Of a stretch of DNA of 64,000 bases, positions 1 through 64,000 are shown one piece after another; position 1 is the stretch's first letter; each line of letters opens with the position of its first letter. Source of the DNA: Actinomycetospora succinea (lineage in GTDB: Bacteria; Actinomycetota; Actinomycetes; Mycobacteriales; Pseudonocardiaceae). The position numbers and the translations under genes were made by a program. The notes beneath the pieces are model-generated. The model was not told the origin of the DNA and did not search any database. It was given only the letters and a program-made list of their open reading frames with translations. The stretch covers positions 1 to 64,000 of the forward strand of contig NZ_SNYO01000015.1 of NCBI RefSeq assembly GCF_004363095.1, in the 5' to 3' direction.

Positions 1-115
1 TCAACCATCTGGGATCCGGTTCGGACAGTGCTCACCGGCCGGCGGCTCGGACACCGGAGTCTGGACCACGACCACGCCGGTGTAGCCCCATTAGGACGGC
101 ACCTAGGCTCCTGGG

Positions 116-838
116 GTGGGTGACGAGCGGGACCGCACGGTGCAGCTCCTGCGCGCCCGCATCCAGACCCGGCTGGAGGGCTCGCGGCGTCTGATCGGCC
201 GCGCCCACGGACTCGCCCGTGATCACGACCGCTTCGCCCACGCCGTCCGGCTGCGCGCCCGCCGGCGCGCCGGGGACGTCGTGAACAGGTGGCCCCGGGT
301 CCACGGCCTGGCCTCCGTCGGCGGGGGGCAGCAGTACGACGAGCTCCTCGACCTCGTCCTCGACTCGGCCCGCCTCCTGTTCGGCGACTGCCGGTCGATC
401 AGCCTCACCACCGTCGACCAGCTCGGGGACGGCGGGCGCCCCCGCCGCACGGCGGCCTCCACCGGCGTCGCGGCGGAGATGGACAGCGCCGCGTTCCGGT
501 TCGGGGAGGGCCCGTGCGTGGAGGCCCTCGAGCTGGACCTGGCGGCCGTCGTCCGCGTCGACGACCTCCTGGCCGGGGGTGAGGCCTCGCGGTGGCCACG
601 CCTGGCGCGGGTCGCCGAGGAGCTCGGGGTGCGCTCCGCGCTGTCGATCTCGGTGCCCTGGAACGCCGACCGCGTCGGCCTGCAGGCGGAGCAGCACGCC
701 CTCGGGGCCGTCAACCTCTACGCGGCGGCGACCCACGCCTTCGAGCAGACGGAGCTCCACGCGCTGATGTTCGGCGCGTGGGCCGGGTCGATCCTGACCG
801 GCATGGAGCCTGCCGAGACCTTCGACGGCGACTTCTAG
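116..838 (+). CDS. GAF-domain sensor-like protein
   Basis: Encodes 240 residues from a GTG start. A basic N-terminal segment (about 1-55) is followed by a region that reads like the GAF domains of actinobacterial ANTAR/GAF regulators. These have a helical start with 'DELLDLVLDSARLLFGDC', a central 'FGEGPCVEAL' loop and a C-terminal 'LGAVNLYAAATHAFEQTE' strand-helix. No ANTAR RNA-binding tail or kinase/cyclase output domain follows, so this is a stand-alone GAF protein with unknown ligand and probably a signalling role. It stands alone in front of the oppositely oriented tRNA-Tyr. Bases 1-115 hold no recognisable gene. Family assignment is by pattern only. Confidence 0.7.
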   Translation: MGDERDRTVQLLRARIQTRLEGSRRLIGRAHGLARDHDRFAHAVRLRARRRAGDVVNRWPRVHGLASVGGGQQYDELLDLVLDSARLLFGDCRSISLTTVDQLGDGGRPRRTAASTGVAAEMDSAAFRFGEGPCVEALELDLAAVVRVDDLLAGGEASRWPRLARVAEELGVRSALSISVPWNADRVGLQAEQHALGAVNLYAAATHAFEQTELHALMFGAWAGSILTGMEPAETFDGDF

Positions 839-870
839 CCTGCGGCGCCGCGCCGGCGCGGCCCGATCAT

Positions 871-900
871 GGAAAAGACCCGTCCTCGGTGGAGAACGGG
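871..900 (-). terminator. Terminator of tRNA-Tyr
   Basis: On the minus strand, just downstream of the tRNA 3' end, CCCGT and ACGGG arms (879-883 and 896-900) extend inward as a near-continuous stem with one mismatch and a short loop. The hairpin is followed by a U-rich tract (the aaaa at 873-876 read on the other strand). This is a classic intrinsic terminator layout and the only one with a clear U-tract I saw in the window. Confidence 0.65.
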
Positions 901-907
901 CCTGGTG

Positions 908-988
908 TGGCGGGTGAAGGATTCGAACCTTCGAAGCTTTCGCGACGGATTTACAGTCCGCTCCCATTGGCCGCTCGGGCAACCCGCC
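908..988 (-). tRNA. tRNA-Tyr (GUA)
   Basis: The minus strand gives a 7-bp acceptor stem (GGCGGGT at 988-982 pairing with ACCCGCC at 915-909) and discriminator A at 908. The T-arm 'GGTTCGAATCC' is plain. The anticodon loop 'CTGTAAA' contains GTA (complement of 952-954). The long variable arm (class II tRNA) gives the 81-nt length expected of bacterial tRNA-Tyr. CCA is not encoded. An intrinsic terminator follows. The anticodon and variable arm make the identity secure. Confidence 0.96.
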
Positions 989-1096
989 AGGGTGTGCCGT
1001 CCCGCAGGATGACGTCGGAGAGACTACAGACCGGGGCTCCGCGTCCGTGCAGGCGGGGCCCGACGAGCGTCAGCCGACCCGTCAGGAAGGACGATC

Positions 1097-1588
1097 ATGG
1101 CGAACCCCTCGTTCGACGTCGTGAGCAAGGTCGACCGGCAGGAGGTCGACAACGCGCTCAACCAGGCGAGCAAGGAGCTCACGCAGCGGTTCGACTTCCG
1201 CGGCACGGGCGCCGACGTGACCTGGGCGGGCGAGGAGGCCATCACGATCAGCGCCGAGACCGAGGAGCGCTGCACCGCGGCCATCGACGTCTTCAAGGAG
1301 AAGCTGATCAAGCGCGGCATCTCGCTGAAGGCGTTCGACGTCGGCGAGCCCGCGATCTCGGGCAAGACCTACAAGGTCACCGGCTCGCTCGTGCAGGGCA
1401 TCAGCAAGGACAAGGGCAAGGAGATCTCCAAGGTCATCCGGGACGAGGGCCCCAAGGGCATCCAGGCCCAGATGCAGGACGACCAGCTCCGCGTCACCGG
1501 CAAGAAGAAGGACGACCTCCAGGCCGTCATCTCCCTGCTCAAGGAGCGCGACTTCGAGATCGCGCTGCAGTTCACGAACTACCGCTGA
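1097..1588 (+). CDS. yajQ: YajQ-family nucleotide-binding protein
   Basis: A 163-residue protein that reads end to end as YajQ/UPF0234. It has the N-terminal '[19 protein letters not shown]', the central 'QRFDFRGT' strand and the C-terminal '[16 protein letters not shown]'. Two alternating ferredoxin-like halves are expected, and length matches the family exactly. YajQ proteins bind nucleotides, and in some Gram-negatives cyclic di-GMP; the ligand in actinobacteria is not settled. The ATG is preceded by AGGAAGGA at good spacing. It lies beside tRNA-Tyr and, as in mycobacteria, in the same neighbourhood as htpX and the polyprenyl synthase gene. Confidence 0.93.
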
Positions 1589-1596
1589 CGGCGTCC

Positions 1597-2100
1597 GTGG
1601 CCGTGCGTGACCGCCGACCGGGGGACCTCGACGCCCTCGCCGCGGCGCTGGTCGAGGTCCACCGGGTCGACGGCTATCCCGTCGAGGGCGTCGCCGACCC
1701 GCACGCCTGGCTCACCCCGCGCGGCACGCTGCACGCGTGGGTCGCGACGGTCGACGAGGCCGTGGTCGGGCACGCCCTGGCCATGACCGCCCAGCCCGAG
1801 ATCGCCGCCGTGGACGCCTGGGTGCAGCACGGCGGGGACATCGCCACCACCGTCGTCGGTGCGCGCCTGTTCGTCGCGCCCGCGGGTCGCGGCCGGCGCC
1901 TGGGCACGAGGCTCGCCCGCACCCTCACCGACTGGGCCACCCACCATGCGCTGGACATCGTCGGCGACGTGATGACCAAGGACACCACCGCCGTCGCGAT
2001 CTACGAACGCCTCGGCTGGCACCGGCTCGGCACCACGATGCACGACACCGGTCGCGGTACCACGGTGCCGGCGTACCTGTACGCGAGCCGGGAGCCGTGA
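1597..2100 (+). CDS. GNAT family N-acetyltransferase
   Basis: About 167 residues. The start is taken as the GTG at 1597, eight bases after the yajQ stop; a second GTG at 1603 is equally possible. The GNAT fold is evident: an N-terminal 'VRDRRPGDLDALAAAL' strand-helix, the acetyl-CoA pyrophosphate-binding motif A around 'GRGRRLGTRLARTL', and the C-terminal 'AVAIYERLGWHRLGT' motif B. Substrate cannot be told. It is probably cotranscribed with yajQ and ends just before a hairpin shared with the convergent gene. Confidence 0.85.
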   Translation: MAVRDRRPGDLDALAAALVEVHRVDGYPVEGVADPHAWLTPRGTLHAWVATVDEAVVGHALAMTAQPEIAAVDAWVQHGGDIATTVVGARLFVAPAGRGRRLGTRLARTLTDWATHHALDIVGDVMTKDTTAVAIYERLGWHRLGTTMHDTGRGTTVPAYLYASREP

Positions 2101-2108
2101 TCCAGGCT

Positions 2109-2126
2109 CCGGGTCTTCAGACCCGG
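2109..2126. terminator. Bidirectional hairpin between convergent genes
   Basis: A perfect 8-bp stem (CCGGGTCT at 2109-2116 with AGACCCGG at 2119-2126) has a two-base centre. It sits 9 bases after the acetyltransferase stop, and the stop codon of the opposite gene (2117-2119) falls at its tip. It probably ends transcription from both sides. There is no U-tract, as is common in high-GC actinobacteria. Confidence 0.5.
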
Positions 2127-2851
2127 CGGTGACGCCCGGGACGGGCGTGGCGGACGACGACGGCACCGGCGACCGCGGCCGAGCCCAGGAGGGCGTAGGA
2201 GAGCGCGTCGGCGCCGTCGGCCGGGGCGGAGCCGTCGCCGGCCTCGACGCCGCCGACCGGGTAGGCGTTCCCGGTGTGCGCGGTCTCGGTGACGGCGGCG
2301 GGGCGCACCGCGGCGGCGTCGTCGTCGCTGGCATCGTCGTCGCTGTCGTCGGCGTAGCCGAACGACTCGCAGGCGACGCCGTCGTCGTCGGCGTCGAGGC
2401 GCTCGGGGTCGCTCGGGTCGTCGTCGAGGACGGCCTGCGCCTCGGCCTGCGAGGAGAAGTCGGCGCAGTCGCGGTCCTGCGACGGTGCGGTGCGGGTGGA
2501 GGAGCCGGTCGACGACGACTCCGACCTCACGGGCGTGGCGTGCGAGGATCCGGAACCCGAGGAGGACGTCGAGTCGTCGGTGAGGCCGAGGTCCTCGCTC
2601 ACGGGCCGGTGCGGCAGGCGCTGGCAGGCAACCCCGTCCCCGTCACGGTCGAGATCGTGCGGGTCCCCCGTGGTGGTGTCGAAGAAGTCCTGGGCGTCCT
2701 CCTGGTACGTGAAGTCGTCGCAGTTCTTGTCGCCGGGACCGGCGGCCAGCGCCATCCCCGCGCCGGGGCCGAACACACCGAGCAGCGTCAAGGTCCCGAG
2801 GGCGGCGGCGCGGGTGCGGCGGGTCCGGCGGGCGGCGCGGTGAGCAGGCAC
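2117..2851 (-). CDS. Secreted protein with two Excalibur domains
   Basis: Encodes 244 residues from a GTG start. An Arg-rich N-terminus and hydrophobic stretch ending in 'ALAAG' (about 1-37) form a signal peptide. Two Excalibur-type calcium-binding repeats follow, each with Cys, a D-rich loop and a closing Cys: 'DLDRDGDGVACQ' and 'LDADDDGVACE'. A Ser/Thr-rich linker separates them. Near the C-terminus is a hydrophobic stretch ('ALLGSAAVAGAVVV') followed by Arg/His residues, which looks like a membrane anchor. Likely an extracellular, membrane-tethered Ca-binding protein of unknown role. Confidence 0.8.
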   Translation of the reverse strand: MPAHRAARRTRRTRAAALGTLTLLGVFGPGAGMALAAGPGDKNCDDFTYQEDAQDFFDTTTGDPHDLDRDGDGVACQRLPHRPVSEDLGLTDDSTSSSGSGSSHATPVRSESSSTGSSTRTAPSQDRDCADFSSQAEAQAVLDDDPSDPERLDADDDGVACESFGYADDSDDDASDDDAAAVRPAAVTETAHTGNAYPVGGVEAGDGSAPADGADALSYALLGSAAVAGAVVVRHARPGRHRRV

Positions 2852-3086
2852 GGAGGGTCTCCCGAGGTGGTGTGGTGGAGCGCGACGTCGCGCTCAGCAC
2901 CACCGTCGCCGCGGGGCCCGCGGTCGTTAGGGCCGAGCGCGGGAACCACTCGTCCGGGGTCGATCCGGACGTCCGGGACAACCGCGCGGGTCCCGGCACG
3001 TCCTCGCGGGGATGCGCCCGAACCCCAGGGTCGGGCTCAGGGTCCTCCCGGAGTCCACGGCGCCGACCGTCGAGCACGCTCGGGTC

Positions 3087-3305
3087 ATGCCCTCCTCCCG
3101 GTCGTGGCTCGCGGTCGCGGCGCTGCTCGTGGCGCTCCCGTTCGGCGCCGGGCACGTCGACCCACCTCCGGACCTCCCCAGCACGGAGGTGGTCACCGGC
3201 ACCGTGGGCCAGCACGGCGCGCCCCGCCCCGTCCCCGCACCGGAGAAGGCCCCGGTCCCCGCTCCCGACCTCGAACGCGGGGTCGTCCCGGACTCGCCCG
3301 CGTGA
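3087..3305 (+). CDS. Possible small secreted protein
   Basis: A 72-residue frame from ATG 3087. It has a good signal peptide ('SSRSWLAVAALLVALPFGAG') followed by a Pro-rich tail with no recognised domain. No strong Shine-Dalgarno sequence is visible. It lies between the divergent Excalibur gene and ndh. The signal peptide is the only positive evidence; it may be an unannotated small protein or chance. The 2852-3086 gap upstream holds nothing else that I can support. Confidence 0.4.
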   Translation: MPSSRSWLAVAALLVALPFGAGHVDPPPDLPSTEVVTGTVGQHGAPRPVPAPEKAPVPAPDLERGVVPDSPA

Positions 3306-3346
3306 CACCCACGCCGCACCGGCGCCGCGTGGGGTAGGCAGAGCCC

Positions 3347-4717
3347 ATGAGCGAGCGGATCGTCGTCGTGGGTGGCGGCTTCGCGGGGTCGGACGTGGCG
3401 CGGCGGCTGGAGAAGCTCGCGCCCGACGCGGCCATCCGGCTCGTGTGCCCCGACGACTACATGCTCTACCTGCCGCTCCTGCCGCAGGTGGCCGCCGGCT
3501 TCCTGCCGGCGGCGGCCGCGGTCGTGTCGCTGTCACGACGGCTGCGGCGCACCGTGCTCGTGCCCGGGCGCGCGACGGGCGTCGACCTCGCCGCGCGGCG
3601 GGTGCTCGTCCGCAGCATCACCGGCAACCCCGAGGTCGTGCCCTACGACCGGCTGGTCCTGGCGCCGGGCAGCGTCACCAAGGTCATGGACATCCCCGGC
3701 CTGCGCGAGTACGGCCGCGGCTGCAAGACCCTCGCCGAGGCCGCGTTCCTGCGTGACCACGTGCTGGCCCAGCTGGAGGTCGCGAACACCTCGCACGACC
3801 CCGACGAACGGGCCCGGCGCTGCCGCTTCGTCGTCGTCGGCGGGGGCTACGCGGGCGTCGAGACCGCGGCCAACCTGCAGCTGACGACCTCCGTGGTGGC
3901 CCGGCGCTTCCCCCGCATCGACCCGGCGCTCGTCCAGTGGCACGTCGTGCAGCACCACGACGGGCTCATGCCCGGCCTCGGCGACCGGCTCGGCGAGGAC
4001 ACCCGGCGCGTGCTCGAGTCCCGCGGCATCCACGTGGACCTCGGGGTGGGCGTCACCGCCGTCGACGACGAGACGGCGACGCTCTCGGACGGGCGCGAGC
4101 TCCCGACCAAGACGCTGATCTGGACCGCGGGGGGCTCGCCCAGCCCGCTGATGGGCAGGCTCGACGCGGCCACCGACCACGGCCGGCTGGTCGTCGGGGC
4201 GGACCTGGCGGTGCCGGGGCACCCGGAGGTGCTGGCGCTCGGGGACGCCGCGGCCGTGCCCGACCTCGCCACGGGCGGCGGCGCCGTCTGCGCCCCGACC
4301 GCCCAGCACGCCTCGCGCCAGGCGCGCACCACCGCGGCCAACGTCGCCGCGAGCCTGACCGGGCAGCCGACGCGCGAGTACCGCCACCGCGACCTCGGCA
4401 TGGTCGTCGACCTCGGGGGCGCCGAGGCCGTCGCCAAGCCGTTCGGCGTGGACCTCAGCGGAGTCCCCGCCGCCGGGGTGACGCGGGCCTACCACCTCTG
4501 GGCGATGCGGGCGCCCGCCGCGATCGCCCGGGTCGCCGCGGCGTGGGCGCTGGGCGCCGTCGAGGGCCCGAGCACCGTCCGCCTCGGCTTCCTGACCGGG
4601 GCGAGCGGACGGCTCGCCGAGTTCGAGCACACCGACGACTACCTGGACCCCACCGAGACGCGGGAGGCCATCGCCGCGATCCCCGACGGCCTCACGCCTC
4701 GCGGGTCTCCAGCGTGA
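3347..4717 (+). CDS. ndh: Type II NADH dehydrogenase (NDH-2)
   Basis: A 456-residue membrane-associated flavoprotein of the NDH-2/pyridine nucleotide-disulfide reductase family. It oxidises NADH and reduces menaquinone without pumping protons. The FAD-binding GGGFAG sits at residues 9-14 and the NADH-binding GGGYAG near residue 165. 'LALGDAAAVPD' near 295 is the third FAD motif, followed by 'APTAQHASRQARTTAANVAA'. The C-terminal region contains a hydrophobic/basic stretch typical of membrane attachment. It provides a non-coupled alternative to the complex I encoded 10 kb away. Its 3' end overlaps the convergent Clp-N gene by 26 bases. Confidence 0.88.
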   Translation: MSERIVVVGGGFAGSDVARRLEKLAPDAAIRLVCPDDYMLYLPLLPQVAAGFLPAAAAVVSLSRRLRRTVLVPGRATGVDLAARRVLVRSITGNPEVVPYDRLVLAPGSVTKVMDIPGLREYGRGCKTLAEAAFLRDHVLAQLEVANTSHDPDERARRCRFVVVGGGYAGVETAANLQLTTSVVARRFPRIDPALVQWHVVQHHDGLMPGLGDRLGEDTRRVLESRGIHVDLGVGVTAVDDETATLSDGRELPTKTLIWTAGGSPSPLMGRLDAATDHGRLVVGADLAVPGHPEVLALGDAAAVPDLATGGGAVCAPTAQHASRQARTTAANVAASLTGQPTREYRHRDLGMVVDLGGAEAVAKPFGVDLSGVPAAGVTRAYHLWAMRAPAAIARVAAAWALGAVEGPSTVRLGFLTGASGRLAEFEHTDDYLDPTETREAIAAIPDGLTPRGSPA

Positions 4718-5240
4718 CGAGGCGCCGGTCGATGCGCCCGAGCGCGTCGAGGATCCGGTCGAGCTGGGGCATGACGAGCGCCGCGGCGGCGTAGGGGCGC
4801 GGGCTGGTGTCGGCGGCGAGCTCGCGCCGGGCCTCGGCGCGCAGCCGGTCGACGTCGACGTCGAGGGCGTGCAGGACCTGCGACGCGTCCTCGGCGTCGT
4901 CGGCGAGGACGGCGACGAGGAGGTGGCGCACGCCGAGGGTCGGGTCGGCGGACTCGTCGGCGACGCGGACCGCGGCGTCGAGCGCGGCGACCGCCCCCGG
5001 GGTGTAGGGGCGGCGCCCGTGTCGCCGGTCGCCCCGGCGGTAGCGGATCGCGGCCTCGGCACGCACGCCGTCGAGGTCGAGCGCGTCGAGGACGCCCCCG
5101 CCGCGGTCACGCTCCTCCCGGGCGAGGCCGACCAGGAGGTGGACGGTCCGGACGCGGGCGTCGGCACCCCGGGCCGCCTCCTGGTCGGCGAGGAGGAACA
5201 CGCGGGTGACCCGCTCCGTCTGGCGCGCGGCGATCGTCAT
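4692..5240 (-). CDS. Clp N-terminal domain protein
   Basis: Encodes 182 residues from the ATG at 5240, which has GGTGG six bases upstream; a GTG three codons earlier is also possible. Two tandem Clp-N repeats are recognisable: residues about 5-75 ('LLADQEAARGADARVRTVHL') and about 80-150 ('AAVRVADESADPTLGVRHLL'). No AAA+ ATPase modules follow, so this is a stand-alone Clp-N protein like those common in actinobacteria. It may act as an adaptor or chaperone-like protein; function is not known. The last 26 bases overlap the 3' end of ndh on the other strand. Confidence 0.82.
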   Translation of the reverse strand: MTIAARQTERVTRVFLLADQEAARGADARVRTVHLLVGLAREERDRGGGVLDALDLDGVRAEAAIRYRRGDRRHGRRPYTPGAVAALDAAVRVADESADPTLGVRHLLVAVLADDAEDASQVLHALDVDVDRLRAEARRELAADTSPRPYAAAALVMPQLDRILDALGRIDRRLVTLETREA

Positions 5241-5307
5241 GCGGACCACCGTCGCGCCCGCGCCGGCCCGGCACCTCGGGGAGAACCCCTGGTCCGTCCC
5301 GGGGTCG

Positions 5308-5772
5308 TCACCACTCCTTGGCGTAGTAGTAGCTCGGTTCGGTCGCCCCGGGCTCGATGAACGCGTAGCCGTGCGCGGCGTAGAAGCGGCGGGCGTCGAC
5401 GTCCTCGCCGTCGACGTTGATCTCGACGATCCGCCCGCCGCGCCCGGCGGCCAGGGCCTCGACGGCGGTGATGATCGCGTGCCCGATCCGCCGCCCGCGA
5501 CGGTCCGGGCGCACGTAGAGCTCGTCGAGCAGCGCGACGGGGCCGTCGAACCAGACGTTGGGGCGGAACGAGACGACGGCCAGACCGTCGGCCGGCCGAT
5601 CGGGCGAGTCGTGGAGGAGGGCGACGAGGTCGTCGCCCCGGAGCCGCTCCGTGAGACGCGCCGTCAGGACCGCGACCCCGGGCGTCGGGGTGTCGAACTC
5701 GGTGTTGAAGTCGTCGAGCAGGGTCGCCACGGTCGCCGCGTCGTCGGGCCCGGCGCGCCGGACCTCACCCAC
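5308..5772 (-). CDS. GNAT family N-acetyltransferase
   Basis: Encodes 154 residues from a GTG start. The GNAT order is clear: 'VRRAGPDDAATVATLLDDF' at the N-terminus, 'LLDELYVRPDRRGRRIGHAI' as motif A (acetyl-CoA binding), and 'DARRFYAAHGYAF' as motif B, ending in a Tyr-rich tail. Substrate is unknown. The start overlaps the stop of the VOC gene by eight bases, so the two are translationally coupled. Confidence 0.88.
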   Translation of the reverse strand: MGEVRRAGPDDAATVATLLDDFNTEFDTPTPGVAVLTARLTERLRGDDLVALLHDSPDRPADGLAVVSFRPNVWFDGPVALLDELYVRPDRRGRRIGHAIITAVEALAAGRGGRIVEINVDGEDVDARRFYAAHGYAFIEPGATEPSYYYAKEW

Positions 5773-6148
5773 CGGACCCGTACCGGCGGGTGATCACTTC
5801 GAAGTGGTGCCCGCCGGGGTCGTCGAAGTACAGGCCGCGGCCACCGTCGTTCGTGTTGTACTGCCCGACCCAGCGCTGCTGGGGATCGGCCCAGTACGTG
5901 ATGCCGCGGTGCTGCAGCGTCGCCAGGACCACGTCGAACTCGTCCTCGCCGACGAGGAACGCGACGTGCTGGCCCGGGAACTCGAACGGCGGGACGGCGT
6001 AGTCGATGGTGAAGGTGTCGTCGACGTCGACGGCGATGAACGACCCCCAGGGGTGGGGGTCGGGCAGGCCGAGGACGTCGGCGAGGAACTGGGCGGACTC
6101 GTGCGCGTCGTGGGCGGCGAGCGCGAGGTGATCGATACGAACGGCCAT
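5765..6148 (-). CDS. VOC (glyoxalase/dioxygenase) family protein
   Basis: Encodes 127 residues from the ATG at 6148. The single VOC domain starts 'VRIDHLALAAHD', where the His is a likely metal ligand. It contains two beta-alpha-beta-beta-beta modules, the second with 'YFDDPGGHHFEVI' carrying the expected His and Glu ligands. Candidate activities include glyoxalase, fosfomycin-type thiol transfer and ring-cleaving dioxygenase; the sequence does not decide. It is cotranscribed with the acetyltransferase downstream. In-frame codons further upstream are rejected as poor coding sequence. Confidence 0.85.
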   Translation of the reverse strand: MAVRIDHLALAAHDAHESAQFLADVLGLPDPHPWGSFIAVDVDDTFTIDYAVPPFEFPGQHVAFLVGEDEFDVVLATLQHRGITYWADPQQRWVGQYNTNDGGRGLYFDDPGGHHFEVITRRYGSGG

Positions 6149-6246
6149 GGGGTGTGTCACTCCAGGGCTCCGGCGCCTCCATCCGCCGGTCTGACACCGG
6201 CCCGGACGCGACGCTGCCGGTATCTGATCGCGGGGCGCCGGAGGCG

Positions 6247-7080
6247 TCAAGAGCCGTGGCGGGCCATGGCCTCGAGGCGGGCGATGCGGTCCTCGAGCGG
6301 CGGGTGCGTCGAGAACATCCGCGAGAGGCCCTCGCCCGCGCGGAACGGGTTCGCGATCATCAGGTGCGACTGGCTGACCAGCTGCGGGTCGGGCGGCAGG
6401 GGCGCGACGGCCGTGCCGTACTGCAGCTTGCGCAGCGCCGAGGCCAGGGCCAGCGGGTCGTGCGTGAGCGTCGCGCCGCTGGCGTCGGCCTGGTACTCGC
6501 GGGACCGGCTGATCGACATCTGGATGATCGCGGCCGCGAACGGCCCGATGATCGCGACGGCGAGGGTCGCGAGGAAGTTGCGGCTGCCGCCGAAGAGCTG
6601 CGCGGCGAGCACGAGGTACGACACGACGCTCGCGAGCGCGCCGGCGACCGAGGAGATGAGGATGTCGCGGTTGTAGACGTGCGAGAGCTCGTGGCCCAGC
6701 ACGCCGCGCAGCTCGCGCTCGTCGAGCAGCGCGAGGATGCCGGTGGTGGCGCAGACCGCGGCGTTGCGCGGGTTGCGCCCGGTCGCGAAGGCGTTGGGCG
6801 CGTCGGTGGGGCTGACGTAGAGCCGGGGCATGGGCTGGTGCGCGTCGGTCGCGAGCTCGCGGACGATCCGGTACATCACCGGCTGCTCGGCCTCGCCGAC
6901 CGGGCGGGCGTGCATCGCGCGCAGCGCGAGGCGGTCGGAGAAGAAGTAGGAGTAGCCGTTGACGCCCAGCGCGACCACCAGCGCGATCAGCAGCCCGGTG
7001 CGGCCGAAGAGCGAGCCGATGATCAGCACGATCGCGCTCATCAGCCCGAGCAGCGCGGCCGTCTTCAGTCCGTTGCGCAC
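6247..7080 (-). CDS. htpX: HtpX membrane metalloprotease
   Basis: A 277-residue M48B protease that degrades damaged membrane proteins. The start is the GTG at 7080, preceded by GGGAGGAG; the frame stays open further upstream but reads the shadow of the next gene. Two N-terminal membrane helices (about 5-50) are followed by '[14 protein letters not shown]', the zinc motif HELSH near residue 130, two more helices (about 140-195), and the third-ligand segment '[11 protein letters not shown]'. The C-terminal '[17 protein letters not shown]' is the family signature. It is codirectional with the thioesterase upstream. A 98-base gap separates it from the VOC gene. Confidence 0.94.
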
Positions 7081-7145
7081 CCTGCTCCTCCCTCGTACGT
7101 GCTCCACCAGGGACAACGATGGCAGGAGGATGCCCGTTCCCGCGC

Positions 7146-7730
7146 TCAGTGTGCGGCGCGCGCGGCCTCGATCACCTCGCGGGAGGCCCCGAGCGCCTCG
7201 AGGTCCTCGGGACGCCCGTGGCGCAGGAAGTGCTCGACGCCGACCTTGAGGAAGAGGGCACGTGCGGTGCCGGCGACCTCGCCGTCGAGATCGCCGAGGC
7301 GGGCGTCGCCCGAGACGTAGATCTTGCGGCCGACGACGGCGTCGACACGCGAGCGCAGCCACAGTGCGGTGCCGACGGGGACCGGGCGGCGGAAGTCGGT
7401 CTCCAGGCGCGCCGTCACCGCGGAGCGCGAGACCTGCGTGTAGGCGGTGCCGAGGGCGTCGTCGAACGCCGTCATGAGCATCCCGCCGTGCAGCAGGCCC
7501 GGCGCGCCCTGGTGCTCGTCGAGGACGTCGAAGCGGCTGACCACGGAGATCCCGTCGTCCCCGACCCACGACCGGATGCGCAGGCTGCCCGGCACGTCGC
7601 CGCAGCCACGGCATCCCTCGAAGTGCGAGGTGGTGCGCTCGCCCGGGGCGGGCGCCTTGGGGTTGCGCTGCGGCGGCTCGGCGTCCGCCGGCGGCTCGAT
7701 CGAGATCGGCACGCGCCAGACGTTACCCAT
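7146..7730 (-). CDS. PaaI-type hotdog thioesterase
   Basis: A 194-residue single-hotdog protein. '[20 protein letters not shown]' is the catalytic-loop and helix signature of the PaaI/4HBT group, and '[18 protein letters not shown]' the following strands. The N-terminal 60 residues contain a Cys pair (C-x2-C in 'EGCRGCGD') that could bind metal and is seen in a subset of actinobacterial thioesterases. It probably hydrolyses an acyl- or aryl-CoA. It is divergent from the enoyl-CoA hydratase gene across a 53-base gap, so both CoA enzymes may share a control region. Confidence 0.85.
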
Positions 7731-7783
7731 GGCAACGACTCCCGGGCCGCGAGCCGCGTCACGTGGACGGCATGCTGGTGGCC

Positions 7784-8578
7784 ATGTCTGACCCGGATGT
7801 CCGCGTCGAGCGCCTCGACGGTGTCGCCCTGCTCACGGTCTCCGACCCCCGGCGGCGCAACGCGATGACCGGCGCCCTCTCCGAGCGCCTCGTCGCCGTG
7901 CTCGGCGAGGTCGCCGCCGACGAGGCGGTGCGCGCCGTCGTCGTCACCGGCGACGACGACCCGAAGCCGGCCTTCTGCGCGGGCGGCGACCTCGACGAGC
8001 TCGCGGCCGCGGGCGAGGCGGGCCCGGACGCGCTCGAGCACATCTACGCCGGCTTCCTGGCCCTCGCCGAGTGCCCGCTGCCGACGTTCGCGGCCGTCGA
8101 CGGGCCCGCGGTCGGCGCCGGGCTCAACCTCGCGCTCGCCGCCGACGTGCGCATCGCCGGCGACACCGCCCGCTTCGAGCCGGGCTTCCTGCGCCTCGGC
8201 GTGCACCCCGGCGGCGGCATGACCTGGATGGCGCAGCGGCTCCTCGGCCCGCAGACGACGACGGCGATGCTGCTCGGCGGCGAGGGTCTCGACGCCGCGC
8301 GGGCCGCCGAGCTGGGCCTGGTGCTGCGGGTGGCCACGGGCGAGGGCAGCGATGGGCGATCGGCGGCGGTCGCCGAGGCCCTGCGCATGGCGTCGGTCGC
8401 GGCGGCCGCGCCGCGCGAGCTCGTCGTCGCCACCAAGGCGACGCTGCGGGCGACCGCGCAGCTCGACCGGCACCGCGACGCCGTCGCCGTCGAGGTCGGG
8501 CCGCAGCTCGAGTCGCTGCGCTCGGAGGGGTTCCGCGAGGGCCTCGCCCGCGTGCGGGCCGCGACCGGGAAGAAGTAG
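7784..8578 (+). CDS. Enoyl-CoA hydratase/isomerase family protein
   Basis: Encodes 264 residues of crotonase fold. 'VALLTVSDPRRRNAMTG' opens the fold. 'FCAGGDLDELA' supplies the first oxyanion-hole amide, and 'GPAVGAGLNLALAADVRIAG' the second with the trimer interface. The position of the usual first catalytic Glu is occupied within 'PGFLRLGVHPGGG'; the typical Glu pair of hydratases is not obvious. The reaction could therefore be isomerase, hydrolase or hydratase. ATG 7784 is preferred because family homology starts there; an in-frame ATG lies at 7763. Confidence 0.85.
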   Translation: MSDPDVRVERLDGVALLTVSDPRRRNAMTGALSERLVAVLGEVAADEAVRAVVVTGDDDPKPAFCAGGDLDELAAAGEAGPDALEHIYAGFLALAECPLPTFAAVDGPAVGAGLNLALAADVRIAGDTARFEPGFLRLGVHPGGGMTWMAQRLLGPQTTTAMLLGGEGLDAARAAELGLVLRVATGEGSDGRSAAVAEALRMASVAAAAPRELVVATKATLRATAQLDRHRDAVAVEVGPQLESLRSEGFREGLARVRAATGKK

Positions 8579-8745
8579 CGCGGTCCCGCGACACGGAACA
8601 CCGGCCGTGCACGATCGTCCTTTTTCGGTCCAGGCTGTGACCCACGACCAGCCGCCGACAGGTCACGGAGCGGTGAGGTTAGCCTGGGTAGTCCGCTTCC
8701 TGAGCGGACGTACCCACGAGGAGTGCGAAGGGACGGAAGAGCTCG
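8579..8745 (+). promoter_or_regulatory. korA upstream region: half iron box and hairpin
   Basis: Three signals are visible in this 167-base gap. First, a small hairpin (CACGG at 8592 with CCGTG at 8605) is followed 11 bases later by TTTTT (8621-8625), a weak terminator for the preceding gene. Second, AGGTTAGCCT at 8676-8685 matches the left half of the DtxR/IdeR iron-box consensus; the right half does not match. Third, a perfect 7-bp hairpin (GTCCGCT at 8691 with AGCGGAC at 8703) stands about 36 bases before the korA ATG. Iron control of an Fe-S enzyme would make sense but is inference. Confidence 0.4.
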
Positions 8746-10628
<1,883 letters not shown>

Positions 10629-10632
<4 letters not shown>

Positions 10633-11726
10633 CCGCCGTGGAGCTGGGTCAGCCGTCGTTCGGTGGGGGTCTCGACCTCGTCCCCACCACCGACGAGACG
10701 CAGAAGGCCAAGGACTACACCTCCGACCAGGAGGTCCGCTGGTGCCCGGGCTGCGGCGACTACGCCGTGCTCGCGTCCGTGCGCTCGTTCCTGCCGGAGC
10801 TGGGGCTCAAGCGCGAGAACATCGTGTTCGTCTCGGGCATCGGGTGCTCGTCGCGCTTCCCGTACTACCTCGACACCTACGGCATGCACTCGATCCACGG
10901 GCGCGCGCCGACGATCGCGACGGGCCTGGCGGTCACGCGCCCGGACCTGTCGGTCTGGGTCGTCACCGGTGACGGCGACGCACTGTCGATCGGGGGCAAC
11001 CACCTGATCCACGCGCTGCGCCGCAACATGAACATCACGATCCTGCTGTTCAACAACAGGATCTACGGGCTGACCAAGGGCCAGTACTCGCCGACCTCCG
11101 AGGTCGGCAAGGTCACCAAGTCCACGCCGATGGGCTCGGTGGACGCCCCGTTCAACCCGGTGTCGCTGGCCCTGGGTGCCGAGGCGACGTTCGTGGGCCG
11201 CGCGCTCGACTCCGACCGCAAGGGCCTCACCGAGGTCCTGCGCCAGGCCGCCGCGCACCGCGGGGCCTCGCTCGTCGAGATCTTCCAGGACTGCCCGATC
11301 TTCAACGACGGGTCGTTCGACGTCCTGCGCAAGGGCGACGAGGTGGCCGAGCGGCTGATCCCGCTCGTCGACGGCGAGCCGATCCGCTTCGGCAACGAGG
11401 GCGAGTACGGCGTCGTCCGCTCGGCGTCCGGCGGCCTCGAGGTCGCCCGCATCGCCGACGTGGGCGAGGACGCCGTGGTCACCCACCGCGCCGGCGAGGA
11501 GGACCCGACGCAGTCCTTCGCGCTCTCGCGCCTGTCCGACCAGGACCTCACGCACACCGTCACGGGCATCTTCCGCAAGGTCGACCGCCCGACCTACGAC
11601 GACGGCGCGCGGGGCCAGGTCACGGCGGCCACCGAGCAGGCCCAGCAGCGGGGTGACAACCTCCAGGCCCTGCTCTCCGGCAAGGACACCTGGGCGGTCC
11701 TGCCGGAGCCCGAGAACGAGCAGTAG
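10629..11726 (+). CDS. korB: 2-oxoacid:ferredoxin oxidoreductase beta (KorB)
   Basis: A 365-residue thiamine diphosphate-binding beta subunit. 'RWCPGCGDYAVLASV' gives the first two Cys ligands of the 4Fe-4S cluster and 'GIGCSSRFPYYL' the third. The ThDP/Mg motif is 'VTGDGDALSIGGNHLIHALR', closing with 'NNRIYGLTKGQYSPTS'. A later Cys in 'EIFQDCPIF' completes the cluster set. It overlaps korA by four bases, so the two subunits are made together. A long GC hairpin follows the stop. Confidence 0.94.
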
Positions 11727-11735
11727 GCCCCTTCC

Positions 11736-11781
11736 CCTCCGCCCGCCGTCGCCGCACCATGCGGCGACGGACGGGTGGAGG
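11736..11781 (+). terminator. Strong hairpin after korB that buries the next RBS
   Basis: The left arm 11736-11755 pairs with the right arm 11761-11781 around a 5-base loop: a 10-bp core (CCGTCGCCGC with GCGGCGACGG), one bulged A, then ten further pairs including a G-T. There is no U-tract. The outer right arm contains GGAGG (11777-11781), part of the ribosome binding site of the gene starting at 11790. It may end korAB transcription, attenuate the next gene, or both. Confidence 0.55.
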
Positions 11782-11789
11782 AGGCGTAG

Positions 11790-12848
11790 GTGTGCGACGA
11801 CGGATCGGTCGCGGGGGCCGCGCAGGCGGTGCCCCGGCAGGCCCTCGGCGAGGCCGTGGACCCGATCGCGCTGGAGCCCGTCGACGAGGTCGAGGTGACC
11901 ACGCTCGTCGACAACGTCTACGACGCGCTCCTGGTCGGTGACGAGCGCGCGCGGCGGCCCGGTTTCACCGTCGGGAGCGCCGATGCGCCGCAGTTCGAGG
12001 GCGGCCGGACCGCGGTCGGTCTGGTCGCCGAGCACGGGTTCGCGGCGCTGGTGACGGTCCGGCGTGGCCCCACGACGACGACGCTGCTGTTCGACACCGG
12101 CCTGTCCCCGGACGCGCTGGTCGTCAACGCCGACCGGCTGGGCGTCGACCTCACCGCGATCCAGGGCGTCGTCCTCAGCCACGGGCACTTCGACCACGCG
12201 GGCGGGCTCGCCGGTCTGGCCCGGCGGCTCGGGCCGGCGCGGATGCCGATGGTCGTGCACCCGCGCGCCTGGACGCGCCGCCGCCTCTCCGTGCCCGGCC
12301 GCGAGCCCGACGAGCTGCCGACCCTCAGCCCGCGCGCCCTGGACGGCGAGGGGTTCGCGCTGCTCGAGCGGCGCGAGCCGAGCCTCCTGGTCGACGGATC
12401 GGTGCTGCTGACCGGCGAGGTCGACCGGACCACCGAGTTCGAGCGGGGCATGCCCCCGGCGCACCAGGCCTGGACCGGCACGGCGTGGGAGCACGACCCC
12501 CTCGTCGTCGACGACCAGGCGCTCGTCGTCCACCTCCGCGGCCGCGGGCTCGTGGTCCTCACCGGCTGCGGGCACGCCGGCGCCGTCAACATCGTCCGCC
12601 ACGCCCGGCGCCTCACGGGGGTGCCGCGCCTGCACGCGCTGCTCGGCGGGCTGCACCTGGGCGGGCCCTGGTTCGAGCCGGTGATCGGCCCGACGGTGAC
12701 GGCGCTGACCGAGCTCGACCCGGCGCTCGTCGTCCCGGGCCACTGCACCGGGTGGCGCGCCCAGCACGCGCTCGCCGCCGCGCTGCCCGGCGCGTGGAGC
12801 CAGGGCAGCTCGGGCTCGGCATTCCGGCTGGTCGCGCCTGCGGCGTGA
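11790..12848 (+). CDS. Metallo-beta-lactamase fold hydrolase
   Basis: Encodes 352 residues from a GTG start. The metal motif 'VVLSHGHFDHAGG' (H-x-H-x-D-H) is complete, a further His lies in 'TGCGHAGAVN', and the last in 'VPGHCTGW'. The arrangement resembles the MBL subgroup annotated as dihydropterin aminobenzenephosphate synthase-like ('GLHLGGPWFEPVI' near the end). The real substrate is unknown. The first 35 residues are weakly conserved, so the start could be later. Its RBS (GGAGGAGG) is partly inside the hairpin that follows korB. Confidence 0.82.
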   Translation: MCDDGSVAGAAQAVPRQALGEAVDPIALEPVDEVEVTTLVDNVYDALLVGDERARRPGFTVGSADAPQFEGGRTAVGLVAEHGFAALVTVRRGPTTTTLLFDTGLSPDALVVNADRLGVDLTAIQGVVLSHGHFDHAGGLAGLARRLGPARMPMVVHPRAWTRRRLSVPGREPDELPTLSPRALDGEGFALLERREPSLLVDGSVLLTGEVDRTTEFERGMPPAHQAWTGTAWEHDPLVVDDQALVVHLRGRGLVVLTGCGHAGAVNIVRHARRLTGVPRLHALLGGLHLGGPWFEPVIGPTVTALTELDPALVVPGHCTGWRAQHALAAALPGAWSQGSSGSAFRLVAPAA

Positions 12849-12889
12849 GTCATCCCGCACGGCCGCCCACTCCGTGGTGAAGTGCAGAG

Positions 12890-13819
12890 GTGGCCACCGT
12901 CGACCCGTCCCTGGAGACGGTCGACGCGGATCGGCGGGGCGGGGGCGTCGGTCGCGGCTACGCGGCCGCGGTCACCGCCTACGTCCTGTGGGGCGTCTCG
13001 CCGGCGTTCTGGCCGCTGCTGGCGCCCGCGGACGCCGTCGAGTCCGTCGCCCACCGGGTGGCGTGGACGCTGCTCGGCATGCTGGCCGTCATCACGGTCG
13101 CGCGCCGGTGGTCGGACCTGCGGGGCCTCTCGTGGCGCACCTGGCTGCTGATCACGGCCGGGTCGGTGCTCATCGGGATGAACTGGGGCACCTACATCTG
13201 GGCCACCACCCACGACCACGTCGTCGACGCGGCGCTGGGCTACTACGGCACGCCGCTGGTGGCGGTGCTGCTCGCCGTGCTGGTGCTCCACGAGCGCCTG
13301 CGCCCGGCGCAGTGGGTGGCGATCGGGCTGGCGGCGGCCGCGGTCACCGTGCTGACCGTCGGGACCGGGCGGCTGCCCTGGATCACGCTGGTGCTGGCGG
13401 TGAGCTTCGGGGTCTACGGGCTGGTCAAGAAGCGGGTGCCGCTCGACCCGATCCCCGGGCTGACCGCCGAGGGCTTCCTGCTGGGCCCGCTGGCGATCGT
13501 GTTCATCGTCGTCATCCAGGTCATGGGGATCGGGACGTTCACCGGCCACGGCGTCGGGCACGCGCTGCTGCTGGTGGCCGCGGGACCGATCACGGCGATC
13601 CCGCTGCTGCTCTTCGCCGCGGGCGCGAAGCGGCTGTCGCTCGCCACCCTGGGCGTGCTGCAGTACATCAACCCGACCCTGCAGTTCCTCTTCGGCGTCT
13701 TCGTCGCCGGCGAGGAGATGCCGGTGTCGCGCTGGATCGGGGTGAGCCTGGTCTGGGCCGCCCTGCTGATCTTCACGGTGGATGCGCTGCGCGCACGTGA
13801 GGGGAATGGGTCGTCATGA
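12890..13819 (+). CDS. rarD: RarD-type EamA family transporter
   Basis: A 309-residue inner-membrane protein with about ten hydrophobic segments. The N-terminus carries the RarD signature 'AAVTAYVLWGVSPAFWPLL', then 'NWGTYIWATTHDHVVDAALG', 'GVYGLVKKRVPLDPIPGLTA' and 'LGVLQYINPTLQFLFGV', which define the RarD branch of the drug/metabolite transporter superfamily. Substrate is unknown; the chloramphenicol-sensitivity label is historical. The last residues and stop lie inside a 46-base palindrome shared with the opposite transcription unit. Confidence 0.9.
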   Translation: MATVDPSLETVDADRRGGGVGRGYAAAVTAYVLWGVSPAFWPLLAPADAVESVAHRVAWTLLGMLAVITVARRWSDLRGLSWRTWLLITAGSVLIGMNWGTYIWATTHDHVVDAALGYYGTPLVAVLLAVLVLHERLRPAQWVAIGLAAAAVTVLTVGTGRLPWITLVLAVSFGVYGLVKKRVPLDPIPGLTAEGFLLGPLAIVFIVVIQVMGIGTFTGHGVGHALLLVAAGPITAIPLLLFAAGAKRLSLATLGVLQYINPTLQFLFGVFVAGEEMPVSRWIGVSLVWAALLIFTVDALRAREGNGSS

Positions 13820-13839
13820 CGACCCATTCCACTCACGTG
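13794..13839. repeat. 46-bp palindrome between convergent genes
   Basis: Two 23-base arms meet at 13816/13817 and pair with one mismatch. The inner 26 bases (13804-13829) are a perfect zero-loop palindrome; the outer edges read CACGTG on both sides. It covers the rarD stop and lies 9 bases beyond the polyprenyl synthase stop, so it is placed to terminate both units. A related palindrome sharing CACGTGAGTG and TGGGTCGTC lies at 46876-46917, so this is a dispersed element and not a one-off terminator. Confidence 0.75.
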
Positions 13840-13848
13840 GCGGAGCCA

Positions 13849-14865
13849 TCACCCCGTCCGGGCGATCGTGTAGTCGAGGAGGGCCTCGAGGGCCCGGCGG
13901 GCGGGGCCGTCGGGCAGCGTCGCGAGCTCCGCGCGGGCGGCGTCGGCGCGGGCGTCGAGGGCCGCGCGCGCCTCGTCGAGGCCCCGCGAGCCGCGCAGCA
14001 GCTCGAGCGCCTCGCCGACCTCCGGGTCGCCCAGCTCGCGGGTCCCCACGCCCAGCTCGCGCAGCCGGGGCACCTCGGGGCCGTCGCCGGCGAGCGCGTA
14101 GAGCACCGGGAGCGTCGCGACGCCCTCACGCAGGTCGGTGCCCGGGGTCTTGCCCGAGTCACCGGACGGCGAGGCGATGTCGATGATGTCGTCGGAGACC
14201 TGGAAGGCGGTCCCGATGATCTCCCCGAACCGGCGCATCGCCGTCACGTGCTCGTCGGGGGCCCCCGCGAACATCGCCCCGAAGCGTCCCGACGTGGCGA
14301 TCAGCGAGCCCGTCTTCTCGGCCACGACCGCCAGGTAGTGGTCGATCGGGTCCTCGCCGTCGCGGGCCCCGCGGGTCTCCCGCATCTGGCCCGTGACGAG
14401 CTCGGCGAACGTCTCGGCGATGATCCGGACCGCCTCGGGCCCCAGCTGCGACACGAGCCGCGAGGCGTGGGCGAACAGGTAGTCGCCGGTGAGGATCGCG
14501 ATCGAGTTGTCCCAGCGGGCGTTGGCGCTGTCGGCGCCCCGGCGCATCACGGCCTCGTCCATGACGTCGTCGTGGTACAGCGTCGCCAGGTGCACGAGCT
14601 CCACCGACGTCGCCGCGACGACCACGTCCTCCGACGTCCCGCCGGCGAGCTGGGCGGCGAGCAGCGTCAGCAGCGGGCGGAACCGTTTGCCGCCGGCCTC
14701 GATGAGGTGCAGCGACGTGTCGGTGACGAACCGGTAGTCGCTGTGCACCTCGCGGCGCAGCAGTTCCTCGACGCGGTCGAGGCCGTCGCTCACCGCGGCG
14801 GCGAGGTCGGGGTCGGCGATGGGCAGGCCGGCGACCTGGGTCAGCGCGGGATCGGGTGCGGACAC
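13849..14865 (-). CDS. Long-chain polyprenyl diphosphate synthase
   Basis: Encodes 338 residues from the GTG at 14865, five bases after nuoN. This trans-prenyltransferase builds the isoprenoid side chain, here most likely for menaquinone. Both Asp-rich motifs are present: DDVMD near residue 99 in 'LYHDDVMDEAVMRRG', and DDIID near 228 in 'AFQVSDDIIDIASP'. 'GGKRFRPLLTLLAAQL' is the conserved IPP-binding lead-in. Small residues before the first motif suggest a long product, but chain length cannot be read reliably. The placement (GrcC1-like, beside the menJ/menG/menD block) supports a menaquinone role. It is the last gene of the nuo run. Confidence 0.9.
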   Translation of the reverse strand: MSAPDPALTQVAGLPIADPDLAAAVSDGLDRVEELLRREVHSDYRFVTDTSLHLIEAGGKRFRPLLTLLAAQLAGGTSEDVVVAATSVELVHLATLYHDDVMDEAVMRRGADSANARWDNSIAILTGDYLFAHASRLVSQLGPEAVRIIAETFAELVTGQMRETRGARDGEDPIDHYLAVVAEKTGSLIATSGRFGAMFAGAPDEHVTAMRRFGEIIGTAFQVSDDIIDIASPSGDSGKTPGTDLREGVATLPVLYALAGDGPEVPRLRELGVGTRELGDPEVGEALELLRGSRGLDEARAALDARADAARAELATLPDGPARRALEALLDYTIARTG

Positions 14866-14870
14866 GTTCC

Positions 14871-16547
14871 CTAGCCTAAGAAGGACAGGCCGTCGGCCCA
14901 TCCCAGGACGGCGGTCGGCACGACACCGAGGAGCAGGGTCACCACGACCCCCAGTGTGATCGCCACCGTCGTGAAGGGGCCAGGCACGCTGACGGTCGGG
15001 CCGTCGGCGGCGGGCTCCGAGAAGTACATGAGCACGATGAGCCGCAGGTAGAAGAACGCCGCCACCGCGCTGACCACCAGGGCCACGATGACCAGCGGCG
15101 TCATGCCGTCGGCCAGGGCCGCGGAGAACACCGCGAACTTGGCGGTGAAGCCGCTGGTCAGCGGGATCCCGGCGAGCGCCAGCATGAGGAACGTCACCGC
15201 GGCCGCGACCACCGGCGAGCGCTTCCCGAGCCCCGCCCACGCCGAGAGGTGCGTCGCCTCCCCGTCCGGGCCGCGCACGAGCGAGACGAGCCCGAACAGC
15301 GCGACGGTCGTGAACCCGTAGGCGAGCAGGTAGAACAGCGTCGCCGAGAGACCGGCCGGCGTGATGGCCATCGCCCCGAGCAGCAGGAAGCCCGCGTGCG
15401 CCACCGACGAGTACGCGATCATGCGCTTGACGTCGGTCTGCGTGAGCCCGAGCACCGCGCCGATCACCATCGACGCGATCGCGACGGCCCACAGCACGCC
15501 GCGCCACTCCCACACCGTCGAGCCGAACGCGACGGTGAACACCCGCAGGATCGCGCCGAACGCGGCCACCTTGGTGCAGGCCGCCATGAACGCGGTCACC
15601 GACGTCGGCGCGCCCTGGTAGACGTCCGGGGTCCAGGTGTGGAACGGGCCCACCGACGCCTTGAACATCAGCCCGACGACGAGCAGCGCGAGGCCGCCGA
15701 ACAGCAGCGAGTCCGGGCGCAGCGAGCCCGCGGCCGCCTGCGAGATGTCCGCGAGCTTCACCGAGTCCGCGTAGCCGTAGAGCAGCGCGAGCCCGTAGAG
15801 GAAGAACGCCGAGGAGAACGCGCCGAGCAGGAAGTACTTGACCGCCGACTCCTGGCTCATCAGCCGCTTGCGCCGGGCCAGGCCGCAGAGCAGGTACAGC
15901 GGCAGGCTGAGGACCTCGAGGGCGATGAACATCGTCAGCAGGTCGTCCGCGGCGCAGAAGACGAGCATGCCGCCGAGCGCGAACAGGACGAACGGGTGGA
16001 TCTCGGTGTGGCCCTCGACGGTGTCGCGGGCCCGCAGGGCGCGGCCGCGCCCGCCGTCGCGACCGGCGCCGTCACGACCCGCGCCGTCGCCGCCCCCGGT
16101 GCGCGCCCGGGACCGGCCGCCGCCCCCGCTGCGCGCGCCGACCGCGACGCGCGCCTCGCGGGCCTTCTCCTTCTCCTCGGCCTCGCCCAGCGCCACCGGG
16201 TCGGCGACGAACGCCCCGCCCGGCTCGACGGAGCGGTCGGCGAGCAGCAGCACGCTCGGGATCGCCAGCGCGAGCAGCGTGCCCCACAGGAAGAGCGCCG
16301 GCCCGTCGACGGCCAGGGCGCCCGCGAGCGTCGTCACCGCCGGCGCGCCGGACGTCGACCGGACGATGACGGCCAGCAGACCCGCCACGACCACGAGCAG
16401 GGTGAACCCGAGCTGTACCCGGCCGCGCACGCGCCACGGGAGCAGGGCCTCGAGCAGCACCGAGACGCACGCCCCGCCGAGGACGATCAGGACGGGCGCG
16501 ATGGCGCCGTAGTCGATCGTCGGCATCGCCGACGTCAGCGGGCTCAT
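14871..16547 (-). CDS. nuoN: NADH-quinone oxidoreductase subunit N
   Basis: A 558-residue antiporter-like proton-channel subunit of complex I with about 14 membrane helices. Key signatures are 'SAVKYFLLGAFSSAFFLYG', 'PFHTWTPDVYQGAPTSVTAF' and 'AYSSVAHAGFLLLGA', with the channel lysines in them. The start (ATG 16547) overlaps the nuoM stop. One oddity: between early helices, at about 132-172, it carries a low-complexity Gly/Arg/Asp insert with repeated 'GAGRDG' units, preceded by an acidic/basic 'EAEEKEKAREAR' stretch. The rest is of normal length. The frame stays open upstream, but that part is nuoM shadow. Confidence 0.95.
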   Translation of the reverse strand: MSPLTSAMPTIDYGAIAPVLIVLGGACVSVLLEALLPWRVRGRVQLGFTLLVVVAGLLAVIVRSTSGAPAVTTLAGALAVDGPALFLWGTLLALAIPSVLLLADRSVEPGGAFVADPVALGEAEEKEKAREARVAVGARSGGGGRSRARTGGGDGAGRDGAGRDGGRGRALRARDTVEGHTEIHPFVLFALGGMLVFCAADDLLTMFIALEVLSLPLYLLCGLARRKRLMSQESAVKYFLLGAFSSAFFLYGLALLYGYADSVKLADISQAAAGSLRPDSLLFGGLALLVVGLMFKASVGPFHTWTPDVYQGAPTSVTAFMAACTKVAAFGAILRVFTVAFGSTVWEWRGVLWAVAIASMVIGAVLGLTQTDVKRMIAYSSVAHAGFLLLGAMAITPAGLSATLFYLLAYGFTTVALFGLVSLVRGPDGEATHLSAWAGLGKRSPVVAAAVTFLMLALAGIPLTSGFTAKFAVFSAALADGMTPLVIVALVVSAVAAFFYLRLIVLMYFSEPAADGPTVSVPGPFTTVAITLGVVVTLLLGVVPTAVLGWADGLSFLG

Positions 16548-18163
16548 CGCGCCACTCCGTTCTGGGTCACGGGGTCGGGCACGCCGACCTCGCTCATGGT
16601 CGCCGCCACCGTCGGGTCGAGGACCTCGAGGACCGGACCGGGGAAGAAGCCGAGGACGAGGATCAGGGCGACCAGCGGGGTGAGCAGCGCGATCTCGCCG
16701 CGGTTCAGATCGCCGAACCGGGCGGTGGTGCGCCGCATCCAGGAGTCGTCGCCGGTCTCCGTGCCGAAGGTCGCCGCCGACGCCGCCCCCGGGCCGTCCC
16801 CGACGACGGCGGCGCCGCGCAGCGGGCCGGTCATCGTGCGCTGGAAGACCCAGAGCATGTACAGGGCGGCGAAGACGATGCCGACGGTCGCGATCACCGT
16901 GAACGCCGGCTGGTTCGGGAACGACCCCAGCAGCACGAGGAACTCGCTGATGAACGAGTTCGTGCCGGGCAGGGCGATCGTCGAGAGCCCGGCGACGAGG
17001 AACATGCCGGCCAGCAGCGGGGCGGCCCGCCCGACGCCGCCGTACTCGGTCATGTCGGCGGTGCCGCCGCGGCGGATCAGCAGGCCGACGACGAGGAAGA
17101 GCATCGCGGTCGAGATGCCGTGGTTGACCATGTAGAGCGCCGACCCGGCGATCGACTGCGACGAGAACGCGAAGATGCCGAGCGCGATGAAGCCGAAGTG
17201 CGCGATCGACGTGTAGGCGACGAAGCGCTTGAGGTCGGTCTGCGCGGCGGCCAGCAGGGCGCCGTAGAGCACGCCGATCACCGCGAGGGTCAGCACGAGC
17301 GGGGCGAGCTCCCGCGACGCGGCGGGGAACAGCGGCAGCGTGTAGCGCAGGAACCCGAACGTGCCGACCTTGTCCAGCAGGCCCAGCAGGATGATGCTGC
17401 CCGCGATCGGGGCCTCGGCACCGGCGTCGGGCAGCCACGTGTGGAACGGCACCAGCGGCGCCTTGATCGCGAACGCGGCGAAGAACCCGAGGAAGAGCGG
17501 GATCTGGGTCGACAGCGGCAGCTGCGCGGCCATCCCCTGCAGCGCGGTCCAGTCGAAGGTCCCCTGGCCCAGACGCGTGTCGCTCGCGACGAACAGCCCG
17601 ATCACCGACGCGAGCATGATCAGGCCGCCGAGGAACGAGTACAGGAAGAACTTCACCGCGGCGTACTGGCGGCGCGGCCCGCCGAAGCGTCCGATGAGGA
17701 AGTACATCGGGATGAGCATCGCCTCGAACAGGACGTAGAACAGGAACACGTCCGTCGCCGCGAAGACGCCGACGAGCACGCCCTGGGTCGCGAGGATCAG
17801 CGCGGTGAACCCGGCGCCCGTGCGCCCCGGGGGCAGCTTGTCGGCCGCCGCGAAGACCAGCACGATCGGCACGAGCACCGAGAGCAGCGCGATCATCGTG
17901 AGCGCGATGCCGTCGAGCCCGAGGGCGAACGACACCCCGAAGGCCGGGATCCACTCGACGGAGAGGCTCCCCTGGAACCGGGGCGCGTCAGGCGCCGTGC
18001 TGAACAGCGACCAGACGATCACCACGAGCACCAGCGAGACCGCGGAGAACCCGAGCCCGACGGCGCGGGCCGCCCGGTCCAGGTTCTCGCGGCCCGCCAT
18101 CACGCCGCAGACGGCGGCTCCGATCAGCGGGAGCAGTAGCAGGGCCAGCAGCAGCGCGCTCAT
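16544..18163 (-). CDS. nuoM: NADH-quinone oxidoreductase subunit M
   Basis: A 539-residue antiporter-like membrane subunit of complex I. 'DGIALTMIALLSVLVPIV' and 'FYVLFEAMLIPMYFLIGRFG' contain the conserved Glu of helix 5. 'APLVPFHTWLPDAGAEAPIA' is the broken-helix region with its Lys, and 'TDLKRFVAYTSIAHFGF' the next channel helix. A Gly/Ala/Thr-rich cytoplasmic linker near 440-475 ('GDGPGAASAATFGTE') is typical of actinobacterial NuoM. Starts with ATG in an ATGA overlap with nuoL and ends in one with nuoN. Confidence 0.96.
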   Translation of the reverse strand: MSALLLALLLLPLIGAAVCGVMAGRENLDRAARAVGLGFSAVSLVLVVIVWSLFSTAPDAPRFQGSLSVEWIPAFGVSFALGLDGIALTMIALLSVLVPIVLVFAAADKLPPGRTGAGFTALILATQGVLVGVFAATDVFLFYVLFEAMLIPMYFLIGRFGGPRRQYAAVKFFLYSFLGGLIMLASVIGLFVASDTRLGQGTFDWTALQGMAAQLPLSTQIPLFLGFFAAFAIKAPLVPFHTWLPDAGAEAPIAGSIILLGLLDKVGTFGFLRYTLPLFPAASRELAPLVLTLAVIGVLYGALLAAAQTDLKRFVAYTSIAHFGFIALGIFAFSSQSIAGSALYMVNHGISTAMLFLVVGLLIRRGGTADMTEYGGVGRAAPLLAGMFLVAGLSTIALPGTNSFISEFLVLLGSFPNQPAFTVIATVGIVFAALYMLWVFQRTMTGPLRGAAVVGDGPGAASAATFGTETGDDSWMRRTTARFGDLNRGEIALLTPLVALILVLGFFPGPVLEVLDPTVAATMSEVGVPDPVTQNGVAR

Positions 18164-20160
18164 CCGGCGCCGCCCACGACGAGCAGGGCCGCGACGAGCA
18201 CGACGGAGCCTCCCAGGATGGTCAGGGCGTAGGAGCGGACGAAGCCGGTCTGCGTGCGCCGCAGGCGGCCCGACGAGCCGCCCAGGAGGGCGGCGATGCC
18301 GTTGACGGCCCCGTCGACGCCGCGGTTGTCGAGGTAGACCAGCGCCCGCGAGAGCCAGATGCCCGGGCGGGCGATGATGCCCTCGTTGATCGTGTTCGCG
18401 TACAGGTCCGCGCGGGCGGCCCGCACCGGCAGGCTGACCCGCTGCGGGCGCTCGACCGGCACCTCGCGGCGCCCGACGAGCACGTAGGCCAGGCCGGCGC
18501 CGGCGAGCATCATCACCGTCGCGACATACGGGACCAGCCCGACCGGGAAGGCCGCGGGCAGGTCGTGGGGCTCGATCGGCGCGCCGAGCGAGGCCTCCAG
18601 GTAGGTGCCCAGGCGCTCGCCGCCGACGAGGAACGCGCCCGCGCCCACCGACCCGATCGCGAGCAGCACCATCGGCGCCGTCATCGCCGCGACCGACTCG
18701 TGCGGGTGGTAGTGCTCGGGCGGGTCCTCGAGGTCGGCGCCGTCGATGCGCCGTGGGTGCAGGTCCTTCCAGCGCTCGGGCCCGAAGAACGTCATGAGCA
18801 TCAGGCGCGTCATGTAGAACGCGGTGAGCCCGGCGGCGCCGAGCGTGGCGATGCCGAAGATCCAGCCGGCGACGGGACCCGCGGTCAGCGAGGCCTCGAT
18901 GATCAGGTCCTTCGTGTAGAAGCCCGAGAGGAACGGGAAGCCGATCAGGGCCAGGTAGCCTGCGGTGAACGTCCAGAACGTCACCGGCATGTGCCGCCAC
19001 AGCCCGCCGAAGCGGCGCATGTCCGTCTCGTCGGCCATCCCGTGCATCACCGAGCCGGCCCCGAGGAACAGGCCGGCCTTGAAGAACCCGTGGGCGAGCA
19101 GGTGGGCCAGCGCCGCGGCGTAGCCGACCGGTCCGAGCCCGACGGCCAGCATCATGTAGCCGATCTGGCTGACCGTGGAGTACGCCAGCACCTTCTTGAT
19201 GTCGTCGTACGCGCACCCGATGATCGCGCCGAGCACCAGGGTGATCGCGCCGATGATCGTCACGACGAGCTGCCCGACCGGCGCCAGGTCGTAGAGCGGG
19301 TTCGCGCGGGCGATGAGGTAGACGCCGGCGGTGACCATCGTGGCGGCGTGGATGAGCGCCGACACCGGGGTCGGGCCCTCCATGGCGTCGGGGAGCCAGG
19401 CCTGCAGCGGGAACTGACCCGACTTGCCGCACGCGCCGAGCAGCAGGAGCAGGGTGATCGCGGTCAGGGCGCCGGGCGAGATCTCGCCGGCCCGCGCGAA
19501 CACCTCGCCGTACTGGGTGGTGCCCAGCTCGAGGAACAGCAGGAAGATCGCCAGCGCGAGCCCGACGTCACCGACGCGGTTCATCAGGAACGCCTTCTTG
19601 GCCGCGCTGCCCGCCGACCGGCGTCCCGTGTAGAAGCCGATCAGCAGGTAGGACGCGAGACCGACGCCCTCCCAGCCGAGGTAGAGCGTCACGAACCCGT
19701 TGCCGAGGACGAGCACGAGCATCGCCGCGACGAACAGGTTGAGCTGCGCGAAGAACTTGCGGCGGTTCGGGTCGTGGGACATGTAGCCCACGGAGTAGAT
19801 GTGGATCAGCGACCCGACACCGGTGATGAGCAGGGCGAACGTCAGCGACAGCGGGTCGATCCGCAGCCCGAACTCGACGTTCAGCGCGCCGACGGCGATC
19901 CAGTCGTAGAGCCCGAGGTCGCGGACCCGCTCCTCGGCGGGCAGCCCGAGCGACCCGGCGAACAGGACCGCGGCGACGACGAAGGAGGCGACGACCGTCG
20001 CGACGCCGAGGACGTGTCCCCAGCGGTCGGTGCGACGGCCCCCGACGAACAGCACGAGCGCGCCCAGGGCGGGCAGCGCCGCGAGGAGCCAGGCCGCGCT
20101 CGCAGCGCCCTCGGCGGGGAGCACCGGGGGGAGCGGGGCGGCGGCCAGCAGAGACGACAC
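18160..20160 (-). CDS. nuoL: NADH-quinone oxidoreductase subunit L
   Basis: A 666-residue distal antiporter-like subunit of complex I. The sequence shows 'DPLSLTFALLITGVGSLIHI', 'LYLGWEGVGLASYLLIGFY' with the essential Glu, 'FPLQAWLPDAMEGPTPVSAL' and 'AHLLAHGFFKAGLFLGAGSV'. The C-terminal part contains the long lateral helix and a final membrane anchor ('TILGGSVVLVAALLVVGGAG'). Sixteen bases separate it from nuoK, one of only three places in the operon without a gene overlap. Confidence 0.97.
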   Translation of the reverse strand: MSSLLAAAPLPPVLPAEGAASAAWLLAALPALGALVLFVGGRRTDRWGHVLGVATVVASFVVAAVLFAGSLGLPAEERVRDLGLYDWIAVGALNVEFGLRIDPLSLTFALLITGVGSLIHIYSVGYMSHDPNRRKFFAQLNLFVAAMLVLVLGNGFVTLYLGWEGVGLASYLLIGFYTGRRSAGSAAKKAFLMNRVGDVGLALAIFLLFLELGTTQYGEVFARAGEISPGALTAITLLLLLGACGKSGQFPLQAWLPDAMEGPTPVSALIHAATMVTAGVYLIARANPLYDLAPVGQLVVTIIGAITLVLGAIIGCAYDDIKKVLAYSTVSQIGYMMLAVGLGPVGYAAALAHLLAHGFFKAGLFLGAGSVMHGMADETDMRRFGGLWRHMPVTFWTFTAGYLALIGFPFLSGFYTKDLIIEASLTAGPVAGWIFGIATLGAAGLTAFYMTRLMLMTFFGPERWKDLHPRRIDGADLEDPPEHYHPHESVAAMTAPMVLLAIGSVGAGAFLVGGERLGTYLEASLGAPIEPHDLPAAFPVGLVPYVATVMMLAGAGLAYVLVGRREVPVERPQRVSLPVRAARADLYANTINEGIIARPGIWLSRALVYLDNRGVDGAVNGIAALLGGSSGRLRRTQTGFVRSYALTILGGSVVLVAALLVVGGAG

Positions 20161-20176
20161 GACTCTTCGAACCCCC

Positions 20177-20476
20177 TCAGTACTTCAGTAGGTTCGCGTC
20201 GTCGACCGAGGTCGTCCGGCGCGTGCGGAAGATGGCCATGATGATCGAGAGTCCGACGACGACCTCGGCCGCCGCGACGACCATGACGAAGAAGGCCATG
20301 ATCTGACCGCCGAGCGACCCGTTGATGCGGGCGAACGTGACGAGCGTCAGGTTCACGGCGTTGAGCATGAGCTCGATGCACATGAACACGACGATGGCGT
20401 TGCGCCGGACCAGCACACCGACCGCGCCGATGGCGAACAGCAGCGCGGAGAGCAGCAGGTAGATCGTGGGGCTCAT
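20177..20476 (-). CDS. nuoK: NADH-quinone oxidoreductase subunit K
   Basis: A 99-residue, three-helix membrane subunit related to MrpC. Both conserved helix glutamates are visible: Glu in '[19 protein letters not shown]' and Glu in '[20 protein letters not shown]'. Length is exactly that of the family. Four-base overlap with nuoJ. Confidence 0.97.
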
Positions 20477-21390
20477 CGGGCTCCCTCGCTGTCGCCCTCG
20501 CTGAGGCGGTCGTGGGTGCTGCCGGCGCCCACGTCGGAGTCGTCCCCGCCCCGGAGGGCGCGCGCGTCGACCTCACCGGCCGGGCCGCTGTCGGACTGGA
20601 CGTCGGCGATGTCGGCGTCGAGCCGCTCGCGCCGCGTCGCCTCGATGATCTTCGAGAGCGACGCCGGGGCGACCGAGCCGTCGGGGAGCAGCGCCGGGGT
20701 GGCGACCGAGTCGGCGGTCGCGAAGACACCGGGCCCGGACCGCGAGCCGTAGCCGGCCAGCGGGCCGCGCAGGCGCTCGACGACCCGCTCGCGCTGGCTG
20801 GCCTGCTTGCGGCGGGCCTGGCCGGCAAAGGTGTAGACCATCGCGCCGACGGCGGCGGTGATCAGCAGCGCCGAGGTCAGCTCGAAGGGCAGCAGGTAGT
20901 CGCGGAAGATGCTGGTGCCGAGGGCCTGGACGTTGCCGCGCGCCTCGGGGCCGTAGGACGGGCCGAGCCCCACCGGGCCCACCGCCGAGAGCGTCTCGGC
21001 GACCGCGGCCACCGCGAGCCCGCCGAGCCCGACGCCGAGCACCGCCGCGGCCAGCCGCTGGCCGCGCAGCACCTCGACCACGGAGTCCGAGGCGTCGCGC
21101 CCGACCATCATCAGCACGAACACGAACAGCATCATGATCGCGCCGGTGTAGACGATGATCTGCGTGAACCCGAGGAACGGCGCCTGCTGGACCATGTAGA
21201 GCACGCCCAGCGAGAGCATGGTCATCACGAGCCACAGCGCCGAGTGCACGGCGTTCCGCGCGAAGACCATGCCGAGGCCGCCGGCGAGGGCGACCGGGCC
21301 GAGGATCCAGAACGCGACCGACTCGCCGGTGGACATCTCCCCGCCGCCCGTCATCGGCGCGGCGGCCAGCAGGGCGTTCACGGTGCTCAC
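20473..21390 (-). CDS. nuoJ: NADH-quinone oxidoreductase subunit J
   Basis: Encodes 305 residues from the GTG at 21390 (GTGA overlap with nuoI). The first 165 residues form the five-helix NuoJ core: '[20 protein letters not shown]', '[20 protein letters not shown]' and '[20 protein letters not shown]'. The C-terminal 100 residues form a polar, Asp/Arg-rich cytoplasmic tail of low conservation. Such tails are usual in actinobacterial NuoJ and of unknown function. Confidence 0.94.
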
Positions 21391-21986
21391 CGCGCCTCCT
21401 GCGTGGGCACGGCGTCGGGCGTCGCGGCCCCCGACACCATCGGGATCTCCTCGCGGACCTGGTCCTGGACGTCGGGGCGCCGCGCCATCTCCGGGCCCTG
21501 CACGTAGTAGTCCTGCTCGTTCTCGCCGAGACGCATCGGGTGCGGCGGCTGCTCCATCCCCGGCAGCAGCGGGGCGAGCAGGCGGTCCTTGTCGTAGATC
21601 AGGTCCTGGCGGTCGTCGTCGGCGAGCTCGTACTCGTTGGTCATCGTCAGCGACCGCGTCGGGCACGCCTCGATGCACAGGCCGCAGCCGATGCAGCGCA
21701 GGTAGTTGATCTGGTAGATCGCGCCGTAGCGCTCACCGGGCGAGAAGCGCTCCTCGTCGGTGTTGTCGCCACCCTCGACGTAGATCGCGTCGGCCGGGCA
21801 GGCCCAGGCGCACAGCTCGCAGCCGACGCACTTCTCGAGGCCGTCCGGGTGCCGGTTGAGCTGGTGCCGCCCGTGGTAGCGCGGGGCGGTCACCTTCTTC
21901 ACCCGCGGATAGTCCTCGGTGACGACCTTGCGGAACATCGTCGAGAAGGTGACGCCGAACCCGGCGACGCCGTCGAACATGCCCAT
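21387..21986 (-). CDS. nuoI: NADH-quinone oxidoreductase subunit I
   Basis: A 199-residue peripheral subunit that carries the two 4Fe-4S clusters (N6a, N6b) leading towards NuoB. The two ferredoxin motifs are complete: '[12 protein letters not shown]' and '[12 protein letters not shown]'. The C-terminal 70 residues ('[20 protein letters not shown]') are the actinobacterial extension. Its ATG overlaps the nuoH stop by one base (TGATG). Confidence 0.97.
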
Positions 21987-23302
21987 CAGCGGTCTCCTTC
22001 CCCACTCGTGCCGGCACCCACGGTCTCGGTGGCCTGCTGGTCGTCCCGCTTGCCCGCCACCGCGCGCCGGCGCCGCTTCGGCGTCTCCGGGACCGCGAGG
22101 TCGAGCGGCGGGACGGGGTAGTCGGTGATGACCGGCGGCTCCTTGTCCTCCTCCGGGGGCGCCTGGTCCGGGATCAGCAGGGCCGCGCCGACCAGGATCA
22201 CCAGCGCGATGCCGCCGACCACGAGGATCTGGCCGGTCGTGAGCTCGGTGCGCAGCACCCGCAGCGTCGCGACCAGCATCAGCCACACCAGGCTGACCGG
22301 AATGAGGAGCTTCCAGCCCAGGCGCATGAACTGGTCGTAGCGCTGGCGGGGCAGCGTGCCGCGCAGCCAGACGTAGACGAACAGGAACGCCAGCGTCTTG
22401 CCGAAGAACCAGAGCAGCGGCCACCAGCCCTCGTTCACGCCCGGGATGAGCGAGAGGGGCCAGGGGGCCATCCAGCCGCCGAGGAACAGCGTCGTGGCCA
22501 CCGCCGAGAGCGTGACCATGTTGACGTACTCGGCGAGGAAGAACAGGGCGAACTTCAGCGACGAGTACTCGGTGTGGAAGCCGCCGACCAGCTCGGACTC
22601 GGCCTCGGGGAGGTCGAACGGCGCGCGGTTGGTCTCGCCGACCATCGACACCGCGAAGATCATGAAGCTGACCGGCAGCAGCCAGACGTACCAGCCGGTC
22701 GACTGCGCGGCGACGATGTCGGCGGTCGAGAGCGAGCCGGCGTAGAGGACCACCGCGATGATCGACAGGCCGAGCGCGAGCTCGTAGGAGATCACCTGGG
22801 CGGCGCTGCGCAGGCTGCCGAGCAGCGGGTACGGCGAGCCCGACGCCCAGCCGGCCAGCACGATGCCGTAGACGCCGATCGACGAGCAGGCCAGCACCAC
22901 GAGCACGCCGACCGGCAGGTCGGTCAGCTGCAGGGCGGTCTGCTCACCGAAGATCGAGACCTCGGGGCCGAGCGGGATCACCGACCACGCGACGAACGCC
23001 GGCACCACCGAGAGCACCGGCGCGATGAAGAACACCGCCTTGTCCGCGAGGACGGGGCGGATGTCCTCCTTGAACGCGAGCTTGAGCCCGTCGGCGAGGC
23101 TCTGGAGCAGCCCGAACGGGCCGTTCCAGTTCGGCCCCGGCCGCTGCTGCATGCGGCCCACGACCCGGCGCTCGAACCAGATCATGAACAGCGTGATCAG
23201 CATCAGCAGGACGAAGATCACGAGGACCTTGATCAGCGTCAGCCAGAACGGGTCGTCCGCGATCAGCGACTGCGTGTACCCCGGCGGGGGGACCGGATTC
23301 AC
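21986..23302 (-). CDS. nuoH: NADH-quinone oxidoreductase subunit H
   Basis: A 438-residue membrane subunit that forms part of the quinone chamber. Signatures: '[20 protein letters not shown]' and '[20 protein letters not shown]', containing the loop acidic residues near the quinone site, and '[20 protein letters not shown]'. GTG start in a GTGA overlap with nuoG. The C-terminal tail after about 380 is polar (Pro/Glu, then 'KRRRRA') and extends beyond the core, as in other actinobacteria. Confidence 0.96.
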
Positions 23303-26012
23303 GACGAGCTCCCGTCATGCAGGCGGACGGTCCCGCCGTGGTGGAGACCGAGACCGGCGAGCGTGACGACCTCGCCGTCGAGGTGCGGGACCCGCGCCGG
23401 GGCCCACACGACGTCGTCGGGGAGGTCGGCGACCTCGACCGGCAGGATCAGCGAGCCGCGCGGGCCCTCGAGCTGCGCGGGGTCGTCCTGCGCGAACCCG
23501 AGCCGGCGCGCGGTCTGCGCCGAGACCCGGAACTTCGGCGGCCGCGCGGTGCCCGCGAGCTCCGGCTCGCCGGCCATCAGCGCGCCGCCGTCGAGCAGCT
23601 GGCGCCACGTGGCGAGGCGCAGCGCGCGGCCAGAGGTGGGGTCGACCGGGGTCTCGACGACCTCCACGACCTCGGCCACCTCGACCAGCTCGCCGTCGAC
23701 CACCTCGGCGACCTCGACGTCGATCACCTCGACGTCGACGTCGGCTGCTCCGTCCGCCGACCCCTCGCCGGGAACGAACGGCGCGTTCGCTGCTTCGGAC
23801 GCAGCGAGAGCGCCGTTCGTTCGCCGGGACGAGGCGAAGGTGCCGGTCGCCCCGCCGCGGTGACCGCCCAGGGCCTCGGCGACGCGGGCGAACTCGGCGG
23901 CCGTGGCCTCCGGGGTCTGGGTGAACAGGTCGACGTCCATCTCGACGGCGAGGGTGTCGAGCACCCGACAGTCGGGCAGCGTCGTCGCCGCCGTGCCGCC
24001 GACCCGGCCCGCGGAGCCGCCGGACGGGTCGATGGTGGTGGCGAAGCGGCGGTCGCGGCCCTCCCAGTTGCGGAAGGTCCCCGCCTTGTTGATCACCGGT
24101 GCGACCGGGAGCACGACGTCGGCGCGGTCGGTGACCTCGGTGCGCCGCTGCTCGAGCGACACGACGACGTCGGCGGTCTCGAGGGCGCGCCGCGCGAGGT
24201 CCGGGTCGGGCAGGTCGTCGAGCGCGACGCCGCCGACGACCAGGCCGGCGAGCTCGCCGTCGGCCGTCGCCCGCAGGATCTCGCCGAGGTCGCGCCCGGC
24301 GTCCGAGGGCAGCTCGGTCACGCCCCAGCGGGATGCGAGCTCGGCCCGGGCGGCGGCGTCGGCGACGGGCGCGCCGCCGGGCAGCACGGTCGGCAGGGCG
24401 CCGGCGTCGAGCGCGCCCCGCTCCCCCGCCCGGCGCGGGATCCAGGCGACCCTGGCCCCGGTCCGCGCGCCGAGGTCGGCGACCGCGGCGTAGAGGCCGG
24501 GCACCTGCGCGGCCCGCTCGCCGACGAGCACGACGGCACCGGGCTTCGCGAGGTCCGCCGCGACGGGGTCGGGCAGCGTCCCGAGGGCGGTGACCTCGTC
24601 GCCCGGCGCGCAGCGGACCAGCCGGCTGCCGGTCTTCACGACCGCGGGCGTCGACCACTGCGAGAGGTGGTGCACCGCGGTGCCCGTCCGCGCCGCCTTG
24701 CGCAGGCGCAGGAAGACGACCGGCGCCTCCTCCTCGGGCTCGAGCGCCACGCACAGCACCGCGGGCGCGCTCTCGAGGGCGTCGAAGGAGACGTGGTCGG
24801 GGCCGGTGCCCGCGACCCGCGTGCCGAGGAAGTCCAGCTCCTCGTCCGAGGCCGCGCGCGCCCGAGCGTCGACGTCGTTGGTGCGCAGCGCGAGGCGGGC
24901 GAACTTGGCGTAGGCGTAGCCGTCCTCGACGGTCACGCGCCCGCCGGGCAGCACGCCGACGCCCTGCTTGCGGTGGCCCTCCTCGTCCTCGGGGCCCTGG
25001 CCGTCGCGCGCCGCGACGAGCAGCTGCGCCGCGCGCTCGAGGGCCTCGGTCCACGAGGTCTCCGCCAGCTCGCCGTCGTCGCCGCGCACCATCGGCCGCA
25101 GCAGGCGGTCGGCGGCCTGGGTGTAGCGGAACGCGAAGCGGGTCTTGTCGTCGATCCACTCCTCGTTGACCTCGGGGTCGTCGCCCGCCAGCACGCGGGT
25201 GACCGCGCCGCGGCGCCAGTCGCGCCGGACCGCGGCGCCCGAGGAGTCGTGCTCGGAGACGCCGGGCGTCGACACGAGGTCGAACGGCCGCGAGCGGAAG
25301 CGGTAGGACGCCGAGGTCAGCGCGCCGACCGGGCAGATCTGGATGGTGTTGCCGGAGAAGTAGGACTGGAAGTCCTCGCCCTCGCCGAAGGCGGTCTCCT
25401 CGGTGCCGATCTGCTGGTGCGCGCCGCGCTCGAGCAGCTCGATGAACTGGTCGCCCGCGATCTGACGGGAGAACCGGGTGCAGCGCTGGCAGAGCACGCA
25501 GCGCTCGCGGTCGAGCAGCACCTCGTCGGAGATCGGCAGCGGCTTCGCGAACGTCCGCTTCTCCTCGACGAACCGCGACTCCGCCCGCCCCGAGGACATC
25601 GCCTGGTTCTGCAGGGGGCACTCGCCGCCCTTGTCGCAGATCGGGCAGTCCAGCGGGTGGTTGATGAGCAGCAGCTCCATGACGCCCTGCTGCGCCTTGT
25701 CGGCCACCGGCGAGGTCATCTGGGTGTTGACGACCATGTCCTGGGCGACGGTCATCGTGCAGCTGGCCTGCGGCTTGGGCATCTTGCGCCCGCCCATCTC
25801 CACCTCGACCAGGCACTGGCGGCAGGCGCCGGCCGGGTCGAGCAGGGGGTGGTCGCAGAAGCGCGGGACGACGATGCCGAGCCGCTCGCACGTGCGGATG
25901 AGCAGCTCGCCCTGCGGGGCGTCGACGACGCGGTCGTCGATCGTCAGCCGGACGTGCCCCTCCGGCACGGGAGGGAGGTCGTCGTCGGCGGTGGTCTTCT
26001 CCGGTGCCTGGG

Positions 26013-26016
<4 letters not shown>
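23299..26016 (-). CDS. nuoG: NADH-quinone oxidoreductase subunit G
   Basis: A 905-residue peripheral-arm Fe-S subunit. The 2Fe-2S ligands lie at about 52-83 ('[20 protein letters not shown]'). '[20 protein letters not shown]' (about 122-140) and '[19 protein letters not shown]' (about 172-190) follow, then a molybdopterin-oxidoreductase-like domain without Mo cofactor. Start is the GTG at 26016 (GTGA overlap with nuoF). Two oddities: residues about 731-748 are encoded by a 51-base palindrome, and the next 40 residues are a Val/Glu/Asp-rich repetitive stretch ('[14 protein letters not shown]'). Core homology resumes afterwards, so both look like tolerated insertions. Confidence 0.95.
23772..23822. 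repeat. 51-bp palindrome inserted in frame in nuoG
   Basis: The left arm 23772-23793 and right arm 23801-23822 (22 bases each) pair at 20 positions around the loop TTCGGAC. The element is read through in the nuoG frame, giving '...[17 protein letters not shown]...'. The related core GAACGCGCC-RTTCGT recurs in degenerate form at 45172-45196, and a looser relative lies at 42827-42867. Its position in a poorly conserved part of NuoG suggests a mobile, protein-tolerated palindromic repeat. Confidence 0.75.
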
Positions 26017-27346
<1,330 letters not shown>

Positions 27347-27350
<4 letters not shown>

Positions 27351-28162
27351 GCGCTGTCTCCCTCGTCGGACGCGTCGGACGCGGTGGGCACGGCGGGCGC
27401 CGTCCACCCGCGCTCCTCGGCCAGCCGCGCGCCGCGCAGGCTCTCCTCGGCCGCGGACGGGCCGGCGACGGCCTCGAGACCGCCGACGGCCGGGTCGTCG
27501 TAGAACCCGGCGAGCAGCAGCTCGACCGCGCGGAAATTGGTCAGCGGCGCCCCGCGCGTCGGCGCGGGCTTCTCGCCGCGCCGCAGCGCCTCGATGATCT
27601 CGACCGCCGAGTCGACGGTCTGCTTGTCGAAGAACTCGTAGTCGACGGTGAGCACGGGCGCGAGGTCGCAGGCCGCGAGGCACTCGGCGTGCTCGATCGT
27701 CACCGCGCCGTCGGCGCTGGTCTGCTCGTGCCCGATGCCGTCGAGGCGCTCGCGCACGGCGGCGTAGATGTCGTCGCCGCCGAGGGCCGCGCACAGCGTG
27801 TTGGTGCAGACGCTGACGAGGTGGCGGCCGACGGGCTCGCGCTTGTACATCGTGTAGAAGGTCGCGACCGCCGAGACCTCGGCGGTCGTGATCTCCAGGG
27901 CCTCGGCGCAGAACGCGATGCCGGCGCGGGAGACGTGGCCCTCGACGTGCTGGACGAGGTGGAGCAGCGGCAGCAGCGCCGACCGCGGCTGCGGGTAGCG
28001 GGCGATGATCGCCGCCGCCCGGTCGCGGACCCCGTCGAACATCGAGATGTCCACGGCGGACAGGGCGGCGTGGGCGGCGGGGACCCCGCCGGCCTCGTCG
28101 ATGGCGTGGTCCGGCTCGACCGGCGGCGCGGCCGGCGCCTCGGGACCCAACGCGCGGCTCAT
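27347..28162 (-). CDS. nuoE: NADH-quinone oxidoreductase subunit E
   Basis: A 271-residue thioredoxin-like subunit with the N1a 2Fe-2S cluster. The ligands are the Cys pairs in '[12 protein letters not shown]' and '[14 protein letters not shown]'. The family core spans about 40-205. A C-terminal extension of about 65 residues (from 'LLLAGFYDD') is rich in Ala, Glu and Asp and is found in many actinobacteria. Overlaps at both ends (ATGA). Confidence 0.96.
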
Positions 28163-29481
28163 CGGTCACAACCCCCCATCACGGGATCGAGGCTCGCCAG
28201 CGCGGCGATGACGTCGGAGACCATCCCGCCCTCGGCCATCGCCGGGGCGGCCTGCAGGTTGACGAAGCTGGGGTCGCGCATGTGGACCCGCAGCGGGCGG
28301 GTGCCGCCGTCGGAGACCAGGTGCGCCGACAGCTCGCCGCGGGGCGACTCGATCGGCACGCACGCCTGCCCCGGCGGGACCTTGAAGCCCTCGGTGACCA
28401 GCTTGAAGTGGTGGATCAGGGACTCCATCGACTGGCCCATGATCCGGCGGACGTGCTCGAGCGAGTTGCCCATGCCGTCGGCGCCGATCGACAGCCGCGC
28501 GGGCCACGCGATCTTCGCGTCCTCGACCATGACCGGGCCCGGCTCGAGACGCTCCAGGGCCTGCTCGATGATCCGCAGCGACTGGCTCATCTCCTCCACC
28601 CGCAGCAGGTAGCGGGCGAAGCTGTCGGCGGCCGTGTCGGTGGGGACCTCGAAGTCGTAGTGCTCGTAGCCGAGGTACGGCTCGACCTGGCGCAGGTCCC
28701 ACGCGAGCCCCGCCGAGCGCAGGATCGGGCCGGTGACGCCGAGCGCCAGGCAGCCGTCCAGCGGCAGGTAGCCGACGCCCTCGAGGCGCTGGCGCCAGAT
28801 CTTGTTGCCGGTGAGCAGCTTGTGGAAGCCGGGCAGCCGGTCGCGCATGACCTTGACGAAGGCGCGGATGCGCTCCTCGTAGCCCTCGGGCAGGTCCTGG
28901 ACGACCCCGCCGGGCCGGATGAACGCGTGGTTCATGCGCAGGCCGGTGAGGAACTCGAGCAGGTGCAGGACCTCCTCGCGCTCGCGGAAGCCGTTGGTCA
29001 TGCCGGTGAGCGCGCCGAGCTCCATGCCGCCCGTCGCGAGGGCGACGAGGTGCGAGCCGATCCGGTTGATCTCCATCAGGAGCACGCGGATCGTCGCGGC
29101 GCGGTCGGGCACCTCGACGCCGAGCAGCCGCTCGACCGACAGGCAGTAGGCGGTCTCGTTGAACAGCGGCGCGAGGTAGTCCGCACGCGTCACGAACGTG
29201 ACGCCCTGGGTCCAGGTGCGGTACTCGCAGTTCTTCTCGATGCCCGTGTGCAGGTAGCCGATGACGAGGCGCGCGTCGGTCACGGTCTCGCCGGAGAGCT
29301 CGAGCACGAGGCGCAGCACGCCGTGCGTCGACGGGTGCTGCGGCCCCATGTTGATGACGATGCGCTCGTCGCCCGCGGTCTGGTCGACCATCTCGTCCCA
29401 GTCGCCACCGGTGACCGTGTAGACGGTGCCCTCGGTGGTCTCGCGGCTGGAGGCGGCGTAGGGGTCTCGGGTCTCGGTCAC
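28159..29481 (-). CDS. nuoD: NADH-quinone oxidoreductase subunit D
   Basis: A 440-residue 49-kDa-type subunit lining the quinone site. '[20 protein letters not shown]' holds the quinone-site His, '[19 protein letters not shown]' and '[17 protein letters not shown]' follow, and the end '[12 protein letters not shown]' is the usual terminus in slightly changed form (GGCDR where GEVDR is common). Length is normal. Coupled to nuoC and nuoE by four-base overlaps. Confidence 0.97.
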
Positions 29482-30278
29482 GTGTACGCCCTCCGCTGAT
29501 CGGGCGGCGGGATCTCCGCGTCGTGGTACTCCACGGGGATGCCGCCGAGCGGGTAGCTCTTGAGCTGCGGGTGGCCGTTCCAGTCGTCCGGCATGAGGAT
29601 CCGGGTCAGGCTCGGGTGGCCCTCGAAGACCACGCCGAACATGTCCCAGGTCTCGCGCTCGTGCCAGTCGGCCGTCGGGTACACCTCGACCAGCGACGGG
29701 CAGCGGGCGTCGTCGAGCTCGAGGGCGATCTCGAGGCGCAGCCGGCGCCGGTAGGTCATCGACAGCAGGTGGGTGACGACGTGCAGCTGCTGCGGCACGC
29801 CCTCGCCGTAGTCGACCCCGGAGACGCCCGAGCAGAACTCGAAGCGCAGCGCGGGGTCGTCGCGCAGGGTGCGGGCCAGGCGCACCAGCTGCTCGCGGTT
29901 CACGTACCAGGTCATCTCGCCGCGGTCGACGGTCACCTGGTGCACGCAGGTGTCGAAGTCCGCGGCCCCGTCGTCGGCGAGTGCCGCGGTGGTCTCGTCG
30001 ACGACCTCGTCGAACCAGCCGCCGTAGGGCCGCTCGGCCGGGGCCGGCGCGTAGCCGGGCAGGCGCAGGCCGCCGAAGCCGGAGGTGTCACCGGAGCCCT
30101 GGATGCCGAACATGCCCTCCCGGGCCCGTCCGGCGGTGGAGCCGCTGACGTCGCGGCGCGCGATCTCCTGGGGGCCGAAGGCGGTGCCGGCGGAGCCGGG
30201 GTTCGACGCGCCCGTCGGGCCGCTCGCGCCGCCGGCGCCGGTCCCGGGCGGCTTGGGCTTGTTCTCGTCACCAGACAT
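29478..30278 (-). CDS. nuoC: NADH-quinone oxidoreductase subunit C
   Basis: A 266-residue 30-kDa-type subunit. The conserved domain lies at about 110-250, with '[20 protein letters not shown]' and the signature '[20 protein letters not shown]'. The first 75 residues are a Gly/Pro/Ser-rich extension without structure, common in actinobacterial NuoC. The start overlaps the end of nuoB by 11 bases. Confidence 0.95.
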
Positions 30279-30864
30279 GCTCGGCCTTCGCCTCCCCCGT
30301 CTTGCGGTCCTTCTTGCCGTAGACCTCGGAGGAGGGCAGCAGCTCGAGCTTCTCGCCCTGCGCCCGGCGCTCCGCGGCGAGCTCGGCGCGCACCGGGCCG
30401 AGCGGCTCGTTCTGGATCTTCTGGTGGAGCTTGAGGATCGCGTCGATCAGCATCTCGGGCCGCGGCGGGCAGCCCGGCAGGTACATGTCGACGGGCACGA
30501 CGTGGTCGACGCCCTGCACGACCGCGTAGTTGTTGAACATCCCGCCCGACGACGCGCAGACGCCCATGGCGAGCACCCAGCGGGGCTCGGCCATCTGGTC
30601 GTAGATCTGGCGCAGGACGGGGGCCATCTTGTTGGTGACGCGACCCGCCACGATCATCAGGTCGGCCTGCCGCGGGCTGGGGCGGAACACCTCCATGCCG
30701 AAGCGGCCGAGGTCGTAGCGCGGGGCGCCCGAGGTCATCATCTCGATCGCGCAGCAGGCCAGCCCGAAGGTGGCGGGCCACAGCGACGCCTTGCGGGTCC
30801 AGTTGACCAGGCTCTCGACGCTGGCCAGCACGATCCCGTTCGGGAGCTTCTCTTCCAGTCCCAT
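30268..30864 (-). CDS. nuoB: NADH-quinone oxidoreductase subunit B
   Basis: A 198-residue subunit carrying cluster N2, the last 4Fe-4S before quinone. The tandem ligand Cys pair is in '[11 protein letters not shown]', with the others in '[11 protein letters not shown]' and '[11 protein letters not shown]'. Start ATG 30864, two bases after the nuoA stop. A basic/acidic C-terminal tail is of normal actinobacterial length. Confidence 0.97.
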
Positions 30865-30866
30865 GT

Positions 30867-31232
30867 CTAGCTCCAGTCCAGCCCGCCGCGACGCCACACG
30901 TAGGCGTAGGCGAAGGCGACGGTCGCCACGAACAGCACGATCTCGACGAGGCCGAACAACCCGAGCGCGTCGATGTTCACCGCGAACGGGTAGAGGAAGA
31001 CCATCTCGATGTCGAAGAGGATGAACAGCATCGCGGTGAGGTAGTAGGCCACCGGGATGCGGCCGCCGCCGGCGATCGGCTGCGGCGACGGCTCGATGCC
31101 GCACTCGTAGGCGTCGAGCTTCGCGCGGTTGTAGCGGCGCGGCCCGATGAACGGTGCGGCCGTGACGGAGAACAGCCCGAACGCGGCCGCCAGCGCGAAC
31201 ATGACGATGAGCGGGACGTACAGGTCCAGCAT
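30867..31232 (-). CDS. nuoA: NADH-quinone oxidoreductase subunit A
   Basis: A 121-residue three-helix membrane subunit and first gene of the operon. '[20 protein letters not shown]' is the loop with the conserved Cys that senses the quinone site, and '[20 protein letters not shown]' the second helix with its conserved Asp and Glu. A very strong RBS (GGAGGAAGGAG) precedes the ATG. Confidence 0.97.
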
Positions 31233-31423
31233 CGTCGTCTCCTTCCTCCCCGGTGCTGCGCGTCGGGAGTGCGGGTGGTGGTGGTACCGGTGCCACGGCC
31301 CACGTGCGGGGCCGTGCGGTGGATCACGCTGGTCGGGCGGACGCCGACCCTAATGAGGACCATGCCGTGGTCCCGTGGTGAGGGCGGCCTAACCCGTGCC
31401 TGACCTGGTGCTCGGACGGCCCG
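31233..31423 (-). promoter_or_regulatory. nuo operon leader region
   Basis: A 191-base gap between the menJ stop and nuoA. On the minus strand, TAGGGT (complement of 31347-31352) fits an actinobacterial -10 element, but no convincing -35 stands 17-18 bases upstream. This would give a leader of about 105 bases. The RBS GGAGGAAGGAG lies directly before nuoA. I saw no Rex-like TTGTGA-N6-TCACAA site and no riboswitch. Confidence 0.3.
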
Positions 31424-32770
31424 TCACGCCGCCGTCGACTCCCCCTTCCGGCTCCTCGTCCCGTCGGGGGCGTCGCTCAGGGGCGGCACCATGCGCAGGG
31501 CCAGCTCGAGCACGCGGTCGCCCGCGTCCCCGTCCCGCCCGTCGGTGAGCCCGGCGAAGAGCTTGAGCGCCGCGCCCATCACCCGACGCCGCGGGAGCCC
31601 GAGGCGCAGGGCGTGGTGCATGAAGCGCGGCCGGCCGAGGGCGCCCGCCGCCCGGTTGCCGACGCGGTAGTAGCGGCCGAGCTCGTGCCGGACGGCCGTG
31701 GGGTAGGCGCCGAGGGCGCGCTCGCGAGCGGGGCCCTCGGGGCGGGACAGGGCCTGCACGACGCACTCGGCGGCGAGCGCGGCGGACTGCAGGGCGTACG
31801 CGATGCCCTCGCCGCTGAACGGGTTGACCATCCCGCCGGCGTCGCCGACGAGCACGAGCCCGTCGCGGTAGACCGGCGTGCGGCTCAGGCCCATCGGCAG
31901 CGCGGCGCCGCCGATCGGGCCGGCGGCGTTCTCCTCGCGCAGCCCCCACTGCTCGGGCAGGCCGTCGAGCCAGGAGCGCAGCATCGCGCGGTAGTCGCGC
32001 TTGTCGCTCTGCTGCGTGGCGAGGACGCCGAGGCCGACGTTCGCGGTGCCGTCGCCCATCCCGAAGATCCAGCCGTAGCCGCCGTGCAGGTCGGGGCCGA
32101 CGCCGGGGCCGTCGTGCAGGCCGAGGTGGGTCTCGAGGTAGTCGTCGTCGTGGCGCGGGCTCGTGTAGTAGCGGCGGACGGCGACGCCGAGCGGGCGGTC
32201 GTCGCGCTTGGCGATGCCCAGGCTCAGCGCGGTGCGCGCGCCGACGCCGTCGCAGGCGACGACGAGGGGGGCCCGGTAGGTCACCGGGGTGCGCTCGGGG
32301 CCGCGCCGGGCCTCGACGCCGGTGACCCGGCCGGTGCGCTCGTCGCGCGTCGCCCCGGCGACCGAGACGCCCTCCTCGACGCGGGCGCCGGCGGCGCGGG
32401 CGTGGTCGGCGAGCATCTGGTCGAAGTCACGGCGGGGGCGCACGAGGCCGTAGGCGGGGTAGTTCGCGAGCTCGGGCCAGTCGAGCTCGACGCTCGCGCC
32501 GCCGCCGACCACGCGCAGGCCGCGCTGGTGGCGCCAGCCGGCCTCCTCGCGGGTGTCGACGCCCAGGTCGACGAGCTGCTTCACCCCGCGCGGCGTGACC
32601 CCGTCGCCGCAGACCTTCTCCCGCGGGAACGTCGCCTTCTCGAGCACGAGGACGTCGAGTCCGGCGCGCGCCAGGTACGTCGCGACCGTGGAGCCTGCGG
32701 GACCGGCACCCACGACCACGACGTCGGCGTCGCTGTCGGGGCTGCGGCGCGCTCCGGTGGTGGCGGACAC
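31424..32770 (-). CDS. menJ: Menaquinone reductase-like (GGR family) flavoprotein
   Basis: Encodes 448 residues from the GTG at 32770, which has AAGGAG ten bases upstream; the frame is open ten codons further but without an RBS. The FAD Rossmann motif is 'VVVGAGPAGSTVATYLARAG', then 'KVCGDGVTPRGVKQL' and 'GDAGGMVNPFSGEGIAYAL'. These define the geranylgeranyl-reductase family. In mycobacteria the member next to menG and the polyprenyl synthase saturates one isoprene unit of menaquinone, and the same role is inferred here from context. A -10-like TACACT (complement of 32815-32820) precedes it. Confidence 0.88.
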   Translation of the reverse strand: MSATTGARRSPDSDADVVVVGAGPAGSTVATYLARAGLDVLVLEKATFPREKVCGDGVTPRGVKQLVDLGVDTREEAGWRHQRGLRVVGGGASVELDWPELANYPAYGLVRPRRDFDQMLADHARAAGARVEEGVSVAGATRDERTGRVTGVEARRGPERTPVTYRAPLVVACDGVGARTALSLGIAKRDDRPLGVAVRRYYTSPRHDDDYLETHLGLHDGPGVGPDLHGGYGWIFGMGDGTANVGLGVLATQQSDKRDYRAMLRSWLDGLPEQWGLREENAAGPIGGAALPMGLSRTPVYRDGLVLVGDAGGMVNPFSGEGIAYALQSAALAAECVVQALSRPEGPARERALGAYPTAVRHELGRYYRVGNRAAGALGRPRFMHHALRLGLPRRRVMGAALKLFAGLTDGRDGDAGDRVLELALRMVPPLSDAPDGTRSRKGESTAA

Positions 32771-32929
32771 GGCGACTGCGCTCCTTGTGAATCCGTTCAC
32801 TAGCGTCGCTCGGGAGTGTAGGGATCGCGTGGCGAGATCGCCCGCCGAGGGTGGTTTGGACTCGGTGACCAGCGGAGAAAGACCCAGCTCTTCCGAGCTC
32901 TCCTGGTCGCGCGAGTGCCCGGGTGTTGC

Positions 32930-33035
32930 AGCGTGGCGGCCACGCTGACGTTGGTCGTCAGGAAATCCGCCAGCTCGATCTGCTGATGATCGTGGCGGAA
33001 ATACTGACGTTGAACGTCAGCATGGCCGCCACGCT
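32930..33035. repeat. 106-bp composite inverted repeat
   Basis: Arms 32930-32972 and 32993-33035 (43 bases each) match at 36 positions in inverted orientation around a 20-base centre. Each arm contains smaller palindromes: GTGGCGGCCAC, CTGACGTTGGTCGTCAG on the left, and the perfect CTGACGTTGAACGTCAG on the right. The centre pairs through CGATC and GATCG. It fills the gap between menG and menJ. Because of the symmetry both strands read 'QRGGHADV', which I take as an artefact. Confidence 0.8.
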
Positions 33036-33060
33036 GACACACACCCCGTGCGTCGGCGCC

Positions 33061-33813
33061 CTAGGAGGGCTTGGTCGCGGTGTGGAGGGCGACGATGCCG
33101 CCGGTGAGGTCGCGCCAGGCGACGGAGCGCCAGCCCGCGGCGGCTATGCGGGCGGCGAGGGCGGCCTGGTCGGGCCAGGCGCGGATCGACTCGGCGAGGT
33201 AGACGTACGCGTCGGGGTTCGAGCTGACCGCCGTCGCGACGCGGGGCAGCGCGCGCATGAGGTAGTCGGTGTACAGCCGGCGGAACGGGCCCCAGGTCGG
33301 CCGGGAGAACTCGCAGACCGCGAGCGTGCCGCCGGGGCGGGTGACGCGGGCGAACTCGGCGAGGGCGGCGTCGACGTCGACGGTGTTGCGCAGGCCGAAC
33401 GAGATGACGACGGCGTCGACGGACGCGTCGGGGATCGGCAGGTGCAGCGCGTCGGCGGCCACGAAGGGCACCGCGTCCCCGACCCGCGCCCGGCCGGTGC
33501 GCAGCATGCCCAGCGAGAAGTCGGTGGCCAGGCAGCGCGCCCCGGTGCGGGCGAGCTCGACGGTGGAGACCCCGGTGCCCGCGGCGACGTCGAGCACCGT
33601 GTCGCCGGGGCCGACGGCGAGGGCCTCGCGGGTGGCCCGGCGCCAGCGGACGTCCTGGGCGAACGACAGCACGGTGTTGGTCAGGTCGTAGCGCGCCGCG
33701 ACCCCGTCGAACATGTGGGCCACGGCGGCCGGGTCGCGGTCGAGCTCGGCGCGGGTGCCCTGGGACGCGGAGCGCAGCGGAGCCGGACCTTTCGACCGCG
33801 AGCGGGCGCTCAC
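33061..33813 (-). CDS. menG: Demethylmenaquinone methyltransferase
   Basis: A 250-residue SAM-dependent methyltransferase of the MenG/UbiE family; it performs the last step of menaquinone synthesis. The UbiE signature '[20 protein letters not shown]' is near the N-terminus. The SAM site is '[17 protein letters not shown]', and '[20 protein letters not shown]' and '[14 protein letters not shown]' follow. GTG start in a GTGA overlap with the DUF3592 gene. With menD, menA and menJ it gives four menaquinone genes in the window; menF, menC, menE and menB are not here. Confidence 0.93.
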
Positions 33814-34400
33814 CGCGGCGCCGCCCCGGCCATCTCGGGCTCGCCGTCCTCGCGCTCATCGGACGCCGCGACCTCGTTGCGCCAGCGCGCGGCGGCCAGC
33901 GCGGCCTCGCGGCGCCGCCGGCGCGCCCGCGCGAGCAACCAGGCCGACGGGCCCACGACGGCCCACAACGCGAGCAGGCCGAGCAGCACGGGCACGAGGC
34001 CCTCGGTCCAGGTGCGGCCGGCGACGCGGACGAGCTCGGGGTCGGTGCGGTCGTACTCGACCTCGACGAGCTGGCCCGGCTCGAGCCCGCGCGGGTAGAA
34101 CACGCCCTTCTCGGGGGTGAGCACCGCGCCCTCGACGGTGGTGAAGCGGACGTAGACGTGGGGCCGCGACCCGCCCTCGAGCACCTCGGCGACGGCGGCG
34201 CCCTGCGCGGCGTCGATGTGGGCGTCGTTGCGCGCGGCGCCGACGAGCACGAGCCCGAGCAGCACGCTGACCACGACACCGGCGACCACGACGATCTCCG
34301 GCGCGCGGCGGCCCGCCGGGCGGATCAGGTCGAGCGCCTCGGCGAGGAAGGGCGCGACGCGCGCGCGGGTGCGCCGCACGAGCTCGCGCCACCAGGTCAC
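33810..34400 (-). CDS. DUF3592-type membrane protein
   Basis: About 196 residues from the GTG at 34400, 23 bases after mnhG; a more upstream start would overlap mnhG. One membrane helix at about 38-58 ('[20 protein letters not shown]') and a second at about 130-155 flank an extracytoplasmic region. That region includes '[20 protein letters not shown]', the typical DUF3592 stretch. Function unknown. A transmembrane protein in the equivalent place between menD and menG also occurs in mycobacteria, which hints at a link to menaquinone or envelope. Confidence 0.7.
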
Positions 34401-34423
34401 CGCACCGATTCTAGGGAGGCGCC

Positions 34424-34879
34424 TCACGACCCCTCCGTCCACCCGCCCCGCGGCGCCGGGACGTCCGGGTCCTCCACGTCGGGCTCGTCGGGCTCGGGGC
34501 GGTCGGGGCCGGGGTCGGCGCCGTCCCGGGTGTCCACGAGCTCGTCGACGTAGAGCAGGTCGCGGCGCACCCCGTCACCGCGGTGGGCGAGGCGGCCGAC
34601 GACGTGCGCGGTCACCGGCGCCGTCACGAGCTGGAACGCCCCGACCAGCACGAGCATCCAGACGTCGACGCTGGTCCGCAGGTGCAGCGCACCCCCGATG
34701 ACCACGAGCAGCAGCCCGACGACCTGCGGCTTCGTCGCCGCGTGCATGCGGCTCAGCACGTCGGGCAGGGAGAGCAGGCCGATCGAGGCGACGAGGGTCA
34801 GCAGCACCCCGGCGACGATCGCGACCGTGCCGATCGCGTCGAGCGTGACGGCCAGCCCCTCGCGGCTGCCGGGGCTCAC
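34424..34879 (-). CDS. mnhG: Mrp antiporter subunit G
   Basis: A 151-residue MnhG/PhaG subunit with three membrane helices in the first 100 residues. 'LLTLVASIGLLSLPDVLSRM' and 'HAATKPQVVGLLLVVIGGAL' are diagnostic. The last 45 residues are an acidic Asp/Glu/Pro-rich tail not found in shorter homologues. Part of the cation/proton antiporter; GTGA overlap with mnhF. Confidence 0.92.
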   Translation of the reverse strand: MSPGSREGLAVTLDAIGTVAIVAGVLLTLVASIGLLSLPDVLSRMHAATKPQVVGLLLVVIGGALHLRTSVDVWMLVLVGAFQLVTAPVTAHVVGRLAHRGDGVRRDLLYVDELVDTRDGADPGPDRPEPDEPDVEDPDVPAPRGGWTEGS

Positions 34880-35160
34880 CGGTCGGTCCCCCGGCGCACG
34901 AAGCGCGCGACGGTGGTCGACCCGAGGAACCCGACCAGGCTGATCGCCACCACCACCGGGACCAGCGCGGAGTCACCGGTCAGCGCGGCGTAGGCGACGA
35001 GCCCGCAGAGGAACTCGGCGACGAGGACGTCGAGCGCGACGAGCCGGTCGAGCCCCGTGGGACCACGCAGCAGGCGCACGACGACGAGCACCGCCGAGAT
35101 CCCCAGCAGGACGAGCGAGACGACGAGCACGGCGTCGAGCAGGGCGGGCAGTGTGCTCAC
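34876..35160 (-). CDS. mnhF: Mrp antiporter subunit F
   Basis: A 94-residue, three-helix MnhF/PhaF subunit. 'VVRLLRGPTGLDRLVALDVL' is the family signature, and length is normal. GTG start overlapping the mnhE stop by four bases. Confidence 0.92.
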   Translation of the reverse strand: MSTLPALLDAVLVVSLVLLGISAVLVVVRLLRGPTGLDRLVALDVLVAEFLCGLVAYAALTGDSALVPVVVAISLVGFLGSTTVARFVRRGTDR

Positions 35161-35735
35161 GGGATCTCCTCGGACGGGGCGCCGGCGGCCTGGGGGCGGC
35201 CCAGCGCCTCGACCAGGTCGGCCTCCAGGCGCGCGACCTGCGCCCGGAACGCGGCCACCGCCTCGGCGTCGTCGGCCCCCAGGACGTGCGCGTAGAGCGT
35301 GCGCTCCTCCGGGCGGGCCTCGATGACCAGGCTGCCGGGCACCAGCGAGAGGATCTCGACCGCCATCGCCATGACGAACTCCGACGAGGACTCGAGGCGG
35401 ACCGCGACCACCGAGCTGCGGATCGGCCGGCCGGGGCGCAGGGCCTCCAGCGATTGCCACGCCACCTGCAGGCTGGACACGACGAGGTCGGCGACGAAGC
35501 GACGCAGCGTGCGCAGTGCCGGGCCGGGACGCAGCCAGCTCCGTCCCGGCGCCGGCGGCAGCGGGAAGACCACCAGCACCACGAGCGCCACGACGAGCCC
35601 CCCGAGCACGTTGGCCCAGGAGAACGTCCCCCACAGCAGCACCCACACCAGCACGAGCCAGACGACGGGCACGGCGCGGCGCAGCAGGCCCGTGGTGTCG
35701 GGCGGGGTCGGGCCGTTCCCCCTCCCCCCGCTCAC
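35157..35735 (-). CDS. mnhE: Mrp antiporter subunit E
   Basis: A 192-residue MnhE/PhaE subunit with two N-terminal helices (about 20-60, 'LVLVWVLLWGTFSWANVLGG') followed by a cytoplasmic domain. That domain includes 'SLVPGSLVIEARPEERTLYA' and 'HVLGADDAEAV', as in the family. Overlaps at both ends. Confidence 0.92.
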   Translation of the reverse strand: MSGGRGNGPTPPDTTGLLRRAVPVVWLVLVWVLLWGTFSWANVLGGLVVALVVLVVFPLPPAPGRSWLRPGPALRTLRRFVADLVVSSLQVAWQSLEALRPGRPIRSSVVAVRLESSSEFVMAMAVEILSLVPGSLVIEARPEERTLYAHVLGADDAEAVAAFRAQVARLEADLVEALGRPQAAGAPSEEIP

Positions 35736-37570
35736 CGCGCCACCCGGTCGTCGACGGTCTGCGCGAACACGGCCGAGATGTAGGGGGAGCGGGCGACGAG
35801 GTCGTCGGCGGCCTGGTCGGCGACCGCGTAGAGCGGGCCGGCGACCACGGTGAGGGAGAGCCCGAGGGCGACGAGCGCGCCGGTGGCGCCCGCCATGACC
35901 TTGGGCAGCCGGCTCGACACCCGGTCGCCGGGGGCGCCGAGGAGCCGCCCGGAGAGGGCCGGCGTGCCGTCCGCCGGGGCCAGGCGTGCGACCGGCCAGT
36001 CGACCTCGGCGCCGATGTTGGCCTCCTGGCGCGCGATCGTGCGCGCCGTGCCGGGGCGGACACCGGTGAGCACGCCGGTCCGCGGCGACGGGGCGCCGGG
36101 CAGGCCGCCGTCGCCCGAGGGCCGGGCGGCGTCACCGTCCCCGGCGGCCTCCTCGTCGTCGCTGTCCTCGTCGCCGTACTCGTCCTCGCTCTCGGCGGTC
36201 TCGTCGGGCGCGTCCGGGACCGGGATCTGGTCGGCCGGGCGCCAGAACGCCAGCACCCAGACCTTGGTCACCGCGTAGAGCGTCAGCAGGCTCGTCAGCA
36301 CCGCCACGACCACGACGACCCACGCGAGCGCGGAGCCGTCGACGACGCCGGCCTGCACCAGCCCGAGCTTGCCCACGAAGCCCGACAGCGGCGGGATGCC
36401 GCCGAGGTTGATCGCCGGGATGAACCACAGCACGGCGAGCACGGGCGACGCCTTCATCAACCCACCGAGGCGCGTCACCGACGTCGAGCCGCCGACCCCC
36501 TCGATGAGACCCACCACGCAGAACAGCGTGGCCTGCACGGTGATGTGGTGGACGACGTAGAACACCGCACCGGCCACGCCGAGCGGGGTCGCGAGCGCGA
36601 TCCCGAAGATCATGTAGCCGATGTGGCTGACCAGCGTGAACGACAGGATCCGCTTGATGTCGGCCTGCGCGATCGCGCCGAGTGCGCCGACCAGCATCGT
36701 CAGCCCGGCGGCGACGAGCAGGATCGTCTGCGTGACCTCCGAGTCCGGGAAGATCAGCGTCTCGGTGCGGATGATCGAGTAGACGCCGACCTTGGTGAGC
36801 AGGCCGGCGAACACCGCGGTGACCGGGGCGGCGGCGGTCGGGTAGCTGTCGGGCAGCCAGGCCGAGAGCGGGAACACCGCGGCCTTGATGCCGAACGCGG
36901 TCAGCAGCACGAGGTGGATCGCGAGCGCCGTGCCCGGGGGCACCTGCTCCATGCGCAGCGAGATCTGCGCGAGGTTCAGCGTGCCGACCGCGGCGTAGAC
37001 CAGCGCGATGCCGACGAGGAAGACCAGCGAGGACACCACGTTGACGACGACGTAGGTGATGCCCGCGCGCACCCGCGAGCGGCTCCCGCCCAGGGTCAGC
37101 AGCACGTAGCTCGCCATGAGCAGGACCTCGAACCCCACGTAGAGGTTGAACAGGTCCCCGGAGAGGAACGCGTTGGCGACGCCCGCGGCGAGCACCAGGT
37201 AGGTGGGGTGGAAGATCGTGATCGGCGTCGTCTCGTCGCGGTCGTAGACGCCCTGGCCGATCGCGTAGACGAGCACGGCGAGCGTCACCGTCATCGACGT
37301 GAGCAGCATCAGCGCCGAGAGCGGGTCGACCACGAGCGTGATGCCCAGCGGCACCGGCCACGACCCGACCGTCACGACGATCGGGCCGTTCTGCACGGCC
37401 GCGACGAGCAGCAGCGCGGCGATGACCACCACGACCGTGAGGACGACGACCGAGAGCGCGCGCTGCAGCGTCGGGCGCCGCGAGAGCACCAGCGTCGCGC
37501 CCGCGCCGAGCAGCGGCAGCAGCACCGGCAGCGGGATGATCGTGGCGAGCAGGCTGGACCCGGGGTTCAC
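35732..37570 (-). CDS. mnhD: Mrp antiporter subunit D
   Basis: A 612-residue NuoM/N-related antiporter subunit. 'LYVGFEVLLMASYVLLTLGG' carries the conserved Glu, and 'AAVFPLSAWLPDSYPTAAAP' and 'ADIKRILSFTLVSHIGYMIF' the channel lysines. It is longer than usual: residues about 445-550 are a polar insert that starts with an Asp/Glu-rich run ('ESEDEYGDEDSDDEEAA') before the final helix. The insert is probably cytoplasmic. GTG start in a GTGA overlap with mnhC. Confidence 0.93.
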   Translation of the reverse strand: MNPGSSLLATIIPLPVLLPLLGAGATLVLSRRPTLQRALSVVVLTVVVVIAALLLVAAVQNGPIVVTVGSWPVPLGITLVVDPLSALMLLTSMTVTLAVLVYAIGQGVYDRDETTPITIFHPTYLVLAAGVANAFLSGDLFNLYVGFEVLLMASYVLLTLGGSRSRVRAGITYVVVNVVSSLVFLVGIALVYAAVGTLNLAQISLRMEQVPPGTALAIHLVLLTAFGIKAAVFPLSAWLPDSYPTAAAPVTAVFAGLLTKVGVYSIIRTETLIFPDSEVTQTILLVAAGLTMLVGALGAIAQADIKRILSFTLVSHIGYMIFGIALATPLGVAGAVFYVVHHITVQATLFCVVGLIEGVGGSTSVTRLGGLMKASPVLAVLWFIPAINLGGIPPLSGFVGKLGLVQAGVVDGSALAWVVVVVAVLTSLLTLYAVTKVWVLAFWRPADQIPVPDAPDETAESEDEYGDEDSDDEEAAGDGDAARPSGDGGLPGAPSPRTGVLTGVRPGTARTIARQEANIGAEVDWPVARLAPADGTPALSGRLLGAPGDRVSSRLPKVMAGATGALVALGLSLTVVAGPLYAVADQAADDLVARSPYISAVFAQTVDDRVAR

Positions 37571-38043
37571 CGCGCGGCCTCCCCGCCGGCGCTCGCGGGC
37601 TCCAGCTCGGACTCGTCGTCGTCGGTGTCCGAGGCGTTCTCGCACCCGGTGGTGTCGAGCTCCTCCTCGTCCTCCTGCTCCCCGCGCGCGAGGCGCCGGC
37701 GCACCGAACGGTCCTCGACGTCCTCGGTGAGGTCGTCCTCGCGCTCGAGGGTCCAGGTGCGGTGGATGAGGGCGAGCAGGAACGCCGTGACGCCGAGGGT
37801 GATGACGATGGCCGTGAGCACCAGGGCCTGGACCAGGGCGTCGCTCATCTCCGCGTCCGGCGCCGTGCCGACCAGCGGCGGGGCGCCCGCGCGGCCGCCG
37901 GCGACGATGACCAGCACGTTGGTGCCGTTGCCGAGCACGAGGATGCCCAGCAGCACGCGGGTCAGGCTGCGCTCGAGGATCAGGTAGACGCCCGCGGCGT
38001 AGAGCACCCCGATGAGGGCGAGCAGCACGATCGGCGAGGTCAC
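37567..38043 (-). CDS. mnhC: Mrp antiporter subunit C
   Basis: A 158-residue NuoK-like subunit. The three helices fill residues 1-95, with 'LGILVLGNGTNVLVIVAGG' and 'ALVLTAIVITLGVTAFLLAL'. The remaining 60 residues are an acidic cytoplasmic tail ('EQEDEEELDTTGCENASDTD') absent from minimal MnhC. The acidic tails on C, D and G are a shared feature of this operon. GTG start overlapping the mnhA stop. Confidence 0.92.
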   Translation of the reverse strand: MTSPIVLLALIGVLYAAGVYLILERSLTRVLLGILVLGNGTNVLVIVAGGRAGAPPLVGTAPDAEMSDALVQALVLTAIVITLGVTAFLLALIHRTWTLEREDDLTEDVEDRSVRRRLARGEQEDEEELDTTGCENASDTDDDESELEPASAGGEAAR

Positions 38044-40892
38044 GTCGGCACCTCCTGCCGGGTCACGGCGGCGACGCGCCGTCGGTCGAGCTCCGCGCCG
38101 AGGCTGCGCAGCACGTCGAGCACGAGCCCGACGACGATCAGGTAGACGCCGACGTCGAAGATCAGCGACGTCACGAACTTGACGTTCCCGAGCAGCGGCA
38201 CGTACCCCTCGACCACGGCGGTCTGCAGCACCTCGCCGCCGAGCAGCAGCGCCCCGACCCCGGTGCCGCCCGCGAGGAGCAGCCCGAGCCCGAGCAGCAG
38301 GCCGGCGTCCACCGGCACCGCCTCGCCGAGCTCGTAGCGCCCGCCGGCGACGTAGCGCACGACGAGCGACAGGCCGGCGACGAGCCCGCCCGCGAACCCG
38401 CCGCCGGGCGCGTTGTGCCCGGCGAACAGGAAGTAGAGGGAGACGACCATCATCGTCGGGAAGACGAGGCGGGTCACCACCTCGAGCAGCAGCACCCGGT
38501 CCTCGTCGCCGCGCCGTGCCGCCCTCAGCCAGCCGCCGGCCCGCGTGGTCGGGGTGACGACGGGCTGCGGCTCGCCGCGCGGCGGCGCGCCGGAGCGGCG
38601 GTGCAGGAACACGAGGCTCGCGACGCCCGTGGCGGCGGCGACGATCACCGAGAGCTCGCCCATGGTGTCCCAGGCGCGGATGTCGACCAGGGTCACGTTG
38701 ACGACGTTCGCCCCGGCGCCGAAGCCGTAGGCCTGGGCGGGGTAGGCCGCGGACACGGCGGGCGCGGACCGGGCGGCGAGGGCGACCGCGCCGAGCCCGG
38801 CCATCAGCAGGCCGACCGGCACGGCGACGATCAGGCGCCGGACACGGCGGCGCGGGGTGTCCCGGTCGGCGATGTCGCGCGGCAGCGTGCGCAGGACGAG
38901 CACGACGACCACCAGCGTCGCCGTCTCGACCAGGGCCTGGGTGAGCGCGACGTCGGGCGCGCCCGCGAGCGCGAAGATCAGCGCGGTCGCGTACCCGACG
39001 CCGCCGACGACGAGGACCGCCCCGAGGCGCCGGCGCACGCGGGTGGCGACGATCGCGCAGGCGGCGCCGATGACGGCCGCGAGCACCTGGAACGGCGAGT
39101 CCGCGAGCCGGTCGACCCGGACCTCGCCGAGCTCGGGCCCGACCAGCAGCACCAGGCCCGGGCCGATCACGAGGACCGCGAAGACCGTCGAGAGGATCCA
39201 GGGCAGCGACCCGCGCTGGGTGAGCGCGGTGACGCGCAGCGAGGTGTTCTCCAGGGCGTGGACGACGCCGCGCCACGTGATCTCCGCGCGGACCCCGGCC
39301 AGCGGGTGGCGGGCGGTCAGGCGCGCGCTGACCCGCGGCAGGCCGACCACGAAGCCGAGGGTCACGGCGAGCACCGAGAGGCCCAGCGCGACCCCGACCG
39401 ACGGGATCACCGCGAGCTCGAGCAGCGCCGGGTAGGTGACGGGCAGCGTGTCGGCGTAGGGCAGGAGCAGCGGGGCGAGGGCCGAGACGCCGACGCCCGC
39501 GGCGAGCCCGGCGACGCCGAGCACGATCGGCGCGGTGGCGAAGAGCGCGCCCGGCGCCTGCCAGCGCACCTCCTCGACCCCCGGCTTGCGCCAGAACGCG
39601 CCCCAGACGAACCGCGTGCTGTAGCCGACGGTGAGCACCGACCCGAGCACGACGAGCGCGAGCAGCGGCACCGCCGCCGGCCCGTAGGCGTCGTGCAGGA
39701 ACGCCTCGAAGGCGCCCTCCTTGGTGACGAACCCGAGCAGCGGCGGGAGCCCGGCCATCGACGCGGCGCCGAGGATGCCGGCGGTGGCCAGCACGGGCGC
39801 GCGGCGTCCCAGGCCGGAGAGCTCGCGCAGGTCACGGGTGCCGGCGCGGCGGTCGATGACGCCGACGACGAGGAACAGGCAGGCCTTGAACATCGCGTGG
39901 GCGACGACGAGGCCGAGCGCCGCGAGCGCCGCGTCCCGGGTGCCCGCCCCCGCGAGCAGGATCATGAACCCGAGCTGCGAGACGGTGCCGTGCGCGAGGA
40001 CCAGCTTGAGGTCGTGCTGGCGCAGCGCCTGGATGCCGCCGAGCAGCATGGTCGTCACCGCGAGCGTGGCGATCAGCGGACGCCAGGGCTCGACGTCGGC
40101 GAGCCCCGGGGCGAGGCGGAGCACGAGGTAGACGCCGGCCTTCACCATCGCCGCGGCGTGCAGGTAGGCGCTGACGGGCGTCGGCGCGGCCATCGCCGAG
40201 GGCAGCCAGAAGTGGAACGGGACGAGCGCGGACTTGGTGACGGCCCCGACGAGGACGCAGACGACGCCGGCGGTCAGGGCCGCGGGGGTGGCCGCCGGCC
40301 CGGCGAAGAAGGCGACGAGGTCGTCCAGGCGGGACGTGCCGGCGGCGTCGGCGAGGATCACCAGCCCGACGAGCATCGTCAGCCCGCCCGCCGCGGTGAC
40401 GACGAGCGCCTGCACCGCGGCCGCGCGGCTCGCCCGCTTCCCCGCGTCGTGGCCGACCAGCAGGAACGAGAAGACGGTCGTGAGCTCCCAGCACACGTAG
40501 AGCACGAACACGTCGTTCGACCAGACGAGCGCGAGCATCGCGCCGGCGAACGCGGTCAGGACGCCCGCGAACCGGCCGAGCCCGCGGGCCCCGGCCGAGA
40601 AGTATCGCGAGCAGTACAGGAGCACCAGCGCGCCGACCCCGGTGACCAGCAGCGACACCGTCGCCGCGAGGGAGTCCAGGCGCATCGCGATGTCGATCCC
40701 GAGGGCCGGGATCCAGGGCACGTCCTCCTCGACCGGCTGCCCGGCGACGACGGCGGGGAGCTGCGCGAGGATCCACGCGAACGCCGCGGCGGGGACGAGC
40801 GCGAGGACGAGGAACGCCCGTCGGTCGAGCGCCCGGACGAGTGCGGGCGCGGCCAGCGCCGCCACCGCGTGCGCCACCACCAGCACCAGCAC
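38040..40892 (-). CDS. mnhA: Mrp antiporter subunit A (A/B fusion)
   Basis: A 950-residue fused subunit from the GTG at 40892; in-frame codons further upstream are poor. The N-terminal 500 residues are NuoL-like ('LYVCWELTTVFSFLLVGHDA', 'LVPFHFWLPSAMAAPTPVSA', 'HAMFKACLFLVVGVIDRRAG'). The middle carries the MrpA C-terminal/DUF4040 helices ('GAPDVALTQALVETATLVVV'), and the last 150 residues are MnhB-like ('FAGHNAPGGGFAGGLVAGL'). The fusion explains why no separate mnhB is present. A 116-base gap separates it from menD. Confidence 0.93.
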   Translation of the reverse strand: MLVLVVAHAVAALAAPALVRALDRRAFLVLALVPAAAFAWILAQLPAVVAGQPVEEDVPWIPALGIDIAMRLDSLAATVSLLVTGVGALVLLYCSRYFSAGARGLGRFAGVLTAFAGAMLALVWSNDVFVLYVCWELTTVFSFLLVGHDAGKRASRAAAVQALVVTAAGGLTMLVGLVILADAAGTSRLDDLVAFFAGPAATPAALTAGVVCVLVGAVTKSALVPFHFWLPSAMAAPTPVSAYLHAAAMVKAGVYLVLRLAPGLADVEPWRPLIATLAVTTMLLGGIQALRQHDLKLVLAHGTVSQLGFMILLAGAGTRDAALAALGLVVAHAMFKACLFLVVGVIDRRAGTRDLRELSGLGRRAPVLATAGILGAASMAGLPPLLGFVTKEGAFEAFLHDAYGPAAVPLLALVVLGSVLTVGYSTRFVWGAFWRKPGVEEVRWQAPGALFATAPIVLGVAGLAAGVGVSALAPLLLPYADTLPVTYPALLELAVIPSVGVALGLSVLAVTLGFVVGLPRVSARLTARHPLAGVRAEITWRGVVHALENTSLRVTALTQRGSLPWILSTVFAVLVIGPGLVLLVGPELGEVRVDRLADSPFQVLAAVIGAACAIVATRVRRRLGAVLVVGGVGYATALIFALAGAPDVALTQALVETATLVVVVLVLRTLPRDIADRDTPRRRVRRLIVAVPVGLLMAGLGAVALAARSAPAVSAAYPAQAYGFGAGANVVNVTLVDIRAWDTMGELSVIVAAATGVASLVFLHRRSGAPPRGEPQPVVTPTTRAGGWLRAARRGDEDRVLLLEVVTRLVFPTMMVVSLYFLFAGHNAPGGGFAGGLVAGLSLVVRYVAGGRYELGEAVPVDAGLLLGLGLLLAGGTGVGALLLGGEVLQTAVVEGYVPLLGNVKFVTSLIFDVGVYLIVVGLVLDVLRSLGAELDRRRVAAVTRQEVPT

Positions 40893-41008
40893 GCCTGCCG
40901 CACTCCGTTCGTCGTTCCGCTCGGGGCGGCGCCATCTTTCCTGATCCCCCGTGGTGACCGCGTGCGGGAACGACAGCGTCACCCTCCGGGTTCACCCGGG
41001 GCTCACAG

Positions 41009-42742
41009 CTACTCCGCGCTGCTGAGCGCCTCGCGGACGGCCGCCGCGCTCTGCTCCCCCGCCGCGCGCCGGGTCGTCCGGTCGATCGTCACCTCGACCA
41101 CGCGGGTGCCCGGCCGGCCGGTGGGCGCGAGCGCGTCGGACAGCTCGGCGGGCGTGGCGCGACGGTGGAGCACGTGGTGGGCGGCGCAGAGCGAGGCGAG
41201 GTCGGTGCCGTGCGGGGTGCCGAAGACCCGCTCGAACGCCGCCGCATAGCGCGGGGCGCCCTGCTCGAGGGTGGTGAAGATCCCGCCGCCGTCGTCGTTG
41301 GCGACGACGATCGTCAGCTCGCCGCGCGGCTCGTCCGGCCCGACGAGCAGGCCGTTGGTGTCGTGGAGGAACGTCAGGTCGCCGAGCAGCGCGTAGGTCG
41401 GCCCGCGGTGCCCGAGCGAGACGCCGACCGCCAGCGAGACGGCACCGTCGATGCCGGAGACGCCGCGCGCCGAGTGGACGGTGACGTCGCCGCGCGGGGT
41501 GGCGGCGAGCGCGACGTCGCGGATCGGGGCGGACGAGCCGACGACGAGGTGCGCCCCGGACGGGAGCGCCGCGACGGTGGCGGCGGCCAGCGCCGGGCCG
41601 TCCTCGGCGTCGTCGGTCCGGATCACCGAGGCGGCGCGGTCGGACGCCTCGGCCCAGGCGCGGGCGAAGTGCAGGTCGGGCTTCCAGTCGTCCGGGTCGG
41701 GCAGCGCGCCGACGGCGGAGACGGCGCCGGCGACGTCGGTCCAGCCCGGCCGGGGCCGCCCGCTCGGGGCGACCGCGGGCACCGCGAGCACCTCGATGCC
41801 CGGGTCGGCGAGCAGGCGGGACACCGAGCGGTGCAGGGTCGGGCGGCCCAGGACGACGACCTGCTCGGGGCGCAGGTCGTCGCGCAGCCCGTCGAGCGCG
41901 GCCGGCAGCACCCAGGTACCGGCGTGCAGCATGCGGCCGCCGAGGGCGTCCGACCACAGCGGCGACGTGGGCTCGGCGAGCACCGGCACGCCCTCGGGCA
42001 GCCGGGTCCCGGCGGGCACCGCGGCGCCGCCGTAGCCGGCGACGACGAGCGTGCGGGCGCCGGCGCGCAGCGGCAGCGGGGCGAGCACGGACGTCGGCGG
42101 CGCGGCGATCGTGCGGGTCCACGGGGCGGCGTCGACGCGGCCCGCAAGCGCCGGGTCGGGCTCGCCGGGGGCGTCGTCGGCGGGGTCGAGCAGGGGCTCG
42201 CGCAGCGGGACGTTGAGCTGCACCGGCCCCGGGTCGCCGCCGCTCGTGCCGGCGGCGCGGTCGAGGGCGCGTGCCACGACGGCCCGCCAGGTGCGGGCGG
42301 CGCCGGCGCGGTCCTCGGCGAGCGGCATGACGATCGACGCCCGCGCCGCCTCGCCGAACAGGCCCGCCTGGTCGATGGTCTGGTTCGCCCCGCTGTCGAC
42401 GAGCTCGACGGGCCGGTCGGCGCTGACCACGAGGAGGCCCACCCCGGCGCGGCTCGCCTCCAGGACGGCGGGGTGCAGGTTGGCGACGGCCGTCCCGGAG
42501 GTCACCACGACGGGCACGACCCGCCCGGTGGTGGCGCCGAGGCCGACCGCCAGGAAGCCCGCGCCACGCTCGTCGATGCGGACGTGCAGGCGCAGGCGGC
42601 CGTCGCGGTCGGCCGCCTCGAGGGCGACGAGCAGCGGGGCGTTGCGCGAGCCGGGGCACGCGACCGCGTCGGTCACCCCGGCCCGCACCCACTCGTCGAC
42701 GACGACGTGGGCCTGCGCGGTCGAGGGGAACACGCACTCCAC
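41009..42742 (-). CDS. menD: SEPHCHC synthase (MenD)
   Basis: A 577-residue thiamine diphosphate enzyme. It joins 2-oxoglutarate to isochorismate, the first committed step of menaquinone synthesis. 'ACPGSRNAPLLVALEA' and 'DERGAGFLAVGLGATTGR' form the pyrimidine domain, and 'VDSGANQTIDQAGLFG' is the MenD signature. The ThDP/Mg site is 'ALLGDLTFLHDTNGLL' with 'VANDDGGGIF'. Start is given as GTG 42742; GTG 42733 is equally possible. It lies upstream of the mnh operon on the same strand and is divergent from the efflux cassette. Confidence 0.94.
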   Translation of the reverse strand: MECVFPSTAQAHVVVDEWVRAGVTDAVACPGSRNAPLLVALEAADRDGRLRLHVRIDERGAGFLAVGLGATTGRVVPVVVTSGTAVANLHPAVLEASRAGVGLLVVSADRPVELVDSGANQTIDQAGLFGEAARASIVMPLAEDRAGAARTWRAVVARALDRAAGTSGGDPGPVQLNVPLREPLLDPADDAPGEPDPALAGRVDAAPWTRTIAAPPTSVLAPLPLRAGARTLVVAGYGGAAVPAGTRLPEGVPVLAEPTSPLWSDALGGRMLHAGTWVLPAALDGLRDDLRPEQVVVLGRPTLHRSVSRLLADPGIEVLAVPAVAPSGRPRPGWTDVAGAVSAVGALPDPDDWKPDLHFARAWAEASDRAASVIRTDDAEDGPALAAATVAALPSGAHLVVGSSAPIRDVALAATPRGDVTVHSARGVSGIDGAVSLAVGVSLGHRGPTYALLGDLTFLHDTNGLLVGPDEPRGELTIVVANDDGGGIFTTLEQGAPRYAAAFERVFGTPHGTDLASLCAAHHVLHRRATPAELSDALAPTGRPGTRVVEVTIDRTTRRAAGEQSAAAVREALSSAE

Positions 42743-42826
42743 GGTAGGGGCGTGCGGGCCCGCGCACCCGCCGGTGGGGGGTGATCCCGGCCCCTGATCG
42801 GCCGCGGCGTCGCTCGCCGCGGCGGA

Positions 42827-42867
42827 GTTCGTCCGGGACGAACCGGTCACGAACGCCCAGAGTGACC
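42827..42867. repeat. Two adjacent hairpins in the menD upstream region
   Basis: A perfect 8-bp stem with a one-base loop (42827-42843) is followed at once by GGTCAC...GTGACC (42845-42867). Read on the minus strand this gives a peptide 'SSRTNSAAASDAA' that recalls the nuoG insert, so it may be a decayed copy of that repeat. The 264-base gap 42743-43006 also holds the start signals of the divergent genes. Confidence 0.45.
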
Positions 42868-42953
42868 TTCCCAGGGCCGATCGGGTCGCAATTTCTACCG
42901 CGGCGATTGCTCCACTCGTCGGCAGGTGATGCTCCGTGAGACACGTTCCCCCG

Positions 42954-42982
42954 TTGGTGTCATGCTGCGCGATAGTTGTATG
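42954..42982 (+). promoter_or_regulatory. Candidate promoter of the efflux cassette
   Basis: TTGGTG (42954-42959) and TGTATG (42977-42982) stand 17 bases apart, about 25 bases before the likely GTG start. The stretch GTTGGT...ACCAAC (42953-42990) also forms an inverted repeat spanning the promoter, which could be an operator. No regulator gene is adjacent. Weak evidence, by eye only. Confidence 0.3.
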
Positions 42983-43006
42983 TACCAACCAGCAGAGGGG
43001 GCTCGG

Positions 43007-44419
43007 GTGGCGGTCAGCACCTCGGGGTCGCGGGGACGTCGACGGGTCGGCGTGCTGGGTCTCACCGTCGTCGCCGCGGGCGCCGTCGTCGCCGGCTGCG
43101 GGGCCATGGGACCGGCCGTCCCGCGCACCGCGCCGGTCGCACGGGCGTCGGTGAGCACGTCGGTGTCGGCCGTCGGGTCGGTGTCCTCGGGCCAGGTCAA
43201 CGTCGGCTTCCGCCAGGGCGGGCAGCTGACGTCGGTGAAGGTGGACGTCGGCGACCGCGTCACGCGCGGCCAGGTCCTCGCCACGATCGACGACGACGCC
43301 GCGCGCCAGGCGCTGCGCCGGGCCCGGGCCCAGCTCGAGGGCCAGCAGGCGAGCCTGGAGCAGGCGGAGGACTCGACGTCGGTCGGCGGCGCGCAGGCGG
43401 CCCTGGACCAGGCGCAGCGCATCCTCGACGCCACCGAGCGTGTGGCGGCGGGTGGGGGCTCGGGAGCCGCGCCGGCGGGTGCGTCGGGCGGAGCCGGCGC
43501 GTCCGGGGCCGCCGGGGCGCAGGCGGCGGGCGCGTCGACGCCGGGGGCCGGGGGGTCGTCGGGAGGGTCCTCGGCCGCCGGCGAGCTCCAGGTCGAGCAG
43601 GCCCGCCAGGGCGTCGTGCAGGCCCAGAACAACCTGGACGCCGCGGAGGCCCAGCGCCCGCACACCCTCGACGCCGCGCGCGCCGCGGTCGACGGCGCCC
43701 GCGCCGGGGTGAACACCGCCCGCTCGGACCTCGAGGCCACCACGCTGAAGGCGCCGACCGACGGCGTCGTCACCGCCCTGAACGGCGTGGTCGGCGAGTA
43801 CGTCGGCCCGAGCTCCGGCACGACGGCGCAGGCCCCCGGCGGCGGCGCCGCCATCCCGGGCGCGCCGGCGGCGAGCTCGTCGGCGGGCGCCGGCGGCGCG
43901 GCGGGAGCGGCGGGCGCCGCGGCCGGCGCGTCGCCGACCCGTCCCGGCGGCGCCCAGTTCGCCGTCCTGGACGACGCCTCCGCGCTGCAGGTCGTCGTGC
44001 CGTTCCAGGAGGCGGACGCGGCCGCGATCGCGGTGGGCCAGCGCGTCGACGTCAGCGTGGACGCGCTCCCGGAGGCGACGCTCGCGGGCACGGTCCAGGC
44101 GGTCGCGCCGTCGGGGGCGGCGATCGCGAACGTCGTGAACTACTACGTCACGGTGGCGCTGACCAGCCCCGACCCGCGCCTGCGCGAGGGCCAGACGGCC
44201 CGCGCGTCGGTGGTGACCGGGCAGGTCGACAACTCGCTGACCGTCCCCAACAGCGCGGTGCGACGGCAGGGCGGCGCCACCTCGGTGGTCGTCGTCGAAC
44301 CGGGCGGGCGCCAGCAGCCGACCCGCTTCACCGCCGGGCTCGTCGGCACCGACAGCACCCAGGTCCTCGGCGGGCTGCAGCAGGGCCAGCAGGTGCTCGT
44401 CACCGGAGGTGCGCGATGA
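43007..44419 (+). CDS. Lipoprotein HlyD/RND-type efflux adaptor
   Basis: About 470 residues from the GTG at 43007 (AGAGGGG upstream); in-frame ATGs lie at 42926 and 42980. A lipobox 'VVAGC' puts the lipidated Cys at residue 31. The barrel-sandwich halves flank a coiled-coil hairpin ('ALRRARAQLEGQQASLEQAE' and 'ARAAVDGARAGVNTARSDLE'). The hairpin is interrupted by a Gly/Ala/Ser linker (about 145-200); a second such linker (about 270-310) follows 'TALNGVVGEYVGP'. The beta-barrel and MP domains end with 'VLGGLQQGQQVLVTGGAR'. It overlaps the second adaptor (ATGA) and probably serves the MFS pump downstream. Confidence 0.82.
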   Translation: MAVSTSGSRGRRRVGVLGLTVVAAGAVVAGCGAMGPAVPRTAPVARASVSTSVSAVGSVSSGQVNVGFRQGGQLTSVKVDVGDRVTRGQVLATIDDDAARQALRRARAQLEGQQASLEQAEDSTSVGGAQAALDQAQRILDATERVAAGGGSGAAPAGASGGAGASGAAGAQAAGASTPGAGGSSGGSSAAGELQVEQARQGVVQAQNNLDAAEAQRPHTLDAARAAVDGARAGVNTARSDLEATTLKAPTDGVVTALNGVVGEYVGPSSGTTAQAPGGGAAIPGAPAASSSAGAGGAAGAAGAAAGASPTRPGGAQFAVLDDASALQVVVPFQEADAAAIAVGQRVDVSVDALPEATLAGTVQAVAPSGAAIANVVNYYVTVALTSPDPRLREGQTARASVVTGQVDNSLTVPNSAVRRQGGATSVVVVEPGGRQQPTRFTAGLVGTDSTQVLGGLQQGQQVLVTGGAR

Positions 44420-45159
44420 CCGACGAACCGACCACCGGGCCGGTCGCGACGGCGGAGGCGACGGGCGAGGAGCCGGCGGCCCCGTCCGGGCGCCGGCCAC
44501 TCAAGCGCTCGACGCGGATCGCGCTGATCGTGATCGCGGCCGTCGCGGTGATCGCCGCGATCGCGTTCGCGGTGAACTACTTCGTGGTCTCGAGCCGCTA
44601 CGTCTCCACCGACAACGCGCAGATCGACGGCACCCAGATCCCGATCGTCGCGCCCGCGAGCGGGACCCTCACCGACTGGACGGCGACGCAGGGGACGGTG
44701 CTGCGCCGCGACGAGGCCGTGGGCCGCGTGCAGCTGCAGGGCGCGTACGTCCAGCCGCAGCTGACGATCCGCGCGCCCGCCGCGGGGACGGTGGCCGCCG
44801 ACGACACGACCGAGGGCGCGTTCGTCACGGCGGGAACGCAGCTCGCCGTCGCCTACGACCTGTCCGACCTCACCGTCACCGCGCGCGTGGACGAGACCGA
44901 CATCGACGCGGTGCGCGTGGGCGCGCCGGTGGACATCGCGGTCGACGCCTACCCCGGCGTGGCCCTGACCGGCTCGGTGCGCGAGATCCAGGGCGGCGCC
45001 GCGGGCGTCTTCTCGCCGCTGCCGCAGTCGAACAGCTCGGGGAACTTCCAGAAGGTCACCCAGGTGATCCCCGTGAAGATCACGATCGACGACCCGCGCG
45101 GTCTCGAGCTCATTCCGGGCATGAACGTCACGGCGGACATCCAGAAGGAGGAGCGGTGA
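44416..45159 (+). CDS. Membrane-anchored HlyD-type adaptor
   Basis: A 247-residue EmrA-like protein. A cytoplasmic N-terminus of about 30 residues is followed by one helix ('RIALIVIAAVAVIAAIAFAV') and then 'SRYVSTDNAQIDGTQIPIVA', the classic start of an MFS-linked adaptor. The two lipoyl halves are joined directly ('GTVLRRDEAVGRVQLQ' to 'RAPAAGTVAADD') with no coiled-coil hairpin. The barrel follows ('VDETDIDAVRVGAPVDIAVD'). It sits between a lipoprotein adaptor and a DHA2 pump, so the cassette encodes two unlike adaptors. Confidence 0.83.
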   Translation: MTDEPTTGPVATAEATGEEPAAPSGRRPLKRSTRIALIVIAAVAVIAAIAFAVNYFVVSSRYVSTDNAQIDGTQIPIVAPASGTLTDWTATQGTVLRRDEAVGRVQLQGAYVQPQLTIRAPAAGTVAADDTTEGAFVTAGTQLAVAYDLSDLTVTARVDETDIDAVRVGAPVDIAVDAYPGVALTGSVREIQGGAAGVFSPLPQSNSSGNFQKVTQVIPVKITIDDPRGLELIPGMNVTADIQKEER

Positions 45160-45171
45160 CCGGAATGGGAC

Positions 45172-45196
45172 GGAACGCGCCATTCGTGACCGTTCC
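45172..45196. repeat. Degenerate copy of the nuoG palindrome
   Basis: GGAACG (45172-45177) and CGTTCC (45191-45196) bracket a core that matches the nuoG-strand sequence GAACGCGCC-GTTCGTTCCC at 15 of 19 bases. In one frame it reads 'NAPFV', as in NuoG. It lies in the 88-base gap before the MFS gene. Confidence 0.4.
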
Positions 45197-45247
45197 TCCG
45201 GGCGCGGAGATCGAGCCCGTGCCGCCATTCGCTGCGACACTCTAGAA

Positions 45248-46861
45248 ATGTCGACCGAGACGCCGGCCGAGCCGCGTACCGAGACGGTCGCAGCACCTCC
45301 CCAGCATGCGGCCCCGGCTCCGTCACGGTCCCCCGCACCGCCCGCCCCCGCGCCGGCGTCGTCGGGGCCGTGGGTCGTCTCGCTGATCGTCCTGGTCGTC
45401 GGGATGTTCATGTCGGTGCTGGACGTCAGCATCGTCAACGTGGCCATCCCGGCCATGCAGAAGGACTTCGGTGCCACCACCGAGGACATCCAGTGGGTGG
45501 CGACGTCCTACTCGCTGGCGCTGGGCGTGATCGTCCCGGCGAGCGCGTGGCTCGGCGAGAAGATCGGCCTCAACCGCGCCTACATCCTGTCGCTGGTCGG
45601 TTTCGCGGCCGGCTCCGCGCTGTGCGGGCTGGCGTGGGACCTGAACAGCATGATCGCTTTCCGGATCCTGCAGGCCATCCCGGGTGGTGTGATCCCGGTG
45701 GTCGCGCTCTCGATGGTGTACCGGATCGTGCCGCGGGAGCGGATCGGCGCGGCGATGGGCATGTACGGGCTCGGCATCATCGTCGCCCCGGCCGTCGGCC
45801 CCACCCTCGGCGGATACCTCGTGGAGTACGTCGACTGGCGGCTGATCTTCTTCATCAACGTCCCGATCGGCGTGGTCGGCGCGATCGCGGCGGTCGTGCT
45901 GCTGCCCGGGTTCAAGGGCGGGGTCGCGAAGCGCTTCGACCTGCCGGGCTTCCTGGCGATCGCCGCCGGGCTGTTCTCGCTGCTGCTGGCGCTCTCGGAG
46001 GGCGAGTCGTGGGGCTGGACGAGCTACCCGGTGCTCATCCTGCTGACGTTCGGCACCCTGTGCCTGGCGCTGTTCGTGGTGATCGAGCTCGAGGTCGACC
46101 ACCCGCTGCTCGACGTCCGGGTCTTCCGGTTCTGGCCGTTCACCAATTCGCTGCTGCTGATCGCGATCATCTCGATCGGCCTGTTCGGCGTGCTGTTCTA
46201 CATCCCGGTCTATCTCCAGCAGTTCCAGGGGATGGGCGCCTTCGACTCCGGCATCCTGCTGCTGCCGCAGGCGGCGGTGATGGCCGTGATGATGCCGCTG
46301 GCCGGGCGGATCTACGACAAGTTCGGCGCGCGGTGGCCCGCCGTGATCGGCCTGTCGGTGATGGCGATCGGCACCTGGATGCTGCGCGACGTCTCGATCG
46401 AGACGCCGCACACCCACCTGCAGTGGATCCTCGCCTTCCGCGCCGGCGGGATCGGCCTGGCGATGATGCCGATCATGACCAACGGCCTGTCCGCCGTCCC
46501 GCCCGCGAACACCAGCGGCGCGAGCGCCTTCAACAACCTCGTCCAGCGGACCTCGTCGGCGATGGGCCTGGCCGCGATGACCGCGCTGATGACCGGCCAG
46601 CAGGCCCAGGGCATGAGCGACATGGGCGCGCTGATGGGCGCCCAGCCGACGCCCACCACCGCCGGCGGCTCCACGACGACCTCCCCGCTCCTGCAGGAGT
46701 ACATGCTCGACCAGGCCGCCACGGGTCAGGTCTTCACCACGGCGTTCGACAACCTGATGCTGATCACGGCGGGCCTGAGCGCGGTCGCCGTGGTCCTGGC
46801 GCTGATGCTCGGCAAGAAGAAGCCCGCCGGCACGGGCGAGAAAGTCGTCGTCGAGGCGTGA
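45248..46861 (+). CDS. DHA2 family (EmrB/QacA) MFS efflux pump
   Basis: A 537-residue, 14-helix drug/proton antiporter. Motif D1-like 'LDVSIVNVAIPAMQKDFGAT' with the essential Asp in helix 1, 'VIVPASAWLGEKIGLNRAYI' (motif A), and 'YGLGIIVAPAVGPTLGGYLV' (motif C of exporters) are all present. The first 38 residues are a Pro/Ala-rich cytoplasmic tail. No Shine-Dalgarno sequence is visible before the ATG (CTCTAGAA-ATG). A palindrome follows directly after the stop. Substrate unknown. Confidence 0.92.
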   Translation: MSTETPAEPRTETVAAPPQHAAPAPSRSPAPPAPAPASSGPWVVSLIVLVVGMFMSVLDVSIVNVAIPAMQKDFGATTEDIQWVATSYSLALGVIVPASAWLGEKIGLNRAYILSLVGFAAGSALCGLAWDLNSMIAFRILQAIPGGVIPVVALSMVYRIVPRERIGAAMGMYGLGIIVAPAVGPTLGGYLVEYVDWRLIFFINVPIGVVGAIAAVVLLPGFKGGVAKRFDLPGFLAIAAGLFSLLLALSEGESWGWTSYPVLILLTFGTLCLALFVVIELEVDHPLLDVRVFRFWPFTNSLLLIAIISIGLFGVLFYIPVYLQQFQGMGAFDSGILLLPQAAVMAVMMPLAGRIYDKFGARWPAVIGLSVMAIGTWMLRDVSIETPHTHLQWILAFRAGGIGLAMMPIMTNGLSAVPPANTSGASAFNNLVQRTSSAMGLAAMTALMTGQQAQGMSDMGALMGAQPTPTTAGGSTTTSPLLQEYMLDQAATGQVFTTAFDNLMLITAGLSAVAVVLALMLGKKKPAGTGEKVVVEA

Positions 46862-46875
46862 AGGGCCTTCGGCCA

Positions 46876-46917
46876 CGTGAGTGATCTGGGTCGTCCTGAC
46901 AACCCGGATCACTCACG
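46876..46917. repeat. 42-bp palindrome after the MFS gene
   Basis: Two 20-base arms (46876-46895 and 46898-46917) pair at 18 positions around CT. The outer and inner blocks (CACGTGAGTG, starting at 46874, and TGGGTCGTC) are the same as in the palindrome at 13794-13839; only three bases between them differ. Both copies directly follow or overlap a transporter stop. It could work as a terminator. Confidence 0.7.
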
Positions 46918-46952
46918 GAGTGGTGCCGCTCGTCTGCTGGACACGGCAATGT

Positions 46953-46976
46953 CCTCTCGAAACGCTCGTCGAGAGG
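46953..46976 (+). promoter_or_regulatory. Hairpin sequestering the tail-tube gene RBS
   Basis: CCTCTCG (46953-46959) pairs perfectly with CGAGAGG (46970-46976) around a 10-base loop. GAGAGG, the only plausible Shine-Dalgarno for the ATG at 46984, is entirely within the right arm. Translation would then depend on opening this hairpin. Confidence 0.5.
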
Positions 46977-46983
46977 TTCCGCG

Positions 46984-47412
46984 ATGTCGTCTCCGGTGCC
47001 GTTCTCCGCGGCCGATTTCCTCGTCGAGATCGAGGGCATCGGGTCGGCCGGCTTCTCCCGGGTCCTGCTGCCCCGACAGGAGTTGCGGACGGTCCCGTAC
47101 CGCAACGGCGGCGACGGGCAGCGGACAACGTTCGCCCCGGCCGGCGCCGAGGTGCCCGACCACTTCGTCGTCACCCGCGGCGTCACGGCCGACACCAGCT
47201 TGTGGGACTGGTGGCAGGAGACGCGGGCCGGCGGCGGTTCAGCTCGCAGGGCAAGTGTGGTGCTGCTCGACGAATCTCAGAACGAGCAGGCGCGGTGGAA
47301 TCTCGTCGACTGCGATCCCGTCGCCTACTGGCTGTCCCCGCTCGACGCGACTTTGGGCGAGGTCCTGACGGAGACTCTCTGCATGACGACCGGGGGCATG
47401 GACCGGGCGTGA
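46984..47412 (+). CDS. Orphan phage-tail-tube / eCIS-like protein
   Basis: A 142-residue protein of the gp19-like tail tube family, which also forms inner tubes of extracellular contractile injection systems. Recognisable parts are 'FLVEIEGIGSAGFSRV' at the start, 'VPYRNGGD', 'VVTRGVTADTSLWDWWQETR', 'VVLLDESQNEQARWNLVDCD' and 'WLSPLDATLGEVLTETL'. Length is that of a full domain (usually about 145). No sheath, baseplate, spike or loader gene is nearby, so it is either a stray remnant or a protein recruited to another use. It follows the palindrome after the MFS gene and has an RBS hidden in a hairpin. Confidence 0.75.
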   Translation: MSSPVPFSAADFLVEIEGIGSAGFSRVLLPRQELRTVPYRNGGDGQRTTFAPAGAEVPDHFVVTRGVTADTSLWDWWQETRAGGGSARRASVVLLDESQNEQARWNLVDCDPVAYWLSPLDATLGEVLTETLCMTTGGMDRA

Positions 47413-47550
47413 TGGCGAGCGGACGAGACGCGTCCGTCGGCCAGAGCTTCGGCCCGGAGGTCGACGGCACCCCACCGAGGGCATCTCGGGCGCTGACCTG
47501 CGATTCTTGATCGTCCAGGGCTGTCGGGGGTCGGGTCTAGCGTCTGTTTC

Positions 47551-49560
47551 GTGAGCATCGACGACCGCGCGGCCGGCACCCCGGTGCCGCTCGCGGTGCT
47601 CGATGCGCTCGAGCTCTCCGGGCTGGACGGGGTCGAGGTCATCGATCACGCGCGGGCGTGTTTCCGGGCCCGTAATCAGGCCACCGCCCGGTTCCTGACC
47701 GCGTTGCACGAGGCCGGCCGCGCGGTGGACGGGCAGAAAGGCCGCCCCGCGCTGCTCGATGAGTTCTCCGGCGACGAGGCCGCCGCCGCGCTGGGCTGGT
47801 CGCGGGCGATGGCCTCCCGCTGGCTCGATCTCGCCGATGACCTGCTGCGCCGCCTGCCCGAGGTGCACGCCGCGATGCGCGGCGGCGAGCTCGACGACAC
47901 CAAGGCCCGGGTGATCTCCGACTGGACCCGCGACCTGGCCGACGACCACGCCCACCACGTGTGCGCGGTGGTCCTGCCCGAGGCGCCGGCGTTGCCGGTG
48001 GCGGCGTTGATCGAGCGGATTCAGCAGGTCGCGACCGCGCTCGACCCGCAGTGGGCCGAGCGCCGGGAGCGCACCGCCGAGAAACAAGCGCGGGTGCTCT
48101 CGTCGCGGAACCCGTCGGGCACGGCGAACGTGTGCGGCTATGACCTGCCGATGGAGCGCACCGCGGTCGGGATGGCGCGCCTGGAGGCGCTCGCGGCGGC
48201 GCTGCGCCGCCGCGGGGTGCCGGTGAAGATCGGCACGCTGCGGGCGCACGTCTATATGGCGTTGTTCGACGGCACCGCGGTCGGGCTCGACGACGACGCC
48301 CTGCTCGACCTGCTCGCCACCGAACTCGGACCAGACGACACCGACGACAACGGGCCGAGCGACGACGGACCCGACGACGACGGACCCGACGACGACGGAC
48401 CCGACGACGACGGACCCGAGGACGGCCCGAGCGACGGCCCGGACGATGACGAGCCCGGCGATGACGGGTCCCGCAACGACTCCGGTCCCGATGCCGTGCC
48501 GCCTCCCGAGAAGCTAGACGGCGGCGACGACCCGAGCGGTCGCGACACGGGACTCGAGCCCGCGGGCCGTTCCGGGGTGCGGGACGGGACCGTCGAGGTG
48601 CGGGTACGACTAACGACTGCGCTCGGGCTCGACGACCTCCCCGCCCAGCTACCGGGCTGGGGCACCGTCATCGCGCCCACCGCCCGCAATCTGCTCGAGC
48701 GCTACCGCCACGGCGAATGGCGCGTCGTGCTCACCGACCCCGACGGCCGCCTCGAACACCTCCTGCTCGCCCGCCGCCGACCCCTCGCCGGGCCCGACAC
48801 GCGCCCACCCGGGATCGGGCGACCACCCGTCCCCCGCCGCCACCAGCGGCGGGGGCGGACAGGACCAGCCATCGTCGAACTCCAGGTCCCGACGACGCTG
48901 CTCGCCGCCCTCCACCCGAACGACCACCCCGGATGGGCGTCGCTGCTGCGCGAACTCCAGGCCCGCCTACCCGGACTCGCCGCGACCCCCCGCGGCCCCG
49001 ACGACCACGTCCACCCCGCCGACGCACGGCACCGCCGTCCCAGCGCCGAGATCGACCGCTGGGTCCGCGCCCGCGACGGCACCTGCATCGCCCCCGCCTG
49101 CGGACGCCCCGCCCACAGCACCGACCTCGACCACACCCTCGACCACGGGCGCGGCGGCCCGTCGCTGAGCCGCAACCTCGGCGCCCTGTGCCGCCACCAC
49201 CACCGCGCCAAACACGACGCCGGCTGGCGGATCACCCAACCCGAACCCGGCCGCTTCCACATCACCACCCGCGCCGGCGCCCGCTACGACACCCGACCCC
49301 GCCGCATCCTCGAACCCCTCCCCACACCCCGACCCGCCGCCACGCCACGGCCCCTCCCCGCCCACGAACAACACCACGACGACCCCGACACCGACCCCGC
49401 CGAGCACGACGACCTCGTGCGCAGCCTCGAGCCACGCCGCCCGCGCGCCCGCCGAGCCGAGAGCCCCGCGCCCCGTACCGACGCCCAACGCGCCAGCCTC
49501 CGCCGCCGCCGGGACGAGCCGCTGACCCCCACGCCCGACCCCGACCCGCCCCCGTTCTGA
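47551..49560 (+). CDS. DUF222-HNH (13E12-type) protein
   Basis: Encodes 669 residues from a GTG start. The N-terminal DUF222 region (about 15-250, 'GWSRAMASRWLDLADDLLRR') is followed by an acidic low-complexity linker with DDGPD repeats, a second DUF222 part, and an HNH domain at about 505-560. The HNH motif is intact: 'RDGTCIAPACGRPAHSTDLD', 'HTLDHGRGG', 'NLGALCRHHHRAKHD'. This is the 13E12 family, multicopy in many actinobacteria, thought to be nuclease-related; its true role is unknown. The C-terminal 90 residues are Arg/Pro/Asp-rich. It ends ten bases from the convergent sigma-fusion gene. Confidence 0.88.
   Translation: MSIDDRAAGTPVPLAVLDALELSGLDGVEVIDHARACFRARNQATARFLTALHEAGRAVDGQKGRPALLDEFSGDEAAAALGWSRAMASRWLDLADDLLRRLPEVHAAMRGGELDDTKARVISDWTRDLADDHAHHVCAVVLPEAPALPVAALIERIQQVATALDPQWAERRERTAEKQARVLSSRNPSGTANVCGYDLPMERTAVGMARLEALAAALRRRGVPVKIGTLRAHVYMALFDGTAVGLDDDALLDLLATELGPDDTDDNGPSDDGPDDDGPDDDGPDDDGPEDGPSDGPDDDEPGDDGSRNDSGPDAVPPPEKLDGGDDPSGRDTGLEPAGRSGVRDGTVEVRVRLTTALGLDDLPAQLPGWGTVIAPTARNLLERYRHGEWRVVLTDPDGRLEHLLLARRRPLAGPDTRPPGIGRPPVPRRHQRRGRTGPAIVELQVPTTLLAALHPNDHPGWASLLRELQARLPGLAATPRGPDDHVHPADARHRRPSAEIDRWVRARDGTCIAPACGRPAHSTDLDHTLDHGRGGPSLSRNLGALCRHHHRAKHDAGWRITQPEPGRFHITTRAGARYDTRPRRILEPLPTPRPAATPRPLPAHEQHHDDPDTDPAEHDDLVRSLEPRRPRARRAESPAPRTDAQRASLRRRRDEPLTPTPDPDPPPF
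48361..48420 (+). repeat. 15-bp tandem repeat, four copies
   Basis: Four head-to-tail copies of GACGACGGACCCGAC (the last ends in G) start at 48361, 48376, 48391 and 48406. In frame they encode DDGPD. The copies are almost identical, so copy number is likely to vary between strains through slippage. They form the linker of the DUF222-HNH protein. Confidence 0.9.
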
Positions 49561-49570
49561 CGGCCAGGCC

Positions 49571-51508
49571 TCAGCCCCGAGGCCGGAGCCGGCTCAGCGT
49601 CGACTCGCTGGCCTGCTTGAACAGGTACTCGGCGCGCTCGTAGGACAGGCGCGAGCGGCCGGTGTCGGGGCAGCGGTCGGCCGCCGCCGGGACGCGTGCG
49701 GGACCGGGACGGCGGTCGGCGAGGAACACCGGTCCGCGGGACCGGCCCGCGAGCAGCTCCTCCAGCAGCCGCGCCGTGCGCGACCGCCACACCACCGCCC
49801 GGTCGTGGGTGCTGCGGTCGTCGCGGTCGAGGTCGGTGACGTCGAGGGCCAGCACCGCCCGCACCGGCGCCCCCGACTCGTGCAGCAGCGACCACAAGGC
49901 GCGCTCGCGGACCGGACGGGCCGGGTCGTCGCACAGCGCCGCCACGCGGTCCGGCGAAACCGAGGCCGACGACACAGCCGTCGACGCGCGGCGCCCCAGC
50001 TCCCCCGCGAGCTCCGGCCGTTCCACGAACGCCGCGAACGACCGGGCGGCGGCGCGGTGGCGGTTCCAGGTGGCCGGGGCTGCGCTGCCCCACGAGGTCG
50101 TGAGCACCCGGGCGACGTCGGCGCCGGTGAGCGCGGCGAGCGGGGTCGTGCCGCCGAGCCCGCGGACCAGGCGCCGCAGGGTCTGGCCGTACGCCCGGCG
50201 GGCGGGGGCGTCGAGGCCGTCGAGGAACCGCGCGCCGACCTCCTCGAGCGTGGGTCCCGCAGGCGCCGCGACCAGGTCCGCCGCCCGCGCGTCGAGGAAC
50301 GCGCGCTCGGCGTCGTTGCGGGTCAGCGCGGCCGCGCGGGCGTACTCCCGGCGCGCCTCCTCGTCGCGACCGAGCCGGGCGAGCAGGTCGGCGCGCACCC
50401 CGGGCAGCAGGTGGTAGTCGCGCAGCCGGGGGTCGTCGCGCAGCGCCTCGACCAGCGCGAGGCCCTCGGCGGGACCGCGGGCACGCGCCACCGCGACGGC
50501 CCGGTTCAGCGCGACGACGGGCGTGGGCAGCAGCGCGGCGAGGCGGTCGTAGAGCGCGGCGATCGCGGCCCAGTCGGTGTCCTCGGGGCGGCGCGCCTGC
50601 GCGTGGCAGACGGCGATGGCCGCCTGGAGGACGTACGGGCCGGCGCCTCCCCCCAGGTCCCGTGCTCGCAGCATCGCGGTGAACCCGCGGCGCACGTGGA
50701 CCGGGTCCCAGCGCCCGCGGTCCTGCTCGTGCAGCGGGATCGGCTCGCCCGTCGGTCCGGTCCGCGCCGCCGCGCGCGAGGCCTGCAGCTCCATCAGCGC
50801 GAGCAGCCCGTGCACCTCGGGCTCGGACGGGGCGAGGGCAGCCAGCCGGTGACCGAGCCGCAGGGCCTGGCCGCACAGGTCCGTGCGCAGCAGGGCCTGC
50901 CCGGACGTGGCCGCGTAGCCCTCGTTGAAGACGAGGTAGACCACCTCGAGCACCGACGACAGGCGCGCCGCGAGCTCGTCACGCCCGGGCATCGCGAACT
51001 CGGCGCCCTCGTCGGCGAGGGTCCGCTTGGCGTCGGCGATCCGGCGGGCGATCGTGGCCTCGTCGACGAGGAACGCCCGCGCGATCTCGTCGGCGGACAG
51101 GCCGCCGAGCAGGCGCAGGGTCAGCGCGAGGCGTCCCTCGGTGCGCAGCACCGGGTGACACGACAGGAACATCAGCCGCAGGACGTCGGCGTCCTCGTCC
51201 TCGTCAGCGGCGACGTCCTCGGTGTCCACGGCCGCCAGCGCCGTGTGCGCCCGCTCCGCCCGTTCCACGCGACGGAGGTGGTCGACGGCCCGCCGCTTGG
51301 CGACGGAGGTCAGCCAGGCGCCGGGGTTGTCGGGGACCCCGGCGTCCGGCCACTGCTCGAGGGCCGAGACCAGCGCGTCCTGCGCGAGCTCCTCGGCCAG
51401 GCCCACGTCGTGGACCATCCGCGTGAGGGCGGCGACGATCCGGGCGGACTCGAGCTTCCAGACCGCGTCCACCCGGGCGCGCACGCCGCCCCCACGCGGG
51501 GAGGTCAC
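49571..51508 (-). CDS. ECF sigma factor fused to truncated recombinase
   Basis: Encodes 645 residues from GTG 51508. Residues 1-415 are a complete ECF sigma factor of the DUF6596 type: region 2 at about 16-80 ('MVHDVGLAEELAQDALVSAL'), region 4 at about 125-168 ('LGGLSADEIARAFLVDEATI'), then the C-terminal helical domain ('YLVFNEGYAATSG'). Such proteins normally end near 'ERAFLDARAADL' (about 411). Here the frame continues through a recombinase SAM-like domain (about 418-510) and part of a catalytic domain ('LLHESGAPVRAVLALDVTDL'). It stops soon after 'LSYERAEYLFKQASES', where the H-x-x-R box and nucleophilic Tyr should come. The recombinase is therefore incomplete. GTGA overlap with the YciI gene. 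Confidence 0.85.
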   Translation of the reverse strand: MTSPRGGGVRARVDAVWKLESARIVAALTRMVHDVGLAEELAQDALVSALEQWPDAGVPDNPGAWLTSVAKRRAVDHLRRVERAERAHTALAAVDTEDVAADEDEDADVLRLMFLSCHPVLRTEGRLALTLRLLGGLSADEIARAFLVDEATIARRIADAKRTLADEGAEFAMPGRDELAARLSSVLEVVYLVFNEGYAATSGQALLRTDLCGQALRLGHRLAALAPSEPEVHGLLALMELQASRAAARTGPTGEPIPLHEQDRGRWDPVHVRRGFTAMLRARDLGGGAGPYVLQAAIAVCHAQARRPEDTDWAAIAALYDRLAALLPTPVVALNRAVAVARARGPAEGLALVEALRDDPRLRDYHLLPGVRADLLARLGRDEEARREYARAAALTRNDAERAFLDARAADLVAAPAGPTLEEVGARFLDGLDAPARRAYGQTLRRLVRGLGGTTPLAALTGADVARVLTTSWGSAAPATWNRHRAAARSFAAFVERPELAGELGRRASTAVSSASVSPDRVAALCDDPARPVRERALWSLLHESGAPVRAVLALDVTDLDRDDRSTHDRAVVWRSRTARLLEELLAGRSRGPVFLADRRPGPARVPAAADRCPDTGRSRLSYERAEYLFKQASESTLSRLRPRG

Positions 51509-51828
51509 GGGCCCATCACCCGGTGCAGGATGCTGTCGCCGTCACCGACGATCTTCCGGAAGCGCCGCGAGACCTCTAGCGCCTCCTCGTGGGAGGACAC
51601 CTCGACGAGCGCGAAGCCCAGGATCTCCTCCTTGGCCTCGACGAAGGGCCCGTCCGTCACGGTGATCTCGTCACCGTGCGAGGTCATCTTCACGCCGCCG
51701 GGCTCCAGGCCCCCGGTGGCGATGAGGATCCCGGCGGCGGTCATCTCCTCGATGAACGCGCCCATCTCGGCGAACAGGGCCTCGTCGGCCGCGCGGCTGT
51801 TCTGCCCGGTGGTCATCAGGTAGCGCAT
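51505..51828 (-). CDS. YciI/DGPF-domain protein
   Basis: A 107-residue YCII-related protein. 'MRYLMTTGQN' opens it, 'VTDGPFVEAKEEILGFALVE' holds the DGPF signature, and 'HEEALEVSRRF' follows. This family sits next to DUF6596-type ECF sigma factors in many actinobacteria and is thought to act with them, although the mechanism is unknown. Start ATG 51828 with GAGGAGAT upstream. It is translationally coupled to the sigma fusion by a four-base overlap. It is divergent from the DUF998 gene. Confidence 0.9.
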   Translation of the reverse strand: MRYLMTTGQNSRAADEALFAEMGAFIEEMTAAGILIATGGLEPGGVKMTSHGDEITVTDGPFVEAKEEILGFALVEVSSHEEALEVSRRFRKIVGDGDSILHRVMGP

Positions 51829-51976
51829 CTCGATCTCCTCGATCTCCGTGGTGCGGGTGCTTCCGGCTCCACGTCGATCGGCGCGATGCGACAGGGAACG
51901 GTGCGCGTTCCCTGTCATATCAGCTCGGACGACGTCCCGGCGAGAGTTCGACCACCCCGCCGAGGAGGCACCCGAG

Positions 51977-52627
51977 ATGAGCACGATCACCGCCCCCGCC
52001 CCGACCACCAGGAACGCCTGCACCCAACTCGGCGTCCTCGCGACCGGCCTCGTCGGCTGGTGCGTCGTCTCGGTCGCCCAGGCCGCCACCCGCGAGGGGT
52101 TCGACATCCTGGTCCACCCGCTGAGCCTGCTGTCCACCGGCGACCTCGGCTGGCTGCAGATCGCGAACTTCGTCGTCGCCGGCCTGCTCACCGTCGTCGG
52201 CGCCGGCGGCCTGCGCCGGGCCCTGCGCGGCACGCCGGGCGGCACCTGGGCACCCCGCCTCGTGGCGGCCGCGGGCGTCGGGCTCGTCGCCGCCGGCGCC
52301 ATGGTCATGGACCCGGGCGCGAACTTCCCCGTCGGCGCCCCGGCCGACCTGCCGCTGGTCACCTGGCACGCGTACGGCCACATGGTGGCCGGGACAATCA
52401 CCTTCGCGTCGCTGATCGCCGCCTGCTTCGTCCTCGGCCGCCACTTCACCCGCGGCGGGCGCCGCGACCTCGCCGTGACGTCGCGGAGCGCTGGCCTGGC
52501 ACTCGTCGTCGGCTGGGGCTGGGCGATGACCGGCGGCGTGGCCGGGACGCTCACCCTCGCGATCGGCGCCATCGCCGCGATGGTCTGGATCGCCGCCGTG
52601 GCGCTGCGGCTCCGCCGCACCGTCTGA
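51977..52627 (+). CDS. DUF998 membrane protein
   Basis: A 216-residue protein with six predicted membrane helices from the ATG at 51977, which has GAGGAGG upstream. The segments 'GFDILVHPLSLLSTGDLGWL' and 'FVVAGLLTVVGAGGLRRAL' and the later 'TWHAYGHMVAGTITF' with its His residues are typical of DUF998. Function unknown. The divergent YciI-sigma pair may regulate it, as membrane proteins beside ECF genes often are targets; that is inference. A strong terminator hairpin follows. Confidence 0.85.
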   Translation: MSTITAPAPTTRNACTQLGVLATGLVGWCVVSVAQAATREGFDILVHPLSLLSTGDLGWLQIANFVVAGLLTVVGAGGLRRALRGTPGGTWAPRLVAAAGVGLVAAGAMVMDPGANFPVGAPADLPLVTWHAYGHMVAGTITFASLIAACFVLGRHFTRGGRRDLAVTSRSAGLALVVGWGWAMTGGVAGTLTLAIGAIAAMVWIAAVALRLRRTV

Positions 52628-52639
52628 CCCGCTCGACCG

Positions 52640-52676
52640 GACCCCCGGGTGCTCACCCACAGGAGCCCCGGGGGTC
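52640..52676 (+). terminator. Terminator hairpin after DUF998 gene
   Basis: GACCCCCGGG plus GCTC pairs with GAGC plus CCCGGGGGTC, giving a 14-bp stem with one bulged T and an 8-base loop. It starts 12 bases after the stop. No U-tract. The remaining 142 bases to 52818 hold nothing I can name. Confidence 0.6.
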
Positions 52677-52818
52677 TCGCACGTCTGCACCACGCACGCG
52701 TCGGCGTCGAGGCGGCGCGCCGAACGGGTGGCAAAACGCTCGACCGGATGACAAGCCATCGAGTGGATCTCTCGCGCGCCTCGTCATCCCGGGCCCCGGT
52801 CGCGCCGTTCCATGAGGC

Positions 52819-54162
52819 GTGCGCATCGATCCGACCCGGACCTCCGCCCCCGCGGGACGGGTCGCCGGATCGCCGCGGAGACGACGGACCGGACTCGTCG
52901 TGGCCGCCGGCGTCCTGGCGACCTCCCTGACCCTCGCCGCCGTCGCGCCCGTCGCGGCGGCCGAGCCCGCGCCACCGACCGGTCCCGGCACCTCCGCCAC
53001 GGCACCCCGCGACGACCGCGGGCCCGCCGACGACGGCCCCCAGCGCTGGGCCCCGCCGCTGGCCGGCACGACGACCGGCGTCGAGGTGACCCAGGGCACC
53101 GCGCGTCTCTCCACCGGTCGCGACGGCACCGAGACCGGGCCCGCCGCGCTGCGGGGCGCCGAGCGCCAGGGCCTGCTCGACCTCGGCGCCCACCAGTTCG
53201 CGACGCCCGTGAACCGCATCGAGGCGCCCGTCACCGGCGACGTCCCGCCCGGCACGCAGGTCGCCGTCGACGTCCGCGGGCAGGGCCCCGACGGCCAGTG
53301 GACCGAGTGGATCCCGGCCGCGCCCGGCGCGCCGGCGATCCTCCCCGAGCCCACCCGCACCGTGGCGGCGCGCCTCGCGCTGATCGCCCCCGCCGGCGGC
53401 ACCGGCCCGGTCGTGCGCAGCCTCGAGATCACCGCCGACCAGGTGCCCACCGACGCGCGCACGATCGCCCCGCGCGCCAGCTACCGGGTGTTCGCCACCC
53501 GCGAGGGCCTCGTCGGCGGGACCACCGCCAACGGGCACCGGATCGTCGCCAACGACCAGTTCGCCGCCCTGCCCTCGCGGCGCGCGCTCTCGCCGAACGG
53601 CAGCGGCGACTACAGCGTGCGCGTCTGCGCCGAGAGCGGCCGCTGCGCCACCGTGCCGATCTGGGACGTCGGGCCGTGGAACACCAAGGACGACTACTGG
53701 AACCCCGCCGACCAGCGCGAGCAGTGGAAGGACCTGCCCCAGGGCCGCCCGCAGGCCCAGGCCGCGTTCGAGAACAAGCACAACGGCGGGCGTGACGGGT
53801 TCGGCCGGCAGGTCAAGAACCCGGCCGGCATCGACCTCGCCGACGGCACCTTCTACGGCCTCGGTCTCAAGGAGAACGCCTTCGTCACCGTCGACTACCT
53901 CTGGACCGCCCGCTCGGCCGCGCTCGGCCGCGCGATCACCGGAGGTGCCGGGCCGGTGGTCGAGCGCACCGGCGCGGACGCGGCGGCCGCCGACGGCGGG
54001 GTGGTCGGCGACGGCGCCCAGGTCGAGGTCCAGTGCCAGATCGCCGGCAGCTCCGTCGAGGGCAGCCAGGGCACGAGCAACCTCTGGCTGCGCACCCGCC
54101 CCGACCACTACGTCCCGGCGGCGTGGATCCAGGGCGCACCCCCGGTCCCGCCCTGCGCTTAG
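52819..54162 (+). CDS. Secreted double-psi-barrel-like protein
   Basis: Encodes 447 residues from a GTG start. An N-terminal Arg cluster (RRRR) and hydrophobic stretch ('[20 protein letters not shown]') form a signal peptide that could be Tat-dependent. A linker and a beta-rich region (about 80-210) are followed by a domain at about 215-300. That domain includes '[18 protein letters not shown]' and '[18 protein letters not shown]', which resembles the RlpA/expansin-like double-psi barrel of actinobacterial wall proteins. The extreme C-terminal region carries two Cys, probably a disulfide. It may bind or remodel peptidoglycan. Four bases of context give no operon partner; menA follows 25 bases later. 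Confidence 0.65.
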
Positions 54163-54187
54163 CGTCGCGCCAGTAAGGTCGCCCCCC

Positions 54188-55060
54188 GTGGCGACCGTCG
54201 GCGAATGGGTGGAGGGAGCCCGGCCCCGCACGCTGCCCACGGCGATCGCGCCGGTGCTCGCGGGGTCGGGAGCGGCCGCGGGCGTCCTCGGGTTCGACCT
54301 GCTCGCCGCGGTGCTCGCGCTGATCGTCTCGGTGGCGCTGGTGATCGGCGTCAACTACGCCAACGACTACTCCGACGGCGTGCGCGGCACCGACGACGAC
54401 CGTGTCGGCCCGCTGCGCCTCGTGGGTTCGGGCGTGGCGCAGCCGTACCTCGTCAAGCGCGCCGCGTTCCTGTGCTTCGGGGTCGGCGCGGTCGCCGGGA
54501 TCGCGCTCTCGCTCTACAGCGGGCACTGGTGGCTGATCGTCGTCGGCGCGGTGTGCCTGCTCGGCGCCTGGTTCTACACCGGCGGCTCGCGCCCCTACGG
54601 CTACCGCGGGCTCGGCGAGGTCGCGGTGTTCGTGTTCTTCGGCCCCGTCGCCGTGCTCGGCACCGAGTTCACCCAGACGGGGCGGGCCAGCGGGCTCGGC
54701 ATCGGCTCGTCGGTCGGCGTCGGGCTGCTCGCCTGTGCGGTGCTCGTCGCCAACAACCTGCGCGACATCGGCTCCGACGTCGAGACCGGCAAGCGCACGC
54801 TCGCCGTCGTCCTCGGCGACCGCGACACCCGCGTGCTCTACGCCGCGCTCGTCGTGGTCCCGCTCGGCATGACGCTCGTGCTCAGCCTGCGGGCCTGGGG
54901 CGCGCTCGCGGGCCTGCTCGCGCTCATCGTGCTCGGTCCCGGCCTGCGCCGCGTGCTCGCCGGCTCCACCGGGCCGCAGCTCATCCCGGTGCTGCGCGAC
55001 ACCGCCCTGGGCCTGCTCGTGTGGTCGGCGGCGACGGCGCTGGGCCTGGCGCTCACCTAA
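54188..55060 (+). CDS. menA: DHNA polyprenyltransferase (MenA)
   Basis: A 290-residue UbiA-family membrane enzyme that attaches the polyprenyl chain to 1,4-dihydroxy-2-naphthoate. The first Asp-rich motif is '[17 protein letters not shown]' and the second '[20 protein letters not shown]', both diagnostic of MenA. About eight helices are expected. Start is GTG 54188 ('[20 protein letters not shown]'). It supplies the step between MenD and MenG, encoded 12-20 kb away. Its stop overlaps the convergent DUF4229 stop by three bases. Confidence 0.95.
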
Positions 55061-55431
55061 CCGCGAGGGCCCCCGTCGGCCTCGACGTCGCCGCGCAGCT
55101 CGGCGCGGAGGCGCTCGCGGCGGGCCCGGCGCGACGCGGTCGCGGCCTCCACCTCGGCGTTCAGGCGGGCGCGCAGGCCGCGGAACAGCACGAGCGAGAG
55201 CGGCAGGGCGACGACGATCGCGATGAGCAGCCCGAGCAGCAGAGGTAAACCGACGGCCGTGAGGACGCCCGCGATCACCGCGATGACGAGCAGCCGCACG
55301 CCGACGTAGAGCACGACGGCGAGGGCCAGGCGGCCGGGCGTGCCGGCCGCGGACGGGGCGCCCGCGGCGGTGTCCCCGGTGGCGTCACTGCTGGTCAGGG
55401 CCGACGGCGGCCCGGGTTCGTGGGAGCTCAC
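55057..55431 (-). CDS. DUF4229 small membrane protein
   Basis: A 124-residue protein from the GTG at 55431 (GGGGGT upstream). A polar Ser/Ala-rich N-terminus precedes two helices ('[20 protein letters not shown]' and '[20 protein letters not shown]'). A charged tail ('[19 protein letters not shown]') follows. This is the DUF4229 layout; the gene is found next to menA in several actinobacteria. Function unknown. Confidence 0.8.
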
Positions 55432-55576
55432 ACCCCCAGGGTAGGCACTGTGCCAGCGGGGCACGCGGGGTCGTGCGGCTCGCCCACATCGTCCGGTTTC
55501 GTCCTTTGTGGTCCCTTTACCTGGATACAAGCGTTCGAGTAGGTACGGGGTCCGGTGTCACGATTCGCCGTGTTGT

Positions 55577-55605
55577 GCCCGCTCCGCCCTGCCGGCGGTG
55601 CGGGC
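55577..55605 (+). promoter_or_regulatory. Hairpin in the bldC leader
   Basis: GCCCGC-T-CCGCC pairs with GGCGG-T-GCGGGC around CTGCC: eleven pairs with one T-T mismatch. An alternative stem, CCCTGCC (55587-55593) with GGCAGGG (55603-55609), is mutually exclusive with it. The hairpin ends 35 bases before the bldC ATG. It could be a terminator for upstream read-through or a leader switch. Confidence 0.45.
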
Positions 55606-55640
55606 AGGGTTTGTGTGAGGGATAGGGAAGGTGGAGTGAC

Positions 55641-55844
55641 ATGACCATCGCTCACGAGGCCAGCGAGCGGCTCATGACCCCCGGTGAGGTCGCCGCGATG
55701 TTCCGCGTCGACCCCAAGACCGTGACCCGCTGGGCGTCCGCAGGCCGCATCGGCTCCATCCGTACCCCGGGCGGACACCGCCGGTTCCGCGAGTCCGAGG
55801 TCCGCACGCTGCTCGACGGGCTCACCAGCGAGGCGCACCACTAG
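55641..55844 (+). CDS. bldC: BldC developmental regulator
   Basis: A 67-residue MerR-like DNA-binding protein made of the helix-turn-helix domain only. 'LMTPGEVAAMFRVDPKTVTR', 'WASAGRIGSIRTPGGHRRFR' and 'ESEVRTLLDG' are near-identical to Streptomyces BldC. BldC binds cooperatively to direct repeats and controls the timing of development there; in this organism the targets are unknown. GGTGGAG precedes the ATG. Its own terminator follows, so it is monocistronic. Confidence 0.97.
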   Translation: MTIAHEASERLMTPGEVAAMFRVDPKTVTRWASAGRIGSIRTPGGHRRFRESEVRTLLDGLTSEAHH

Positions 55845-55854
55845 TCGATGCCGG

Positions 55855-55884
55855 GTGACCGGCGGCCGCGACGCCGCCGGTCAC
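55855..55884 (+). terminator. bldC terminator
   Basis: A perfect 12-bp stem (GTGACCGGCGGC at 55855-55866 with GCCGCCGGTCAC at 55873-55884) around CGCGAC, eleven bases after the bldC stop. No U-tract. Bases 55885-56099 hold no supported gene. Confidence 0.7.
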
Positions 55885-56099
55885 CGACGGTTCCCCGGCG
55901 GCGGCGTGTTCAGCCGTCCCGGGGAGCACGCCGGCACCGCCCGTGACCACGCGACCCGTTCGTCCCGGGCACCCGACCGTCACCCGACGGCCACCTCTCG
56001 CACGTCACGCGGACTTCCGGTCCGACCGGTAGCGTGGTGGACGCCCGGTCCGCGGATCCACCCGCGGTCCGGAGACGTCGAGATGCTGGAGGCGTCCGA

Positions 56100-56360
56100 G
56101 TGATCCCGTTCCTCGTGGCCGTGCTGGTCCTGGTCGTCGTGGGGACGTTGCTGTGGAAGGTGATGGCCGCCCAGGCGGCGCAGGCCGGACACGACGGCGG
56201 TCCTGGCGGCATGGTCGAGGACGCTCCTACCGGTCCCACCCGGCAGGCGACGCCGCGGCGCCCGCAGCGCCCCCGCCGCCCGGTGGCCCCCGACGACGAC
56301 CCGGAGTTCCTCCGGTCGCTCGACGAGAAGATCCAGCGCGAGGACCCGCCCAGCTCCTGA
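56100..56360 (+). CDS. Small membrane protein
   Basis: An 86-residue protein from the GTG at 56100 with GGAGG nine bases upstream. One N-terminal helix ('FLVAVLVLVVVGTLLWKVMA') is followed by a polar, Arg/Pro/Asp-rich cytoplasmic tail ending 'FLRSLDEKIQRED'. I do not recognise a domain; small proteins of this type next to the MinD-like and ccs genes are common in actinobacteria. It ends nine bases from the convergent MinD-like gene. Confidence 0.65.
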   Translation: MIPFLVAVLVLVVVGTLLWKVMAAQAAQAGHDGGPGGMVEDAPTGPTRQATPRRPQRPRRPVAPDDDPEFLRSLDEKIQREDPPSS

Positions 56361-56369
56361 CGGCCGGGC

Positions 56370-57677
56370 TCAGCGCGGCAGCACCGGCCGCCGCACGCGC
56401 GAGCCGGCGCGCCCGAAGTCGTCGGCGACGGTGGCGGCGAGCTCCAGCAGGGCCGCCCGGGTGCGCGACGCGAGCTTGTCCAGCTCGATCTCCGCGCCCT
56501 CCTCGAGGTGCGGGTCGAACGGCAGGCGCACCACGGCCCGGCAGCGCGCCGCGAAGTGGTCGGAGACGCGGTCGAGGTCGACGTTGCCCGACGACCGGCG
56601 CACGTAGTTGATGACGGCCACCGAGCGCGACACCAGATCGCGGTAGCCGTGCGCGTCGAGCCAGTCGAGCGTCGCCGACGCACTGCGCGCCCCGTCGATC
56701 GACGCCGACGACACGATCAGCAGCGAGTCCGCGACGTCGAGGACGCCCTTCATCGCCGAGTGCATCAGGCCGGTGCCGCAGTCGGTGAGCACGACGTTGT
56801 AGAAGTGCTCGAGCAGCGTCACCGTGCGCCGGTAGTCGACCTCGCTGAACGCCTCGGACACCGCCGGGTCCTGCTCGCTCGCCAGGATCTCCAGGCGTGA
56901 CGGGCCCTGGGAGGTGTAGGCGCGCACGTCGGAGTAGCGGCGCACGCGGTTGGCGTCGCGCAGCAGGTGGCGCACCGTCGCCGTGGTCTCCAGCGGGATC
57001 TTCTGACTGAGCGTCCCGCGGTCGGGGTTGGCGTCCACGGCGATCACGCGGTCGCCGCGCAGGGACGCGAACGTCGACCCGAGCGTGGTCGTCATCGTGG
57101 TCTTGCCGACGCCGCCCTTGAGGCTCAGCATCGCGATCTTGTAGCAGCCGTGGAGCGGCTGGTTGACCCGCGCGATCAGCTCGCGGCGGGCGGCGTCGCC
57201 GACGCTCTCGCCGGGGTTGACCAGCCCGCCCGAGCCGACGAACAGGGCGCGCCGCCAGCCCGTCTGCGGCGGGCGCTTGCTCGGCCGCAGGAGCTGGGCG
57301 GACGAGAGGTCGTAGGTGTTCGGGACCCCGTTGGACGGGGCGCCCGCGCCGCGACCCGGCGTGGTGAAGCGGCCTGAGACGGGCGCCCGGTCGGCCGGCG
57401 CGGGGCCCGGGGGCGGGCCGGGGACGCGGCCGGTGGGGGCGGCGCCGGCGCGCGGGTCGAACGCGGCGTGACGCGGCTGGGCGGCGTCACCGCGGGCGGC
57501 CTCGGCGGTGTCGACGCGGCGGGTGGTGTCCGGGGAGTCGGGCGGGCCGGCGACGGCGGGCGTCTCGCCGGACGCCGGACCCGTGGTCGGCTCCGCGGCG
57601 GGCGACGCGGCGCCCGACGACTCCGGCGCGGGCGCAGCACCCTCACGCTCGGCGCCGGCGTCGTCCCTGGATTCCAT
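56370..57677 (-). CDS. MinD/ParA-like ATPase with long N-terminus
   Basis: Encodes 435 residues from the ATG at 57677 (GGGAGGA upstream; a GTG two codons earlier is possible). The first 155 residues are disordered, rich in Ala, Pro, Asp and Thr. The P-loop ATPase follows: deviant Walker A 'LSLKGGVGKTTMTTTLGS' near 185, 'RVIAVDANPDRGTLSQKI', and Walker B-like 'NVVLTDCGTGLMHSAMKG'. The pre-ATPase segment 'RRALFVGSGGLVNPGESVGD' resembles the EspI/MinD-like proteins of type VII secretion loci, but no esx genes are here. Possibly a positioning ATPase. Confidence 0.85.
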   Translation of the reverse strand: MESRDDAGAEREGAAPAPESSGAASPAAEPTTGPASGETPAVAGPPDSPDTTRRVDTAEAARGDAAQPRHAAFDPRAGAAPTGRVPGPPPGPAPADRAPVSGRFTTPGRGAGAPSNGVPNTYDLSSAQLLRPSKRPPQTGWRRALFVGSGGLVNPGESVGDAARRELIARVNQPLHGCYKIAMLSLKGGVGKTTMTTTLGSTFASLRGDRVIAVDANPDRGTLSQKIPLETTATVRHLLRDANRVRRYSDVRAYTSQGPSRLEILASEQDPAVSEAFSEVDYRRTVTLLEHFYNVVLTDCGTGLMHSAMKGVLDVADSLLIVSSASIDGARSASATLDWLDAHGYRDLVSRSVAVINYVRRSSGNVDLDRVSDHFAARCRAVVRLPFDPHLEEGAEIELDKLASRTRAALLELAATVADDFGRAGSRVRRPVLPR

Positions 57678-57751
57678 CCCCACGGTCCTCCCTCGTCGCG
57701 TGCGCGCCGCACCGTATCCCGTCGGGGAGATCCTTCACGACCCGAGAACGA

Positions 57752-58744
57752 TCAGCCGCCGACGCCCGCGTACGAGTGCAGCCCCGTGACGACGAGGTTG
57801 ACGAAGAACAGGTTGAAGACCATCACCGCGAAACCGACGACGTTGATCACGGCCGCGCGCGGTCCGCGCCAGCCGGCCGTCGACCGGGCGTGCAGGTAGC
57901 AGGCGTAGACGATCCAGGCGATGAACGCCGTCGTCTCCTTGGGGTCCCAGCCCCAGTACCGACCCCAGGCGGCCTCGGCCCAGATCGCGCCGGTGATCAC
58001 GGCGAACGTCCAGATCGGGAACGCGATGGCGGTGGCGCGGTACGCGACGCGGTCGAGGACGTCGGCCGAGGGCAGGCGCGAGGTCCAGGTGAGCCGCGTG
58101 GGGTCGTTCTCGTGCACCCGGCGCAGCAGGTAGAGCACGCTCGCGACGCCGGCGAGCAGCAGGATGCCCGAGGCGATCACGGCCGCGGAGACGTGGATGG
58201 CGAGCCAGTACGAGCGCAGCGCGGGCACCACCGGCGCGGTCTGCGTGTAGAGCACCGTGCCGGCCAGGAACATCAGGATGATCACCGGCAGCAGCACGAA
58301 CGCGCCGAGGCGGCGCAGCTCGGGCCGGCGGCGCAGCACGACCAGCCAGGCACCCACCGCGACCAGCGAGATCGCCGCGGTGAACTCGTACATGTTGCCC
58401 CAGGGCACGCGCTGGGCGGCGAGCCCGCGCACGACGAGCATCGCGAAGTGCAGGGCGAACCCGAGCACGGTCAGCGAGACCCCGGTGCGCCCGAAGCGCT
58501 CGGCCTTGGTGCGCGGCGGGCGGGCCGGCGTGGCCGTGTCCTCGAGGGCGGGCGCGCCCTCGCGGGAGACCGTCCCGCTGCCGACGGCGGCGGCCACCGG
58601 CACGCGGGCCTCCTCCTGCTCCGCCCCCGTCCGCCGCAGCAGCGCGTGCTCGACGGCGTGCAGGATCATGGCGAGCACGTAGACCGCGAGCGCGGACTCG
58701 AACAGCAGGTCGCCGAACTGGCCCAGGCTTGCGTCAACGACCAT
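57752..58744 (-). CDS. ccsB: Cytochrome c synthase subunit CcsB
   Basis: A 330-residue CcsA/ResC-type membrane protein; with ResB it forms the system II heme-attachment complex. The heme-handling WWD-type motif is 'WGRYWGWDPKETTAFIAW', and conserved His residues lie in 'ILHAVEHALL', 'AIHVSAAVIASG' and 'YACYLHARSTAGW'. About eight helices. The start overlaps the resB stop by 11 bases. Required for the cytochrome c of the bc1-aa3 branch that follows complex I and NDH-2. Confidence 0.95.
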   Translation of the reverse strand: MVVDASLGQFGDLLFESALAVYVLAMILHAVEHALLRRTGAEQEEARVPVAAAVGSGTVSREGAPALEDTATPARPPRTKAERFGRTGVSLTVLGFALHFAMLVVRGLAAQRVPWGNMYEFTAAISLVAVGAWLVVLRRRPELRRLGAFVLLPVIILMFLAGTVLYTQTAPVVPALRSYWLAIHVSAAVIASGILLLAGVASVLYLLRRVHENDPTRLTWTSRLPSADVLDRVAYRATAIAFPIWTFAVITGAIWAEAAWGRYWGWDPKETTAFIAWIVYACYLHARSTAGWRGPRAAVINVVGFAVMVFNLFFVNLVVTGLHSYAGVGG

Positions 58745-60458
58745 CGTCGTCCTCCCGATCGTCCTGCTCGTCCGGCTCGCCCGACTCGACCGCGTCCGCC
58801 GGGACGTCCGGGTCCGGGCGCTCCCGCCCCGTGTCCGCGTCGTCGGGACGCGGCGGGGCCAGGTCCGCGGCGAGCCGCCCGAACTCCTCGCCGTAGCCCG
58901 CCCGGTCGGTCCGGGCGAGTCCGCCGAGACTCACCACCGTACGACCTACTGTCGTAGACGGCTGGGCAGGGGTGACGCGCACCCAGAACCGCCGCCGCCG
59001 CACGGTCAGCGAGAGCGTCAGCCCGCCGAGCAGGGCGATCGCCGCGACGAGCACGGCGGTCTGCGCGGGGTCGTGCGACACCTGCAGCGACACCCAGTTC
59101 TCGACGCCGTCGAAGCGGATGCGCGTGCCGTCGTCGAGCGCGATCTCGCCGCCCGGCTTGACGTTCTCGCGGGCCACCCGCACGAGGCGGCCCTGCTCGA
59201 CCATGCTCCGGTCCACCTCGAAGATCGACTGAGCGCGGCCCGAGTCGAGGCCCAGGTCGCCGCGCATCACGTCGACGGCGGCCTCCGGGTCGTTCAGCGC
59301 CGGGAACGTCGAGGTGACGAGCCCGCCGCCGGACGAGGTGGGGGCGAACAGGCCGGTGATGGCGAGCTGGGAACGCCGGCGCTCCGACTCGTCCGTCACC
59401 CCCGGCGGGTCGATCTTCGTCGCGCCCTCGGAGAGCAGGGTGGCCTGGTCGACGGGCCGCCACTGGATGAGCCCGACGCGCTGCTCGCCGTTCGGGAACG
59501 TGACCGTGAACCGCGGGGCGTAGCCGTGCCCGAGCAGGTAGACGCGCTCGCCGTCGACGCGCAGGGGATCGTTGACGGCGAGGTCGTGCGGCTGCCACGT
59601 GGTGTCGCCGCGCTCGACGGCGTCGGTGTCCTGGTAGCGGACGGTCGCGTCGAACGAGTCGGGCTGGCCGTCGGGGCGGAACGAGGCCCGGAAGTCGTCG
59701 ACGATCATGCAGAACGGGTCGAGCCCGGTGCCGTCGACCGACAGGCCGGGGCGGAACGAGTCGTAGGCGTAGATGCCGGAGTTGCAGAACTCGCTGCCGT
59801 CGGCCATGACGATGACCTGGCCCTCGTAGCCGAAGATCTTGCCGAAGGCGATGCCGCCGAGCAGCGCGACGAGGCTGAGGTGGAAGACGAGGTTGCCGAC
59901 CTCGCGCAGCGCGCCCTTCTCCGCCGAGAGCGTGCGCACGCCGCCCGGCTCGGAGCGCACGGCGACCTTCCAGCCCCGCAGCCGCCGGCGGGCGGACTCG
60001 ACGACGGCGTCCGGGTCGTCGTCGGACGTGCTCTGCGCGTGGTGGGGCAGGCGCGCGAGGTTGCGTGGCACCGACACCGGCTCGGCGCGCAGGCCCCGCA
60101 CGTGCTCGAACGAGCGCGGCACCAGGCAGCCGATGAGCGAGATGAACAGCAGCAGGTAGATCGCCGCGAACCACGGGGTCGCGAAGACGTCGAAGAGCCC
60201 GAGGTCGTCGAAGAACGGCCCGAGGGTGGGGTTCTGGGCGAGGTAGTCGCTGACGGCGTTGGGGCTCGGCGTGCGCTGGGGCAGCAGCGCGCCGGGCAGC
60301 GACGCGACCGCGAGCAGGAACAGCAGGATCAGCGCGGTGCGCATGCTGGTCAGCCCGCGCCACGTGTTGCGGGCCAGCGCGAGCGCCTGCCGCGCCCGGC
60401 CCGGGCGTGACGGCGAGGGGCCCGCGTCGCCGGGGGGAGCCTGCAGCGTGGAGGTCAT
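58734..60458 (-). CDS. resB: Cytochrome c synthase subunit ResB (Ccs1)
   Basis: A 574-residue system II protein from the ATG at 60458. Three helices near 40-190 ('TALILLFLLAVASLPGALLP' and 'WFAAIYLLLFISLIGCLVPR') and a fourth at about 470 frame a large extracytoplasmic domain. The signatures 'GNLVFHLSLVALLGGIAFGK' and 'VENWVSLQVSHDPAQTAVLV' hold the conserved His residues. The C-terminal tail is polar. Nineteen bases after ccdA. Confidence 0.94.
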   Translation of the reverse strand: MTSTLQAPPGDAGPSPSRPGRARQALALARNTWRGLTSMRTALILLFLLAVASLPGALLPQRTPSPNAVSDYLAQNPTLGPFFDDLGLFDVFATPWFAAIYLLLFISLIGCLVPRSFEHVRGLRAEPVSVPRNLARLPHHAQSTSDDDPDAVVESARRRLRGWKVAVRSEPGGVRTLSAEKGALREVGNLVFHLSLVALLGGIAFGKIFGYEGQVIVMADGSEFCNSGIYAYDSFRPGLSVDGTGLDPFCMIVDDFRASFRPDGQPDSFDATVRYQDTDAVERGDTTWQPHDLAVNDPLRVDGERVYLLGHGYAPRFTVTFPNGEQRVGLIQWRPVDQATLLSEGATKIDPPGVTDESERRRSQLAITGLFAPTSSGGGLVTSTFPALNDPEAAVDVMRGDLGLDSGRAQSIFEVDRSMVEQGRLVRVARENVKPGGEIALDDGTRIRFDGVENWVSLQVSHDPAQTAVLVAAIALLGGLTLSLTVRRRRFWVRVTPAQPSTTVGRTVVSLGGLARTDRAGYGEEFGRLAADLAPPRPDDADTGRERPDPDVPADAVESGEPDEQDDREDDDGR

Positions 60459-60477
60459 GTGGGGGCCTACAGAGGGC

Positions 60478-61326
60478 TCAGAGGGGGGTGGTGAAGCCGG
60501 CGACGGGGCCGCGCAGCAGGGCGACGATCTCGGCCCAGAGGCCGGTGGCGAGCAGCAGCCCGACGACGACGAGCGCGACGCCGCCGACGATCTGGATGCG
60601 CCGGCTGTTCGTCCGCAGCCAGGCCTGGGCCCGGACCGCGCGGCCGGCACCGAGGGCGATGAGCACGAACGGCACGCCCAGCCCGAGGCAGTAGGCGAGC
60701 AGCAGGACCATGCCCCGGACCCCGGCCGACCCGGAGTCGGTGCCGCTGGCCAGGGCGACGACCCCGGCGAGCGTCGGCCCGAGGCACGGCGTCCACCCGA
60801 GCCCGAACGTCGCGCCGAGCAGCGGCGCGCCGACCAGGCCGGTGCGCGGGACCCAGTGCGGGCGGGTGTCGCGCTGCAGGGCGGGCACGAGGCCGAGGAA
60901 GACCAGGCCCATGGCCACGGTCACCACGCCCCCGATCCGCTGCAGCAGCGCCTCGTTGACCAGCAGCGCGTCGGCCAGCCAGACGATCGAGCCGAGCCCG
61001 ACGACGAACACCACGGTGAAGCCGAGGACGAACAGGCCCGCGGCCCCGGCGACCCGGAAGCGGCGCAGCTTCCGCGGCGTGGCCGTGGCTGTGCCGGCGG
61101 TGGGGAGCTCGCCCGTCACCGCCGCGCGGCGCTCGGCGTCCTGGGCGCGGACCTCGTCCTCGGTGACGGCCGGGGCGTCGGCGCCGACGAGACCGGCGAG
61201 GTAGGCCAGGTAGCCCGGCACCAGCGGCACGACGCAGGGCGAGGCGAAGCTGACCACTCCCGCCGCCACCGACAGCAGCACGGCGAGCAGGACGGGGCCG
61301 GACGTGGCCACCTCGGTCAGGTTCAT
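60478..61326 (-). CDS. ccdA: Thiol-disulfide transporter CcdA
   Basis: A 282-residue six-helix protein that carries reducing power across the membrane to ResA for apocytochrome reduction. The two catalytic Cys lie in 'VVSFASPCVVPLVPGYLAYL' and 'FGLGWTPCLGPTLAGVVAL'. A charged cytoplasmic loop of about 50 residues after helix 1 is longer than in Bacillus CcdA but usual for actinobacteria. The first gene of the ccdA-resB-ccsB run; its partner resA is 1.8 kb upstream, separated by three other genes. Confidence 0.94.
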   Translation of the reverse strand: MNLTEVATSGPVLLAVLLSVAAGVVSFASPCVVPLVPGYLAYLAGLVGADAPAVTEDEVRAQDAERRAAVTGELPTAGTATATPRKLRRFRVAGAAGLFVLGFTVVFVVGLGSIVWLADALLVNEALLQRIGGVVTVAMGLVFLGLVPALQRDTRPHWVPRTGLVGAPLLGATFGLGWTPCLGPTLAGVVALASGTDSGSAGVRGMVLLLAYCLGLGVPFVLIALGAGRAVRAQAWLRTNSRRIQIVGGVALVVVGLLLATGLWAEIVALLRGPVAGFTTPL

Positions 61327-61402
61327 GGCGGGTCCAGGGTAGGACGCCTCCGTCGGGCGCGCGTGAGCACGGGGACCCATCTCCGACGATGTGTCGTAGA
61401 AG

Positions 61403-62254
61403 TCAGGCCCCCGGACGTCGCGAGCCGATGAACGGGTCGCCCGCGGCGAGGTCCCGCCCGGCGCTGCCGAGCCACCCGGGCTCGCCCTGCGGCGCGCGGC
61501 CGGCCGTGTCGGCGACGAACCGCTCGATGCCCGAGCGGCGGTCGGGGTCGCGGCGCCGGCGCCCGGGCGCCGGCAGGTCCCGCGGCAGCGCCGCGACCAG
61601 GGCGGTGAGGAAGGCGACGGCGCTCTCGAGCGTCGCCGTGGTCAGCGGCCCGTCCCACACCATGAGCGCGTGCCGGCCGTCGACCACGACGGAGCCGGGC
61701 GGCTTCGGTGGTCCGGCGAACCGCGCGAGCGACGGGGCGAGCAGGGCCGCCGCGTATCCCGCGTCGCGGCTGTACGCGGTGAACGTCGCGGCCAGGGGCC
61801 CGGCGTCGACCTCCGGCAACCGGCCGATCTGGTCCTCCCAGCGGGTCACCGGCCACCCGCGCGGGCGCAGGAACACCGCCGGGGCGTCGACGACGGCGTC
61901 GTCGACCTCGACGAGCGCGGTGTCCTCGACGACGACCTCGTCGCCCTCACCATCGCTGACCGTCGCCCAGCGACGGTGCTCGACCGCGCGGACGACGTGG
62001 TCGCCGACCGCCCTCGTCAGGTCGCGGACGACCACCCCGCGCCGTTGCGCCGGGCTCGGCGGGCGGAACCACGAGGAGCCGGACAGCGAGGGGTGCGCCC
62101 CGACGTGGTGCCACCCGTGCTCACCGGCCCAGGTCTCCCACGCGGCGTCGTCCCGGCCCGCGGACCGGCGCCGGGGCAGCACGACCATCCCGGCGATCGC
62201 CAGCCCGAGCCCGACGGCCACCGCGCCGACCACGACCGTCCACACCAGCCACAT
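61403..62254 (-). CDS. Membrane-anchored protein, unknown function
   Basis: A 283-residue protein from the ATG at 62254 (GAGGGGGAG upstream). One N-terminal helix ('VWTVVVGAVAVGLGLAIAGM') is followed by a soluble domain with several Trp and paired charged residues ('WAGEHGWHHVGAHPSLSGSS', 'WEDQIGRLPEVDAGPLAATF'). I do not recognise the family. It is one of three genes inserted between ccdA and resA. Confidence 0.7.
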   Translation of the reverse strand: MWLVWTVVVGAVAVGLGLAIAGMVVLPRRRSAGRDDAAWETWAGEHGWHHVGAHPSLSGSSWFRPPSPAQRRGVVVRDLTRAVGDHVVRAVEHRRWATVSDGEGDEVVVEDTALVEVDDAVVDAPAVFLRPRGWPVTRWEDQIGRLPEVDAGPLAATFTAYSRDAGYAAALLAPSLARFAGPPKPPGSVVVDGRHALMVWDGPLTTATLESAVAFLTALVAALPRDLPAPGRRRRDPDRRSGIERFVADTAGRAPQGEPGWLGSAGRDLAAGDPFIGSRRPGA

Positions 62255-62509
62255 CGCTCCCCCTCGCGTCGCCTCGGAGCTTCGACGGCGCGGGGGTGGG
62301 CAGATGTTCCCGGGCGTCGCCGAAATTCGCTCGCGCACCCCGGCCGGACGCTCGTACCGTCCGCGTCGTGCTCGTCGACTCCTGAGGACGCCCGGGACCG
62401 CACTTGTCCCCGTGTCCGACTCCGCTGCCCCTCACGCCGCCCGGCGCGGTGCGTCTCGCACCCCGGGTGTCGCGGCGGCGTCCGTCCCGCACACCCCAGG
62501 AGGTCTCGT

Positions 62510-62695
62510 ATGCGAACCACCGACCCCACAGCCACGTCCGAGCGCCCGGCCAACCGCGCCGAGCGCCGCGCCGCCGCCCGCGGACGATCGGCCGGGTCAG
62601 CCGGTCAGCCGACCGCCCCGCGCGTGGCCGCTCCGAAGCAGCGGACGAAGCCCGTGCACGTCCGCACGGACTTCGCCGCGCGCCGCAGCGGCTGA
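62510..62695 (+). CDS. Small basic protein (61 residues)
   Basis: An ATG preceded by a perfect AGGAGG at seven bases. The peptide is Arg/Ala/Thr-rich with 'NRAERRAAARGRSAG' in the middle and 'HVRTDFAARRSG' at the end; no hydrophobic segment. The near-ideal RBS in a window where such sites are uncommon argues for expression, probably at high level. Similar short 'NRAERRAA' proteins seem familiar from actinobacterial genomes but have no known role. It could be a nucleic-acid-binding protein; that is inference. Confidence 0.6.
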   Translation: MRTTDPTATSERPANRAERRAAARGRSAGSAGQPTAPRVAAPKQRTKPVHVRTDFAARRSG

Positions 62696-62709
62696 GCGCG
62701 CGCCGCGGG

Positions 62710-63087
62710 TCAGTTGTACCGCGCGTGCCCGTTGCCGCCCGGCGGCGGCGGTGGCGCGGACCAGGGCGCGGCGCCGGGCATCCCCGGCGCCGCGCTCTGG
62801 TTCGGGAAGGGCTGGTACTGGCCCGGCATGGGCGGCGGGCCCGCCGGCGGTGCCGCCGGGCCCTGCGCGAGCTGCTCGGCCTGCTCCTTCTCGATCCACA
62901 TCAGGAACCCGCACGCGGTGCACTGCGTCGCGTAGCGCGTGCGGACCGGGAACAGCGGGATGAAGAACAGCGTGAACTTCGTGATCGCCTTCAAGATCGC
63001 GTTGGCGGCCGAGCGGTGACAGTTGGCGCACGTCAGGACGATCAGCGCCAGCTGCGTGACGGTGCGGCGAGTGCCGAAGACGATCAA
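62710..63087 (-). CDS. Zinc-ribbon protein
   Basis: About 125 residues from a probable TTG start at 63087 ('IVFGTRRTVTQLALIVLTC'). Two Cys pairs, 'CANCHRSA' and 'CTACGFLMW', about 40 residues apart, form a zinc-ribbon with a hydrophobic segment between ('FTLFFIPLFPVRTRYATQ'). The tail is Pro/Gly/Gln-rich. This layout matches the actinobacterial zinc-ribbon proteins sometimes annotated as membrane-associated. It lies between resA and the small basic protein gene. The TTG start is an inference from domain extent. Confidence 0.75.
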   Translation of the reverse strand: MIVFGTRRTVTQLALIVLTCANCHRSAANAILKAITKFTLFFIPLFPVRTRYATQCTACGFLMWIEKEQAEQLAQGPAAPPAGPPPMPGQYQPFPNQSAAPGMPGAAPWSAPPPPPGGNGHARYN

Positions 63088-63143
63088 TGCGTACCCCCGG
63101 GGAGCGGTCCTACCGGTGAGCTTCGCAGATTGTGCGCGACCAG

Positions 63144-63719
63144 TCAGCTCGCCGGGGCCGGCTCCGCCGCGACGCGGTCGACCACGGGCTGCAGGTCCTC
63201 GGCGAGGATCGCGGTGAGGAAGACGGCCGCGACGCGGTGCTCGCGGTCCAGCACGATCGTCGACGGCACCGCGTTGCGGGGGTAGCCGCGCAGCGCGAGC
63301 AGCGACCGGCCCGGCGGGTCGTAGATCGACGGGTAGACGACGCCGCGGTCGCGGACGAAGTCGGCGGCGGCGTCGCGCTGGTCGCGCACGTCGATCCCGA
63401 GGAACTGGACCCCGCGCGGCGCCGACGCCGACGCGACCTGGTCGAGCGCGTCCGCCTCGCCGCGGCACGGCCCGCACCACGAGCCCCACACGTTGAGCAC
63501 GACGACCTGGCCCCGGTAGGCGTCGGTGGAGATCGTCCTCCCCTGCTCGAGGAGGCTGTCGCCGCTGATCGGGGTGAGCGTGCCGCGGGTCTCCGGCGGG
63601 TCGTAGACGACCGTGGTGCGCCCGCCGGTGCCGTTGAAGACGAACTCGCCCTCGCCGGCCCCGGACGAGCACCCGGCGACGAGCAGCAGGGCCGCCAGCG
63701 CCAGCAGGAGCACCCGCAC
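63144..63719 (-). CDS. resA: ResA/TlpA-like thiol-disulfide lipoprotein
   Basis: A 191-residue thioredoxin-fold lipoprotein from a GTG start. The lipobox is 'LLLVAGC' with Cys at about 17. The active site 'VWGSWCGPCRGEAD' (CxxC) and the cis-Pro loop 'NAVPSTIVLDREH' are intact. It should keep apocytochrome c Cys residues reduced for heme attachment by ResB/CcsB, receiving electrons from CcdA. One base separates it from the histidine phosphatase gene upstream, as in mycobacteria. Confidence 0.93.
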   Translation of the reverse strand: MRVLLLALAALLLVAGCSSGAGEGEFVFNGTGGRTTVVYDPPETRGTLTPISGDSLLEQGRTISTDAYRGQVVVLNVWGSWCGPCRGEADALDQVASASAPRGVQFLGIDVRDQRDAAADFVRDRGVVYPSIYDPPGRSLLALRGYPRNAVPSTIVLDREHRVAAVFLTAILAEDLQPVVDRVAAEPAPAS

Positions 63720-63720
63720 C

Positions 63721-64000
63721 TCAGGCCCCCGTGGCCGTCGGGTCGGAGGCGCCGCCGGGCTCGGCGTAGGCGATGTCGACGAGGCTCTCGTCGTCGAAGA
63801 CGCAGCTGGTCACCGAGCCGAGCGAGCACTGCCGGTGGGTGGGGTTGTGCCACAGCCGCTGCCCGGCCATGAAGCGGCGCAGCGTCCAGATCGGCAGCTG
63901 GTGGGACACGCACACGGCCTCGTGGCCGGCGGCGGCCGCGCGCGCCCGGTGGACCACGCCGAGCATGCGGTGCGCGATCTCCAGGTACGGCTCGCCCCAC
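63721..64000 (-). CDS. Histidine phosphatase family protein, 5' end cut off
   Basis: The C-terminal 92 residues of a phosphoglycerate-mutase-like phosphatase. 'WGEPYLEIAHRMLGVVHRAR' runs off the window edge. 'EAVCVSHQLPIWTLRRFMAG' contains the second catalytic His. The RHG motif would lie beyond 64000. It probably opens the resA operon; the specific substrate is unknown. Confidence 0.88.
   Translation of the reverse strand, partial: WGEPYLEIAHRMLGVVHRARAAAAGHEAVCVSHQLPIWTLRRFMAGQRLWHNPTHRQCSLGSVTSCVFDDESLVDIAYAEPGGASDPTATGA

Follow-up and report, generated by a model that had tools for sequence, protein, structure and literature searches.

The gene described here lies in a 64,000-nucleotide stretch of Actinomycetospora succinea DNA (the window) and encodes an ECF42-type sigma factor which continues, in the same frame, into a recombinase-derived domain devoid of nearly all catalytic residues. 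The fusion is genuine, ancient and free of decay. On the usual view a sigma factor recognises its promoter through sigma2 and sigma4; here the comparative evidence points to a second, recombinase-derived promoter reader on the -35 side. It is proposed, with a probability of roughly 0.8, that an ECF42 factor gained a tyrosine recombinase once, that the enzyme was domesticated, and that its domain now binds the former recombination half-site, which would have become a promoter element.

Architecture of the fused protein

The gene is a single frame of 645 amino acids with no stop inside (Table 1), and its sigma2/sigma4 regions, DUF6596/TPR extension and YCII neighbour are those of an ECF42-type sigma factor. 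Pfam placed Sigma70_r2 at residues 23-83, Sigma70_r4_2 at 113-164 and DUF6596 at 182-282 (E 1.6e-35), and the sigma3 family was absent from the matches. The junction, at residue ~415 (nucleotide ~50264), falls where unfused ECF42 proteins stop (in all 51 unfused rows the end lies 1-31 residues past the sigma/TPR homology). Behind it follow the core-binding helices (residues 421-501, with a conserved TWNRHR) and the front half of a catalytic domain, closed by a conserved CPxTGRxRLSYERAEYLFK segment. The original prediction, made from the letters alone, had read this frame as a sigma factor (1-415) joined to a recombinase part, and the open reading frame, Pfam and 97 fused loci confirm it; the search against integrase profiles which it recommended returned Phage_int_SAM_1 at residues 437-496 (E 5e-4; 20.8 bits, below the gathering score of 22.3), PF00589 (Phage_integrase) being absent from the Pfam matches of this protein. 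The sigma frame starts within the stop of the upstream YCII gene (four-base overlap GTGA, 51505-51508), and a homolog of the divergent DUF998 gene is found at 56 of 80 named fused loci.

Table 1. Features of the fused gene and its surroundings (positions in the window)
Feature	Position	Strand	Basis and remarks
Sigma-recombinase fusion gene	49571..51508	-	GTG start; TGA stop 49571-49573; architecture recurs in 97 distinct loci
ECF sigma2 + sigma4, residues 1-175	50984..51508	-	Pfam; sigma4 recognition helix includes T152, R155, D159
DUF6596/TPR extension, residues 176-415	50264..50983	-	Pfam; TPR matches by VIA-align; usual ECF42 C-terminal extension
Recombinase-derived domain, residues 416-645	49574..50263	-	alignment, AlphaFold2, Foldseek; catalytic residues lost
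YCII (DGPF-type), first operon gene	51505..51828	-	Pfam YCII 3.3e-9; homolog upstream in 80/80 named loci
Divergent DUF998 gene	51977..52627	+	Pfam DUF998 3.5e-33; shares inverted repeat; start codon picked by eye
Putative recombinase-type half-site TTCCCTGTCGCAT, promoter of YCII-sigma operon	51886..51898	-	site search
Second putative half-site TTCCCTGTCATAT, inverted, 9 bp from the first, facing DUF998	51908..51920	+	site search
CGACG, -10-like, 9 bp past half-site, toward sigma operon	51872..51876	-	pattern search
CGACG, -10-like, toward divergent DUF998	51930..51934	+	pattern search

The catalytic register was anchored to XerD (1a0p) via an intact relative. In the window protein the Arg-I position holds Pro, an arginine standing two residues beyond it, the Lys has no counterpart, His-II is replaced by Ser, Arg-II is kept, and box III and the tyrosine are absent, the C-terminus (..RLSYERAEYLFKQASESTLSRLRPRG) lying directly past the box-II arginine. 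Both the missing catalytic end and the box-I arginine out of register had been correctly noticed from the sequence.

In the AlphaFold2 model 20 of 24 ten-residue blocks of the recombinase-derived part reach 90-98 pLDDT. The matches listed by Foldseek include, among TPR proteins, lambda Int (TMt 0.47-0.58, rmsd mostly 4.5-6) as well as XerA and Tn1549 Int, each with probability 1.00 yet with E between 3e-3 and 2e-2, values that belong to a query with the whole model, for which the aligned range is not shown; no PDB match of the whole model reached E <= 0.001. The structural list of VIA-align was filled by TPR proteins matching residues ~184-417, and a PDB sequence search with the domain profile gave one match, which was unrelated.

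The fused family and loss of catalysis

Altogether 97 distinct fused loci were found in Actinomycetes, a number well above anything that chance would give. The fusion is present in 10 of 18 Actinomycetospora genomes (one nearest named relative of the window gene is in Actinomycetospora lutea), with a shared junction, a nearly equal end and no internal stops, and it occurs also in Streptomyces, Amycolatopsis, Actinoplanes, Microtetraspora, Nonomuraea and others. The prospect of the same fusion with a conserved junction in related genomes was borne out in this way, and since these relatives share the junction and have no stops inside, a frameshift or sequencing error near 50260, raised beforehand as a possible explanation, is excluded. 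At least 15 genomes in a class sample of 394 bear the fusion (a count based on few scored candidates and 30 retained loci); no complete fusion was seen outside the class in a phylum sample of 396 genomes with three candidates scored per genome, and phages gave no match.

A sigma match in frame is present in 79 of the 80 named fused loci and spans nearly the whole sigma/TPR model in 77, the exceptions being L119 (first 78 model positions missing), L094 (only the model end) and L080 (none in frame). All 67 aligned fusions carry Sigma70_r2 with Sigma70_r4_2 as well as DUF6596, 65 carry Phage_int_SAM_1 at E <= 0.01, and a single one carries PF00589. One branch of the sigma tree divides 94 fused from 51 unfused ECF42 proteins (SH-aLRT 100, quick method), and one branch of the recombinase tree divides 93 fused from 21 stand-alone recombinases (support 100/99); the trees are compatible with one origin of the fusion. 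In two groups of five, pN/pS of two recombinase segments was 0.47 and 0.27, and 0.42 and 0.37, and that of sigma2-4 in the same comparison 0.39 and 0.30. The retained recombinase part is under purifying selection, and the term "decayed", applied to it in the original prediction, is contradicted by these values (0.27-0.47) and by the conserved junction and end.

Catalytic residues have been kept in few of the 97 fusions (Arg-I in 5, His-II in 13, box III in 6, Tyr in 1), in contrast to the stand-alone recombinases, where Arg-I is kept in 21/21, His-II in 20/21, Arg-II in 21/21 and Tyr in 16/21; three stand-alones that were scanned all match PF00589. The tyrosine is lacking in 96 of 97 fusions, the window gene included, the full residue set is present in one, and 91 stop within 22 residues past the second arginine. 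L135 (= L249, from a Sphaerisporangium MAG) keeps R-K-H-R-H-Y and matches PF00589 in its C-terminal part; five further full-length fusions have Phe or Leu at the tyrosine position and Pro at Arg-I. No remnant of the missing catalytic half was seen by eye in the downstream frames of 15 fused loci.

For two unfused paralogs, G009:C17 and G008:C52, the alignment reaches residue 626-631 only if 3 and 5 stops, respectively, are read through, and no recombinase match at E <= 1e-5 was obtained in the former (L019). The 715-aa frame of L165 was considered as a second kind of fusion and rejected, its sigma match being absent.

The upstream site and the promoter

A search of the 300 bp that precede the YCII start finds TTCCCTGTCACAT (at most 2 mismatches) at 81 of 81 scored fused loci, where shuffles predict 0.2. 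Among 24 other rows it occurs in two, both broken fusions, so that none of 22 unfused ECF42 genes has it; none of 28 further unfused genes has it either (900 bp searched), which gives 0/50 with the two broken fusions set aside. Thirteen of 94 fused loci, with at most 333 bp of sequence upstream of the sigma part, were left unscored; 12 of these show the site in further scans, L045 (G059) fails the exact pattern, and the exact genome patterns likewise miss G008, G012 and G255, all of which bear a fusion. Across the 18 Actinomycetospora genomes the site followed by CGAYG occurs only at fusion operons (13 matches in 8 of the 10 fusion genomes), and neither the 8 genomes without the fusion nor the reversed pattern gave any match.

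The half-sites form an inverted repeat in 67 of 81 scored fused operons; 56 of these repeats have an 8-bp centre and 8 a 9-bp one, and in the window the repeat spans 51886-51920. Judged purely by geometry, the repeat agrees with a tyrosine-recombinase core site, defined here by inverted arms of 11-13 bp, a centre of 6-9 bp and an adjoining gene. It is present in 53 of 56 loci with the divergent DUF998 gene versus 13 of 24 without it (Fisher p 5e-5).

Two promoter arrangements can be distinguished. In early-branching fusions the half-sites, often in two direct copies, lie upstream of a separate TGTCGA..CGAYG promoter (5/5, and 10/10 more), and an exact pattern recovers the ECF42 promoter, of the type TGTCG-N~18-CGA/TC, in 3 of the 5. 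In the main clade, to which the window gene belongs, the half-site occupies the place of the -35 element, CGAYG follows at 7-10 bp in 71 of 76 loci, and 65 of 76 repeat this arrangement on the opposite strand. TGTCG-N17-19-CGAY is found in 20 of 22 unfused ECF42 loci versus 4 of 76 main-clade loci, and these 4 look spurious by place. Residue 159 of the sigma4 recognition helix is Arg in all 38 early-branching or unfused proteins and in only 6 of 84 main-clade ones; T152, R155 and D159 of the window protein are among the residues which lose conservation in the main clade. In gain of variability over 393 columns residue 159 ranks first and residue 152 second, ranks which are descriptive because the groups compared differ in size and relatedness.

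The sister of the fused domain (SH-aLRT 95) is an intact stand-alone recombinase whose frame is preceded, at about 0.9 kb, by the exact arms ATGTGACAGGGAA-N7-TTCCCTGTCACAT and which has no sigma match within 12 kb. In a further stand-alone group TGTCACA half-sites precede the gene in 13 of the 14 best loci (L217-L230, the query's own included), L219 being the one without; 12 other stand-alone loci (L231-L241 and L246, many of them fragments or distant) have half-sites in only 5, and other inverted repeats in like position were found in 8 of 16 stand-alone loci scanned, mostly from other groups. The group richest in examples of the site (L217-L235) is not the sister of the fusions, and L050/L161/L166, which have a different repeat, branch between it and them (SH-aLRT 84; deepest split of the same tree 67, fused clade 89), so the history of the site may include convergence.

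Proposed origin, alternatives and known systems

According to the preferred reading, a complete tyrosine recombinase would have been joined once, in Actinomycetes, to the C-terminus of an ECF42 factor; the parts that read bases (core-binding domain and front half of the catalytic domain) would have been retained and the cutting parts (Arg-I, Lys, His-II, box III, Tyr) lost, while the domain went on holding its former half-site TTCCCTGTCACAT, turned promoter element. Initially the half-site, often in tandem, may have served as a tether placed upstream of a standard ECF42 promoter; later, in the main clade, it would have shifted to -35, TGTCG would have been lost and sigma4 would have ceased to read bases there. 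One promoter would then consist of one half-site with CGACG 8-9 bp downstream, and two inverted half-sites would make a divergent pair for the YCII-sigma operon and the DUF998 gene, so that the fusion would be an autoregulator with a very small regulon. From the comparative record we infer that the protein physically binds the site and activates, in which order the events took place and which of its parts contacts which base; the early suggestion of a recombinase domain that brings the sigma factor to DNA is supported in this sense. Known DNA contacts of E. coli sigmaE, and the helices with which Cre and XerD read bases, serve as background. The narrower claim, that -35 reading was handed over from sigma4 to the domesticated recombinase on an old crossover half-site and the base contacts of sigma4 were released, is given slightly better than even odds, and sigma4 could still read part of the main-clade site because this overlaps -35.

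Recombinases bound near their own promoters are generally known to be able to repress them, and the domain might hold the half-site as an autorepressor, released by a signal sensed by the TPR part. The overlap of the main-clade site with the -35 to spacer region would suit such a role, but a second factor would be needed to transcribe an operon with no TGTCG -35 in place, and the early-branching sites lie upstream, in an activator-like position; this explanation is regarded as unlikely. Somewhat less likely still, the half-site would be a new -35 element read by sigma4, with the recombinase remnant a structural or protein-interaction extension having no role on DNA. At 13-15 bp the element is long if sigma4 is its only reader, and the recognition helix is variable, not newly conserved, in the very clade with the new element. 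The main-clade site does sit at the expected -35, and the C-terminal extensions of ECF factors commonly work via protein or ligand contact in the parts of the literature consulted (PMC8999054, PMC8103513); nevertheless, early-branching fusions carry the element, often as two direct copies, upstream of a separate canonical promoter, and a repeat with identical arms stands beside the sister recombinase, where no sigma match was found.

It is very improbable that the fusion still recombines at the inverted repeat (inversion or plasmid-type resolution) at a time set by the sigma part: the residues kept by L135 speak for it, but the catalytic tyrosine is missing from 96 of 97 fusions, and the five other full-length ones have substitutions at both Tyr and Arg-I. 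The read-through fossil of the original prediction, a sigma gene with a lost stop codon beside a dying integrated element, would account for the incomplete catalytic domain and is given hardly any weight. It is contradicted by a junction and end point common to many genera, by two trees in each of which a single branch sets the fusions apart, by purifying selection and by the ten stop-free frames in the genus.

The fusions resemble other ECF42 factors (Sven_0747, ECF-10, RpoE10) in sigma2-sigma4, DUF6596/TPR, the upstream YCII gene and a CGACG-like -10, and differ in the added domain, the recombinase half-site in the promoter and, in the main clade, the absent TGTCG -35. With XerD, lambda Int and Cre they have in common the core-binding fold, probably the front catalytic fold, and the inverted arms with a short centre, yet they lack the catalytic residues, the tyrosine and the C-terminal part and sit behind a sigma factor. 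ECF41 (SnoaL_2) and ECF238 (metal domain) likewise have regulation built into a C-terminal extension; as far as the sources consulted in part go (PMC8999054, PMC8103513), these extensions bind ligands or proteins, whereas that of the fusions would be a DNA-binding enzyme fold whose site lies in the promoter. A further parallel is Crypton-derived DUF3504 (KCTD1, ZMYM2-4, QRICH1, WOC), i.e. domesticated tyrosine recombinases without catalytic residues; many such animal proteins are transcriptional regulators, and in the portion of the source consulted their DNA binding is only proposed and the target site unnamed (PMC3212892). They are of unrelated origin, and in the bacterial fusions the ancestral site appears to persist in the promoter.

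In this probable bacterial case of recombinase domestication one can still see the enzyme and its target site along with intermediate stages and an intact sister, so that the path by which a mobile enzyme became a transcription factor can be followed back and put to the test. Should the hand-over be true, a target site of a mobile element became a core promoter element, which would be a separate mode of promoter recognition, and the fusion could be a natural programmable sigma factor. No description of a sigma-recombinase fusion was found in the open-licence literature; a survey of DUF6596 sigma factors has, in its main text, zero occurrences of "integrase" or "recombinase" (PMC11119718). The annotation of the gene in the four best plasmid matches names a sigma factor and nothing more (for H5 and H6 no gene is listed), and the recombinase domain is thus easily overlooked.

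Spread and probable single origin of the fusion

The protein encoded by the fusion gene combines Sigma70_r2, Sigma70_r4_2 and DUF6596 (Pfam, residues 23-282) with an integrase SAM-like domain at residues 437-496, the latter slightly below the gathering score. Seven further genes in the same genome match the sigma part, every match stopping at or before residue 456. The AlphaFold2 model, built from 67 sequences, had a mean pLDDT of 90.5 and a pTM of 0.72, and 20 of the 24 ten-residue blocks of residues 411-645 reached pLDDT 90-98. Among the Foldseek matches of the whole model were complexes of lambda integrase at probability 1.00 (TMt at most 0.58, with rmsd 4.7), none with E < 0.001; XerA and the Tn1549 integrase were also returned at probability 1.00, amid TPR proteins, again with no E < 0.001 and with the aligned range not given. 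The neighbouring DUF222-HNH gene contains an acidic DDGPDD repeat.

Features of the fusion operon and its surroundings in the window
Feature	Position	Strand	Remark
Fusion gene	49571-51508	minus	645 aa, single open frame; second in operon
YCII gene	51505-51828		First in operon; stop overlaps GTG start of fusion gene
DUF998 gene	51977-52627		Divergent from intergenic region shared with YCII-fusion operon
DUF222-HNH gene	47551-49560		Convergent towards 3' end of fusion gene
Half-site TTCCCTGTCGCAT	51886-51898	minus	
Half-site TTCCCTGTCATAT	51908-51920	plus	9 bp from TTCCCTGTCGCAT

The original prediction proposed to look for the same fusion in relatives, and it was found there, full-length and free of internal stops in 10 of the 18 genomes of the genus and at 97 distinct loci overall after duplicate removal (the broken fusion L094 counted). 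Among 80 relatives, the 18 included, it occurs outside the genus in four further genera of the same family and in a second family of the order. A class sample has it in at least 15 of 394 genomes, and in a phylum sample it was seen only within the class. The named-genome scan yielded 155 relatives, 80 of which were kept; the sigma match lies in the same frame in 79 of these and extends over nearly the whole model in 77, being partial in L119 and L094; L080, a second broken fusion, has no in-frame match. In a sigma/TPR tree of 94 fused and 51 unfused sequences every fusion falls on one side of a single branch (SH-aLRT 100, quick method), and the same holds in a recombinase tree of 93 fused sequences and 21 stand-alone ones (100/99, bootstrap not settled). 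The recombinase part starts where the unfused ECF42 proteins end, in 51 of 51. As an architecture of sigma factors the fusion is long-lived, and its recombinase domain is domesticated.

Constraint and loss of catalysis in the recombinase part

The earlier view of this part as decayed is countered by pN/pS values of 0.27-0.47 in its segments, near those of sigma2-4 (0.30-0.39); the TPR part, at 0.18-0.27, is about equal or lower. A core-binding TWNRH segment and a CPxTGRxRLSYERAEYLFK segment are among the best-conserved residues. The catalytic positions are retained in few of the 97 fusions (Arg-I in 5, His-II in 13, box III in 6, Tyr in 1); the counts in 21 stand-alone recombinases, some of them fragments, are 21 for Arg-I, 20 for His-II, 21 for Arg-II and 16 for Tyr. 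The lysine column was left out of these counts, the alignment being loose there. The parts kept in the fusions correspond to those that read bases in Cre and XerD, and the parts lost to those that cut.

The sole fusion with a complete catalytic set is that of a Sphaerisporangium MAG (L135:2660-4864, identical to L249), which could be a still-active recombinase joined to a sigma factor. The Tyr position holds Phe or Leu in five other full-length fusions of this residue comparison and Phe in L247 and L248. Those full-length fusions that are present in the trees lie within an early-branching group, and this place, together with the catalytic-residue pattern, suggests that a complete recombinase was probably captured first, disarmed next and truncated last. 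One stand-alone recombinase, a 269-aa frame (L049:1366-2172), has almost the same end point (..LHQLRRAALMYRTA) as the fusions, and a related 255-aa frame is present in genome G059. A Streptomyces fusion (L121:2462-4867) carries a long Gly-Ser repeat inside the recombinase part, following the DRRARTG segment.

The half-site and the promoter of the fused operons

The domesticated domain most likely reads an ancestral recombinase half-site in the promoter. With up to two mismatches, all 81 scored fused loci have TTCCCTGTCACAT in the 300 bp preceding the YCII start, against an expectation of 0.2 (first-order Markov shuffles, 20 per locus). Thirteen of 94 fused loci fell outside the scoring, all through too little upstream sequence; other scans detected the half-site in 12 of them, the exact pattern having no match in the remaining one (L045/G059). 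Among 24 other rows only L080 and L094 were positive, and as both are broken fusions the unfused count is 0 of 22; the half-site was also absent from all 28 further unfused ECF42 loci (second control, scanned over the 900 bp preceding the sigma part). In the 18 genus genomes TTMCCTGTCRYAT-N7-10-CGAYG has 13 matches, every one of which belongs to the fusion operon by its position. They come from 8 of the 10 fusion-bearing genomes; the 8 fusion-free genomes have none, and the reverse of the pattern has no match. Likewise RTTMCCTGTCRYAT gave 34 matches in 19 of 23 fusion-bearing genomes, and its reverse none. These lie at fusion operons by position except one pair (G315:C64:11111-11143); the pair at G584:C295 belongs to that genome's second match, a 677-aa open frame taken for a second fusion.

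The half-sites form an inverted repeat in 67 of the 81 loci (up to three mismatches per arm), with a centre of 8 bp in 56, 9 bp in 8 and another length in 3. Of 80 named loci, 56 have a divergent DUF998 homolog; the repeat occurs in 53 of these 56 versus 13 of the 24 without the homolog (Fisher p 5e-5), 11 of the 24 having none. Each half-site would serve one direction of transcription, and in the cell the fusion probably autoregulates the YCII-sigma operon together with the DUF998 gene. The TPR part may be where the input signal acts, a role that a review proposes for it in ECF42 (PMC8999054).

The pattern TGTCG-N17-19-CGAY precedes 20 of 22 unfused ECF42 operons; in the second control the count is 11 of 28, many of these falling outside the closest unfused clade. 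Promoters given for S. meliloti RpoE10 look similar (PMC6180224). Early-branching fusions keep this promoter type: 3 of 5 and 4 of 10 more match exactly, and the rest, judged by eye, differ at one position. Upstream of an exact match, the closest half-site ends at a distance of 28-41 bp, and half-sites often occur as a direct pair with a spacing of 17-18 or 26-27 bp. In the main clade, which includes the window gene, CGAYG follows the half-site by 7-10 bp in 71 of 76 loci, likewise on the other strand in 65 of 76, and 4 of 76 contain the TGTCG pattern, at apparently spurious positions.

Of 393 sigma/TPR columns, residues 159 and 152, both within the sigma4 recognition helix, gained most variability in the main clade, in this order; the ranks are descriptive and carry no test because the groups compared, of 84 and 38 proteins, are unequal in both size and relatedness. 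Residue 159, which we align with a sigmaE residue that contacts the -35 element, is Arg in all 10 early-branching and all 28 unfused proteins and in 6 of 84 main-clade ones; the three of these six with upstream sequence have no TGTCG promoter match. Such variability is as expected if sigma4 quit reading the -35 element once the half-site replaced it. The sequence comparisons establish the association of half-site and fusion, the geometry of the repeat, the sister recombinase gene and the reduced conservation of sigma4; we infer that the recombinase domain would bind the half-site, activate transcription and take over the -35 reading.

Stand-alone recombinases and the probable origin of the site

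The exceptional pair at G315:C64 is an inverted repeat with exact fused-clade arms, ATGTGACAGGGAA-N7-TTCCCTGTCACAT. Behind it come a small frame, a ParA frame that by eye looks broken (frame-shifted), and a tyrosine recombinase that is intact (L293, 8532-9479); 12 kb of sequence contain no sigma match. This recombinase is sister to the fused clade (SH-aLRT 95; fused clade itself 89). In a further stand-alone group (L217-L230, the query's own locus included), 13 of the 14 best loci have TGTCACA half-sites ahead of the gene, typically two as an inverted repeat around a 6 bp centre and a third one immediately before the start codon. Half-sites were found in 5 of 12 other stand-alone loci, many of these fragments or distant. 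A scan of 16 loci, mostly of other stand-alone groups, gave a different inverted repeat at a comparable position in 8. As judged from these sequences, the half-site accompanies the recombinase and not the sigma factor; the branch order fits imperfectly, a group with a different repeat lying between (SH-aLRT 84).

The segment L293:7600-9479 resembles a plasmid-partition cassette with the fused-clade arms at its front. Most stand-alone actinobacterial recombinases of L217-L230, L234 and L235 have both the inverted repeat and the third half-site before the start codon, and several further subgroups have repeats of their own at a comparable position. The arrangement looks like a self-controlled system, perhaps of plasmid-resolution type. 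In L219 the TGTCACA site is absent and a different inverted pair, GGATATGCAGGTCAA / TTGACCTGCATATCC, lies upstream, possibly a change of specificity.
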